Source: Candidatus Nanopelagicales bacterium (GTDB lineage Bacteria > Actinomycetota > Actinomycetes > S36-B12). Taken from it: a stretch of 51,289 nucleotides of DNA. Under the pieces are notes generated by a model. The model searched no databases, was not told where the DNA came from, and saw nothing but the letters and a program-made list of their open reading frames with translations. Below are positions 1 through 51,289 of this stretch, in pieces. The stretch lies in assembly GCA_030726915.1 (NCBI GenBank), contig JANRCR010000050.1, forward strand, positions 1 to 51,289, read 5' to 3'. The position numbers and the translations under genes are program-made. Position 1 is the stretch's first letter; the number at the start of each line of letters is the position of its first letter.

Positions 1-56
1 AGTGGGAGTGGGAGTGGGAGTGGGAGGGGGAGTGGGAGTGGGAGTGGGAGTGGGGG
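1..56. repeat. GTGGGA hexanucleotide tandem repeat (G-rich, runs off the window start)
   Basis: Units of GTGGGA begin at base 2: four perfect copies (2-25), one GGGGGA variant (26-31), three perfect copies (32-49) and a final GTGGGGG. The array is cut by the window edge, so its full length is unknown. It contains nine or more G-runs of at least three bases separated by AGT, which is G-quadruplex-compatible on the + strand. It ends exactly where the -35 box of the thiolase promoter begins. Confidence 0.9.
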
Positions 57-85
57 TTGTCACCGGGAGTACCGGCGAGTAACGT
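57..85 (+). promoter_or_regulatory. Predicted sigma-70-type promoter of the thiolase-fadB operon
   Basis: TTGTCA at 57-62 and TAACGT at 80-85 are separated by exactly 17 bases, giving a good housekeeping promoter. Transcription would start near base 92, leaving a leader of about 29 bases that contains the Shine-Dalgarno GGAGGAGG at 107-114. The GTGGGA repeat abuts the -35 box on its upstream side, so repeat-length change or G-quadruplex folding could alter promoter strength (inference). Confidence 0.55.
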
Positions 86-120
86 TTGTTGACGGATGCT
101 CAATACGGAGGAGGCCCCCC

Positions 121-1332
<1,212 letters not shown>

Positions 1333-1340
1333 GGAGAGTC

Positions 1341-3503
1341 ATGAGCGACAACATGTTCCACTGGGATAAGGACTCTGACAACGTCGTTGTCCTGACGATG
1401 GACGACCCGGGTGGCAGCGCCAACACTCTCAACGACACCTTCATCACCTCACTCGAGGCGACACTGGATCGCCTGGATGCGGAGAAGGATGACATTGCCG
1501 GTGTGATCGTGACCAGCGCCAAGAAGACCTTCTTCGCCGGTGCCGATCTCAACATGATCATTCAGGCAACCCCCGCCGACGCGGAGCGGCTCGAGAAGGA
1601 GATCGCGCGCGTCAAGGCGGCCTTCCGACGCCTGGAAACGATGGGCAAGCCGGTTGCCGCGGCGATCAATGGCGCGGCGCTGGGCGGCGGTCTGGAGATT
1701 GCTCTGGCCTGCCATCACCGTGTGGCGCTCGATGTCAAGGGCAGTGAGATCGGACTGCCTGAGGTGACGCTAGGCCTGCTTCCCGGCGCGGGTGGTGTCG
1801 TACGCACGACGCGTATGTTTGGCCTGCAGAAGGCACTCATGGAGGTGCTCCTCCAGGGTCAGCGACGCAAACCGGCCGACGCACTCGCGAAGGGTCTCGT
1901 TGATGAGATCGCATCGACGCCCGAAGAGATGCTAGCCATGGCCAAGGCGTGGGTTGTGGCCAACCCCGAGGCGGTACAGCCGTGGGATGCGCCGGGCTAC
2001 AAGATGCCCGGAGGTACGCCGAGCAACCCCAAACTCGCCATGATGCTCCCGGCGTTCCCCGCCAATTTGCGCAAGCAGATCAAGGGCGCACCGATGCCCG
2101 CGCCGCTGGCCATCATGGCCGCCTCGGTCGAAGGTGCCCAGGTCGACTTCGCGACAGCCGAAAAGATCGAGGCCCGCTATTTCGCAAGCCTGGCCACCGG
2201 CCAGGTCGCCAAGAACATGACGCAGGCTTTCTTCTTTGACCTGCAGCACATCACCAAGGGTGGCGCACGCCCCGAGGGCTACCCGCAGTACAAGCCGACC
2301 AAGGGCCTCATCATGGGCGCCGGGATGATGGGCGCCGGCATTTCCTATGTTTGCGCCCGCAACGGCATCGACGTGGTCCTTGTGGACACGACGCTGGAGG
2401 CCGCGGAGAAGGGTAAGGCCTACTCGCAGGGAATCCTGGACAAGGCAGTCTCGCGCGGCAAGATGACTGAGGCCGCGCGTGACGAGGTGCTCGCGCGCAT
2501 CACACCGAGCGATTCCCTCGACCTCGCCAAGGGTGCAGATTTCGTCATTGAGGCGGTCTTTGAGAACCAGGCGCTCAAGAACGAGACCTTCGGTCGCATG
2601 GAGCCGATCCTCGCCGCTGACGCCCTCCTGGCCTCCAACACATCAACGCTGCCGATCACGGGCCTGGCACAGGGTGTCTCGCGTCCGGCGGACTTCATCG
2701 GCCTGCACTTCTTCTCGCCGGTCGACAAGATGCCGCTCCTGGAGATCGTCGTCGGCGAGAAGACCTCCGACGCCACCATCGCGAAGGCACTGGATGTCGC
2801 TGCGGCGATCAAGAAGACCCCGATCGTCGTCAATGACAGCCGTGGCTTCTTCACCAGTCGCGTCATCGGCACCTTCATGGGTGAAGCCGTGGCCATGCTG
2901 TCCGAGGGTGTGCCCGCGCCGTCCATCGAGCAGGCCGCATTGCAGTCGGGCTATCCCACCGGGCCGTTGGCGCTCTTCGACGAGGTCAGCCTGACACTGG
3001 GTCGCCGCATCCGAGAGGAGGGCCGGGTCTCGGCAGAGGGATCGGGAACGGCGTTCCCCGACCACCCCTCATACCCGGCCATCGACCGCATGGTCGTGGA
3101 GTTTGAGCGGGGCGGGCGCGCTGCTGGCGCGGGCTTCTACGACTACGCCGAGGGCAAGCGCCTAGGCCTGTGGGACGGCCTCGTGGACAACTTCGGCGGC
3201 ACCAACCTCGATATGCCCTTCGAGGACATGAAGGAGCGGATGCTCTTCGCCGAGGCCATCGAGTCGGTGAAGTGCTACGACGAGGGCGTGCTGCGCTCGG
3301 TGCCCGAAGCCAATATCGGTTCGATCTTCGGCATCGGCTTCCCGCCGTGGACCGGTGGCGTGCTGCAGTACATCAACGGCTACCCCGGCGGACCCGCCGG
3401 ATTCGTCGCGCGAGCTCGTGAGCTCGCGGCGGCGTACGGGGACCGCTTCACCCCGCCGGCCTCGCTCGTCGCCCTAGCCGATTCTGGTGGGCGCTACTCC
3501 TGA
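1341..3503 (+). CDS. fadB: Fatty-acid oxidation multifunctional protein: enoyl-CoA hydratase / 3-hydroxyacyl-CoA dehydrogenase
   Basis: The 720-residue protein joins an N-terminal crotonase domain to a 3-hydroxyacyl-CoA dehydrogenase. In the crotonase half the catalytic pair appears as Glu119 (GGGLEIAL) and Glu141 (PEVTLGLLPGAGG). The NAD-binding Rossmann motif GAGMMGAG is at 326-333, and the dehydrogenase catalytic His456 lies in GLHFFSP with Glu468 downstream. Two C-terminal dehydrogenase domains follow. It performs hydration and NAD-dependent oxidation of enoyl-CoA and hands ketoacyl-CoA to the thiolase just upstream. An earlier in-frame start at 1284 lies inside the thiolase gene; ATG 1341 is preferred because GAGGAG at 1331-1336 precedes it at proper spacing. 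The C-terminus overlaps the earliest possible TetR start. Confidence 0.93.
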   Translation: MSDNMFHWDKDSDNVVVLTMDDPGGSANTLNDTFITSLEATLDRLDAEKDDIAGVIVTSAKKTFFAGADLNMIIQATPADAERLEKEIARVKAAFRRLETMGKPVAAAINGAALGGGLEIALACHHRVALDVKGSEIGLPEVTLGLLPGAGGVVRTTRMFGLQKALMEVLLQGQRRKPADALAKGLVDEIASTPEEMLAMAKAWVVANPEAVQPWDAPGYKMPGGTPSNPKLAMMLPAFPANLRKQIKGAPMPAPLAIMAASVEGAQVDFATAEKIEARYFASLATGQVAKNMTQAFFFDLQHITKGGARPEGYPQYKPTKGLIMGAGMMGAGISYVCARNGIDVVLVDTTLEAAEKGKAYSQGILDKAVSRGKMTEAARDEVLARITPSDSLDLAKGADFVIEAVFENQALKNETFGRMEPILAADALLASNTSTLPITGLAQGVSRPADFIGLHFFSPVDKMPLLEIVVGEKTSDATIAKALDVAAAIKKTPIVVNDSRGFFTSRVIGTFMGEAVAMLSEGVPAPSIEQAALQSGYPTGPLALFDEVSLTLGRRIREEGRVSAEGSGTAFPDHPSYPAIDRMVVEFERGGRAAGAGFYDYAEGKRLGLWDGLVDNFGGTNLDMPFEDMKERMLFAEAIESVKCYDEGVLRSVPEANIGSIFGIGFPPWTGGVLQYINGYPGGPAGFVARARELAAAYGDRFTPPASLVALADSGGRYS

Positions 3504-3507
3504 GCCG

Positions 3508-4110
3508 GTGAGCGCTGCTGGACCTCGTGGCCTGGCAGCGCCGCCCGCTCGCATGTCCCGGGAGGATCGTCGACGCCAACTCGTCGAGATCGGCTGGCAG
3601 TTGCTACAGACTCGGCCGATCCACGAGATGGCTCTGGATGAGGTCGCAGCAGAAGCTGGCATCTCACGGACGCTCCTTTTCCACTACTTCCCAACCAAGG
3701 GAGACTTCTACGCCGCCGTGATCCAATCGGCCGGCGAGCACCTGCTGCGCCCGGTGCGTGTGCCCGAGGGCGCATCTCCGGTGGAGCGCGTCAGCACCCT
3801 GGTCGACGGGTTTGTGCGCCTGGTTGAGCGCAATCGGCCCGCCTACGCCGCACTCGTGCGCGGCGCGGGTGGGGGAGATCAGCGGGTCGTCGGACTCATC
3901 GGCGAGATCCGGGACTCCCTGGTGCCCAAGTGGCTCGCTGCTGCGGAGTGGTCCGACGAGGATTCACTCGCCCGCCTCGTCGTGCGTGGGTGGCTCGTCG
4001 GCATGGAGGAGACTGTGTTGGCCTGGAACCCCAGCACCGTGGAGCGTTCTCGCCTGGTGCGTCATCTGACACGCTCACTCTTCGCTGAATTGGAGCTCAC
4101 ACAATCATGA
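3508..4110 (+). CDS. TetR/AcrR-family transcriptional regulator
   Basis: A helix-turn-helix of the TetR type is visible near the N-terminus (DEVAAEAGISRTLLFHYFPT), followed by a helical ligand-binding domain, about 200 residues in all. It sits directly behind the thiolase-fadB pair, so a FadR-like repressor sensing acyl-CoA is plausible, but the ligand domain gives no direct clue. The start is uncertain. GTG 3508 lies 5 nt after the fadB stop; GTG 3487 would overlap fadB, and ATG 3553 would still keep the whole DNA-binding domain. No clear Shine-Dalgarno separates the options. The downstream gene overlaps the stop by 4 nt (ATGA). Confidence 0.85.
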   Translation: MSAAGPRGLAAPPARMSREDRRRQLVEIGWQLLQTRPIHEMALDEVAAEAGISRTLLFHYFPTKGDFYAAVIQSAGEHLLRPVRVPEGASPVERVSTLVDGFVRLVERNRPAYAALVRGAGGGDQRVVGLIGEIRDSLVPKWLAAAEWSDEDSLARLVVRGWLVGMEETVLAWNPSTVERSRLVRHLTRSLFAELELTQS

Positions 4111-4649
4111 GTCAACCCCTGGTCATCATCGCGCGGCATGCTGAGAAGCCCGAACCGGATGGGCCACACGGCACCGACCATCACGGTCGACCTTCCGGTC
4201 ATGGCCTGACCCCTCGTGGTTGGGCTCGATCCGGCGCACTCGCCGTACGTCTGTCCTACGCCGGTCAGCACGACGATCAACTGGTGAAACCGGGTCGCGT
4301 CTATGCCACGGCTACGGATCCCCACCACGACAGTGATCGTCCCCGGTTGACCGCCCACGGGATCGCGAAGCGTCTTGGGTTGCCCATGCTTGACCATCTG
4401 GGGCGCGGCGATGAGTCGAAGGTGGCAAGCGAAGTGGCCACTGCGGATGAGCCGACACTGGTGGTGTGGGATCACGGCCATATCCCCGACCTCGCACGTG
4501 CCTTCCCGCTTGCCCCCGGGGTCAACGTCCCGGATGCGTGGCCCGACGATCGCTTCGATCTCTTCTGGATCCTCACACCGTCGGATGAGGGCTACCACCT
4601 GTCCGTGATCGCTCAGGATCTACTCGCGGGAGACGCGCCCGTCACATGA
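4107..4649 (+). CDS. Histidine-phosphatase-like protein of unknown role
   Basis: This 180-residue protein begins with ARHAEKPEPDG, where histidine phosphatases have the catalytic RHG motif. It has a GLTPRGWARSGALA segment like the phosphatase L(T/S)xxGxxQA region, and a second histidine-rich motif VWDHGHIPDL where the second catalytic histidine is expected. The RHG-to-RHA change and short length leave activity open. It is translationally coupled to the TetR gene through an ATGA overlap and may be co-regulated with fatty-acid oxidation. No specific substrate can be named. It has no signal peptide or membrane segment, so it is presumably cytoplasmic. Confidence 0.6.
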   Translation: MSQPLVIIARHAEKPEPDGPHGTDHHGRPSGHGLTPRGWARSGALAVRLSYAGQHDDQLVKPGRVYATATDPHHDSDRPRLTAHGIAKRLGLPMLDHLGRGDESKVASEVATADEPTLVVWDHGHIPDLARAFPLAPGVNVPDAWPDDRFDLFWILTPSDEGYHLSVIAQDLLAGDAPVT

Positions 4650-4673
4650 GGCGTTGATGGGCGTGTACGCCGC

Positions 4674-4679
4674 TACTGT
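4674..4679 (+). promoter_or_regulatory. -10 box of a predicted leaderless transcript (gene at 4686)
   Basis: TACTGT ends 6 nt before the ATG at 4686, and no Shine-Dalgarno lies between, so transcription would start at or next to the start codon. Confidence 0.5.
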
Positions 4680-4685
4680 CAGAAC

Positions 4686-5114
4686 ATGACCGAGGCCGAC
4701 CTGCGCGACATCGGTGGTGTTGCGGCGTCGGCACGTGTGGTCCGGGTGGTGCTCGGGGTCGGAGCCGCATTCTTTGTGCTGGCCGGGCTGCTCCTGATCG
4801 CTGTGCCGGCCGCGTTTGCCGGATGGATCGGCCTGGGGCCCGAGGTCACCTTGGATCCGGCTCTGATGTGGAGTTTGCGCATGCTGGGCGCGGCGCTTCT
4901 GGGGCTCGGGGGCCAGATGTGGCTCGTACGACGCTCTGGCGACCATCCCGTCCTGGGAGCCGCCGCGATCATGATCGTGGCCGGGGGCGCGATGACGGTG
5001 CTGACCGTGACGCTGCCGGGTGAATGGACACCGATTCGATGGGCGCTCCTGGGTGTGGGTGGTGTCTTTGTTGTGGCCTACGCCGCACTTTTGGCGGCGA
5101 GTCGACGAGCATGA
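4686..5114 (+). CDS. Small four-helix membrane protein, function unknown
   Basis: The 142-residue product has about four hydrophobic stretches (roughly residues 20-45, 60-80, 88-110 and 116-138) joined by short loops, one of which reads RMLGAALLGLGGQMW. The organisation resembles small DUF4345/DoxX-like membrane proteins, but I cannot assign it firmly. ATG 4686 has no Shine-Dalgarno and lies 6 nt behind a TACTGT box, which supports both the start and a monocistronic leaderless message. It converges with the NUDIX gene on the opposite strand, with 29 nt between the stops. Confidence 0.7.
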   Translation: MTEADLRDIGGVAASARVVRVVLGVGAAFFVLAGLLLIAVPAAFAGWIGLGPEVTLDPALMWSLRMLGAALLGLGGQMWLVRRSGDHPVLGAAAIMIVAGGAMTVLTVTLPGEWTPIRWALLGVGGVFVVAYAALLAASRRA

Positions 5115-5143
5115 TGCGACAGTCGCCACGGTCTCGCTGAGGC

Positions 5144-5641
5144 TTAGCGGCCGAGAGCGAGGATGCGCATAAGGTCGGGCAGGGCCTGCGCGAATGGTTG
5201 AAAGATCGGAATGGCGTCGAGTTCATCCAGTGCCCACCAGGCTGCCTCGTCGTTTTCGGGAGACAGTGTGGCGTCGTAGTGCGGTCGGTCATCCACGAGT
5301 GCACAGCAGGTGTGGTAGCTCCACACGCCCGGTTCGACGATGACCTCGTGGACGCCGGCGAGCCTGAAGCCGGATGGCACAGCGCCGATCTCCTCGTCGA
5401 ATTCACGCAACGCTGCCTGCACGGGATCCTCGTGGGCATCAATCGCGCCCCCGGGCACGGACCATTCGCCATTGCCCCCATGCACCCAGTGCGAGCGACG
5501 GGCGAGGAGCAGGCGGTCGATCCCGGCCTCGCGATGGCACAGCAGCATCCCGGCGGCACCGAAGCGTCCCCAAACGACGCGGCCCGTCTCCAGGGTCACC
5601 CAGCCATCACCCGAGCCTGACCGTTGCTCATCTACTGCCAC
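5144..5641 (-). CDS. NUDIX hydrolase
   Basis: The complete NUDIX box is present: G, five residues, E, seven residues, REFDEEIGA, within GAIDAHEDPVQAALREFDEE. The product would hydrolyse a nucleoside diphosphate linked to another moiety, with Mg2+. Sequence before the box (GEWSVPGG) matches the usual GxWxxPGG lead-in. A much longer open frame extends upstream to 5935 but runs antisense through ppa; protein-like sequence begins only near residue VAVDEQ. GTG 5641 is preferred (165 residues), and GTG 5659 is a possible alternative. A weak CACACT element lies 6 nt upstream of GTG 5641. The substrate is unknown. Confidence 0.85.
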   Translation of the reverse strand: MAVDEQRSGSGDGWVTLETGRVVWGRFGAAGMLLCHREAGIDRLLLARRSHWVHGGNGEWSVPGGAIDAHEDPVQAALREFDEEIGAVPSGFRLAGVHEVIVEPGVWSYHTCCALVDDRPHYDATLSPENDEAAWWALDELDAIPIFQPFAQALPDLMRILALGR

Positions 5642-5693
5642 CGGACAAGTGTGGCGCACACCGCCGCGATTGGCGCGTCCTCGGCGGACTCGG

Positions 5694-6200
5694 TCAGTGA
5701 CTCTCCACGACGCGGAAGCGTTCCCAGGACTCGTGGATCTCCTGCTCGGCTTCCTCGCGCCCCGCCCATGTCGCGCCCTCGACGGACTTGCCAGGTTCGA
5801 GGTCCTTGTAGACCTCGAAGAAGTGCTGGATCTCCAGCCGATCAAACTCCGACACGTGGTAGATGTCTCGGACATGCTCCATGCGCGGGTCACCGGATGG
5901 CACACACAGGAGCTTGTCATCGCCACCCGCCTCATCGGTCATGCGGAACATGCCGACGGTGCGGCATCGGATGACGATGCCGGGGAAGGTCGGCTCCTGG
6001 AGGAGGACGAGCGCGTCGAGGGGGTCTCCATCAAGGCCCAGCGTGTCGTCGACGAATCCGTAGTCGTGCGGATATCGCGTCGAGGTGAAGAGCATTCGAT
6101 CAAGGCGAATGCGCCCTGTTGTGTGATCCATCTCGTATTTATTACGACTGCCTGAGGGGATCTCGATGACCACATCGAATTCCAACGGCTGGGGTGTCAC
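5694..6200 (-). CDS. ppa: Inorganic pyrophosphatase
   Basis: The 168-residue family I pyrophosphatase hydrolyses PPi to two phosphates in the cytosol and so pulls biosynthetic reactions forward. Signature residues are visible: [13 protein letters not shown] near the N-terminus, the DYGFVDDT segment, and the metal-binding motif [10 protein letters not shown]. Length matches the bacterial hexameric type. The start is GTG 6200, preceded by AGGAGG on the minus strand (6205-6210). The gene is divergent from dacB, an arrangement I recall from Mycobacterium (Rv3628/Rv3627c) and Streptomyces. Confidence 0.96.
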
Positions 6201-6296
6201 AGGTCCTCCTCGGGTGGTGAGGTCACCTAGTGTTCCCTATAGCGGTACTGGGCGGTGGTGCGCGATCGCTTCCGGAGGGAATGGGGAGGCAATGCC

Positions 6297-7592
6297 ATGC
6301 GACGAACGTTGATCGCCCTCGCCATGGCCGTACCGCTCCTCTGTGGCCTCCCCGCCCAGGCGCTCCCGCAGTCCGGACCCGTGGGGCCGGCCCCCGCGGT
6401 CCTGGCGCCGGTCGATGCATCCGTCGGGACGCCCCCCAGTGATGTGGCAGCCACACTCGACCCACTGCTGGCGGATCGCTCACTCGGACGATCCGTCGGG
6501 GCCGTGGTGATCGATGTAGCGACCGGGGTCGTCGTCTATGACATAGAGGCGACCAAGCCGCGAGCACTTGCTTCCAACCAAAAGGTATTCACCGCACTGG
6601 CGATCCTGGATGCCCTCGGTCCTGAAGCACGCATCACGACTTCGGTGCTGTGGGATGAGGTGACCACCACGCTCACCCTCGTCGGTGCGGGTGATCCCAC
6701 GTTGGCGTCGGTCTCCGCGACGGGATCATCCCTGGCTGTGCTCGCTGATGGAGTTGCAGCACAAGTGTCTGGTGCTGTCTCGCTGACCTACGACACCAGT
6801 CTCTTCAGCGGGCCCACGATCGCTCCCGGCTGGTCATCCGACTACGCGGGGATGGGAATAGCAGCGCCCGTCTCGCCCCTCATTGTGGATCGGGCCCGCA
6901 TCCTGGGAGGGGATGCGCGTGAGTCCGACCCGGCCCTGGCGGCTGCTACGGCGTTTGCCGTAGCGCTCGCCGATCGCGGTGTCATCGTGGGCGACATCCG
7001 GATGGGATCAGCCACCGGTCGGGTGATTGCTACGACGGAGTCGGTCCCCGTGGCCACGATGGTGGAGACCATGCTGACCGAGTCGGATAACGACTCCTCG
7101 GAGATTCTGGCCCACCTAGCCGGTGCCATTCAGTCCGGCACCGGCTCCTTTGCGAGTGGTGCCGCAGCGACATTGACGACACTCCAATCCGCGGGAATTC
7201 CCGTGCAGGGGGCAGGCTTTGTGGATGGCAGTGGTCTCTCCTACGAGGACATCGCGTCGCCTCTCACACTCGTCAGTGCCATATCGCTGACGGCATCCGC
7301 GTCGGCACCCGCGTGGACGTGGCCGGTGGGTCTTGGACTCCCCGTCGCAGGGCTGACCGGCACCCTTGCTGATCGATTTGTGGGACCTGACACACGGTCG
7401 GCCGCAGGCTTCGTGAGGGCCAAGACCGGCACCCTCATCGGCGTCGCCACCCTGGCGGGCACCGTCGTTGACAGGGATAGTCGACTCCTCGCTTTTGCCT
7501 TCATGTCGGATGGGACGTCAGATACTGATGCTGCACGTGCCGCGCTTGATCGTGCCGCCACAGCACTTGCAGCCTGTGGCTGTCGAGGGTGA
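6297..7592 (+). CDS. dacB: D-alanyl-D-alanine carboxypeptidase/endopeptidase (PBP4 type, S13)
   Basis: A signal peptide covers about residues 1-22 (MRRTLIALAM, then a leucine-rich core and PAQA). The serine-acyl-enzyme motifs are present: SNQK with Ser93 and Lys96, SDN in the middle (TESDNDSSE), and KTG near the C-terminus (RAKTGTLIG). It would trim or cleave D-Ala-D-Ala peptides of peptidoglycan outside the membrane. The frame is open from 6255, but ATG 6297 begins the signal peptide and has GGGGAGG just upstream (6283-6289). At 431 residues it matches the S13 family with its inserted domains. Confidence 0.93.
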   Translation: MRRTLIALAMAVPLLCGLPAQALPQSGPVGPAPAVLAPVDASVGTPPSDVAATLDPLLADRSLGRSVGAVVIDVATGVVVYDIEATKPRALASNQKVFTALAILDALGPEARITTSVLWDEVTTTLTLVGAGDPTLASVSATGSSLAVLADGVAAQVSGAVSLTYDTSLFSGPTIAPGWSSDYAGMGIAAPVSPLIVDRARILGGDARESDPALAAATAFAVALADRGVIVGDIRMGSATGRVIATTESVPVATMVETMLTESDNDSSEILAHLAGAIQSGTGSFASGAAATLTTLQSAGIPVQGAGFVDGSGLSYEDIASPLTLVSAISLTASASAPAWTWPVGLGLPVAGLTGTLADRFVGPDTRSAAGFVRAKTGTLIGVATLAGTVVDRDSRLLAFAFMSDGTSDTDAARAALDRAATALAACGCRG

Positions 7593-7634
7593 TGGCTGCA
7601 CGCTGATGGCGTCTGCGGCACCCGGCGACTGACG

Positions 7635-7640
7635 TACAGT
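7635..7640 (+). promoter_or_regulatory. -10 box of a predicted leaderless transcript (gene at 7648)
   Basis: TACAGT lies 7 nt before the GTG start at 7648, with no Shine-Dalgarno between. Confidence 0.5.
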
Positions 7641-7647
7641 CATCCGG

Positions 7648-8670
7648 GTGAGGGATGCCGTCGACTGGGACCTAGCCATTGCCACGGGGGAGCGCTTTGC
7701 CCCTCAGGGCCCCCACGATGATCGCGAGACTGCGGCGGCCGCGGTGCGCCAACTTCGGCGAGCGAGTGAGCGTGCGGTCCAACCCGTGCGTGACGTCACC
7801 GGGCTGGAAGCGCCCTTCGAGGCACATCGCAGCGTGGTCGTGGGCCGTCGCGCATGGGTACGTTCCAATGTCGAACAACTGCGCACCGTGACGGCTCCTG
7901 TTGCGGACATGCTCGCTGGGACGGATGCCAATCCGGTTGTGCGGGCAGTTGGCTCCCGCATGTCTGCGGTCCAAATGGGCACTGTTCTCGCGTGGCTATC
8001 CGGCAAGGTGCTGGGACAGTACGAAGCCTTCGGCGCGGAAGGTCGGCTGCTCCTCGTGGCGCCCAATATCGTGCACGCGGAGAGGCAGTTGGATGTGCCG
8101 CCCGCTGACTTCCGACTCTGGGTGTGCCTCCACGAGGAGACGCATCGTGTGCAGTTTGGCGCCGTACCCTGGCTTTCGAGTCACTTCATCGATGAGGTGC
8201 ACACCTATCTTGGCTTGATCGACTCCAATGCGGGAAGCGCCCTGACCCGCATCGTGTCGGGGCTGCGTCAGCGTCCGCGCGCCGACGAGGGCGGCCTGAT
8301 TGACCTGCTGCAGACACCAGAGCAGCGCGAGGTGCTTGATCGTCTGACGGCCCTGATGTCTCTCCTTGAGGGACATGCGGATGTCGTCATGGATGCCGTA
8401 GGGCCCCGGATCGTCCCGACGGTCGATGTGATCCGTGAGCGATTCAATGTACGTCGACAGCAGTCCGGCACCCTGGATGGCGCGCTTCGCCGCCTGCTGG
8501 GCCTCAATGCCAAGATGCGGCAGTACGTCGAGGGAGCCGCATTCGTGCGTGGCGTGGTGGACCGTGTTGGGATGGCGGAATTCAACGCCGTGTGGACATC
8601 GCCCCAGACTCTTCCCCGGCCGCGTGAGATCGCTAATCCCTCCGCATGGATCGCCAGGGTGTTGGGGTGA
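7648..8670 (+). CDS. Zinc-dependent metallopeptidase-like protein (DUF2342 family)
   Basis: The 340-residue protein carries HEETH at 162-166, an HEXXH zinc motif inside CLHEETHRVQFGAVPWL, and a downstream LEGHADVVMDAVG segment that could supply further ligands. This matches the actinobacterial DUF2342 family, sometimes annotated as F420-biosynthesis-associated or zincin-like; its biochemical role is not established as far as I know. No signal peptide is seen, so it is probably intracellular. GTG 7648 is supported by a TACAGT box 7 nt upstream. The stop overlaps the tilS start by one base (TGATG). The position between dacB and tilS is as I recall in Mycobacterium (Rv3626c). Confidence 0.85.
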   Translation: MRDAVDWDLAIATGERFAPQGPHDDRETAAAAVRQLRRASERAVQPVRDVTGLEAPFEAHRSVVVGRRAWVRSNVEQLRTVTAPVADMLAGTDANPVVRAVGSRMSAVQMGTVLAWLSGKVLGQYEAFGAEGRLLLVAPNIVHAERQLDVPPADFRLWVCLHEETHRVQFGAVPWLSSHFIDEVHTYLGLIDSNAGSALTRIVSGLRQRPRADEGGLIDLLQTPEQREVLDRLTALMSLLEGHADVVMDAVGPRIVPTVDVIRERFNVRRQQSGTLDGALRRLLGLNAKMRQYVEGAAFVRGVVDRVGMAEFNAVWTSPQTLPRPREIANPSAWIARVLG

Positions 8671-9692
8671 TGGATCACGCCAACGCTGCGGACGCGCAGC
8701 GAATCGTGCGGCGGGCCGTCGCCGGAGGACTGGCGGACCTGCCATCGGATGCGATGGTGGTCGTCGCTGTCTCAGGGGGTGCGGACTCCCTCGCCCTGGC
8801 CCGCGGTGTTGCATCACTGAATCGTCGCGCGGTGGCGGCAGTCATCGACCATGGCCTGCAGGACGGCTCACCGGACATCGCTGTGACCGCCGCAGAAACC
8901 TGTGTCCGTCTGGGGCTTGCCGATGTCGTTGTTGAGCGCGTGGCCGTGTCGGCCAAAGGTGTGGGTCCGGAGGCTGCCGCGCGTGAGGCGCGTCGAGACA
9001 TCCTCGAGCAGATCGCGAATAGGTGGGGCGCTTCGGCGATTCTGCTGGGTCACACCCTCGATGATCAGGCGGAGACCGTGCTGCTGCGCTTGGCGCGAGG
9101 GTCGGGGGCACGCTCACTTGCGGCCATGGCACCTGTCACGGGACTCTGGCGCCGTCCGCTGTTGGGGGTCCCTCGCGCCATCGTGCGCACCAGTGTCGAG
9201 GATGTCCCGATCTGGGATGATCCCCACAACTCGGATCCGACGTACACGCGGGTGCGAGTGCGACTCGGTGCCCTCCCCGCCCTCGCGGATGCCCTCGGAC
9301 CCGATGTGATCGCAAGTCTGGCGCGGACCGCACGTCAACTCCGAGACGATGCTGATGCGCTCGACGACCAGGCACGTATCGCGCTGGGCCAATGCCGCAC
9401 CTGTGATGAGCACGTCGACGGAATTGAGTCACTCGATGTGACGGCGGTGGCATCCCTGCCGCGTGCCATCCGCACGCGCGTCATGCGTCAAGCGGCTCTA
9501 CTAGCGGGTTGCCCAGCCGAAGCACTATCCGCCGCCCACATTGACCGCGTGGATTCCTTGATCGCCGATTGGCGTGGACAGGGTGGTGTGGATCTCCCGG
9601 GAGGTGTCGTGGGCGAGCGCCGGTATGGGAGGCTGACCTTTGCCCGCGCAACCCCCGTCGCGGAGCGACGTCGACGCGAAGGCGAGGTGTGA
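8670..9692 (+). CDS. tilS: tRNA(Ile)-lysidine synthase
   Basis: The PP-loop ATP pyrophosphatase motif SGGADS is near residue 37, followed by [10 protein letters not shown] and [20 protein letters not shown], all typical of TilS. The enzyme attaches lysine to C34 of the CAU-anticodon tRNA-Ile so that it reads AUA. The 340-residue length fits the short actinobacterial form. ATG 8670 shares a base with the previous stop; the open frame from 8646 only adds residues inside the upstream gene. The stop overlaps the hpt start by 4 nt (GTGA). Confidence 0.94.
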
Positions 9693-10249
9693 CGGTGGAT
9701 GCCGACCACGTCCCATCTGGAATCACCGAGATCCTCCTGACCGACGAGCAGATTCAGACGCGCCTGGCTGAGGTGGCGGCCGAAGTCGACCGGGACTACG
9801 CGGGTCGGGATCTCCTCCTCGTGGGGGTCCTCAAGGGCGCGACCATCGTGATGGCGGATTTCATGCGCCAGATGACGACCCACGTCACGGTGGATTGGAT
9901 GGCCGTGTCGTCCTATGGTTCCGGCACCCAATCCTCCGGTGTCGTGCGCATCCTCAAGGATCTGGATACAGATCTTGAGGGTCGCAATGTGCTGGTCGTC
10001 GAGGACATTTTGGATACCGGGCTGACGCTGTCCTGGCTGCTGAGCAATCTCAGGTCACGTGGCGCGGATTCGGTCGAGGTGTTCACCCTCCTGCGCAAAC
10101 CGGAGGCGCTTCAGATCCCTGTGGAGCCAAGGTATGTGGGATTCGACATCCCCAACGTCTTCGTGGTGGGGTACGGGCTCGATTACGCCGAGCGATTCCG
10201 CAATCTTCGCCAGATCGTGGTTCTTGACCCCCGGGTGTACGGCGGCTGA
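9689..10249 (+). CDS. hpt: Hypoxanthine phosphoribosyltransferase
   Basis: The PRPP-binding motif [18 protein letters not shown] is clear, with [18 protein letters not shown] before it and the flexible-loop region [11 protein letters not shown] between, as expected for type I phosphoribosyltransferases. It salvages hypoxanthine or guanine to IMP or GMP. The start is GTG 9689 in a GTGA overlap with tilS, giving 186 residues; the longer open frame from 9569 is antisense-like junk inside tilS. The tilS-hpt-ftsH order is a conserved bacterial arrangement. Confidence 0.95.
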
Positions 10250-10273
10250 TCTGCCCCCCTCGCCCCGCCGGTG

Positions 10274-10279
10274 TAACGT
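10274..10279 (+). promoter_or_regulatory. Possible -10 box of the ftsH promoter
   Basis: TAACGT has the same sequence as the thiolase -10 box at 80-85. The -35 region (about 10251-10256, CTGCCC) is poor. If used, transcription starts near 10286 and ftsH has a leader of about 100 nt. Confidence 0.35.
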
Positions 10280-10291
10280 CATGGGGCCGGG

Positions 10292-10347
10292 CGGGAATCT
10301 CCCGAGGTTGGGGGATGTTGCCCCGACGTGAGGGAATCCGCCCTCAC
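10292..10347 (+). promoter_or_regulatory. Structured 5' leader of ftsH (two small hairpins)
   Basis: Two perfect inverted repeats lie in the 139-nt gap before ftsH: CGGGA-ATC-TCCCG at 10292-10304 and GTGAGGG-AATCCG-CCCTCAC at 10328-10347. Neither is followed by a T-run, so they are not simple terminators. They may be RNA structures in the leader. I do not recognise a known riboswitch class here. Confidence 0.45.
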
Positions 10348-10388
10348 CGATCTCAAGCGACAAGTCGAACTCAGGGGATGTCGAGCAG

Positions 10389-12428
10389 ATGAAGGCCAAG
10401 CGCTTCCTCCGCGGACCACTCTTTTGGATTCTGCTTGCCGTCACCGTGGTCCTGATCGGTTCGAGCATCGTCAGCGGACTGGGGGGTCCGGAGCGCATAG
10501 ACACGAGCCAGGCGGTCGCGGACATCCAGGCCAATGAGGTCGATTCTGCGGTCATCACCGACGGTGACCAGGTCATCGAGTTGACGCTCAAGAGCGGCAC
10601 GACGGTGACCAGCCAGTACGTGACAGGTCAGGGTGTTGAACTCCAGCGACTGTTGCAGGAGAAAGCTCAGTCAGGTCAGTTGCCGGGCGGCTACAACATC
10701 GTGGTGCCCCAGGACAGTCTCCTCTTCAGCCTGCTTTTCACGCTTCTCCCCTTCGCGCTTTTGATCCTGCTGCTGTTCTTCTTCATGAGCCAGATGCAAG
10801 GCGGTGGCTCGCGCATCATGAACTTCGGCAAATCCAAGGCCAAGGTCGTTGCCAAGGACATGCCCTCCACAACATTTGCTGATGTTGCCGGCGCGGATGA
10901 GGCGGTGGAGGAGTTGCAGGAGATCAAGGAATTCCTCGCTGAGCCGGCCAAGTTCCAAGCGGTGGGGGCGAAGATTCCCAAGGGTGTTCTTCTCTACGGC
11001 CCCCCGGGCACGGGCAAGACCCTCCTGGCGCGCGCAGTGGCTGGTGAAGCGGGTGTGCCCTTCTTCTCCATTTCGGGATCGGACTTCGTTGAGATGTTTG
11101 TCGGTGTCGGCGCCAGTCGAGTCCGTGACCTCTTCGAGCAGGCCAAGGCCAACGCGCCCGCCATCATCTTCGTGGATGAGATTGACGCCGTGGGGCGCCA
11201 CAGGGGTGCGGGCCTTGGCGGTGGCCATGATGAGCGGGAGCAGACGCTCAATCAAATGCTTGTTGAGATGGACGGTTTCGATGTGTCGTCCGGGGTCATT
11301 CTCATCGCCGCCACCAACCGTCCCGACATCCTCGACCCAGCCCTACTGCGACCCGGTCGATTCGACCGTCAGATCGCGGTGGAGCGACCGGATCTCGAGG
11401 GGCGTTTTGCCATCCTGAAGGTCCACGCGAGCGGCAAGCCGCTTGCCGATGGCGTTGATCTGCGCGCGGTGGCTCGACGCACGCCCGGCTTCACCGGTGC
11501 TGACCTCGCCAACGTGCTCAATGAGGCGGCGCTGCTCACGGCACGCAACGGCGGGGACCATGTGGACAACGAGGCCCTTGATGAGGCAATCGACCGCGTG
11601 ATCGCCGGCCCTCAGAAGCGCACCCGTGTCATGGATGACAGCGAGAAGATGATTACGGCGTACCACGAGGGCGGCCATGCCCTGGTCGCTGCGGCCCTGC
11701 CCGGTGGTGATCCGGTGCACAAGATCACGATCATGCCGCGCGGTCGGGCACTCGGCTACACCATGGTGCTGCCTGATCAGGAGAAGTACTCCACCACGCG
11801 CAGCCACATGCTCAACCAACTCGCCTACATGCTGGGTGGTCGTGCCGCCGAGGAACTGATCTTCCACGATCCGACCACCGGCGCCTCGAACGACATCGAG
11901 AAGGCCACCTCACTTGCGCGTGCCATGGTCACGCAGTTCGGCATGACGGAGCGACTGGGTGCGATCCGCTACGGGCAGGAGCAGGGCGAGGTCTTCCTTG
12001 GCCGGGACATGGGTCATGCGCGGGACTACTCAGAAGAGGTCGCGGCAGCGATTGACGGGGAGGTCCGCACCCTCATCGAGACCGCCCACCAGGAGGCTTA
12101 CGAGATCCTGGTCGCCAATCGCGATGTCCTCGATCGACTCGTGATGGAGCTTCTCGAGAAGGAGACCCTGGACAAGGGTGAGGTGGAGGCTGTGTTCGTT
12201 GATCTGCGGCTTCGCGAGGTGCGCCCGGCATGGACCGGATCCTCCCTACGCAAGCCGGATACTCGCGGACCCATCCCGGTGCCAGAGGGGCGAGTGAATG
12301 GCCATGCATCCGCTCCCGGTGGGTCCCACGAGGCATCACATGATGCGGCAGGTGAGCTAGAGCAGCGCCAGGATCACGGGGACGATCCCGTTGAGGCAAC
12401 CGTAGCGACCAGTGAGGCGGATTCGTGA
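10389..12428 (+). CDS. ftsH: ATP-dependent zinc metalloprotease FtsH
   Basis: This 679-residue protein is a membrane-anchored AAA+ protease that degrades misfolded and regulatory membrane proteins. Two membrane segments are at about residues 11-31 and 112-133. Walker A GPPGTGKT is at 204-211, Walker B FVDEID ends at 266, the second region of homology is around 310-327, and the zinc-binding HEGGH is at 426-430. A charged tail of about 80 residues after the protease domain is low-complexity. ATG 10389 is preceded by AGGGGA at 10373-10378, rather far (10 nt). The stop overlaps folE by 4 nt, so the folate operon is coupled to it. Confidence 0.97.
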
Positions 12429-13045
12429 ACACTTCGGGCGATATCACCCGCGTGAGCCTTGATCAGGAGCCGACCGCCGTGGGCCCGGTCGATCAGGAGC
12501 GGGCGGAGCGAGCGGTCCGCGAACTGCTCGCCGCTATAGGTGAAGATCCTGACCGGGAGGGCCTGCGCGATACACCCGCCCGGGTAGCGCGGGCGTATAC
12601 GGAAATTTTCGCGGGTTTGCGGATGACTGCGGATGACGTCTTGACCACAACCTTTGACATCGGCCACGAAGAGCTCGTCATCGTGCGCGACATCGAGGTG
12701 TTCAGCACATGTGAGCACCACCTCGTGCCCTTTCACGGGATTGCCCATGTGGGATACATCCCCGGTGAGGGCGGGCGTGTCACCGGGCTGTCCAAACTTG
12801 CTCGGCTCGTGGATGTCTACGCCAAGCGTCCCCAGGTCCAGGAGCGGCTGACGTCTCAGATCGCAGATGCGCTCATGCGAATTTTGAAGCCGCAGGGTGC
12901 ACTCGTCGTCGTGCAGTGCGAACACCTGTGCATGTCCATGCGTGGTGTGCGCAAACCGGGAGCGCGCACGGTGACCAGTGCCGTGCGAGGCACCATGACG
13001 AATGCGGCTACCCGGGCTGAGGCCATGGCCCTGCTCCGGGGCTAG
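12425..13045 (+). CDS. folE: GTP cyclohydrolase I
   Basis: The 206-residue enzyme converts GTP to 7,8-dihydroneopterin triphosphate, the first step of folate synthesis. Zinc and active-site motifs are visible: [12 protein letters not shown], then [20 protein letters not shown], and [16 protein letters not shown] near the C-terminus, which contains the third zinc ligand cysteine. It starts with GTG in a 4-nt overlap with ftsH and is followed 2 nt after its stop by folP. Confidence 0.97.
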
Positions 13046-13047
13046 GC

Positions 13048-13902
13048 GTGATCAGCCCGACCGGACTGCCCACGGCACTGGCATCCCTAGACAGAACGCT
13101 GGTCATGGGCATCCTCAACGTGACCCCGGACTCATTCTCCGACGGTGGCCGCTGGGCCCACGCCGATGCCGCGGTCGACCATGCGATTCGTTTGCATGCT
13201 GATGGAGCTGACCTTGTCGATGTGGGGGGTGAATCGACGCGGCCGGGGGCGGTGCGCATCAGTGCCGATGAGGAGTTGAGTCGCGTGGGCCCTGTGGTCA
13301 TCGAACTCTCCCGTCGGGGGATCCCCGTGTCCATCGACACCATGCGTGCCGACGTGGCAGCAGAGTGTGTGGCAGCCGGAGCATGCTTAGTCAATGACGT
13401 GAGCGGTGGCATGGCCGACCCCGAGATGCTGCCGTGGCTGGCGACAACGACTGTTCCCTACGTCGCCATGCACTGGCGCGGACCGAGCGCTGTCATGGAC
13501 GATCTCGCCGTGTACGACGACGTGGTTGCTGATGTGACGGATGAACTCGGTGCTCGACTGGCTACCCTGGCTGCTGCAGGAGTGGATCCGGGTCGGGTGA
13601 TTGTGGACCCGGGCCTGGGGTTTGCAAAGCGGGCGGAGCACAACTGGGCGTTGCTCCGCTCGATGGATGTCCTGGCTCAACTTGGGCGCCCCCTGCTCAT
13701 CGGCGCCTCGAGAAAGCGGTTCCTGGGCGAGCTCCTGGCGGAGCCCGACGGCACTGTGCGACCCATGGATCGCCGTGAGGCGGCCGGTGATGCTGTTGCT
13801 ACTCTCGCGGCCTTCGCCGGCGCGTGGGGAGTCCGTGTCCACGAAGTGGCCGCGATCAAGGACGCGGCCATGGTTGCTCGCGTATGGAGAGGACGATCAT
13901 GA
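13048..13902 (+). CDS. folP: Dihydropteroate synthase
   Basis: The enzyme condenses p-aminobenzoate with dihydropterin pyrophosphate to give dihydropteroate and is the sulfonamide target. Signatures are MGILNVTPDSFSDGG near residue 15, DVGGESTRPGA, VNDVSGG, and the C-terminal GASRKRFLG. Its 284 residues match the family. GTG 13048 follows the folE stop after 2 nt. The stop overlaps the folB start in ATGA at 13899. Confidence 0.97.
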   Translation: MISPTGLPTALASLDRTLVMGILNVTPDSFSDGGRWAHADAAVDHAIRLHADGADLVDVGGESTRPGAVRISADEELSRVGPVVIELSRRGIPVSIDTMRADVAAECVAAGACLVNDVSGGMADPEMLPWLATTTVPYVAMHWRGPSAVMDDLAVYDDVVADVTDELGARLATLAAAGVDPGRVIVDPGLGFAKRAEHNWALLRSMDVLAQLGRPLLIGASRKRFLGELLAEPDGTVRPMDRREAAGDAVATLAAFAGAWGVRVHEVAAIKDAAMVARVWRGRS

Positions 13903-14285
13903 GTGCGCTTGTCCCGGGACCAGCCAGGGACCTCATTGAGGTACGCGGCATCCGAGCGCATGGCCGTCACGGTGTGCTCGAGACAGAGCGGCAGACCGGG
14001 CAACTCTTCATGGCCGATGTTGTGGTCGCGGTCGACACTCAGCGAGCGGCTGGCAGCGATGACCTTGCTGACACCGTGGACTACTCACAGGTGGCTCAGG
14101 CCGTGCACGATGAACTTGCGGGTGAGCCGGTGGATCTCATCGAAACATTAGCCGAGCGCATAGCGGTCCGTTGCCTAGCCTTTCGCGGCGTACAGGCCGT
14201 CGAACTCACCATCCACAAGCCTGATGCTCCCGTGGGAGTGCCGGTGGACGATGTCATCCTGCGGATCGTTCGGACCCGAGCATGA
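13899..14285 (+). CDS. folB: Dihydroneopterin aldolase
   Basis: The 128-residue protein shows IEVRGIRAHGRHGVLE at the N-terminus and IETLAERIAVRCL in the middle, both typical of FolB, which cleaves dihydroneopterin to 6-hydroxymethyl-dihydropterin and glycolaldehyde. ATG 13899 lies in an ATGA overlap with folP; the longer frame from 13824 reads through folP. The stop overlaps the folK start in the same way. Confidence 0.95.
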   Translation: MSALVPGPARDLIEVRGIRAHGRHGVLETERQTGQLFMADVVVAVDTQRAAGSDDLADTVDYSQVAQAVHDELAGEPVDLIETLAERIAVRCLAFRGVQAVELTIHKPDAPVGVPVDDVILRIVRTRA

Positions 14286-14806
14286 GTGCCCACCGAGGGG
14301 TGATCTCACTCGGTTCCAATCTCGGCGATCGCCTGGCGCATCTACAAAGTGCCGTAGACGCGCTCGCGCCCTGCGGATTGCACCCGCTGGTGGTCTCATC
14401 CGTGTATGAGACGGATCCGGTGGGCGGACCCGAGCAGGGAGCCTTCCTCAATGCCGTTGCCCTCATCGCAACGGACCTGGATCCGCTGGAGGTTTTGGCA
14501 ATCTGTCAGGACATCGAGGCCCGCAACAATCGCCTGCGGGAGGTGCACTGGGGTCCGCGCACCCTGGACCTCGACATCATCGCCATGGATGACCTGCGTG
14601 TGGATGACCCGATACTGACGCTCCCGCATCCGCGCGCAGCCGAACGTGCCTTCGTGTGTATCCCCTGGGCTGAAGTCGATCCAGATGCACGGCTTCCCGA
14701 AGGACTTGTCCGCGATCTTGCTGAGGTCCTGGGTGACGGTGGTGTCCACCGACGTCGTGACCTCTCGCTCACGATGACACCCGCGGCCGACGGACGCATC
14801 CGGTGA
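14282..14806 (+). CDS. folK: 2-amino-4-hydroxy-6-hydroxymethyldihydropteridine pyrophosphokinase
   Basis: HPPK motifs are clear: ISLGSNLGDRLAHLQ at the N-terminus, SSVYETDPVGGPEQG, and GPRTLDLDIIAMDDL, which holds the Mg2+-binding aspartates. It transfers pyrophosphate from ATP to 6-hydroxymethyl-dihydropterin to make the FolP substrate. The 174-residue gene is coupled on both sides by 4-nt overlaps, completing folE-folP-folB-folK. Confidence 0.96.
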   Translation: MSAHRGVISLGSNLGDRLAHLQSAVDALAPCGLHPLVVSSVYETDPVGGPEQGAFLNAVALIATDLDPLEVLAICQDIEARNNRLREVHWGPRTLDLDIIAMDDLRVDDPILTLPHPRAAERAFVCIPWAEVDPDARLPEGLVRDLAEVLGDGGVHRRRDLSLTMTPAADGRIR

Positions 14807-15306
14807 CGCCCACGCGCTGGGTGCCCCTCGTCTCGATCACGGCGATTGCACTCGCGATCGGATGGGTGACGGTCGACATCGTCGATGGCGTCACCGGGCG
14901 GATTCTTGGTGTGCCCTGGTTGGCTGCCGCGGGGCTGTGGGTGCTGGCGCTTGCGGTCCTGGGTTGGACACTCCTCAGTCGCGGTCGGCTCGGCGACCGA
15001 CCCTCCCGACTGCCGCAAGCGGTGCCCGTGGAGCCGCAGCGCCCAGCGCGCGCCAGCGGTGAGCGCATGCCACCGCTGGTTGCGGCCCGCACGGCGGCGT
15101 TGGCCCTTGCTGCTTCCCGGACGGGTGCCCTGATCGGCGGCTTCTATCTCGGAATCGCTTTGGGCCTGCTCCCCGTGGTCGGCACACCGACGGGATCCGC
15201 ATCGGTCACCGCGGCTGCGGTGTGTGTACTCGCCTGTGCCGTCCTTGTGGCCGCGGCACTATGGCTTGAGCGCCTTTGTCGCGTCCATGACGATGCAAAC
15301 GAATAG
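14803..15306 (+). CDS. DUF3180 family membrane protein
   Basis: This 167-residue protein has four hydrophobic segments: two at the N-terminus (about 6-24 and 36-56) and two near the C-terminus (about 105-125 and 130-150), separated by a proline- and arginine-rich hydrophilic stretch. The SRTGALIGGFYLGIALG motif matches actinobacterial DUF3180 proteins, which sit behind folK in many actinomycetes (recalled; Rv3605c). Function is unknown. It starts with GTG in a 4-nt overlap with folK, so it is transcribed with the folate genes. Confidence 0.85.
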   Translation: MTPTRWVPLVSITAIALAIGWVTVDIVDGVTGRILGVPWLAAAGLWVLALAVLGWTLLSRGRLGDRPSRLPQAVPVEPQRPARASGERMPPLVAARTAALALAASRTGALIGGFYLGIALGLLPVVGTPTGSASVTAAAVCVLACAVLVAAALWLERLCRVHDDANE

Positions 15307-15309
15307 AGT
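15304..15309 (+). promoter_or_regulatory. -10 box of a predicted leaderless transcript (gene at 15316)
   Basis: TAGAGT lies 6 nt before the ATG at 15316. It overlaps the DUF3180 stop codon region, so the small gene may be transcribed separately as well as by read-through. Confidence 0.45.
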
Positions 15310-15315
15310 GCAGTC

Positions 15316-15609
15316 ATGAGCGACATGCCACTGGAAGATCTGCCCTTTGAGGAGCTACGGCACCGCGCGTTCCACGTGGCGGAGCACCGGCTCGACCTCG
15401 GATTCTTTGTCGATGTCTACTCCCACATGCCCGGGATGGTTGCCATCGAGGGCGAGGGCGGAGATCTCGGATCGACCGGAGGCACCATCATCGAGTCGAT
15501 CAAGGCTGTGCGGCAGATGTTCGGCGACAATGATGAGATTGATGCCGACACCGAGGCGCTATTGCGGGCCCGCTTCGCCACCTACCTGCGGGAGCACGGC
15601 AAGGGCTGA
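15316..15609 (+). CDS. Small acidic cytoplasmic protein, unknown
   Basis: The 97-residue product is acidic and soluble, with a predicted helical start (LEDLPFEELRHRAFHVAEHR) and a second helical half. I do not recognise a characterised family. Codon usage and the fit between genes support it as real. ATG 15316 stands 6 nt after a TAGAGT box and lacks a Shine-Dalgarno. It is convergent with the NuoD-like gene, with 26 nt between the two stops. Confidence 0.7.
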   Translation: MSDMPLEDLPFEELRHRAFHVAEHRLDLGFFVDVYSHMPGMVAIEGEGGDLGSTGGTIIESIKAVRQMFGDNDEIDADTEALLRARFATYLREHGKG

Positions 15610-15612
15610 TTC

Positions 15613-15625
15613 GACCGCAGCGGTC
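15613..15625. terminator. Small inverted repeat between convergent genes
   Basis: GACCG-CAG-CGGTC lies between the stops of the small protein (15609) and the NuoD-like gene (15636). The stem is only 5 bp and no T-run follows, so a terminator role is weakly supported. Confidence 0.3.
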
Positions 15626-15635
15626 ACGTTGGTCC

Positions 15636-16754
15636 CTAGTGGTCGAGGTCGCCGGCAACGAAGAGGAATGATCCGATCGCGGCCGGCATATCCGTCAACT
15701 GCGTCCCGGGCAGTGCTGCCGACATGGCCTGAACGTTGGCATAGGACGCTGTGCGCAGCCGGACGCGCCACGGCGTGGTCGCCCCCGTCGAGACGAGATA
15801 GACGCCGTTGATGCCCACCGCCGACTCCAGCCAGGCGTACGCCGCGCCCTCGGGGGCGCGCACCACCTTGGGAAGTCGGATATCGATAGGGCCCTCGGGA
15901 AGCCCATCAAGGCACGCGGTGATGATCTCGAGATCAGCCATCACCTGCTCCGCAAGGACGAGGTAGCGGCTGAGCGCATCACCGGAATCCGCCGTCACGA
16001 CGCGGATGACATCCGCCAGACGGGGATAGGCGAGCGCGGGGTCATCGCGGCGTAGGTCCTGGTTGATTCCACTCGCGCGGGCCACCGGACCGCAGACGCT
16101 CCAGCGCCGGGCGGTCGCGTGATCCAGCACGGCAATGTGTGGACGGATGGTCTGGATCACGCCTTCGATAACCTGTGGAAGTGCCGATCGGGTGAGTGCC
16201 AGAGCAGCGTGCACCTGGGCTCCCCAGCCCAGCGGGACGTCGTAGGCGACCCCGCCAATACGCGTCACCATGGTGTGGACGCGACCTCCCGTGAGGGACT
16301 CAAGGCAGGTCAACCACGCCTCGCGCGCCAGCATGCCGGGTGAGGCTCGATCGGTGTTCCCGTGCGGAGGGAGGGCCGCGGCTCCGGCGAGATGCATCAG
16401 TGCAGCCGAGACGCGATTGATCTCGCAGAGCAGGGTGCGGAGCCAGGTGGCTCGGTCGGGCACCTGCAGGCCCAGGAGCTCCTCAGCCGCCAGTGCCAGC
16501 GTGACTTCGGATGTGACCGCGCTCAGCCAGTCATGGCGATTGGCGAGCATGAGCGCCTGCCGGTAGTCCCGCACCTCCAGCAGTTTTTCGGCACCACGAT
16601 GGAGCAGGCCCGGGCGCGGATCAGCCGCGGTGACAACGTCGCCCTCAAAGCGACAGCCGACGCGGAAGGCACCGTGGCCTGAGGGATGCAGATCACCGAG
16701 GTCGAGGGAGATGTCGGCTGAGGCAAGGCCAACGCCCACGGTCCTCTCGGTCAC
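15636..16754 (-). CDS. Orphan NuoD-like protein (complex I 49-kDa subunit homologue)
   Basis: The 372-residue protein aligns by eye along its whole length with NuoD/NDUFS2 but is divergent. HPSGHGAFR (22-31) matches the HPAAHG motif, PGLLHRGAEKLLE (48-60) matches the GLLHRGTEKL motif, and the C-terminal PWRVRLRTASYANVQA and IGSFLFVAGDLD match the quinone-site end. No other complex I subunit gene is in the window, so it is an orphan here. It may be a paralogue with a hydrogenase/complex-I-like scaffold role rather than the core subunit. It starts at GTG 16754, 41 nt from a divergent PH-domain gene. A MidA/NDUFAF7-type methyltransferase lies 1.85 kb away; see findings. Confidence 0.8.
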   Translation of the reverse strand: MTERTVGVGLASADISLDLGDLHPSGHGAFRVGCRFEGDVVTAADPRPGLLHRGAEKLLEVRDYRQALMLANRHDWLSAVTSEVTLALAAEELLGLQVPDRATWLRTLLCEINRVSAALMHLAGAAALPPHGNTDRASPGMLAREAWLTCLESLTGGRVHTMVTRIGGVAYDVPLGWGAQVHAALALTRSALPQVIEGVIQTIRPHIAVLDHATARRWSVCGPVARASGINQDLRRDDPALAYPRLADVIRVVTADSGDALSRYLVLAEQVMADLEIITACLDGLPEGPIDIRLPKVVRAPEGAAYAWLESAVGINGVYLVSTGATTPWRVRLRTASYANVQAMSAALPGTQLTDMPAAIGSFLFVAGDLDH

Positions 16755-16795
16755 GCGGGAAGCATGTCACGGGGGACGCATGGGACAGTGGTGAG

Positions 16796-17293
16796 GTGGA
16801 TTCCGTCGACGCTGTCTTCGTGCCACCGGCGGCCGCGTGGATGCCGGTATCGCGCAAACTCGCGACGGCACGCCGGATCACACTCTCCCTGGGCTACATC
16901 CTCGTCGCGGTGGGTGGTGGTGTCATCGCCTGGAGCCCACTGCCTCGCTGGTGGCTGGTCGGATATCTCATCGCCGCCGTTGTCGTGTACGTCTGGGCCT
17001 GGTGGGTCATCGGACGACGAGTGGCGGCGTACGGATATGCCGAACGGGCTGACGATTTGATCGTGGTCAGCGGAATCCTCGTGCGCCGACTGGTGATCGT
17101 GCCCTACGGCCGGATGCAGATGGTTGACCTACGAGCGGGTCCGATCGATCGCTGGCTGGGGATCGCGACAGTGCAGTTGCACACGGCAGCGGCAACAACG
17201 GACGCCGCCATCCCGGGCTTGACCCCGCTCGAGGCTGCCGCCCTACGCGATCGACTTGCAGCGCGTGGTGAGGCGAGGTCCGCCGGCCTGTGA
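16796..17293 (+). CDS. PH-domain membrane protein (YdbS-like, bPH2)
   Basis: The 165-residue protein has two membrane helices (about residues 25-45 and 50-70) followed by a bacterial PH domain; the segment DLIVVSGILVRRLVIVPYGRM is the typical bPH2 start. This is the small partner of the YdbS/YdbT pairs of Gram-positive bacteria, whose exact role is unclear. GTG 16796 lies 6 nt after a weak GACAGT element and diverges from the NuoD-like gene. The stop overlaps the next PH-domain gene by 4 nt. Confidence 0.85.
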   Translation: MDSVDAVFVPPAAAWMPVSRKLATARRITLSLGYILVAVGGGVIAWSPLPRWWLVGYLIAAVVVYVWAWWVIGRRVAAYGYAERADDLIVVSGILVRRLVIVPYGRMQMVDLRAGPIDRWLGIATVQLHTAAATTDAAIPGLTPLEAAALRDRLAARGEARSAGL

Positions 17294-18588
17294 CCGATCC
17301 TCGTCGTACCCACGCACTCACACCCCTGATCCAGGCCGTCCCGGCCTTCCCCGTGGCCTTCGTATTCCTGCTGGGCCCCGGACGTGAACTCATCGCCAGC
17401 CGTGGTCTCGGAGTCATCGCGCTGACCCTCGGCGGCGCGCTGCTCGGCTACCTGGGCCTTGCTGCCGTGTCGTGGCTGCTCTGGTCGCGGCGTACATTTT
17501 GGATCGATACCGATGGCGACCTGCGAGTCGACTCGGGTGTGGTTGAGCGCTCCTCGCGTCGATTGCAACTCTCGCGACTGCAAAGCGTCGACATTGTTGC
17601 CCCCTTTCTCGCGCGATTGGCGGGACTTGTCGAGGTGCGGGTGGAGGTCGCAGGGACGAGTGGCTCCCATGTCGTGCTGCGCTACCTGAGCCGTGCGGAT
17701 GCGGATCTCCTCCGTCGGATGATTCTTGAGTTCGCGCGCCGAACGGCTGACGACGTGGCACCCGAGGAGGAGCCCTGGGTCAACGAGCCGGATCTCCTGG
17801 CGAGTGTTCCGCAGGGCCGATTGATGGGGTCACTACTGTTGCGGTCGGTGACCGCAACCCTGCTCCTACTCTCGGTGCTCCTGCTGGTCTTCACCGCCGC
17901 CACCCAGGGGGGAGCGGGTCTCGTCCTGGTCCTGATCACCGGCGGACTGCCCATCCTGTCCGTGGTCGGGGAGTTCCTGTCCAACTACGGCTTCCGGGTC
18001 GATCGCTCGCGTGAGGGTCTGCGGATTCGACAGGGATTGCTGTCCACGAAGACTCGGACGATCCCCGCGGAACGCGTGCATGCGGTGGCGGTCGTGTCCC
18101 CCCTGCTGTGGCGTCGCCGGGGCTGGGTGCGCGTTACCGTCACGATCGCCGGTGTCGAAGGGGATGCATCTCGATCGGGTCCGGAGGTGCTCATCCCGGT
18201 TGCTCCGCGTGCGGAGGCGCTGGCGCTCATCGCCGAGGTCCTGCCCAGCGTCGATGTCGAGGCGCTGCCATTCGTACGTGCACCCCGTGCCTCTCGATGG
18301 CGGTCCCCCTTTGCCTGGCGGGCACTCGCGGTCGCTATTACTCCGGATGTCATTGCGGCGCGCTACGGTCGGATGACGGCGACAACCGCGATCGCCCCTC
18401 ACTCACACGTGCAATCCGTGCGTGTCACGCAGGGCGCATGGGAGCGCCGGCTGGGTTTGGCATCCCTGCACGCGGACACGGCTCCCGGGCCCGTCCACGT
18501 CGTCGCTCGCCATCTCGACCAGGCGCTCGTGCGTCCGCTCGCGGATCAAGAGATTGCCCTCGTACATCGTGTCCGGCGGATGCCGTGA
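17290..18588 (+). CDS. Multi-PH-domain membrane protein (YdbT-like)
   Basis: The 432-residue product has hydrophobic segments near the N-terminus (about 15-65) and in the middle (about 180-225). PH-type domains are recognisable: TDGDLRVDSGVVERSSRRLQ, DRSREGLRIRQGLLSTKTRT and a C-terminal one around ITPDVIAARYGRM. The R(L/V)Q(S/H)V elements (RLQSVDIV, HVQSVRV) recur as in YdbT. It would pair with the smaller PH protein in the membrane. It starts at GTG in a GTGA overlap with that gene. Role unknown; envelope or stress functions have been suggested for such pairs. Confidence 0.85.
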   Translation: MTDPRRTHALTPLIQAVPAFPVAFVFLLGPGRELIASRGLGVIALTLGGALLGYLGLAAVSWLLWSRRTFWIDTDGDLRVDSGVVERSSRRLQLSRLQSVDIVAPFLARLAGLVEVRVEVAGTSGSHVVLRYLSRADADLLRRMILEFARRTADDVAPEEEPWVNEPDLLASVPQGRLMGSLLLRSVTATLLLLSVLLLVFTAATQGGAGLVLVLITGGLPILSVVGEFLSNYGFRVDRSREGLRIRQGLLSTKTRTIPAERVHAVAVVSPLLWRRRGWVRVTVTIAGVEGDASRSGPEVLIPVAPRAEALALIAEVLPSVDVEALPFVRAPRASRWRSPFAWRALAVAITPDVIAARYGRMTATTAIAPHSHVQSVRVTQGAWERRLGLASLHADTAPGPVHVVARHLDQALVRPLADQEIALVHRVRRMP

Positions 18589-18602
18589 CTCGGGAGAGCG
18601 GA

Positions 18603-19562
18603 ATGACGTCGCGCTCAGCAGTGACGTGGTCAAGGGCCTGGCGGTCCGCATCACGTCAATTCTGGGGAGCTCATGACCCTGCGCATCACTTCACCACCTC
18701 CGCAGGCGTGCTGCTCGCAGAGAGACTCTGCGAGGTGGTGCGCACCACTGACGAGCACCTGGGGAGTCCCAGCCACTTCACCGTCGTGGATCTGGGCGCC
18801 GGTGACGGCGGCCTGCTCGCTGCCATCCGGGAGCGTTGTCCGGAGTTGCAGGAGCGTGCCCGCTGGATCGGTGTCGATGTTCGGGCGATCAGCCGGCCCG
18901 GTATGGAGGGCCGTATAGCCGAACTGCCGTGTGACCTGCCGGAGGCACCCATCTGCGGTGTGGTCATGGCACATGAATGGCTCGACGAAGTTCCCTGCGA
19001 TGTGATTGAGCGCGATGACCACGGGCGTGATCGCCTCGTTCTTATCGAGGGGGACGCAGAGGTGCTGGGCCCGGCACTTAGTGATCTGGAGGCGTGCGCA
19101 GCCCTGGGAGTTGACGCAGACTCCACGCGCACCTGGCTAGCGCGGTGGTGGCCCCTGCGTGAGCCAGGGGATCGAGCTGAGATCGGTGCCACGCGCGATG
19201 CCGCATGGCGATGGATGACCGGTCTCGTCGGTCGCGGCGTGGCATTGGCAACGGACTATGGCCACGTGCGAGCCGAGCGCCGCACCACCCATCGGCGCGG
19301 GACTCTCCGGGCGTATCGACATGGGCAGGTCTGCCCGCCCCGGGTGGATGGCTCCGTCGGGATTACCGCGGATGTGTCCGTGGATTCCTGCATGGCAGCG
19401 GTCACAGGGAGCACACTAACGACGCAGCGCCACGCATTGGACGGTATGAGCGCAGGACCCCTGTCGTCGCCGGCGGCACTGGAGAGGCATTTTGATCTCA
19501 TTCGGCTGCGCGATCCAGCCGGGCTGGGGCGCTTCCACTGGCTGCGCTGGGAGACGTGGTGA
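18603..19562 (+). CDS. SAM-dependent methyltransferase, MidA/NDUFAF7-like
   Basis: The 319-residue protein has a class I SAM site (VVDLGAGDGGLLAAI), then VVMAHEWLDEVPCDVIE, which resembles the NEFxDALP region of MidA/NDUFAF7, and a late segment TDYGHVRAERR...GTLRAYRHGQ...GSVGITADV. That last segment matches the family's IDYG, GTLRCYY and DITAHVD series. NDUFAF7 dimethylates an arginine of the NuoD homologue NDUFS2; the NuoD-like gene of this locus keeps that arginine (Arg53). ATG 18603 has GGGAGA upstream (18592-18597). GTG 18585, in a 4-nt overlap with the PH gene, is an equally coupled alternative. The frame open from 18108 is antisense-like sequence inside the PH gene. Confidence 0.75.
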   Translation: MTSRSAVTWSRAWRSASRQFWGAHDPAHHFTTSAGVLLAERLCEVVRTTDEHLGSPSHFTVVDLGAGDGGLLAAIRERCPELQERARWIGVDVRAISRPGMEGRIAELPCDLPEAPICGVVMAHEWLDEVPCDVIERDDHGRDRLVLIEGDAEVLGPALSDLEACAALGVDADSTRTWLARWWPLREPGDRAEIGATRDAAWRWMTGLVGRGVALATDYGHVRAERRTTHRRGTLRAYRHGQVCPPRVDGSVGITADVSVDSCMAAVTGSTLTTQRHALDGMSAGPLSSPAALERHFDLIRLRDPAGLGRFHWLRWETW

Positions 19563-20449
19563 CCGACGTCTACCCTGCCGATGTGATCAGCCCGCCTCCG
19601 CGACTGCGCGTCGGAATCATCGGCACCGGACGAGTCGGTGCTGTACTGGGTGCCGCTCTGCGGCGCACCGGGCACCGGATTGTTGCCTGCTCGGCGCGAG
19701 GGGACATTTCACGCGTCCGCGCGGAGGCACTGCTCCCGGGCACACCGATCATGTCTCCGGTGGAGGTGGCCCGGTCATGCGACCTCCTCATCATCGCCGT
19801 CCCAGACGATGCCCTTCCCGAGGTTGTTTTCGATGTTCACGATGTCGTCCATCCCGGTCAGATCGTCATGCACGTGTCGGGGCGTCACGGGCTGGGTGTG
19901 CTCGCCCCGCTGACCGGGGTGCTCGCCTTCGCTGCTCATCCGGTGATGACATTCACGGGGACGAGCCTGGACCTGGATCGCCTGGAGGACTGCCCCTTTG
20001 GTGTCACATCCGACTCGGCTGCGGCCTCGGTGGCCGCAGCCCTTGTCGTCGAGATGGGTGGCGAACCGATTGCCGTCTCAGACGACATGCGCACCGTCTA
20101 CCACGCCGCTTTGGCTCACGGAGCAAACCATCTCGTCACCCTGGTGGCGCAGACGCTCGACATGCTTGCGGCTGCGGGAGTCCAGGACCCGTCAAGGATC
20201 GCGCGGCCGCTGCTCACCGCAGCGCTGGATAACGCACTGCGACAAGGCGATCGTGCACTGACCGGACCGGTTGCACGCGGGGACGCGGTCACCCTTCGTG
20301 CGCACATGGACGGAATCCCGGATAGCAATACCCTGGCGACCTATCGCTCCCTCGCCCAGGCCACCGTGGACCGCGCGGTAGCCTCCGGAATGCTCTCATC
20401 CGTTGACGCTGAGGCGCTTCGAGAGATCCTCGGTGAGGAGTCGATATGA
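19559..20449 (+). CDS. DUF2520 Rossmann-fold oxidoreductase-like protein
   Basis: The N-terminal NAD(P)-binding motif reads VGIIGTGRVGAVLGAALRRTGH, followed by a ketopantoate-reductase/ProC-like architecture with LLIIAVPDDALPEVV and a helical C-terminal half (HAALAHGANHLVTL). The family is conserved next to panC in actinomycetes (recalled Rv3603c). A role near pantothenate synthesis, perhaps as a ketopantoate reductase substitute, is an inference only. The start is GTG 19559 in a 4-nt overlap; GTG 19556 would add one residue. The stop overlaps panC by 4 nt. Confidence 0.85.
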   Translation: MTDVYPADVISPPPRLRVGIIGTGRVGAVLGAALRRTGHRIVACSARGDISRVRAEALLPGTPIMSPVEVARSCDLLIIAVPDDALPEVVFDVHDVVHPGQIVMHVSGRHGLGVLAPLTGVLAFAAHPVMTFTGTSLDLDRLEDCPFGVTSDSAAASVAAALVVEMGGEPIAVSDDMRTVYHAALAHGANHLVTLVAQTLDMLAAAGVQDPSRIARPLLTAALDNALRQGDRALTGPVARGDAVTLRAHMDGIPDSNTLATYRSLAQATVDRAVASGMLSSVDAEALREILGEESI

Positions 20450-21288
20450 CGCTGGTGGTGCACACCCGAGCCGATCTCGCCGAGGTGCTGACTCCCACGG
20501 GTCCACGTGCTGTGGTCATGACCATGGGCGCCCTTCACGAGGGTCATGCCGCTCTCATGAGTGCCGCCCGGTCACGCCTACAGTCGGCGGGGCAGGTCGT
20601 CGTCACCGATTTTGTCAACCCGACACAATTCGGCGCGGGTGAGGATTTTGATCGCTACCCGCGGTCCCTCGCCGCTGATGTGGACCTCTGCCGCCGCAAC
20701 CACGTCGATGTGGTCTTTGCCCCCGATGTCAACGCCGTTTACGGCCAGGAAGACTCCGGTGTCACCGTCGATCCCGGACCCCGCGGTGACATTCTCGAGG
20801 GGGTGACCCGACCGGGGCATTTCCGCGGGGTGCTCACCGTGGTTGCCAAACTCATGCATCTCACCAGGCCCACGATGGCCCTATTCGGGGAGAAGGACTA
20901 CCAGCAGTTGGTCCTCATTCGGAGCATGACTCAATCCCTTGACTTTGGCGTCGAGATCGTGGGTGTCCCCACTGTTCGAGATCCTGACGGACTGGCTATG
21001 AGCAGTCGCAATCGCTATCTGTCGCCGGAGGCACGCGGGCGCAGTGCGGCCATCCCTGCCGCACTCGACGCTGGACGTGCGGGCGCGTCGTCGGGGGCGG
21101 ACACTGCGAGGGTGGCCGCTCGGGATGTGCTCGAGACGGCCGGCATGGACATCCACTACGTCGAGGTCACGGATCCGGACCTGGGACCAGCTCCGGCCCA
21201 GGGTCACGCGCGGCTCCTGGTGGCCGTCACGGTGGGCGGCACCCGACTGATCGACAATTGCGCACTCGATATTGGAGTCGGCGGATGA
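20446..21288 (+). CDS. panC: Pantothenate synthetase
   Basis: The enzyme joins pantoate and beta-alanine with ATP. Motifs are complete: MGALHEGHAALM (HIGH-like), FVNPTQFGAGEDFDRYPR, GVTRPGHFRGVLTVVAKL, FGEKDYQQL and the KMSKS-like DGLAMSSRNRYL. At 280 residues it is a normal length. ATG 20446 lies in an ATGA overlap with DUF2520 and the stop overlaps nadB. No panD follows, unlike the panC-panD pair I recall in Mycobacterium, so beta-alanine must come from a gene elsewhere. Confidence 0.97.
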   Translation: MTLVVHTRADLAEVLTPTGPRAVVMTMGALHEGHAALMSAARSRLQSAGQVVVTDFVNPTQFGAGEDFDRYPRSLAADVDLCRRNHVDVVFAPDVNAVYGQEDSGVTVDPGPRGDILEGVTRPGHFRGVLTVVAKLMHLTRPTMALFGEKDYQQLVLIRSMTQSLDFGVEIVGVPTVRDPDGLAMSSRNRYLSPEARGRSAAIPAALDAGRAGASSGADTARVAARDVLETAGMDIHYVEVTDPDLGPAPAQGHARLLVAVTVGGTRLIDNCALDIGVGG

Positions 21289-22940
21289 GTCGGATCAGCA
21301 GTCAGCAACCGGGATGGACGGCGCGGGCAGATGTCGTCGTCGTCGGCTCAGGCATAGCCGGCTTGACCGCGGCACTGCACGCTCGCCGCACCGGTCGCCG
21401 TGTCCTGCTCGTCACCAAATCCCGCGTCGAGGAGGGATCGACACGATGGGCACAGGGTGGCATCGCAGCGGCGCTCGCCGATGATGACACCCCCGATGAG
21501 CATCTTCACGACACGCTCGTGGCGGGCGCAGGCCTGTGTGACATTGATGCTGCCAGGGTGCTGGTGACGGAAGGGCCTGAGGCTGTCCGATCGCTCATGG
21601 CGCTCGGTGCTCACTTTGACGTCGATGCCTCCGGAGTCCTTTCGCTCACACGCGAAGGAGGTCATCTGCGTGATCGCATCGCCCACGCGGGTGGCGATGC
21701 GACCGGAGCGGAGATTTCCCGGGCCCTGGTGGCAGCGGTTGCCCTGGATGAGGGAATCGAGTTGATTGAGGGAGCCTTGGCCCTTGATCTGCTCCTCGAT
21801 GACTCCGGTGCGGCTCAAGGGATCACCCTTCACGTGATGGGACAGGGGCAGCGCGATGGCGTGGGTGCTGCGCTGGCACCGGCTGTGATCCTCGCGACAG
21901 GGGGCTTCGGACAGGTCTTTGCCCAAACCACCAACCCAGCGGTCGCGACGGGCGATGGTGTGGCGCTCGCGCTGCGCGCGGGCGCCGAGGTCGCTGACCT
22001 GGAGTTCGTGCAGTTCCACCCGACGGTGCTGTGGCTCGGACCCTCCGCACGGGGTCAGCAACCGCTTGTCTCGGAGGCTGTCCGCGGTGAGGGAGCTCAT
22101 CTGCTCGACTCCACAGGGGAGAGATTCATGCTGGGTGAGCATCCCCTGGCTGAGTTGGCGCCGCGCGACATTGTGTCGCGTGCGATCACCCGGAGGATGA
22201 TCGCAACAGGTGCTGCCCATGTCTGGCTTGACGGGCGCATGCTGGGAGATGGCTTCTGGCATGAGCGCTTCCCCACCATCCTTGCTTCCTGTCGTTCCCA
22301 CGGCATCGACCCGGTCACGCAACTCATCCCCGTCTCCCCGGCTTCGCACTACGTCTCGGGTGGTGTGCACACAGACCTGGAGGGTCGCGCATCAATCGAG
22401 GGGCTCTTTGCCTGTGGGGAGGTCGCCTGCACGGGTGTCCACGGGGCCAACAGACTCGCCTCGAATTCCCTCCTGGAAGGGCTCGTCTTCGCGGCACGGA
22501 TCGGTCAGGTCCTCGATGGCTCATCATCGATTCCTCGACCGGTCGCACCGACCAGTGAGCGGTTATCGCGGTTGATCCCCGCCTCAGCCATGCGCGGAAT
22601 GCAGGCGATGATGAGCGTCGATGCGGGGGTGTTGCGCAGTGATGCGAGCCTGGCGCGAGCCCAGGAATCACTGCGGCTACTCCATGACACCTCCGGGGGC
22701 GTCGAAGGCACCGAGGACTGGGAGACAACCGATCTGTATCTGGTCTCGCGCGTCCTGGTCGACCATGCCCGCCAACGCATTGAGACTCGAGGGTCGCACT
22801 GGCGTGAGGATTATCCGGAGCGGGATGATGCCCGTTGGCGCGTGCGACTGGTGTCCCACCTGACGCCCGAGGAGGACATCGTGTCTCGACGAGAGGATGT
22901 CAATCACGCACCGGCAGGAGTCACACGTGAATCCGGATGA
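21285..22940 (+). CDS. nadB: L-aspartate oxidase
   Basis: A flavoprotein of the succinate dehydrogenase/fumarate reductase family: the FAD motif VVVGSGIAGLTAAL is at the N-terminus, followed by TRWAQGGIAAAL, DLEFVQFHPTVLW, RGEGAHLLDSTGERFM and SPASHYVSGGV. It oxidises L-aspartate to iminoaspartate, the first step of de novo NAD synthesis. It is 551 residues from ATG 21285 (ATGA overlap with panC). The quinolinate synthase gene nadA is not adjacent, although nadC is. The C-terminal 14 nt overlap the nadC start. Confidence 0.95.
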   Translation: MSRISSQQPGWTARADVVVVGSGIAGLTAALHARRTGRRVLLVTKSRVEEGSTRWAQGGIAAALADDDTPDEHLHDTLVAGAGLCDIDAARVLVTEGPEAVRSLMALGAHFDVDASGVLSLTREGGHLRDRIAHAGGDATGAEISRALVAAVALDEGIELIEGALALDLLLDDSGAAQGITLHVMGQGQRDGVGAALAPAVILATGGFGQVFAQTTNPAVATGDGVALALRAGAEVADLEFVQFHPTVLWLGPSARGQQPLVSEAVRGEGAHLLDSTGERFMLGEHPLAELAPRDIVSRAITRRMIATGAAHVWLDGRMLGDGFWHERFPTILASCRSHGIDPVTQLIPVSPASHYVSGGVHTDLEGRASIEGLFACGEVACTGVHGANRLASNSLLEGLVFAARIGQVLDGSSSIPRPVAPTSERLSRLIPASAMRGMQAMMSVDAGVLRSDASLARAQESLRLLHDTSGGVEGTEDWETTDLYLVSRVLVDHARQRIETRGSHWREDYPERDDARWRVRLVSHLTPEEDIVSRREDVNHAPAGVTRESG

Positions 22941-23799
22941 CCAGTTGGCCGCTGCCGGATTGGATCCTGTGGCGGTGGCAGACCTCATTGACCGTGCTCT
23001 CGCTGAAGATCTTGACGGCGGGGTGGACGTGACATCCGTGGCAACGACCCCCGTCGACAGCATCGGCACCCTGGACCTCGTGGCCCGAGCCCCCGGGGTG
23101 ATCGCGGGGTCGGCCGTGGCTGCCGCGGTCTTTGCCCGTGCATCGCAGGGTCGGGTGCGGTCTACGTGGATGGCCGATGGTGCGGTGGTCGCCTCCGGCG
23201 ATGTCATCGTGTCAGCCACCGGGCCCGTACGGGATCTCCTCCTCGCCGAGAGGACGGCACTGAATCTGCTGTGCCACCTGTCGGGTGTAGCGACGCTCAC
23301 ACGCCGTTGGGTCGACGCGCTCGGTGATTCCACGACGCGAGTCAGGGACACTCGCAAGACAACCCCCGGGCTGCGCCGTTTGGAGAAGTACGCCGTGCGC
23401 TGCGGAGGCGGAGTGAACCACCGAATGTCGCTGAGTGACGCGGCGCTGGTGAAGGACAACCATGTTGCTGCCGCGGGTGGGGTGGCGGAGGCATTCGACC
23501 GGGTAAGGCGTGCCTATCCGGATGTGCCCGTGGAGGTCGAGGTCGATTCCCTCGAGCAACTCGACGACGTACTCGTGGCCGGAGCCGACCTGGTCCTCCT
23601 GGACAACTTCACGCCTGACCAGATGCGCGAGGCCGTGGCGCGCACCCGGGGCCGGGCTGTCCTCGAGGCCTCCGGGGGGCTCACCCTGGACGTCGCCCAC
23701 GAGGTCGGACGCACGGGTGTCGATTATGTCGCGGTGGGAGCGCTGACACACTCATCACCGATCCTGGACGTCGGGGCTGATCTGAGGGAGGGCACGTGA
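22927..23799 (+). CDS. nadC: Nicotinate-nucleotide pyrophosphorylase (quinolinate phosphoribosyltransferase)
   Basis: The 290-residue enzyme turns quinolinate and PRPP into nicotinate mononucleotide. Visible motifs are AEDLDGGVDVTS, ERTALNLLCHLSGVAT, RDTRKTTPGLRRLEKYAVRCGGG with the substrate-binding RDTRKTTPG, HRMSLSDAALVKDNH and EVEVDSLEQ. GTG 22927 is chosen because AGGAG at 22915-22919 precedes it by 7 nt; ATG 22897 would add ten residues inside nadB. It is coupled to coaX by a 4-nt overlap. Confidence 0.95.
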   Translation: MNPDDQLAAAGLDPVAVADLIDRALAEDLDGGVDVTSVATTPVDSIGTLDLVARAPGVIAGSAVAAAVFARASQGRVRSTWMADGAVVASGDVIVSATGPVRDLLLAERTALNLLCHLSGVATLTRRWVDALGDSTTRVRDTRKTTPGLRRLEKYAVRCGGGVNHRMSLSDAALVKDNHVAAAGGVAEAFDRVRRAYPDVPVEVEVDSLEQLDDVLVAGADLVLLDNFTPDQMREAVARTRGRAVLEASGGLTLDVAHEVGRTGVDYVAVGALTHSSPILDVGADLREGT

Positions 23800-24557
23800 G
23801 CCTGCTGGCCATTGATGTGGGCAACACCAACACCGTCCTGGGACTCTTTGATGGTGATGAACTCACGCGGTCGTGGCGCATCAAAACAGATGCTCGCTCC
23901 ACCGCGGATGAGATGGCCCTCACCTTCTCGGGGCTGCTCCAGGGTCAGCTGCCACTCAGCGGCATCGCCCTGTGCTCCACAGTGCCGGCGGTCCTGCGAG
24001 AGTTGCGGCAGATGCTCACCGCCTACCACGTCGATGTGCCCACGGTTATCGTCGAGCCGGGCACCAAGACGGGTGTGCCCATCCTGACGGACAATCCCAA
24101 GGAGGTGGGCGCCGACCGCATCGTCAACACCATCGCCGCGCATCAGATCTATGGCGGTCCCTCGATCGTCGTCGACTTCGGCACGTCAACGAACCTCGAC
24201 GTTGTCTCAGCCCAGGGGGAGTTCCTGGGTGGGGCACTCGCACCCGGCATTGAGATCTCCCTGGACGCGCTGGCCTCACGGGCGGCTCAATTGCGCAAGG
24301 TGGAGTTGGTCCGGCCCCGATCGGTCATCGGCAAGAACACCGTGGAGGCTCTCCAAGCGGGAGCGCTCTACGGGTTCGCCGGCCAGGTCGATGGCCTCGT
24401 ACGCCGCATCGAGGACGAGATCGGTCCGGTCATGGCCGTCATCGCCACCGGGGGCCTCGCCCCCATCGTCGTACCTGAGTCCGAGACCATCACCCACCAC
24501 GATCCCGATCTCACCCTCATCGGGCTGCGGCTGGTCTTTGAGAAGAACATCGACTGA
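23796..24557 (+). CDS. coaX: Type III pantothenate kinase
   Basis: CoaX motifs are present: DVGNTNTVLGLFDGD at the N-terminus, NPKEVGADRIVN in the middle, the VDFGTSTNLDVV phosphate loop, and GGALAPGIEIS. The enzyme phosphorylates pantothenate as the first committed step to CoA, so it uses the product of PanC encoded four genes upstream. It has 253 residues and starts at GTG 23796 in a GTGA overlap with nadC. The type III enzyme is insensitive to CoA feedback (family knowledge). Confidence 0.95.
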   Translation: MSLLAIDVGNTNTVLGLFDGDELTRSWRIKTDARSTADEMALTFSGLLQGQLPLSGIALCSTVPAVLRELRQMLTAYHVDVPTVIVEPGTKTGVPILTDNPKEVGADRIVNTIAAHQIYGGPSIVVDFGTSTNLDVVSAQGEFLGGALAPGIEISLDALASRAAQLRKVELVRPRSVIGKNTVEALQAGALYGFAGQVDGLVRRIEDEIGPVMAVIATGGLAPIVVPESETITHHDPDLTLIGLRLVFEKNID

Positions 24558-24564
24558 CGGGCAC

Positions 24565-24570
24565 TACCCT
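24565..24570 (+). promoter_or_regulatory. -10 box of a predicted leaderless transcript (lysS)
   Basis: TACCCT lies 8 nt before the GTG at 24579, in the 21-nt gap after coaX, with no Shine-Dalgarno. Confidence 0.45.
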
Positions 24571-24578
24571 TGCGTCCT

Positions 24579-26090
24579 GTGACGCAGTCTGAGGAGTCGA
24601 GTCCCGAGCCCGATGCCGATCTGCCTGAGCAGATGCGTGTCCGCCGGGATAAGCGCGATCGCCTCATCGCGTCGGGTCACGACCCATATGCCGTGCGCCT
24701 GCCCGTCACCCACACGATCGCCCAGGTGCGGGCTGACCACCCCGATCTGGATGTGGATGTCTCCACGGGTGAACGAGTCGGCGTTGCCGGCCGCATCATC
24801 TTCCAGCGAAACACGGGCAAGCTGTGCTTCGCCACCCTGCGTGCCGGTGATGGCACGGAACTCCAGGCCATGCTGTCACTGGCCTCCGTGGGGGAGCAAC
24901 AACTGGACGACTGGAAGCAGTTGGTGGACATCGGCGACCATGTGTGTGTGGTCGGCGAGGTGATCACGTCCAAGCGTGGTGAACTCTCGGTCCTCGCGGA
25001 TGAGTGGCGCATGGCCGCCAAGGCATTGCGCCCGCTGCCGGTGGCGCACAAACCGCTGTCGGAGGAGAACCGCGTCCGGCAGCGTTACGTCGACCTGATC
25101 GTGCGCCCGGAAGCACGTGACATGGCTCGTATGCGCGTGACCGCGGAGGCAAGTGTTCGTCGCAGCCTGGCCGAGCGAGGATTCCTTGAGATCGAGACGC
25201 CGTTGCTGCAGACGCAGCAGGGTGGAGCTGCAGCGCGCCCCTTCGTGACGCGATCGCACGCGTTTGACATGGACCTCTACCTGCGTATCGCGCCCGAACT
25301 CTTCCTCAAGCGTGCCCTCGTCGGGGGACTCGAGCGTGTTTTCGAGATCAATCGCAACTTCCGCAATGAGGGGGCTGATTCGACTCACTCCCCCGAGTAC
25401 GTCGCGCTTGAGTTCTACGCCTCCTATCTGGATTATCGCGATGTCGCGCGCATCACCCGCGAACTCATTCAGGAGGCCGCGCTGGCCACGACAGGCACGC
25501 TCGAGGTCATCCACGCGGATGGCAGCGTCCACGATCTTTCCGGCGATTGGCCCGAAGTCGACCTCTACGCATCCGTCTCCGCCAGAGTGGGAGAGGAGGT
25601 CACCGCGCAGACCTCACTCGCTGACCTCAACCGCATGTGCCGAGCCATCGGTGTGCAACCCGCACCGCACTGGCCAGCGGGTAGGTACGTGGAGGAGTTG
25701 CTCGACCACTACGTCATCCCGACGTTTGATCGCCCCACGTTCGTCATGGACTACCCCGAGGACACGTCACCACTGACGCGTGCCCACCCTGATCGACCAG
25801 GCATCGTAGAAAAGTGGGACCTCTACATCAATGGATACGAGCAGGGCACGGGGTATTCCGAACTTGCCGACCCCGTCATCCAGCGCGAACGCCTCCTCAA
25901 CCAGGCAGGGCAGGCCGCACGCGGTGACGACGAGGCGATGCCGGTGGATGAAGACTTCCTTCGAGCGCTCGAAATCGGTATGCCACCCGCTGGTGGGGTC
26001 GGCGTGGGAATCGACCGCCTACTCATGACCCTGACCGGTCTCGGCATACGCGACACCATCCTCTTCCCCCTCGTGAAGCGTGAGCGATGA
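24579..26090 (+). CDS. lysS: Lysyl-tRNA synthetase, class II
   Basis: It has 503 residues with an N-terminal OB-fold anticodon-binding domain ([21 protein letters not shown]) and a class II core. Motif 1 is around the [10 protein letters not shown] region, motif 2 is [13 protein letters not shown], and motif 3 is [34 protein letters not shown] is typical for LysRS. GTG 24579 is preferred over an upstream TTG (24570) because a TACCCT box stands 8 nt before it. The stop overlaps the argA start in ATGA. Confidence 0.95.
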
Positions 26091-26590
26091 GCACCGTCAC
26101 TATCCGCCCGGCGCGGACCCCGGACGTCCAAGCCATTCGGCGCCTGGTCGGGATGTACACCGACGACGGTCGCCTGTTGGCAAAGGCGCCGGTCACCCTG
26201 TACGAGGATGTGCAGGAATTCCTGGTTGCCGAGGTGGACGGCGTCGTCATCGGATGTGGTGCCCTCCATGTGATGTGGGAGGACCTGGGAGAGATCCGCA
26301 CCCTCGCGGTGGATCCTGCGCACGGTCGTGCCGGGGTGGGTGGCCGCCTCCTGGGCCTGCTCGTGGAGCGCGCGCGCTCCATCGGACTTCGCCGTCTCTT
26401 CTGCCTCACCTTCGAGACAGCCTTTTTCCAGGCCCATGGCTTCACCGAGATCGAGGGGAGCCCCGTGGATCATGCGGTCTTTGAGCAACTCCTCCAAAGC
26501 TACGACGAGGGCGTCGCGGAGTTCTTGGACCTGGAGCGGGTGAAGCCGAATACCCTCGGCAATCACCGCATGCTTATGCTCCTGCAGTGA
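26087..26590 (+). CDS. argA: Amino-acid N-acetyltransferase (short GNAT-type N-acetylglutamate synthase)
   Basis: The 167-residue GNAT protein closely resembles my recollection of mycobacterial Rv2747, a stand-alone N-acetylglutamate synthase. Shared features are the N-terminal [63 protein letters not shown], and the tail [15 protein letters not shown]. It would acetylate glutamate with acetyl-CoA for arginine synthesis. It overlaps lysS and the amidase by 4 nt on each side. No arginine-pathway genes are near, so the link to that pathway rests on homology. Confidence 0.85.
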
Positions 26591-27351
26591 GACGTATCGG
26601 GCTGGTCGCCGCCACCTGCGTGGCGGTCGCAGGCGCCCTGGCCCTTACTCCTGCCGCGGCCACTCCCGCGCCGACGGCGCAGCGGCCCCTGCAGGGCGTC
26701 ATCATTGCGCTCGATCCCGGTCATCAACTGGGCAACTCCAATCCGCGGTTTGCATCACAGCTTGCGAAGACCAAATTCAACGGGCTGAGGATCAAGGGGT
26801 GCAACACCACGGGCACCGCCACGAACAGTGGATTCCCCGAGGCCACGTTCAACTGGCGGGTCACGAGCTACCTTGAGAATCGATTGCGTGCCCTCGGTGC
26901 GACGGTCCGCAAAACTCGATCGACCAATTCCTACAACGCATGGGGTCCATGCGTCTGGGATCGTGGCCGATTCGGAGCGCAGGTGGATGCCGACCTGCTC
27001 CTGTCCATCCATGCGGATGGAGCCGTGTCGACCGGGTCCGGGTTCTACATCATGGTGCCGGCATCCATCCCGGGTTGGACGGACGACATTGCGAAGTCCA
27101 GTGGCCGCATGGGTCAGCGATTCATTCAGGGCATGGCCAACGCTGGAGCGCCCAGGTCGACGTACATCCGTGATCAGACTCTGGTGACGCAGGACATCTC
27201 CACGCTGAACTTCTCCGACGTCCCAGCCATCCTGGTGGAGTTGGGCAATATGAGGCACCCGGGGGATGCATCGCGGATGACCTCCCGGGAGGGGCAGAAG
27301 CAGTACGCCGACTGGGTCCTGGCCGGCATTCGGGCCGCACTGCGCCTGTAA
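26587..27351 (+). CDS. N-acetylmuramoyl-L-alanine amidase (Ami_3, Rv3717-like)
   Basis: The secreted zinc amidase cleaves the bond between muramic acid and the stem peptide. A signal peptide covers about residues 1-25 ([18 protein letters not shown]). The zinc ligands are in ALDPGHQLGN, FPEATFNWR and SIHADGA, and the catalytic glutamate is in LVELGNMRHPGDA. The insert GCNTTGTATNSGF matches that of Mycobacterium Rv3717 as I recall it, including the cysteine pair (GC... / GPCVWDR). There is no SH3 or cell-wall repeat. It starts at GTG in a GTGA overlap with argA. Confidence 0.92.
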   Translation: MRRIGLVAATCVAVAGALALTPAAATPAPTAQRPLQGVIIALDPGHQLGNSNPRFASQLAKTKFNGLRIKGCNTTGTATNSGFPEATFNWRVTSYLENRLRALGATVRKTRSTNSYNAWGPCVWDRGRFGAQVDADLLLSIHADGAVSTGSGFYIMVPASIPGWTDDIAKSSGRMGQRFIQGMANAGAPRSTYIRDQTLVTQDISTLNFSDVPAILVELGNMRHPGDASRMTSREGQKQYADWVLAGIRAALRL

Positions 27352-27363
27352 AAGGCCCTCACG

Positions 27364-27378
27364 TCCGCCCAGGGCGGA
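27364..27378 (+). terminator. GC-rich hairpin after the amidase gene
   Basis: TCCGCC-CAG-GGCGGA begins 13 nt after the amidase stop (27351). It lacks a following T-run, so intrinsic termination is uncertain, though T-poor terminators are common in actinomycetes. Confidence 0.35.
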
Positions 27379-27385
27379 ATCGCTC

Positions 27386-27413
27386 GGGAAGAATTGGACC
27401 GGTCCGTGGCGTT
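27386..27413 (+). promoter_or_regulatory. Possible ECF/SigR-type promoter upstream of clpC
   Basis: GGGAA at 27386-27390 and CGTT at 27410-27413 are 19 nt apart, roughly the pattern of SigE/SigH/SigR promoters. Stress control of clpC is known in actinomycetes. The 202-nt gap before clpC also holds TAGCAT at 27468-27473, a possible ordinary -10 box. Neither site is strong. Confidence 0.25.
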
Positions 27414-27553
27414 ATGCCCCTATACCGCTGTTGAGGACGCTGACAGGTGACCTCGAGGAAGCGGCGCTAGCATCGAACCAGCCCGGGCCGACATGCGTCG
27501 GACTCGGGGGAGGCCGCGAGGGTCCCCCAGGGGGCGAGTGAGGAGTGGTGGGC

Positions 27554-30052
<2,499 letters not shown>

Positions 30053-30070
30053 GTCGGACGGGGATCAGAC

Positions 30071-30553
30071 GTGCCGAACGGCCCCCTGATCCCCGGTATG
30101 CGCGAGTACGACGCGCCTCGGCGTCGCCGCTCTCCCATCTTCTGGATGTGGACGCTGGGTACGGTGTCGGTGGTCGTGGCCCTCGTTGTCCTCGGTGGGC
30201 TCGTGGCCGGTATCGGTCCCCTGCGGGTGCTCGGCACGGCGGAGACTCCGCTGACCCCTGTGGCATGGCGCATGACCAGTGACCCTCAGGTCATTCAGGT
30301 CGCTGTGGCTCTACCCGAGTCAGGCTTGTGCACGGGTGACGAGGTCGTGGTGAGGGTCATTGAACGCCCAACTCTGCTTGAGCTCTCAGCCGTGCGTGCG
30401 GCCCCGCGGGCATCTGGGGAATGCGCCGGCATCGGGATAGCCGGCGACAGGACCTGGGTGGATCTCAGCCTGGATCTGCCCATGGGCACCCGCATGGCCG
30501 TCCGGCTATCCGACCGCGTCCCCCTGGTGGCTGAGCCTCAGATCAGCCCGTGA
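30071..30553 (+). CDS. Single-pass membrane protein with external domain, unknown
   Basis: The 160-residue protein starts with a basic stretch (APRRRRSP), has one membrane helix at about residues 25-48 and an external C-terminal domain of about 110 residues with two cysteines (SGLCTGDEV, GECAGIG) that could pair. Arrangement implies N-in, C-out. No family recognised. GTG 30071 lies 18 nt after the clpC stop, so it is probably co-transcribed with clpC, though no link to proteolysis is evident. Confidence 0.65.
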   Translation: MPNGPLIPGMREYDAPRRRRSPIFWMWTLGTVSVVVALVVLGGLVAGIGPLRVLGTAETPLTPVAWRMTSDPQVIQVAVALPESGLCTGDEVVVRVIERPTLLELSAVRAAPRASGECAGIGIAGDRTWVDLSLDLPMGTRMAVRLSDRVPLVAEPQISP

Positions 30554-30582
30554 ATCGCCGTACCGGCTGACAAGGGAGCGCT

Positions 30583-31476
30583 TCAGTCAGGGAGGGTCCA
30601 GCGGCCCCGAGACACAGGGACCAGGAGTCCATCGGCAACGAGACTGTCGAGGGCGCGGATGCGTTGGGCTGTCACGGGCCAGGCCAGGTCCAGGCGTTGG
30701 GCTGTCACCGGCCCTGCCGCATCGCGGAGGACAGCCAGGAGCGCCCCGCGCGCCTGACGATCGGAGCCGCCGTAGCGTGCCTCGCGCCGAGGTGGGGGGC
30801 TTGAGGGTTTGCCCAGGGCCAGCCACCGGCAACTCTCGGCGACGGGACAGGAGCCACAGGCGGGTGCCCGAGAGGTACACACGAGCGCACCGAGTTCCAT
30901 CACCGCGGCCATCCACGCGGCACCACCGCGCTGGGGCTGCGTGGATTCGGCGTACGCCACCTCGCTGACCGTCACAGATGTGGGCGCGCGCTCCTGGCCC
31001 AGATCGTGTCGCGCGATGACTCGGCGCACGTTGGTGTCGAGTGCCAGTGCCCGTTGGCCATAGGCGAACGCCAAGATCGCACCGGCGGTGTAGTCGCCGA
31101 CACCCGGGAGTGCACGCAGTGCTGAAGCATCCGCGGGCACCTGACCCCGGTGGTCTCGAGCGAGGATGGTGGCGGTTTCGTGCAGGCGAAGCGCTCGTCG
31201 TGGGTAGCCGAGTCGCCCCCAGGCGCGGATGGTCTCCGCGGGTGCATCGGCTGCCTGAGAGTCCGGTGTGGGCCACCGCTCGAGCCAGGCGGTCCAGATG
31301 GGCAGCACCCTGGCCACGGGGGTCTGCTGGAGCATGAATTCGGAGACGAGCACTCCCCACCCTCGTGGATGGGGGCCAGGAGCAGGTGGTTGCCGCCAGG
31401 GGAGGTCTCGGCCGTGGTGGGTGAACCACCGCTGCAATCGACGATTTTGACGCCCCAGGTGGGGCACATCCGACAT
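30583..31476 (-). CDS. mutY: A/G-specific adenine glycosylase
   Basis: It removes adenine mispaired with 8-oxoguanine. The helix-hairpin-helix glycosylase core shows DLPWR, VSEFMLQQTPVARV with catalytic Glu46, LPGVGDYTAGAILAFAYG, and LDTNVRRVIAR with the second acid. The 4Fe-4S loop CTSRAPACGSCPVAESC has the spacing C-X6-C-X2-C-X5-C. The usual C-terminal NUDIX-like 8-oxoG domain is replaced by a short winged-helix-like tail, as in other short actinobacterial MutY. ATG 31476 is chosen by family length; the frame opens at 31539, which would add a proline-rich 21-residue lead. No Shine-Dalgarno decides it. Confidence 0.9.
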   Translation of the reverse strand: MSDVPHLGRQNRRLQRWFTHHGRDLPWRQPPAPGPHPRGWGVLVSEFMLQQTPVARVLPIWTAWLERWPTPDSQAADAPAETIRAWGRLGYPRRALRLHETATILARDHRGQVPADASALRALPGVGDYTAGAILAFAYGQRALALDTNVRRVIARHDLGQERAPTSVTVSEVAYAESTQPQRGGAAWMAAVMELGALVCTSRAPACGSCPVAESCRWLALGKPSSPPPRREARYGGSDRQARGALLAVLRDAAGPVTAQRLDLAWPVTAQRIRALDSLVADGLLVPVSRGRWTLPD

Positions 31477-31574
31477 ACGCCCAGGGGAGGGAGGTCCTGG
31501 GATGGGGGAGAGGGGATGGTGTGTGGATCGTGCCGCCATCTGCTGATGCTGTCATGGCGGGGCGCTAGACGGGG

Positions 31575-31580
31575 TACGGT
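31575..31580 (+). promoter_or_regulatory. -10 box of a predicted leaderless transcript (gene at 31589)
   Basis: TACGGT lies 8 nt before the GTG at 31589, with no Shine-Dalgarno. It lies in the region divergent from mutY. Confidence 0.45.
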
Positions 31581-31588
31581 TCATACCC

Positions 31589-32215
31589 GTGAGTACGTTG
31601 ATGTCGCCTATTGGGCCTGAGTCACCCGGTGTGTACTGGGTCAGGCGTGCTGTGGCGCTCCTGGTCATTCTCGCCCTTCTGGTCCTGCTGTGGTGGCTGT
31701 TCTTTGGACGCGGTGGTGAAGCGGCTGTCCCCGACGCCGCTCCCGAACCCACGCAGACGGCAGCACCGACTCCGACCCAGGTGCCGACGTCGGCTGCGCC
31801 GACACCGGAGCCCACTTCCACGAAGATCACCGACTGCATTGATGAGGATGTTCTCGTGGAGGCATTCGCGGAGGAGGCCATCTATCCCGTGGGATCAACG
31901 CCGACCCTCACCTTGACCGTCACCAACATTGGCACCCGGCCCTGCGATCGCGATGTCGGTCCCGGGGCGAACGAACTCAAGATCACCCGGGGAGAGGTGA
32001 CCATCTGGTCAAGTGATGACTGCAACCCTAATACCGATAAGGACGTCATCACGCTGGACCGCGGGGATGCCTTTGAGACCCAACTGGTGTGGGATGGCTA
32101 TCTCAGCCAGGCCGGATGCCCCCCGGACCAGCCCATGGCAGATGCCGGGGAGTACACCGTCGTGGGCCGCAACAGCGACGTCCTGAGCGCCCCGACCGCC
32201 CTGCGCCTGGAGTAG
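31589..32215 (+). CDS. Membrane-anchored protein with Pro/Thr linker and Ig-like domain
   Basis: The 208-residue product has one membrane helix (about 19-40), a low-complexity linker rich in Pro, Thr and Ala (about 50-80), and a C-terminal domain of about 125 residues with TLTLTVTNIGTRPCDRDVG and QLVWDGYLSQAGC. The TLTVTN...VWDG pattern resembles BsuPI/Ig-like extracellular domains (inference), and four cysteines could form two disulfides. A membrane protein beside disA is also found in Mycobacterium (recalled Rv3587c). Start GTG 31589 is leaderless-type. It converges with disA, 16 nt apart. Confidence 0.75.
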   Translation: MSTLMSPIGPESPGVYWVRRAVALLVILALLVLLWWLFFGRGGEAAVPDAAPEPTQTAAPTPTQVPTSAAPTPEPTSTKITDCIDEDVLVEAFAEEAIYPVGSTPTLTLTVTNIGTRPCDRDVGPGANELKITRGEVTIWSSDDCNPNTDKDVITLDRGDAFETQLVWDGYLSQAGCPPDQPMADAGEYTVVGRNSDVLSAPTALRLE

Positions 32216-32231
32216 CGCGAGACCGGGACCG

Positions 32232-33302
32232 TCAGCCGTGGCGCTCGAGCAACGCGCCGTCCGATAGTCGTGAGAGGCCCTCCCGGACCGACCGCGCCCG
32301 CTGCTCCCCCACGCCGTCCACCGCCTGGAGATCCTCGGTCGTAGCCACCAGGATGCGCTGCAGGGTGCCGAACCGTGTCACTAACCGGTCGATGATGGCC
32401 ACGGGCACCCTCGGAATTCGTGAGAGTTGGCGGTAGCCGCGCGGACTCACCTGGGCATCCAGCCCCTCCTCGCCCCCCGGCCCACCGAGGGCCGATGCGA
32501 CGGCGGTCAACTCCAGGAGTTCGCCCCCCGTGAGTGCGTCCATCGCTCGTGTGGCCCGCTCGACGCGGCGCCCGCGCCCCACCGTGTAGTCCCTGAGCAC
32601 GAGGTTGCGGTCCTCACCGACACCCGCGAGTAATTCGGCGAGTTGGAGGGAGAGTAGACGACCATCGGAGCCCAGTTCTACGACGTACCCCTGGATCTCC
32701 AGAGCGATCCGCAGCACCATCTCGGCTCGCTGGGCGACGAGTGCGGCATCACGGAAGGTCACCAAGTCATCAATCTCCAGGGCCGAGAGATTGGCGCTCA
32801 CCTCGTCAAGGCGCATCCTGTAGCGCTCCAGGGTGGCAATGGCTTGATTGGCGCGGGCGAGCATCGCGCTGGAGTCCTCCAGCACGTGGCGTCTGCCATC
32901 GAGGTAGATCGTCACGGTCGACATCGACTTGCTGACGCTAATGACCGCATGATGGGTCTGGCGCGCGACGCGATCGGCCGTGCTGTGACGCGTCCCGGTC
33001 TCGTCGGTCGCCAGGCTCGCATCAGGATGCAGATGGACAGCGGCCCGAAGGATGCGAGCTGCCTGCTCGTCAAGGATGATCGCGCCGTCCATTTTGGCGA
33101 GTTCGCGGAGCCGGGTTGCAGTGAAGTCAATGTCGAGGTCGAAGCCGCCGCGTGCGACTCCCTCCACAGAGCGGTCAAGGCCGAGGACGATGAGCGCTCC
33201 GGTGCGACCGCGGAGAATTCGCTCGAGTCCGTCGCGCAGGGCTGTACCGGGCGCAACCATGGCTAGGACGTCGCGCAATCGAGCGAGTGAATCTATGGCC
33301 AT
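32232..33302 (-). CDS. disA: DNA integrity scanning diadenylate cyclase DisA
   Basis: The 356-residue protein has an N-terminal DAC domain that would make c-di-AMP from two ATP, a helical linker, and a C-terminal helix-hairpin-helix DNA-binding domain (LQAVDGVGEQRARSVREGL). The DGA motif is intact at 72-74. The second motif, normally RHR within GTRHR, reads GTRHSTAD at 103-110: residue 107 is serine, codon AGC. That change could weaken ATP binding or activity; see findings. ATG 33302 has GAGGGGA just upstream on the minus strand. The gene is 27 nt downstream of radA, forming a radA-disA pair as in many Gram-positives. Confidence 0.94.
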   Translation of the reverse strand: MAIDSLARLRDVLAMVAPGTALRDGLERILRGRTGALIVLGLDRSVEGVARGGFDLDIDFTATRLRELAKMDGAIILDEQAARILRAAVHLHPDASLATDETGTRHSTADRVARQTHHAVISVSKSMSTVTIYLDGRRHVLEDSSAMLARANQAIATLERYRMRLDEVSANLSALEIDDLVTFRDAALVAQRAEMVLRIALEIQGYVVELGSDGRLLSLQLAELLAGVGEDRNLVLRDYTVGRGRRVERATRAMDALTGGELLELTAVASALGGPGGEEGLDAQVSPRGYRQLSRIPRVPVAIIDRLVTRFGTLQRILVATTEDLQAVDGVGEQRARSVREGLSRLSDGALLERHG

Positions 33303-33329
33303 GGGTCCCCTCGAGGTGAAGTCTTTAGC

Positions 33330-34706
33330 CTAGTGTGGACGAGAGGGGGCGTAGGTCTCGACGGCGCGGAGCCCAGCCTCAAGGTGCCTGACTTCGATGA
33401 CTCCCTCGATGCGGTCGCGCGATCCGGCCGGCACGAGGATGCGCTTGTAGCCCAGCCGCCGCGCCTCCGCGACGCGTTGCGCGAGGAAGGGCACGGGGCG
33501 TACGTCGCCAGACAGTGCGATCTCTCCGATCGCGAGGACATCAGCGGGGATGGGCGCGTCGAGCAGGGCTGAACTCATCGCAAGGCACGCGGCCAGGTCA
33601 GCGGCAGGATCAGCAATCTGAGCGCCACCGACGGTGGCTACGAAGATGTCGCGCTGCGCGAGATTCTTGGCACCGGCTCGCTCTGTCACCGCCGCTAGCG
33701 TGATGATTCGCGTCGTATCGATGCCGGTGACGGTGCGTCGCGCTGCTGGACCCGCCGGGCTAGCCACGAGAGCCTGGATCTCGGCGAGGAGCGGACGCCG
33801 CCCCTCCATCGTCACGGTCACGCAGGTGCCGGACACCGGATGCTCACGATGGCCGCGGAAGAGCTCGGATGGATCGACCACCTCGGCTAGACCCGCCTCG
33901 GTTTGCTCGTAGGCCACGATTTCATCGGCGGGACCGTATCTGTTTTTGGTCGCCCGCAGCAGTCTGAGTGCCGTGGTGCGCTCACCCTCGAAGGTGAGCA
34001 CGGTGTCGACGAGATGCTCGAGTGCCCTGGGCCCTGCAACGGAATTCTCCTTGGTGGACTGTCCGATCATCAGGAGGGGGATGCCTCTCTGCTTTGCCGT
34101 GCGGGTGAGGGCCTGGGTGACCTCCAGCACCTGCGCGACACCACCCGCGCGCCCATCCAGATCCGAACTCGCCACCGTCTGGATGCTGTCGATGATCACG
34201 AGGCTGGGACGGTGGTGATCCATCTGCCCCAGGATCCGGAAGAGATCGTTGTCATCGGCGATGAAGAGCTGATCGGACATGGCATTGATGCGTCGCGCCC
34301 GCAGGGCAATTTGCTCGGCCGACTCTTCACCGGAGATGTACAGCACACTGCCGGTGTGCTTGCTCGTGAACGAGTGGGCAAGGGCGAGCAGCAGGGTCGA
34401 CTTGCCCACACCGGGCTCGCCGGCCACGAGCACGACCTGGCCGGGGACAAGCCCACCACCAATCACGCGGTCAAAGCCTGCTGCCCCGGATGTCAGCCTG
34501 CGGACGCGCTCCTCGGAGATGTCTCCGACACGTTGGGCGGGCTTGATCTGAGCGGAGGCCCTGCCGGCCTTCGCGGCCTTGGTCACCTGGTCTGCGACGA
34601 CCTCCGCAACAGTGCCGAACTCCTGGCACTTCGGGCAGCGACCGACCCAGCGCAAGGTGGTAGCCCCGCAGGCGTTGCACTGATAGTTGACGGTCGACTT
34701 GGCCAC
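33330..34706 (-). CDS. radA: DNA repair protein RadA
   Basis: The 458-residue RecA-like branch-migration helicase has an N-terminal C4 zinc finger (Cys10, Cys13, Cys24, Cys27), Walker A GEPGVGKS at 95-102, the RadA-specific KNRYG at 253-257 (usual KNRFG), and a Lon-like C-terminal domain with SGDVRPV. The motif usually read as GHVTKEG is GQSTKEN here. The GTG start at 34706 is supported by TAGCCT 7 nt upstream on the minus strand. It is followed by disA. Confidence 0.95.
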   Translation of the reverse strand: MAKSTVNYQCNACGATTLRWVGRCPKCQEFGTVAEVVADQVTKAAKAGRASAQIKPAQRVGDISEERVRRLTSGAAGFDRVIGGGLVPGQVVLVAGEPGVGKSTLLLALAHSFTSKHTGSVLYISGEESAEQIALRARRINAMSDQLFIADDNDLFRILGQMDHHRPSLVIIDSIQTVASSDLDGRAGGVAQVLEVTQALTRTAKQRGIPLLMIGQSTKENSVAGPRALEHLVDTVLTFEGERTTALRLLRATKNRYGPADEIVAYEQTEAGLAEVVDPSELFRGHREHPVSGTCVTVTMEGRRPLLAEIQALVASPAGPAARRTVTGIDTTRIITLAAVTERAGAKNLAQRDIFVATVGGAQIADPAADLAACLAMSSALLDAPIPADVLAIGEIALSGDVRPVPFLAQRVAEARRLGYKRILVPAGSRDRIEGVIEVRHLEAGLRAVETYAPSRPH

Positions 34707-34713
34707 GGGATGC

Positions 34714-34719
34714 AGGCTA
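34714..34719 (-). promoter_or_regulatory. -10 box of a predicted leaderless transcript (radA-disA)
   Basis: On the minus strand TAGCCT lies 7 nt before the GTG at 34706. No Shine-Dalgarno is present between. Confidence 0.45.
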
Positions 34720-34751
34720 CGGCGTCCGTCGGACGGCGTAGCTGCGCCCGA

Positions 34752-34802
34752 CCGTTCTCCGGGCGGATTCGCTCACCGGGTGAACGTTTTCGCCCGTAGA
34801 AC
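34752..34802. repeat. Imperfect inverted repeat, large hairpin upstream of radA
   Basis: GTTCTCCGGGCG (34754-34765) pairs with CGCCCGTAGAAC (34791-34802) with one mismatch. Nested inside is a second palindrome around TCACCGGGTGA (34773-34783). The outer arm is the reverse complement of the 20-bp units that follow. Confidence 0.7.
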
Positions 34803-34870
34803 GGCTGCGCCGCCCGGAGAACGGCTGCGCCGCCCGGAGAACGGCTGCGGCGCCCGAAGAACTGCGCCGG
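34791..34870. repeat. 20-bp tandem repeat, about four units
   Basis: The unit CGCCCGGAGAACGGCTGCGC is seen at 34791-34810 (one change), 34811-34830 (perfect), 34831-34850 (last base changed) and 34851-34870 (decayed, with a deletion). There are no spacers, so it is not CRISPR. The array lies in the 168-nt gap between the radA start and the stop of the cysteine-rich gene. Together with the inverted copy at 34752 it looks like a REP/MITE-type element. Confidence 0.85.
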
Positions 34871-34874
34871 CGGT

Positions 34875-35645
34875 CTAGGGCAGGGGATCGGCGGGATGGG
34901 GTGCGAGTCCGAGCCGCGTCTTGCCCCGAGCCTCAGCCAGCGCCAATTCCCGCGCGTCGCAGTGTTCGGCGAGTACGGCGTACGCCTTCTTGCCCATCAG
35001 CGCAGTTAACTCGTCCCTGTTGGTGATGTAGACCGGCTCGACCGCCACGTGGGCTTCGGTGTTGCCGCTGCAGTACCAGTCGAGATCGTGCCCACCCTCA
35101 CCCCAGCCCCGCCGGTCGAATTCCGCGATCGTCACCACCTGGTGTGAGGTGCCGTCTGGGTTTTCAACGTCATCAAAGGAGCGACGCAGGGGCAATTGCC
35201 AGCACACGTCAGGCTTGGTCTTGACGTACGACACACCTTCGCGCATGGCGAGGCTGTGGAGTGAGCAGCCCTCGCCCCCGGCGAAGCCGGGACGGTTGAG
35301 GAAGATGCACGCACCGTCGACGACGCGCGTTTTGCGCTCGTCCTTGCCGTCCTTGACGGTGGCACCCTTGCGGTGGCCGAGGTCGTGGTACTGCCAATCC
35401 TCAGGTGTGAGTTTGGCCGCCCACTTCAGTGTGCGCTTCTCATCGTCCTTGTCGGTGAAGTGTGCGCCCAGGGTGCAGCAGCCGTCATCGGGCCTGCTGG
35501 CGTAGATCCCCTTGCAACCGCGACCGAAGATGCAGGTCCACCGGGAGGTGAGCCACGTGAGGTCACAGCGGTAGCGACGACCCTTCTTCCCGGGGTCGTC
35601 GAATTCGATCCAGGCGCGAGGAAAGTCCAGGGGCACTTCGGGCAC
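34875..35645 (-). CDS. Conserved cysteine-rich protein (Rv0495c-like), possible metal-cluster binder
   Basis: The 256-residue soluble protein has ten cysteines, including Cys27, Cys38, Cys44, Cys56 and Cys57 in [13 protein letters not shown] and [11 protein letters not shown], then [27 protein letters not shown] and DWYC. Clustered cysteines resemble YkgJ-type zinc/iron-sulfur families, but the fold assignment is inference. It is conserved beside ppx in actinomycetes (recalled Rv0495c); function unknown. GTG 35645 is supported by TAGTGT 6 nt upstream on the minus strand, back to back with the ppx promoter. Confidence 0.75.
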
Positions 35646-35651
35646 TGCCCG

Positions 35652-35657
35652 ACACTA
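35652..35657 (-). promoter_or_regulatory. -10 box of a predicted leaderless transcript (cysteine-rich gene)
   Basis: On the minus strand TAGTGT lies 6 nt before GTG 35645. Confidence 0.5.
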
Positions 35658-35690
35658 GCGGCTCGCGCGGCCGTCCGCCGTCGGGGAGGG

Positions 35691-35696
35691 TACGGT
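35691..35696 (+). promoter_or_regulatory. -10 box of a predicted leaderless transcript (ppx)
   Basis: TACGGT lies 6 nt before GTG 35703, divergent from the cysteine-rich gene, with the two start codons only 57 nt apart. Confidence 0.5.
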
Positions 35697-35702
35697 ACTC
35701 GC

Positions 35703-36632
35703 GTGCGATTGGGAGTCCTTGACATCGGTTCCAACACCGTTCATCTCTTGATCGTCGATGCCCATCCCGGAGCGGCCCCCCTGCCGGCGTGGAAGTCCAA
35801 GATCTCCCTCCGCCTCGCGGAGCACGTCCGGCCCGATGGCCGCATCGATGAGAGGGCCATCGACGAACTGGTCGCCTTCGCACGCGAGGCACGCCAGCGC
35901 GCCGAAGACCTTGGTGTGACGGAGTTCCTCGCCTTCGCGACCTCGGCCATCAGGGAGGCACCCAACAGTCGGGAGGTCATCGCGGCCGTCCGTGACCGCG
36001 CGGGCTTGGATGTCGAGGTCCTCAGCGGCGACGAGGAGGCTCGCCTCACCTTCCTCGCGGTGCGACGCTGGTGCGGTTGGTCCGCGGGCCGCATCCTGGT
36101 CCTGGACATCGGCGGGGGCTCATTGGAGTTGGCCTCCGGGGCGGACGAGGAGCCTGATGTGGCCATTTCACTCCCCATCGGTGCGGGACGCCTGACGCGG
36201 GAGTGGCTGACGGGGGATCCCCCGAGCGAGGATGCGGTGCGTGAGGCTCGTCGGGTGACCCGAGCCGCCCTCGGGTCCGTCATTGGGCGCCTCCTGCGTG
36301 CCGGGGAGCCCCGCATCTGCGTCGCGACATCCAAGACCTTCCGGCAACTCGCACGCATTGCGGGTGCTGTGCCCTCCAGCGAGGGCTTCTACGTCCGCCG
36401 ATCCCTGTCTCGTGAGGATCTGAGGACCTGGGTCACCACCTTGTCATCCATGACGGTCGCCGAGCGCACACGCCTGCCGGGGGTGTCGGAGTCGCGGGCG
36501 GCTCAGTTGCTCGCGGGTGCGATTGTCGCGGAGTCAGCCATGGACCTCCTGGACATCTCCTCGTTGGAGATTGGACCGTGGGCTCTGCGAGAGGGTGTCA
36601 TCCTGCGCCGACTCGACGGCCTGAAGTCGTGA
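35703..36632 (+). CDS. ppx: Ppx/GppA family exopolyphosphatase
   Basis: It has 309 residues with the ASKHA phosphate loops [14 protein letters not shown] at the N-terminus and [13 protein letters not shown] in the middle. It would hydrolyse terminal phosphates of polyphosphate or act on pppGpp. It is the short actinobacterial form, lacking the extra C-terminal HD domain of E. coli Ppx. GTG 35703 follows a TACGGT box by 6 nt; the frame open from 35373 is opposite to the cysteine-rich gene and not protein-like. The stop overlaps the P-type ATPase start by 4 nt. Confidence 0.92.
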
Positions 36633-38986
36633 GTTCGACAGATGTCGTGACGGGCCTGACTGCGCCCGAGGTGGCGGAGCGTGTGGCTCTGGGCCAGACG
36701 AATGATGCGCCTGATCCGCGCAGTCGAAGCCTGGGCAGCATCATCCGGTCCAACACATTGACCTGGTTCAACGCACTCATCGGGTCCATGTGGGTGGTGA
36801 TGTGGTTTGTCGCACCCTTCCAGGACTCGCTCTTCGGCTTCGTCATCGTTGCGAATTCCCTCATCGGCATCATCCAGGAGTACCGAGCGAGCCGAGCCCT
36901 GGCCAAACTCTCGGTCATCGGAGAGGCCCGACCGCTGGTGAGGCGCGACGGTGAGGACATAGATGTGCGTCCGTCGGAGGTCGTGCTCGACGACGTCGTC
37001 GTTGTGAGACCCGGTGATCAACTCGTCGTGGATGGCACAGTCATCGAGGCTGATGGCCTGGAGATCGATGAGAGTCTCCTGACCGGTGAGGCTGATCCGG
37101 TCGATAAGGCCGTGGGGGACGAAGCGATGTCCGGATCCTTCGTGGTCGCCGGATCCGGGCTGTACGTCGCTACTCGTGTCGGACGGGATTCCTTTGCCTC
37201 CGGGCTGACCGCACAGGCTAAGCAGTTCGAGACGACGCGCTCTGAACTTCGCGATGACATCGCAAAGTTCATCCGACTCGCATCCTTCTTGATTCCGCCG
37301 GTAGGACTGCTCCTGCTGATCTCGCAACTGCGTGCGGACCAGTCCATTGACGACGCTATCCGCGGCACGATCGGGGGCGTCGTCACGATGGTTCCCGAGG
37401 GACTGGTCCTGCTGACAAGCATCGCCATGACGGTCGCCGTGGTGCGCCTGGCCCAGCGGAAGGTGCTGGTCCAAGATCTTCCGGCGGTCGAGGTGCTGGC
37501 CCGCGTCGACACGATCTGCGTTGATAAGACGGGCACCCTGACCGAGCCCGGCATGGCGGTCACCGATGTTGTGCTCCTTGACCCGGACGCCGACGCCGAG
37601 GCTGCCCTCGCGGCCCTCGGCGCGGCAGAGGAAGCCCCCAACCCGACGATCCAGGCCGTGGCCAAGGCCTATCCGGACCCACGATGGACGCTCGTGGACA
37701 GCGTGGCATTCTCCAGCGCGCGCAAGTGGTCGGCCGCGACGTTCCGCGACCACGGGAGTTGGCTTCTCGGTGCACCCGAGGTGATCCTCGGCGATGCCGA
37801 CCCTGATGTTCGGGTCCGCGCCGAGCAGTTGGCCGCCCAGGGGTCGCGCGTCATTCTCCTCGCGCGCAGCCGAGGCGCTGGACCGGATGTCGATCGGGGT
37901 CCCGGAGAGGTAGACCCGGTCGCACTTGTCGTCATTGACCAGCGGTTGCGGGCGGACGCGGCGGAGACGATTCGCTACTTCCTTGAGCAGAATGTCGCTG
38001 TCAAGGTGATCTCGGGCGACAATCCAGCGACGGTCGGGGCCATTGCCGTTCAGGCAGGTGTGCCCGCGGCGCAGTATCCGCTGGATGCTCGGGAGCTCAG
38101 CGATGATCCGGTGGATCTCGCGGAGCCCGTGGACTCGCATTCGGTCTTTGGCCGGGTCACCCCGGCGCAGAAGCAGGCCATGGTGGGAGCGCTCCATCTG
38201 CGCCATCGCACCGTCGCCATGACCGGAGATGGTGTCAACGACGTACTGGCACTCAAGCAGGCGGACCTCGGCATCGCTATGGGCTCGGGTGCATCGGCTA
38301 CCCGAGCCGTCGCGCAGTTAGTCCTCCTCGACAACCGCTTTTCTGTGATGCCCCATGTTGTGGCAGAGGGTCGTCGGGTGCTGGGCAATATCGAGCGCGT
38401 TGCCGATGTCTTCCTGACGAAGACTTTTTACGCAACCATCATCTCTGCCTTTATCGGGCTCACGGTGCTCCTGTCGTTTTCTGCGGGAGGCCAGCCTCTG
38501 GAGTTCCCCTTCCTGCCTCGACACTTCACGCTGATCAGTACCCTCACGATCGGGATTCCCGGCTTCTTCCTCGCCCTCATGCCCAACACCGAACGTTTCC
38601 GCCCGGGGTTCCTGCGCCGCGTTCTCCTCTTTGCCCTGCCCGCGGGCATCATCTGCGCCGCAGCGGGGCTGGGTACCTATGTCCTGGTTCTCCACCTCGG
38701 GGAGCCCGTCGCCGACGCTCGTTCGTCAGCCACCATCGCCCTCTTCATCGTGGCGTTCGCCGTGCTCGTGCAGTCGGCGCGACCCCTCAATCTCATCCGA
38801 CTCGCCGTCTGTGCGGCCATGCTCCTGGCATTCATCCTTGTGCTCGTGATTCCGTGGCTCTCCAATTTTTTTGCGCTGTCTTTCCAGGCAGAGATTGATT
38901 CCGCGCTGGCGGTCATGATTGGCCTGGTCGGGGCAGGCCTCGTCGCCATCACCACGCGCATTACGGATCGACTGCGCCGAGCCTGA
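36629..38986 (+). CDS. Cation-translocating P-type ATPase, CtpE-like
   Basis: The 785-residue pump shows the actuator loop LTGEADP (about 151-157), the phosphorylation site [10 protein letters not shown] with Asp299, and the hinge motif [22 protein letters not shown]. The M4 sequence MVPEGLVLL lacks the CPC of heavy-metal pumps and reads PEGL, as I recall for mycobacterial CtpE, a Ca2+ importer; substrate assignment is therefore tentative. There are two N-terminal helices before the actuator, two around it, and a multi-helix C-terminal domain. GTG 36629 is in a GTGA overlap with ppx. The long antisense frame over it is a coding shadow. Confidence 0.9.
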
Positions 38987-39064
38987 CAGCTGCCTCACCA
39001 TCCCCTCATCCCTGCTCCTCGGGCGGATTCGTGCGTCACACGTGGTGTTTGCAACACTGGGGAC

Positions 39065-39856
39065 GTGGACCGCGTGCGCGTCGCCCTCTCGACCTCCTCG
39101 GTATTCCCGGAGGGCACCGCAGCCGCGTTCGACATTGCCTCACGACTCGGGTACGACGGCATCGAAGTGATGGTCATGACCGACGCGGTGAGTCAAGATC
39201 CCGTGGCACTGCGCCGGCTGAGTGATCACTATGCGATACCGATCCTGGCGATCCACGCTCCCTGCCTCCTCGTGACCCAGCGGGTATGGGGCACCGATCC
39301 CTGGGTCAAACTTGAGCGTGCCCGTGTCGCCGCGGAGGAGCTTGGTGCCGAGACGGTTGTGGTCCACCCGCCCTTCCGCTGGCAGCGCGACTATGCGCGC
39401 GACTTCGTCTCAGGTTTGGCACGCATGCAGCAGGAGACACCGGTCCGTTTTGCTGTTGAGAACATGTATCCCTGGCGGGCCCGCTCCCGAGAGATCGGCG
39501 CCTACAGTCCCGGATGGGATATTCGTGATGAGGACTACCCGCACACGACCCTGGACCTATCGCACACAGCCGTCTCCGGCACGGACGCCCTCGTCATGGC
39601 TGCCGATCTCGGGGAGCGCATGGTGCATGTCCACCTGGCGGATGGTTCGGGATCAGCCCGTGATGAGCACCTCATCCCCGGACGGGGTCTGCAGCCCTGT
39701 GGTGCCCTGCTGGAGGGCCTGCGCCTGAGTGACTTTGACGGCATTGTGGTCGTGGAGGTCTCCACGCGGCGGGCCCAAACCCGCGCGGAGCGCGAGATCG
39801 AACTCGCTGAGGCACTTGCCTTTGCCCGGCTCCACCTGGATGTGGCCACTCCCTAG
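39065..39856 (+). CDS. Sugar phosphate isomerase/epimerase-like TIM-barrel protein
   Basis: The 263-residue protein resembles xylose isomerase-like AP-endonuclease-2 folds: [55 protein letters not shown] and VVVEVS provide the expected metal-binding His/Glu/Asp series along the barrel strands. A sugar substrate is not identifiable. It corresponds in position to Rv0498 of Mycobacterium (recalled). GTG 39065 has an AACACT element 6 nt upstream, a weaker -10 than others in the window. Confidence 0.85.
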
Positions 39857-39870
39857 GTGTGGCACCCGCC

Positions 39871-39876
39871 TACAGT
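39871..39876 (+). promoter_or_regulatory. -10 box of a predicted leaderless transcript (TetR gene)
   Basis: TACAGT lies 7 nt before the ATG at 39884, with no Shine-Dalgarno. It begins 15 nt after the isomerase stop. Confidence 0.5.
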
Positions 39877-39883
39877 TGGCCTG

Positions 39884-40507
39884 ATGTCGGAGGAATCACC
39901 CGTTGAGTCCCCTCGAGGCAACGGTGAGCAGGTCCGCGATGCGGCGATCTCTGCCGCCCGCAATGCCTTCGCCGCGGGCGGCTATGCCAGGACGACATTC
40001 AAGGGCCTCGCCGCCGCCGCCGGGGTGGCGCCCACGGTTCTACGCAAGTACTACGACTCCAAGGATGCGGTTTTTGCGGCAGCGCTGAAACTCCCCACCG
40101 ATCCCGCGAGCGCGGTGCCGGCCCTGCTCGCGCCGGGAGTCGAGGGGTTGGGCGAGAGACTGGTGCGCTTCACCCTGGACACCCTCGATGACCCCGCAGT
40201 GCGCGATGACCTCATGTCGATGGCCCGCACGGGTGCATCGGCGGCGGCTCTCACAAAGTCACTCCAGGACTACCTCGAGATGACCGTCATCGATCGTGTC
40301 GTGACAACCCTGGGAGTCCCCGACGCCCGCATGCGGGTTGCGCTCATCTCGAGTTACCTCATCGGCATCGCAGCCGGTCGCTACGTCGTACGGATCGAGC
40401 CGCTGGCATCAGCCAGTGAGGAGCATGTCGTGAGGCTCGTCGCCCCCACGATCCAGCTGCTCCTTGATCCCAGGGTGCCCCTAGCGCGCCCTACGTCGAA
40501 AGGATGA
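39884..40507 (+). CDS. TetR/AcrR-family regulator
   Basis: The N-terminal helix-turn-helix reads AARNAFAAGGYARTTFKGLA then GVAPTVLRKYYDSKDAVF, followed by a helical effector domain; total 207 residues. ATG 39884 is preferred over an upstream in-frame start at 39857 because a TACAGT box sits 7 nt before it. The gene ends 4 nt before proC, so autoregulation together with proC is possible. Target unknown. Confidence 0.87.
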   Translation: MSEESPVESPRGNGEQVRDAAISAARNAFAAGGYARTTFKGLAAAAGVAPTVLRKYYDSKDAVFAAALKLPTDPASAVPALLAPGVEGLGERLVRFTLDTLDDPAVRDDLMSMARTGASAAALTKSLQDYLEMTVIDRVVTTLGVPDARMRVALISSYLIGIAAGRYVVRIEPLASASEEHVVRLVAPTIQLLLDPRVPLARPTSKG

Positions 40508-40511
40508 CGAC

Positions 40512-41300
40512 ATGATTGGCATCATCGGTGCCGGGGCGATGGGCGAGGTCTTCGTGGCGGGCTTCCTCCGACAGGGCATCGGACCCGACCGCCTTGTCAT
40601 CGCCGAGAAGCGCGAGGGGCGTGCTCGCGAACTCGTCGAGCGGTACGGCGTGCGTGTGGTTACACCCGCGGAAGCCGCGGGTGAATGCGCGACGATCCTC
40701 CTGCTGGTGAAGCCGCAGGATGTGGCCTCCGTGCTGGGAGAGATCCAACCGGTCCTGGCCGATGGTACGGTCGTCATCTCACTCGCTGCCGGCGTCCGAC
40801 TCGCCACATTGGAGTCAGCGCTGCCCGGAGTCGCCGTTGTTCGCGCCATGCCCAACACTCCGGCGCTCGTGGACCTGGGCATCACCGCGATCTCGCCCGG
40901 CACCTCGTGCACGACCGAGCAGGCCGCGTACGTCGAAGGACTGCTGTCAGCCGTAGGTCCCGTGGTCCGCGTGTCCGAGGACCTCCAGGATGCGGTGACG
41001 GCGACGTCAGGATCGGGACCCGCCTACGTCTTCCTCCTGATCGAGGCGATGGTGGCCGCTGCCGTGGATCTGGGACTCCCGGCGGATATCGCTCGAGACC
41101 TGGTCCGCACCACGGTTGTGGGGGCAGCGACGATGGCCGCCCAGCCGACCGCGGACGTGGGGGTCCTACGTCAGCAGGTCACGTCACCGGGCGGCACCAC
41201 AGCGGCCGCCCTGGCCGTCTTTGAGGCCGAGGGCTTCCCGCGGATCGTGGGCGCGGCGATGACGGCAGCGCGGGACCGCGGCCGGGAGCTGGGCGCGTGA
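40512..41300 (+). CDS. proC: Pyrroline-5-carboxylate reductase
   Basis: The Rossmann motif is MIGIIGAGAMGEVFVAGFL. The later MPNTPALVDLGITAI and the signature SGSGPAYVFLLIEAM with VTSPGGTTAAAL are diagnostic for ProC, which reduces pyrroline-5-carboxylate to proline with NAD(P)H. It is 262 residues from ATG 40512, with AAAGGA at 40499-40504. The stop overlaps acuC by 4 nt. Confidence 0.96.
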   Translation: MIGIIGAGAMGEVFVAGFLRQGIGPDRLVIAEKREGRARELVERYGVRVVTPAEAAGECATILLLVKPQDVASVLGEIQPVLADGTVVISLAAGVRLATLESALPGVAVVRAMPNTPALVDLGITAISPGTSCTTEQAAYVEGLLSAVGPVVRVSEDLQDAVTATSGSGPAYVFLLIEAMVAAAVDLGLPADIARDLVRTTVVGAATMAAQPTADVGVLRQQVTSPGGTTAAALAVFEAEGFPRIVGAAMTAARDRGRELGA

Positions 41301-42493
41301 GCGATTCTGTCGCCTTCCTGTGGGACGACGCCCTGAGCGCCTACGACTTCGGACCGGGCCACCCCCTAGCGCCGATCCGCGTGCAACTCGCGATGCGACT
41401 GGCGCGCGATTTTGGACTATTGGATTCACCCGCCGTCACCATGGGTGTCCCGGTCATACCTGCGAGCCTGGACGAGATCGCGGCCGTTCACGACCCTGCC
41501 TATATCGAGGCGGTGCAGCGAGCTTCACGTGATCCGCGTGCGGTCGACTTCGTGCGCGGTCTCGGCACCGCGGACGACCCGATCTTCGCCGGGATGCACG
41601 ATGCTGCGGCACTCGTCGCGGGGGCGACGTTGGCTGCGGCGCGCGAAGTGCACTCCGGCCGTGCCCAACATGCCATCAACATCGCCGGAGGATTGCATCA
41701 TGCGATGCCGGGGCAGGCTGCTGGCTTTTGCGTCTACAACGACATCGGCGTGGCCATCGCATGGCTTCTCGCCCAGGGTATTGAGCGCATCGCGTACATC
41801 GATGTGGATGTGCACCACGGAGATGGTGTCCAGGCGATGTTCTACGACGACCCCCGCGTCCTGACGATGTCAATCCATGAAAGCCCACTCACGCTCTTCC
41901 CCGGCACGGGTTTTGCGGATGAAATAGGAGGCCCCGGAGCCCTGGGAAGTGCCGTAAACATTGCCCTTCCTGCCGGTACAGGGGATCAGGGGTGGCTGCG
42001 CGCCTTCCATGCCGTTGTGCCCATGGTGCTGCAGTCCTTCAACCCGCAGATCATCGTGAGCCAACAGGGGTGCGACACACATATTGATGACCCGCTCGCT
42101 CATCTTTCACTCACCATGGACGGGCAGAGGGCTTCGTACGAAGCCATTCATCGGTGGGCGCATCGCTATGCCGATGGTCGTTGGATTGCTGTCGGCGGAG
42201 GTGGCTACGAGTGGGTTGATGTCGTGCCGCGCGCATGGACGCATTTGATCGCCGAGGCTGCAGGTGCACCGATCGCCCCCGAGACACCGACACCGGAGTC
42301 ATTCCGCGCCTTCGTTGCCGAGTCGATGGGCCGTCCGGGTCCGGCACGGATGACCGATGGACGTCATCCCTGGGCCAAGCCGTTTGAGCAGGGGTTCGAT
42401 CCGTCCGATCCCGTGGATGCATCGGTGGCGGCCACCCGTAGCGCTGTCTTCCCGTGGCACGGGCTCGAGGCGGATCCGGACCCGTGGTTCTAG
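41297..42493 (+). CDS. acuC: AcuC-like class I histone-deacetylase-family protein
   Basis: The 398-residue zinc deacetylase has GGLHHAMPGQAAGFCVYNDI with the paired catalytic histidines, YIDVDVHHGDGVQAMFYDD with Asp/His zinc ligands, and GGGGYEW near the C-terminal third. AcuC deacetylates acetyl-CoA synthetase and other acetyl-lysine proteins. It starts with GTG in a 4-nt overlap with proC. Confidence 0.93.
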   Translation: MSDSVAFLWDDALSAYDFGPGHPLAPIRVQLAMRLARDFGLLDSPAVTMGVPVIPASLDEIAAVHDPAYIEAVQRASRDPRAVDFVRGLGTADDPIFAGMHDAAALVAGATLAAAREVHSGRAQHAINIAGGLHHAMPGQAAGFCVYNDIGVAIAWLLAQGIERIAYIDVDVHHGDGVQAMFYDDPRVLTMSIHESPLTLFPGTGFADEIGGPGALGSAVNIALPAGTGDQGWLRAFHAVVPMVLQSFNPQIIVSQQGCDTHIDDPLAHLSLTMDGQRASYEAIHRWAHRYADGRWIAVGGGGYEWVDVVPRAWTHLIAEAAGAPIAPETPTPESFRAFVAESMGRPGPARMTDGRHPWAKPFEQGFDPSDPVDASVAATRSAVFPWHGLEADPDPWF

Positions 42494-42547
42494 CCTCGGC
42501 GCTCGCCCCCGATGTGGGTCCGACGGACTGCCCACTAGGGTCGATTT

Positions 42548-42553
42548 TAGAAT
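42548..42553 (+). promoter_or_regulatory. -10 box upstream of the HTH gene
   Basis: TAGAAT is the best -10 match in the 143-nt gap after acuC. Transcription would start near 42560, giving a leader of about 77 nt with a good Shine-Dalgarno (AAGGAG 42625-42630). The -35 region is weak. Confidence 0.45.
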
Positions 42554-42636
42554 CTGGGTGACGAGCGGTGAATGGTGGAGTACCGTCGCGACGTCACGCG
42601 GTGCGAGACATTCCGACCGGAGTCAAGGAGCAGAGC

Positions 42637-42843
42637 ATGAGTGGTGGATCAGAGCGTCCGCTGGCGGAGGTGCGTTTCCTCACTGTCGCCGAGGTGGCTT
42701 CGCTGATGCGAGTGTCCAAGATGACGGTCTACCGCCTGGTCCACGCTGGCGAACTCCCTGCGGTGCGCGTCGGCCGCTCATTCCGGGTCCCGGAGCAGGC
42801 AGTGCACGACTATCTGCGGGTCTCCTACATCGAAGCTGGCTGA
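42637..42843 (+). CDS. BldC/excisionase-type helix-turn-helix protein (Rv0500A-like)
   Basis: The 68-residue protein is a MerR-like winged HTH: FLTVAEVASLMRVSKMTVYR, then ELPAVRVGRSFRVPEQAVHD. It is very close to my recollection of mycobacterial Rv0500A. It probably acts as a small DNA-binding regulator of developmental or envelope genes. The start is ATG 42637, which has AAGGAG at 42625-42630 with 6-nt spacing; the 23 residues from 42568 upstream are not conserved-looking. proC, this gene, bS22 and the epimerase keep the same order in Mycobacterium. Confidence 0.88.
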   Translation: MSGGSERPLAEVRFLTVAEVASLMRVSKMTVYRLVHAGELPAVRVGRSFRVPEQAVHDYLRVSYIEAG

Positions 42844-42874
42844 CTCCGCATCCGAGGGACCCCAGCCGATCGGA

Positions 42875-42880
42875 TAGGGT
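42875..42880 (+). promoter_or_regulatory. Possible -10 box for bS22
   Basis: TAGGGT lies about 54 nt before the bS22 start, between it and the HTH stop. The -35 region is unconvincing. It would let the tiny ribosomal gene be transcribed at its own level. Confidence 0.3.
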
Positions 42881-42901
42881 CAGGGTTTCCCGGAATGCTG
42901 C

Positions 42902-42916
42902 CGGGGTTCGACCCCG
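42902..42916 (+). other. Perfect hairpin before the bS22 gene
   Basis: CGGGGT-TCG-ACCCCG forms a 6-bp stem with a 3-nt loop, 17 nt before the bS22 ATG. It resembles a tRNA T-arm by sequence only; the loop is too short. A processing, attenuation or translation-control role is possible. Confidence 0.4.
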
Positions 42917-42933
42917 AATGAATGAGGTAACCG

Positions 42934-43032
42934 ATGGGCTCGGTGGTCAAGAAGCGCCGCAAGCGCATGGCCAAGAAGAAGCACCGCAAACTCCTAAAGC
43001 GCACGCGCGTCCAGCGCCGCAACAAGAAGTAG
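42934..43032 (+). CDS. 30S ribosomal protein bS22 (AURKAIP1/COX24-type)
   Basis: This 32-residue, extremely basic peptide ([20 protein letters not shown], then [12 protein letters not shown]) is the mycobacterial Rv0500B/bS22 type, a small protein of the actinobacterial 30S subunit with a mitochondrial AURKAIP1 counterpart. It is too short for many gene finders. ATG 42934 has TGAGG upstream, and the stop TAG is at 43030-43032. It is followed 7 nt later by the epimerase gene and preceded by the HTH gene, an order conserved in actinomycetes. Confidence 0.93.
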
Positions 43033-43039
43033 CCCCGCG

Positions 43040-44071
43040 GTGGGTCGCGTCGTGCTGGTCACGGGTGCCTCCCGCCATCTGGGTGGTCTCATGGTCCGGG
43101 CCCTGGCCCGGGATCCCGGAGTTGCTCGCGTCATAGGTGTTGACGTGGTCCCACCGCATCGACCCCTACCCGGGGCTGAATTCATCCGTGCCGATATTCG
43201 CAATCCCGTGATCGGCAAGGTGCTCCGCTCCGCGGATGTTGACACCGTGGTTCACATGGGAGTCATCGCGACCCCCATGCAGGCCGGCGGTCGCACAGCG
43301 ATGAAAGAGATCAACGTCATCGGGACGATGCAGTTGCTGGCCGCGTGCCAAAAGGCTCCATCTGTGACTCGCGTCATCGTGAAGTCGTCCTCGTCGGTCT
43401 ATGGAGCAGGCCCCCGTGATCCGGCGCTCTTCACCGAAGACATGTCGCCGCAGCACCCTCCAACGTCCGGATGGGCCAAGGACTCTGTCGAGGTTGAGGG
43501 CTACGTGCGAGGGTTCGCGCGTCGCCGCCCGGATGTATCCGTGGCCATCCTGCGACTCGCCAATGTCATTGGCCCTCGCGTCGAGACGGCCATGACCGAG
43601 TACTTCACCCTCCCCGTAGTGCCGACCGTCCTGGGCTACGACGCACGACTGCAATTCGTCCACGAGGACGATGCCATCTCCGCACTTCACCGTGCGACGA
43701 GCAGCGGGATCTCCGGTGTCTTCAATATTGCGGGGGAGGGGATCATTGCCCTGTCCCAAGCGGTACGTCGCACCGGACGACCGAGCGTCCCCGTGCCGGG
43801 TGCACTGCTCGGGATCGTGGGTCGGGGCATCGCACCGACCCGGCTGGTGGACTTCTCCCGAGAGCAGGTTCGCTTCCTCACCTACGGCCGAGGCATCGAC
43901 ACCTCCCGGGCCACCCGTGACCTCGGATTCACCGCACGTCGCAGTACGGCGGTGGCATTTGATGAGTTCCTCGGAGGGTATGACCTCAGTCCCGCGCTCG
44001 CGGAGTCGGTCATCTCCGGGGTCACGTCTGCCGCGCGGATGTTGACTACCCGGGGCGGCTCCCGTGCCTGA
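43040..44071 (+). CDS. NAD-dependent epimerase/dehydratase-like protein (atypical SDR)
   Basis: The extended SDR fold is clear: VVLVTGASRHLGGLMVRAL at the N-terminus, VVHMGVIATP, and VKSSSSVYGAG. The catalytic YxxxK is not evident: where it is expected the sequence reads SGWAKDSVEVEGYVRG, with Trp instead of Tyr. It may therefore be catalytically different or a NAD(H)-binding sensor. The mycobacterial Rv0501 sits in the same place, also labelled GalE-like. GTG 43040, 343 residues. It overlaps the acyltransferase by 8 nt. Confidence 0.83.
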   Translation: MGRVVLVTGASRHLGGLMVRALARDPGVARVIGVDVVPPHRPLPGAEFIRADIRNPVIGKVLRSADVDTVVHMGVIATPMQAGGRTAMKEINVIGTMQLLAACQKAPSVTRVIVKSSSSVYGAGPRDPALFTEDMSPQHPPTSGWAKDSVEVEGYVRGFARRRPDVSVAILRLANVIGPRVETAMTEYFTLPVVPTVLGYDARLQFVHEDDAISALHRATSSGISGVFNIAGEGIIALSQAVRRTGRPSVPVPGALLGIVGRGIAPTRLVDFSREQVRFLTYGRGIDTSRATRDLGFTARRSTAVAFDEFLGGYDLSPALAESVISGVTSAARMLTTRGGSRA

Positions 44072-44945
44072 TGCTCGCGTCATCCCCTTGGATCCCGAAG
44101 GTCATCAGCCGACGGCGACGCCGTCGCCGCGGAGCACCTTCTGGGACTTTGTGCGTCGCCGGATCATGGGTAACTATGTGGTCGATGACTTCGGTTTTGA
44201 TGCTGACCTCACCGAGCACCTGCTCCTGCCCCCACTTCGACCACTGTTTGAGCGCTGGTTCCGCGTGGAGGTGCGCGGGATCGATCGGGTGCCGAGCGAG
44301 GGCGGCGCGCTGATTGTCGCCAATCACTCGGGCACGATCGCGGTGGATTCCGTCATGACGCAGATGGCGCTCTTTGACCATCATCCAGCCCATCGTCACC
44401 TGCGCATGCTCGGTGCGGACCTTGTGTTCGACACTCCCTTCGTCGGTGAGGTTGCCCGCAAGGCTGGTCACACGCTTGCCTGCATGCCCGACGCACAGCG
44501 GTTGCTCTCCCGCGGAGAAGTCGTCGGAGTGTGGCCCGAGGGCTTCAAGGGCATAGGCAAGCCCTTCAGCGAGCGATACAAACTGCAGCGTTTCGGGCGC
44601 GGAGGTTTTGTCTCGGCTGCCTTGCGGGCCCGGGTGCCGATCATTCCCACCGCGATTGTGGGGGCCGAGGAGATCTACCCCATGATCGGCAACATCTCAC
44701 CCCTGGCGCGACTCCTGGGGCTGCCCTACGTGCCCGTGACACCGACCTTCCCGTGGCTGGGTCCCCTCGGACTTATCCCGCTGCCTAGTCGGTGGATCAT
44801 CGAATTCGGAGAGCCGGTGCACACCGAGGACCTGGTGGGGGACATTGATGACCCCATGGCGGTGCTCGAACTCACCGATGCGGTGCGGGAGCGGATCCAG
44901 CAGTCGCTGTATCGGCTCCTGGTCCAGCGTGAGTCGACCTTCTAA
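44064..44945 (+). CDS. Lysophospholipid acyltransferase family protein (PlsC-like)
   Basis: The 293-residue protein has the acyltransferase NHSG block (ANHSGTIAVDSVM), though the HX4D spacing is stretched as in the Rv0502-type family, then VWPEGFKGIGKPFSERY, and VPIIPTAIVGAEEIYP, which correspond to motifs III and IV. It would acylate lysophosphatidate or a related lipid at the membrane. GTG 44064 overlaps the epimerase by 8 nt. It is convergent with the HAD gene; a hairpin lies between. Confidence 0.87.
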   Translation: MPDARVIPLDPEGHQPTATPSPRSTFWDFVRRRIMGNYVVDDFGFDADLTEHLLLPPLRPLFERWFRVEVRGIDRVPSEGGALIVANHSGTIAVDSVMTQMALFDHHPAHRHLRMLGADLVFDTPFVGEVARKAGHTLACMPDAQRLLSRGEVVGVWPEGFKGIGKPFSERYKLQRFGRGGFVSAALRARVPIIPTAIVGAEEIYPMIGNISPLARLLGLPYVPVTPTFPWLGPLGLIPLPSRWIIEFGEPVHTEDLVGDIDDPMAVLELTDAVRERIQQSLYRLLVQRESTF

Positions 44946-44951
44946 AATCGG

Positions 44952-44967
44952 TCGCCGGTGTCGGCGA
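44952..44967. terminator. Bidirectional terminator-like hairpin between convergent genes
   Basis: TCGCCG-GTGT-CGGCGA lies between the acyltransferase stop (44945) and the HAD stop (44984). On the minus strand it is followed by a short T-run (ACCGATTTTAG), which supports termination of the HAD transcript. Confidence 0.5.
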
Positions 44968-44983
44968 TTCGGTGGCGAGTGAT

Positions 44984-45853
44984 TTAGCGACGTACGAGTC
45001 GGCCCACCGCGAATCCTGCGGAGATGCCCAGGCCGATCCCGACGCCGCCGGCAAGTGCGGGCACCGCGATACGACGTACCTTCTCACGTCGTCGAAAGTC
45101 GCGGATGGGCCAGTCATTGGCCCGAGCGTGAGCGCGGAGCAGCGGGTCGGGATTAATGGCAAACGGATGACCGACAAGGGACAGCATCGGAATGTCGTTT
45201 GCCGAATCTGAGTAGGCCGAGCAGCGATCCAGATCCAAACCCTCCCGGTCGGCAATGGCGCGCACAGCCTCGGCCTTCGCCAGCCCGTGCAGAGGAGCGC
45301 CCACGAGTCGTCCGGTGTAAACACCGTTGCGGACTTCGGCGACGGTGCCCAGCGCTCCGGTGAGCCCAAGGTCCTTCGCGATGATCGTTGCGAGTTCGAC
45401 CGGTGTCGCCGTGACGAGCCATACCCGCTGACCCGCGTCGAGATGGCCCTGGGCGAGGGCCAGGGTGCCCGGGATGAGTTTGTCGGACATCTCCTCGGAG
45501 AAGATGCGCTCACCGAGGTCCACGAGCTCATCCACGCGACGGTCCTTGACGAATGACAGGGCCGACGCGGTAGCCGAAGCCATATCCTCGAGGTCTTCTG
45601 ATCCGCTGAGCACGAACTTCACCTGTCGGCGACCGAAGTCGACGATCTGATGCATATTGAAGAACTTGCGTCGAGCCAGGCCGACGGCAAAGTGGAAGAT
45701 GCTGGCGCCGCGCATGATCGTGTTATCAACATCGAAGAATGCCGCGGATGTCGGATCCATGGGGACGCCGACTCCCGGCTCGACATCTGCGGCGGCTGCC
45801 GCGGCTTCGCCCGCGCGGCGGTATGCGGGCAGGATCGGCGAGCGGCGGGGCAT
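44984..45853 (-). CDS. HAD-IB phosphatase with C-terminal membrane segment (SerB1-like)
   Basis: The DxDxT nucleophile motif is FFDVDNTIMRGAS with Asp41 and Asp43. LVTATPVELA and AYSDSANDIPML supply the later HAD motifs. A hydrophobic C-terminus (about 260-285, rich in Gly/Ala) looks like a tail anchor. The family member at the same position in Mycobacterium is annotated SerB1 (recalled Rv0505c), but lysophospholipid phosphatase activity is another option, fitting the neighbouring acyltransferase. ATG 45853 is chosen because TACCCT lies 6 nt upstream; GTG 45874 would add seven residues. 289 residues. Confidence 0.87.
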   Translation of the reverse strand: MPRRSPILPAYRRAGEAAAAAADVEPGVGVPMDPTSAAFFDVDNTIMRGASIFHFAVGLARRKFFNMHQIVDFGRRQVKFVLSGSEDLEDMASATASALSFVKDRRVDELVDLGERIFSEEMSDKLIPGTLALAQGHLDAGQRVWLVTATPVELATIIAKDLGLTGALGTVAEVRNGVYTGRLVGAPLHGLAKAEAVRAIADREGLDLDRCSAYSDSANDIPMLSLVGHPFAINPDPLLRAHARANDWPIRDFRRREKVRRIAVPALAGGVGIGLGISAGFAVGRLVRR

Positions 45854-45859
45854 GGGCCC

Positions 45860-45865
45860 AGGGTA
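45860..45865 (-). promoter_or_regulatory. -10 box of a predicted leaderless transcript (HAD gene)
   Basis: On the minus strand TACCCT lies 6 nt before the ATG at 45853 and so decides the start over GTG 45874. Confidence 0.5.
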
Positions 45866-45906
45866 GGCGGTCACCTCAGTGACGGGGGGTGCGCGAGACT
45901 GGGGGC

Positions 45907-46149
45907 GTGGATGATCCCCGCGTCGTGCTCATCGGCAAACCCGGTTGTCATCTGTGTGATGACGCCCGCGTGGTCATCGACCAGGTGTGCGGGGACCTGG
46001 GCATCCCGTGGGTAGAAAAGTCCATCCTCGACGATCCCGATCTCGCCGACCGCTACTGCGAGCAGATCCCGGTCACCCTCGTGGATGGTGCGGTTCACGA
46101 CTTCTGGAGGGTCGACCCCGAGCGCCTCAAGGGAGCCTTAATCCGATAA
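45907..46149 (+). CDS. Glutaredoxin-like protein (DUF836, Rv0508-like)
   Basis: The 80-residue thioredoxin-fold protein has the dithiol site GKPGCHLCDDARVV and a cis-proline strand QIPVTLVDGAV, typical of small glutaredoxin-like DUF836 members. It could reduce disulfides or carry redox signals. It lies just upstream of rex, as I recall in Streptomyces. GTG 45907 is chosen; a weak GAGACT element lies 6 nt upstream. The frame is open from 45889. Confidence 0.8.
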   Translation: MDDPRVVLIGKPGCHLCDDARVVIDQVCGDLGIPWVEKSILDDPDLADRYCEQIPVTLVDGAVHDFWRVDPERLKGALIR

Positions 46150-46173
46150 TCGGTTGTAGGCGTCCGTTGAGGT

Positions 46174-46203
46174 TTGTACCGATCGTTCACAAGTCCCTAC
46201 CCT
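46174..46203 (+). promoter_or_regulatory. Candidate rex promoter overlapped by a partial Rex operator
   Basis: TTGTAC (46174-46179) and TACCCT (46198-46203) with an 18-nt spacer form a plausible promoter; transcription would start near 46210. The same -35 region is covered by TTGTACCGATCGTTCACAA (46174-46192). Its right half GTTCACAA is a perfect Rex half-site. The left half matches only TTGT, and the spacing is one base longer than the usual 18-bp Rex site. Confidence 0.35.
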
Positions 46204-46245
46204 GGGGTCGCTGCATTCGCGTCTTCCCTTCAGGTAGGTCCCACC

Positions 46246-46929
46246 GTGTCCCTTCACATAGCGCCGTCGCGCGCACGTGCTCAGGTGCCCACCGCCACTA
46301 TTGAGCGCCTTCCCGCGTATCTGCATGTCCTAGAACACCTGCGGGACGCCGGCATCACCACCGTGTCGTCGGTCGACCTGGCCGCACGTAGCGGAGTCAC
46401 AAGCGCCAAACTCCGCAAGGACCTGTCTCACCTCGGCTCCTACGGCACCCGCGGCGTGGGCTACGACGTGGACTTCTTGCATCGCAGCATTGCCGACTGG
46501 CTGGGCGTGCGGCAGCCGCTGGATGTTGTCATTGTCGGTGTGGGCAACCTTGGCCATGCCTTGGCCGCCTACCGCGGTTTTGCGGGCGGAGGCTTCCGCA
46601 TTGTCGGGCTCATCGATGTCGATCCGGATGTCATCGGTCGCACTGTTGCGTGTGGAGATGCACTCATCACCGTCCGTCCCCTCGCCGACCTGGAATTCAT
46701 CGCGGGCCGCGCTCAGATCGGTGTCATCGCCACACCGGATGCATCTGCCCAGGCGGTCTGTGATCGGCTCGTTGCGGCGGGCATCAGCCTCATTCTCAGT
46801 TTTGCCCCCCGATTCCTATCCGTAGCCCCGGGAGTCGAGGTCCGCGCCATCGACATGAGCGTGGAGCTCCAAATTCTTGCCTTCCGTCAACGTCAGACGC
46901 CCCTGAGCGCCGGGGCGGTGAGCGCCTGA
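46246..46929 (+). CDS. rex: Redox-sensing transcriptional repressor Rex
   Basis: It has 227 residues with an N-terminal winged helix (VDLAARSGVTSAKLRKDLSH, LGSYGTRGVGYDV) and a Rossmann domain IVGVGNLGHALAAYRGF that senses the NADH/NAD ratio. Rex represses respiratory genes when NADH is low. GTG 46246 gives the family-typical N-terminus (TIERLPAYLHVLE) with AGGTAGG upstream; the frame from 46174 begins in the putative operator. In Streptomyces rex leads a rex-hemACD operon; here the next gene is cobA-hemD, 61 nt on, with no hemA or hemC. Confidence 0.95.
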   Translation: MSLHIAPSRARAQVPTATIERLPAYLHVLEHLRDAGITTVSSVDLAARSGVTSAKLRKDLSHLGSYGTRGVGYDVDFLHRSIADWLGVRQPLDVVIVGVGNLGHALAAYRGFAGGGFRIVGLIDVDPDVIGRTVACGDALITVRPLADLEFIAGRAQIGVIATPDASAQAVCDRLVAAGISLILSFAPRFLSVAPGVEVRAIDMSVELQILAFRQRQTPLSAGAVSA

Positions 46930-46990
46930 TCCGCCGCCCGCCCGCCCACAATCCATCTATTCGCCTCAACCTCGAAGGGGAATTCACCCC

Positions 46991-48592
46991 GTGAGCACAC
47001 CTCGCCCCAAGAAGAAGCTCGGACCCGTCGCTCTCGTGGCGGCTGGTCCCGGTGACCCTGAGTTGCTAACCCTGCGCGCAGCCGAGCTGCTCCGCAGCGC
47101 GGCACGCATCATCGCTGACTTCGACGCCGTCGAACTCGCGCGACCCTTCGTCGGCCCCGACGCCGAGTTGGTGGCTGCCGTGGATACCAGAGGCCTGCCC
47201 CTTGACCATGCTGGCCGCGCGAAGCTCGTTATCGAGTCGGCTCGAGACGGACGGCGCACAGTACGACTGCTGGCCGGTGACCCCGTCCTTGACGGATCAC
47301 TCGCTGTTGAGGCCGCCGCGCTGCGCAAGGCCAAGGTGCCCTTTGAGATCGCACCGGGTGTGAGCACCGCGATCGGCATCCCGGCCTACGCTGGCTTCGG
47401 TCTCACAGGACGACGCAGTCGTGAGGTGCACATCGTCAGCGCCGCCGATCCGGATATCGACTGGATGGTCCTCGCGCGCGATCGCGTCACCGTCGTCATC
47501 CCAGACGGTGCCGACTCTGCCCCCGCTGTCGCGAAGTCCCTCCTGGGAGCAGGTCGCTCCGGTGACACCCCGATGATCATCACGCGGGGTGGCACCACGG
47601 TGGAGCAGCGGTCCATCGTGACGACGTTGGACGATGTCGCCAATGATGTGAAGTTGGCCAAGCAGGCGGGCCCCGGTGTCGTCGTGGTGGGCGATGTCAT
47701 CGAGCAGCGCGACCGCATGGCGTGGTTCGACGTCAAGCCACTGTTTGGTTGGCGCGTCCTCGTCCCCCGCACCCAAGAGCGTTCCGATGATTTGCTGGAC
47801 CGACTCGTGCGCCTGGGTTCCATCCCGGTCGAGGTGTCCACGATCAGCGTGGAGCCACCCCGCACGCCCCAGCAGATGGAGCGTGCCGTGCACGGCCTCG
47901 TGTCGGGTCGCTTTGAGTGGATCGGCTTCACCAGCGTTAACGCCGTACGCGCGGTCCGCGAAAAACTTGAGCAGTATGGCCTGGATGCGAGGTCCTTTGC
48001 TGGTCTCAAGGTCGCCGCTGTCGGAGTTGATACCGCCGCCGCCCTGGTCGCCTTTGGTGTGCAGCCTGACTTGATGCCGACCGGGGAGGCATCAACGGCC
48101 GCACTCCTTGATGAGTGGCCGCCCTACGACAGCCTCATGGACCCGATCAACCGGGTGTTCCTCCCACGCGCCGATATTGCGACGGAGACCCTGGGTGCCG
48201 GTCTGGCCGAGTTGGGCTGGGAGGTTGAAGACGTCACCGCCTACCGCACGGTACGTGCCGCACCACCTCCCGCCGAAACTCGCGAGGCGATCAAGTCCGG
48301 CGGTTTCGATGCGGTGCTCTTCACCTCGAGCAGCACGGTGCGCAACCTCGTCGGGATCGCGGGCAAGCCGCACACCACGACGGTGGTGGCATGTATCGGT
48401 CCGCAGACGGCCAAGACCGCGGAGGAGCACGGCCTGCGCGTTGACGTCCTCGCTGAGGAACCGACGCCCGTGTCCCTCGCCGAGGCACTGGCTGCCCACG
48501 GCGAGGAGTTGCGCCTTGCCGCACTCGCGGCTGGTGAATCGTCGTGGCGACCCAGTCGTCGACGGGCTGCAGCGCGCCGCAAGGCCACGTGA
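46991..48592 (+). CDS. hemD: CobA-HemD fusion: degenerate uroporphyrinogen-III methyltransferase domain plus uroporphyrinogen-III synthase
   Basis: The 533-residue protein joins a CobA-like half (about 1-250) to a HemD half (about 255-505). CobA retains AAGPGDPELLTLRA and PFEIAPGVSTAIGIPAYAG, but the usual GGDPFIFGRGGEE reads LLAGDPVLDGSLAVEA and the YDRLV region is lost. I recall the same degeneracy in other actinobacterial fusions, so methyltransferase activity is doubtful. HemD shows FGWRVLVPRT, FEWIGFTSVNAVRAV and VLFTSSSTVRNL. It cyclises hydroxymethylbilane to uroporphyrinogen III. GTG 46991 has GAAGGGGA upstream. The hem genes that make its substrate are absent from this locus. Confidence 0.92.
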   Translation: MSTPRPKKKLGPVALVAAGPGDPELLTLRAAELLRSAARIIADFDAVELARPFVGPDAELVAAVDTRGLPLDHAGRAKLVIESARDGRRTVRLLAGDPVLDGSLAVEAAALRKAKVPFEIAPGVSTAIGIPAYAGFGLTGRRSREVHIVSAADPDIDWMVLARDRVTVVIPDGADSAPAVAKSLLGAGRSGDTPMIITRGGTTVEQRSIVTTLDDVANDVKLAKQAGPGVVVVGDVIEQRDRMAWFDVKPLFGWRVLVPRTQERSDDLLDRLVRLGSIPVEVSTISVEPPRTPQQMERAVHGLVSGRFEWIGFTSVNAVRAVREKLEQYGLDARSFAGLKVAAVGVDTAAALVAFGVQPDLMPTGEASTAALLDEWPPYDSLMDPINRVFLPRADIATETLGAGLAELGWEVEDVTAYRTVRAAPPPAETREAIKSGGFDAVLFTSSSTVRNLVGIAGKPHTTTVVACIGPQTAKTAEEHGLRVDVLAEEPTPVSLAEALAAHGEELRLAALAAGESSWRPSRRRAAARRKAT

Positions 48593-49242
48593 GTCCAGCA
48601 GTGGCAGATGAGCGCACTGTCGTCCACGTCCTACGGCATGGGGAGGTCCACAATCCGGAGGGCGTCCTCTACGGACGCCTGCCGGACTTCCATCTGTCTG
48701 ACCGTGGTCGGGAGATGGCCGACCGAGCGGCGGCCGCATTGGCGGACCGTGATGTGGTCTCGGTCATCGCGTCACCCCTTGACCGCGCTCAGGAGACCGC
48801 CGGGCCCATCGCGTCGGTGCACGGACTGGAGATCATCACCGACCCCCGCGTGATCGAGGCGGGCAATGTCTTTGAAGGCCAACGGGTGGGCGTGGGTGAC
48901 GGTGTCCTGCGCCAGCCACGCGCGTGGCGTCACCTGTGGAATCCCATCACACCCTCGTGGGGTGAGCCCTATGTCGACCTCGCCGACCGCATGACCGATG
49001 CGATCCGGGATGCACGCGATCAGGCTCGCGGACACGAAGGGGTCATCGTCAGCCACCAATTGCCCATTTGGATCGCTCGACTCCACGCTGAAGACCGACG
49101 ACTCTGGCATGATCCGCGCCGGCGCGAGTGTTCGCTGGCCTCCCTCACCTCCTTTGAGTTCGACGGGGATCGACTCGCCAAGGTCTCCTACTCCGAGCCC
49201 GCCGCGGACCTCCTTCCGGGGGCGCGGGGACGCGGAGCCTGA
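48589..49242 (+). CDS. Histidine phosphatase family protein
   Basis: The phosphoglycerate-mutase-like core shows VLRHGEVHNPEGVLYGRL with the RHG nucleophile, the SPLDRAQETA segment, and VSHQLPIWIARL with the second histidine. It is 217 residues, probably acting on a small phosphoester. In Mycobacterium a similar gene lies between hemL and tlpA (recalled Rv0525), but here it directly follows cobA-hemD with a GTGA overlap at 48589. The frame from 48544 is inside cobA-hemD. Confidence 0.88.
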   Translation: MSPAVADERTVVHVLRHGEVHNPEGVLYGRLPDFHLSDRGREMADRAAAALADRDVVSVIASPLDRAQETAGPIASVHGLEIITDPRVIEAGNVFEGQRVGVGDGVLRQPRAWRHLWNPITPSWGEPYVDLADRMTDAIRDARDQARGHEGVIVSHQLPIWIARLHAEDRRLWHDPRRRECSLASLTSFEFDGDRLAKVSYSEPAADLLPGARGRGA

Positions 49243-49264
49243 CGTTCCGTGTGACGATCAAGGT

Positions 49265-49828
49265 ATGCGATGCATGCGACCGCTAGGCCTCGTCGCCGTG
49301 GCAATGGCGGCTCTGCTCCTCACGGCCTGTGGCGCATCGGACGCTGACACCGGGACGGCCTTTGTGGCTGGCGACGGCTCGATCGTGCTCATCGCACCTG
49401 ATGAGCGCCAGCCAGCCCCCGACCTCGTGGGACCAACTCTCGAAGGCGGGGAGTTCCGGCTCTCCGATCACCTCGGGGATGTCGTGGTCCTCAACGTGTG
49501 GGCGTCCTGGTGTGCACCGTGCCGGGCGGAGGCACCGGTGCTGGAGGATGTCTGGCGCGAGGTGAAGGATGACGGTGTTCAATTCGTGGGACTCGATACC
49601 AGGGACACGGAGGCTGCTGCCCTCGCCTTTCTCGACCGGTATGGCGTGACCTACCCCAACGTCATCGACACCGATGGACGCCTTCAGTTGCTCTTCAGCG
49701 ACACGCTGCCACCGCAGGCGATCCCGTCGACGCTCGTGGTGGATCGCGAGGGCAGAGTCGCAGGTCGAATACTCGGCCGCGTGACGGATGCCACTTTGAC
49801 CGCCCTCATTGACGACGTCGCACGCTGA
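49265..49828 (+). CDS. TlpA/ResA-like thioredoxin-fold lipoprotein
   Basis: The 187-residue protein has a lipoprotein signal with lipobox LLTAC (Cys22) and a thioredoxin domain with active site WASWCAPCRAE (Cys83, Cys86) and a cis-proline loop QAIPSTLVVD. Anchored outside, it would reduce apocytochrome c cysteines before heme attachment, together with CcdA and ResB encoded next. ATG 49265 is chosen with a weak AAGG upstream; ATG 49274 (three residues later) is equally good for the signal. The frame open from 48998 is inside the phosphatase gene. Confidence 0.9.
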   Translation: MRCMRPLGLVAVAMAALLLTACGASDADTGTAFVAGDGSIVLIAPDERQPAPDLVGPTLEGGEFRLSDHLGDVVVLNVWASWCAPCRAEAPVLEDVWREVKDDGVQFVGLDTRDTEAAALAFLDRYGVTYPNVIDTDGRLQLLFSDTLPPQAIPSTLVVDREGRVAGRILGRVTDATLTALIDDVAR

Positions 49829-49867
49829 TGCACCTGCGGCTGGGAGCGCACGGCCCCGAGCACGAAT

Positions 49868-49873
49868 TAGGCT
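49868..49873 (+). promoter_or_regulatory. -10 box of a predicted leaderless transcript (ccdA)
   Basis: TAGGCT lies 6 nt before the GTG at 49880, with no Shine-Dalgarno. Confidence 0.5.
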
Positions 49874-49879
49874 GAGCTC

Positions 49880-50647
49880 GTGGGCATAGGGGAGATCGTC
49901 GTCAGCGGGAGTCTGATTTTCGCTATCCTCCTGGCGTTTGCCGCCGGGGTTGTCTCCTTCGCCAGCCCGTGCGTGTTGCCCCTGGCACCGGGCTATCTGT
50001 CCTACGTAACGGGGCTCACGGGTGCCGAGATTGCGGGTGAGGAGCGCAGCGGCACCACCGTGGTGGCCGTCAAGAGCCGCGTCTTCCTGGGCAGCATCCT
50101 CTTCGTCATGGGCTTCTCCGTCGTCTTTGTCTCCTACGGGCTCCTCTTCGGGGGCTTGGGATCTGTCCTCTTGGAGTATCAGCCCATCATCAGCCGCATC
50201 CTCGGCGTCGTTGTCATCGTCATGGGGTTGTCCTTCATGGGCGTGATTCCGGGCATGCAGCGCGAATGGCGCATGCATCGCATGCCGTCGTACAGCGTGT
50301 GGGGTGCCCCCGCGCTCGGAGTCCTTTTTGGCCTGGGCTGGACGCCCTGCATCGGGCCGGCCCTGACAGCCGTGCAAAGCCTTGCCTTCACCGAGGCGAG
50401 TGCTGCCCGGGGAGCACTGCTGTCCTTCGTCTACTGCCTCGGTCTGGGGCTGCCCTTCATCCTGCTCGGCCTCCTCTTTCGGCAGGCGGCAGGTGCGCTG
50501 GCATGGGTGCGGAGCCACTACGTGCTGATCATGCGCCTTGGTGGGGCGATGCTCGTCGCCATTGGAATCTTGCTCCTCACGGGGGCCTGGGACTCGCTCA
50601 CGATCTGGATGCGCACCATCGCCCCTGGCTTTGAGACACCCCTCTAG
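49880..50647 (+). CDS. ccdA: Cytochrome c biogenesis protein CcdA
   Basis: The 255-residue protein with about six membrane helices carries electrons across the membrane from thioredoxin. Active cysteines are Cys31 in FASPCVLPLAPGYLSYVTGL and Cys157 in GLGWTPCIGPAL. The sequence is typical of the short CcdA family. GTG 49880 is leaderless-type (TAGGCT 6 nt upstream), although the gene lies 51 nt behind tlpA and may also be in its operon. ResB follows. Confidence 0.95.
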   Translation: MGIGEIVVSGSLIFAILLAFAAGVVSFASPCVLPLAPGYLSYVTGLTGAEIAGEERSGTTVVAVKSRVFLGSILFVMGFSVVFVSYGLLFGGLGSVLLEYQPIISRILGVVVIVMGLSFMGVIPGMQREWRMHRMPSYSVWGAPALGVLFGLGWTPCIGPALTAVQSLAFTEASAARGALLSFVYCLGLGLPFILLGLLFRQAAGALAWVRSHYVLIMRLGGAMLVAIGILLLTGAWDSLTIWMRTIAPGFETPL

Positions 50648-50693
50648 CCCCCCGGGAGCGCACCGTGTCGTCTCGGGGCAGACTGGAAGCGAG

Positions 50694-51289
50694 ATGACCA
50701 CAGCGACCGATCAGATGACCACCGAGCCGGCCAGTCCGCCGCCGCTCGACGGTACTGGTTTCCTGCGCTGGTGCTGGCGCCAGTTGACCAGCATGAGGAT
50801 CGCCCTCATCCTGCTTTTCCTGCTCGCCCTGGCGTCCATCCCGGGATCGGTCTTACCCCAGCGTGGCCTGGATCCGATCCGGGTGACGGACTGGATGGAG
50901 GGCAATCCGACCTGGGGTCCCATCCTGGACCGGTTGGGTTTCTTCGATGTGTTTTCGGCGCCGTGGTTTGCAGCCATCTACCTCCTGCTCTGTATTTCCG
51001 TCATCGGATGCGTCCTGCCGCGCAGTCGGTTGCACTGGAGGGCACTTCGGAGTAGCCCACCCGCTGCCCCCCGTCGACTCGATCGACTGGCTGCCCACCG
51101 CGCGTGGCAGAGCTCGGCCACTGCCGATGACGTACTCGACGCGGCAGCAGCCACCCTGCGCAAGCGCCGCTGGCGCGTCGCTCGTGGTGGTGGGTGGGTG
51201 GCTGCAGAGAAGGGCTACTGGCGCGAGACCGGCAATCTTGTGTTCCACGCGGCGCTCATCGTGCTCATCGTGGGGGTTGCCTACGGTGC
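50694..51289 (+). CDS. resB: Cytochrome c biogenesis protein ResB (partial, cut by the window end)
   Basis: An open frame without a stop runs from ATG 50694 to the window end (198 codons). A soluble N-terminus is followed by LTSMRIALILLFLLALASIP, GSVLPQRG, a helix (APWFAAIYLLLCISVIGCVLP) and, at the end, a further helix beginning NLVFHAALIVLIVGVAYG. This is the ResB/Ccs1 start, the membrane component of system II cytochrome c maturation that delivers heme to apocytochromes with CcsA. GGAAG lies a few bases before the ATG. Confidence 0.9.
   Translation, partial: MTTATDQMTTEPASPPPLDGTGFLRWCWRQLTSMRIALILLFLLALASIPGSVLPQRGLDPIRVTDWMEGNPTWGPILDRLGFFDVFSAPWFAAIYLLLCISVIGCVLPRSRLHWRALRSSPPAAPRRLDRLAAHRAWQSSATADDVLDAAAATLRKRRWRVARGGGWVAAEKGYWRETGNLVFHAALIVLIVGVAYG

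Follow-up and report, generated by a model that had tools for sequence, protein, structure and literature searches.

Introduction

The promoter of nadA in Neisseria meningitidis carries TAAA repeats flanked by operators for the repressor NadR; these repeats tune expression, and their length variants have been measured (PMC2791445). Repeats of the G3 type are reported as unstable and as destabilizing DNA in E. coli (PMC7023247). Among the TetR-type local regulators surveyed in Streptomyces, the divergent gene arrangement is reported as the commonest and most predictive (PMC3511530).

The locus described here opens the window, that is, the whole stretch of 51,289 nucleotides analyzed, which corresponds to bases 1-51,289 of contig C50 (59,302 bases) in a Candidatus Nanopelagicales genome of 2.20 Mb (56 contigs, 95.28% complete). 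As at nadA, a short tandem repeat lies upstream of a promoter with its own putative repressor site. The nadA operators flank the repeat, whereas here a single repressor-type site is found downstream of the array and the left side lies beyond the contig; moreover, the nadA length variants were measured, whereas the C50 array is known from one assembly. The locus also resembles those of actinobacterial TetR local regulators in having a TetR gene beside its presumed targets and an inverted repeat over the promoter but, unlike the divergent arrangement of the Streptomyces survey, the TetR gene is the last of the same operon. A literature search returned no paper that we recognized as describing this array.

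The reading that we favor, and hold to be probable, is that a TetR-autoregulated fadA-fadB-tetR operon has a lineage-specific G-rich microsatellite immediately 5′ of its promoter, and that the short-read assembly stopped inside this array.

The G-rich array and the contig edge

A tandem-repeat scan of the window reveals 9.0 copies of AGTGGG at positions 1-54 of the + strand, in 6-bp units with a 95% match; the single variant unit is GGGGGA at 26-31. The earlier note had described at least nine hexamer units ending at base 56: nine are visible, and the end point is not correct, the AGTGGG period stopping at 54 and leaving bases 55-56 (GG) outside it. A four-unit match with at most three mismatches occurs six times in the window, always inside the array, whereas 100 dinucleotide shuffles yield none; the array is beyond chance and real in the sequence. 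The same note stated that its full extent is hidden, and proposed reading further to the left. The contig has no sequence there: the window opens with the first base of C50, and the array is cut at its left, and looked cut, because the contig begins at that point, so that the cut is made by the assembly and not just by the window. The top-scoring array of the window is a different one, a 20-bp tandem repeat of 3.6 copies (94% match) at 34791-34862.

Both ends of all 56 contigs were compared, and hits of the N-filled C1 and C8 ends to each other were ignored. This comparison reveals eight pairs overlapping by exactly 55 bases, together with single overlaps of 51, 32, 31, 20, and 17 bases; from the eight exact 55-base overlaps it follows that the genome was assembled by a de Bruijn method with k = 55. 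The cleanest case of a break at k is contig C16 of G000, where a perfect 16-bp array fills bases 1-55 (L181), exactly 55 in all. Tandem repeats scoring at least 50 and reaching the last 60 bases are present at 11 of 108 contig ends (four masked ends dropped) versus 4 of 672 interior pieces (p = 1.9e-7). The ends of C19 (L241) and C51 (L272) of G000 both finish in 15-bp repeats and have a 51-base overlap in common; these are perhaps, we assume, parts of one pentapeptide-repeat gene split over two contigs.

The C50 array thus stands at a contig terminus of a de Bruijn assembly, with a length of about k. A toy graph with k = 55 breaks at pure arrays of 66 and 120 bases, of which 55 bases are kept, and runs unbroken through arrays of 48 and 54 bases. 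Since breaks arise only at the longer arrays, the real length of the C50 array is probably more than 60 bases. The visible 54 bases match the word size of the assembler and do not give the number of units. The simple pure-loop model does not fit C50 precisely, its tip possessing 54 periodic bases with a variant unit inside and not the 55 seen at the C16 tip; in the toy graph, a pure array to which one variant unit and then four further units are added retains 83 bases, not 55. Heterogeneous units, a strain mixture or a drop in coverage would be needed to reconcile C50 with the model.

Promoter and putative operator

The array adjoins the promoter. A −35 element, TTGTCA (57-62, + strand), is followed after a 17-base spacer by a −10 element, TAACGT (80-85, + strand), as the earlier note had indicated. 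The fadA promoter was aligned with those of ten relatives, namely G002, G003, G005, G006, G007, G008, and G010 of the same genus, G020 and G031 of the same family, and L070. TTG occupies the same column in all 11 promoters, window included, as does TANNNT 17 bases past the −35 hexamer, and TTG-N20-TANNNT is thereby found at the same position in 10/10 relatives. A sigma-70 scan of positions 1-400 returned no promoter because the pair fits the consensus at just 8 of 12 positions. A promoter at 57-85 is accordingly supported by conservation rather than by fit to the consensus, and its proposed role as the promoter of the thiolase-fadB operon gains support from the position of the conserved pair upstream of fadA and from the annotation of the genes. 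We take this TTG/TANNNT pair to be the operon promoter.

The spacer around 71-85 (TTACCGGCGAGTAA-like in the relatives) comes close to a palindrome and is largely conserved within the genus; in L104 and L070 it has diverged while both promoter elements are retained. It may possibly hold a second protein site, but in view of this divergence a second operator is not claimed.

Downstream of the −10 element lies an inverted repeat, TTGACGGATGCTCAA, at 89-103 (+ strand), of which the conserved form, TTGACNNNTGCTCAA, is present in 11/11 promoters including that of the window. It reads TTGAC-N3-TGCTCAA, with arms TTGA/TCAA, and begins two to five bases past the −10 element. Judged by the usual distance from a −10 element it would cover the transcription start, and it is the candidate operator for a TetR-type protein. 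The genome possesses one perfect copy of TTGACNNNTGCTCAA, that at 89-103, and a search for perfect sites found no further operator within the visible bases 1-56. This lone perfect copy at the fadA promoter makes a local regulator likelier than a global one. With up to two mismatches there are 89 sites in the genome versus 51 for the reversed pattern; given these counts and the single perfect copy, a wider regulon is not claimed. The sequence around all four one-mismatch sites was inspected; no fatty-acid gene was noticed by eye among the open reading frames around two of them, L139 and L137, the latter site lying inside a frame of 450 amino acids.

The fadA-fadB-tetR operon

A ribosome-binding site, GGAGGAGG (107-114, + strand), precedes three genes on the + strand. 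The first (121-1332) encodes a fadA-type thiolase (acetyl-CoA C-acetyltransferase; Pfam PF00108 and PF02803), which scores 701 bits against the NCBIfam model NF006090 (cut-off 514). The second (1341-3503) specifies a fadB/fadJ-type hydratase-dehydrogenase with PF02737, PF00378, and PF00725, and falls under the NCBIfam equivalog cut-offs. The third (3487-4110) overlaps the end of fadB and encodes a TetR-family protein, the presumed local regulator, with PF00440 and PF21943 above cut-off; its start is the GTG at 3487, and in an alignment of the TetR proteins conservation sets in at about residue 22 of the window frame. It belongs to the same family as FasR, KstR, and EthR, and the structures of EthR and KstR are matched; its score against the FasR model is 54 bits, far under the cut-off of 330 bits, and its best match among solved structures is 2qib, a TetR protein to which no functional name has been given. 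In a plasmid search 363 records match; the five matches listed all start within the thiolase gene or just ahead of it, none before query base 119.

The inverted repeat and the TetR gene occur together. In a survey of 42 loci the repeat was found in nine and was absent from 33. In eight of the nine a TetR gene follows fadB, with products 63-74% identical; the ninth, L064, ends 989 bases past the thiolase gene. Counting the window, TetR follows fadB in 9/9 repeat-bearing loci that could be judged. The 33 loci without the repeat yielded three weak TetR matches (25-34% over 92-99 residues), one of them on the opposite strand. Restricting the comparison to loci with about 4 kb past the thiolase gene, TetR is found after fadB in 8/8 loci with the repeat versus 2/26 without it (both weak matches); Fisher's p is 2.5e-6 if the loci are treated as independent, though the eight are related. 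Because the ten relatives are kin, part of both the conservation and the co-occurrence reflects shared descent.

From this arrangement we surmise that the inverted repeat over the presumed transcription start is most likely the binding site of the TetR-type protein, which, when bound, would repress its own fadA-fadB-tetR operon. A ligand, plausibly an acyl-CoA or similar compound as the protein family and the pathway suggest, would release the protein.

The array and its left flank among relatives

The close relatives are metagenome-assembled actinobacteria, several of them Candidatus Nanopelagicales. The array is absent from all ten of the aligned fadA promoters of these other species, including that of G002, whose thiolase is 98% identical; in these ten the repeat is not kept at the locus. 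Within the order a four-unit match with at most one mismatch occurs in 2 of 166 genomes, one of which is the source genome; the other, G124, has one match versus five for the reversed control. Among the lineages compared, then, the array appears to be specific to this one. In the relative L069 a G-rich purine tract, GGGGAGGGGAGAGGGG, lies directly 5′ of the −35 element, and L068 has a G-rich tract near its promoter; both are possible seeds for expansion of such an array.

The position of the array raises the question of whether sequencing or assembly error at the contig tip accounts for it in part or in full. It lies at the extreme end, it is the only one of its kind in the genome, and it recurs on none of the other contig ends of the assembly, so that no missing left arm was found there. 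Its units, however, are clean, and the L069 tract just before the −35 offers a plausible natural origin; we regard an artefact as unlikely.

In L064, L068, and L069 the region to the left of fadA holds an oppositely oriented gene for a NadR-like ATPase (that of L064 matches AAA_28) followed by hutI; in L069, hutU lies further out. The hut names were assigned by reading of the sequences. Searches of the source assembly, run without a positive-control genome, returned no match for hutU or the ATPase and weak partial matches for hutI; these neighbors were therefore of no use as a bridge over the array. Their lack could be due to an assembly gap or to loss, both being possible. Were it loss, the array would mark a rearrangement joint at which the hut genes and the ATPase gene once left of fadA had disappeared, as their position in the relatives and the absent or weak matches might suggest. 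The assembly, however, is 95.28% complete and stops exactly at this point, so that a missing contig explains the finding equally well, and the searches had no positive control; a rearrangement joint is in our judgment improbable.

Possible effects of the array on expression

The earlier note proposed that slippage and G-quadruplex (G4) folding of the array would tune β-oxidation. Such tuning is possible but unsupported; it is conceivable because nadA repeats near repressor sites tune expression and because G3 repeats show instability in E. coli. The ten aligned relatives all lack the array, its visible extent matches k, and the conserved signals (−35, −10, and inverted repeat) all lie downstream of it.

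By a nadA-like mechanism, slippage would change the unit number and thereby bring an upstream protein site nearer to, or farther from, the promoter or operator, so that expression variants arise. The array does lie directly upstream of the −35 element, a repressor-type site is located in the same promoter, and the Neisseria repeats, flanked by repressor operators, act in this manner (PMC2791445). Nevertheless, none of the ten aligned relatives possesses the array, and the visible bases 1-56 hold no second copy of the operator, the one perfect site being at 89-103. To our knowledge, moreover, β-oxidation is not a typical contingency function. Such a mechanism therefore seems very unlikely.

The + strand of the array contains two canonical G4 motifs (4-24 and 26-48), each of four G3 runs with short loops, and the G4Hunter mean over 1-56 is 1.98. 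Folding of this strand might alter promoter opening or replication, and the destabilization of DNA by G3-type repeats in E. coli, reported in PMC7023247, would be congruent with this. Four further G4 motifs (three on the + strand, one on the −), however, are found in the 51-kb window outside the array, and within 250 bases upstream of fadA a motif occurs on the + strand in just 1/10 relatives and on the − strand in 2/10. The motif is thus not kept, and a role in controlling β-oxidation is highly improbable. We infer, in keeping with the preferred reading, that the array upstream of the TetR-controlled promoter is most likely a neutral microsatellite.

Implications

A bolder reading would have an array of more than 60 bases, arisen in this one lineage by recent expansion of a purine tract immediately upstream of a fadAB promoter under TetR control; the varying length and G4 folding of this array would lead to differing levels of β-oxidation among cells of one population. 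We give this very little credence; if true, a free-living actinobacterium would possess a contingency locus in its central metabolism. The C50 tip, where the number of units matches the k of the assembler, warns against taking an assembly edge for biology. The conserved signals yield a testable prediction, namely that TTGAC-N3-TGCTCAA would be the TetR operator of the fadA-fadB-tetR operon in actinobacteria related to Candidatus Nanopelagicales.
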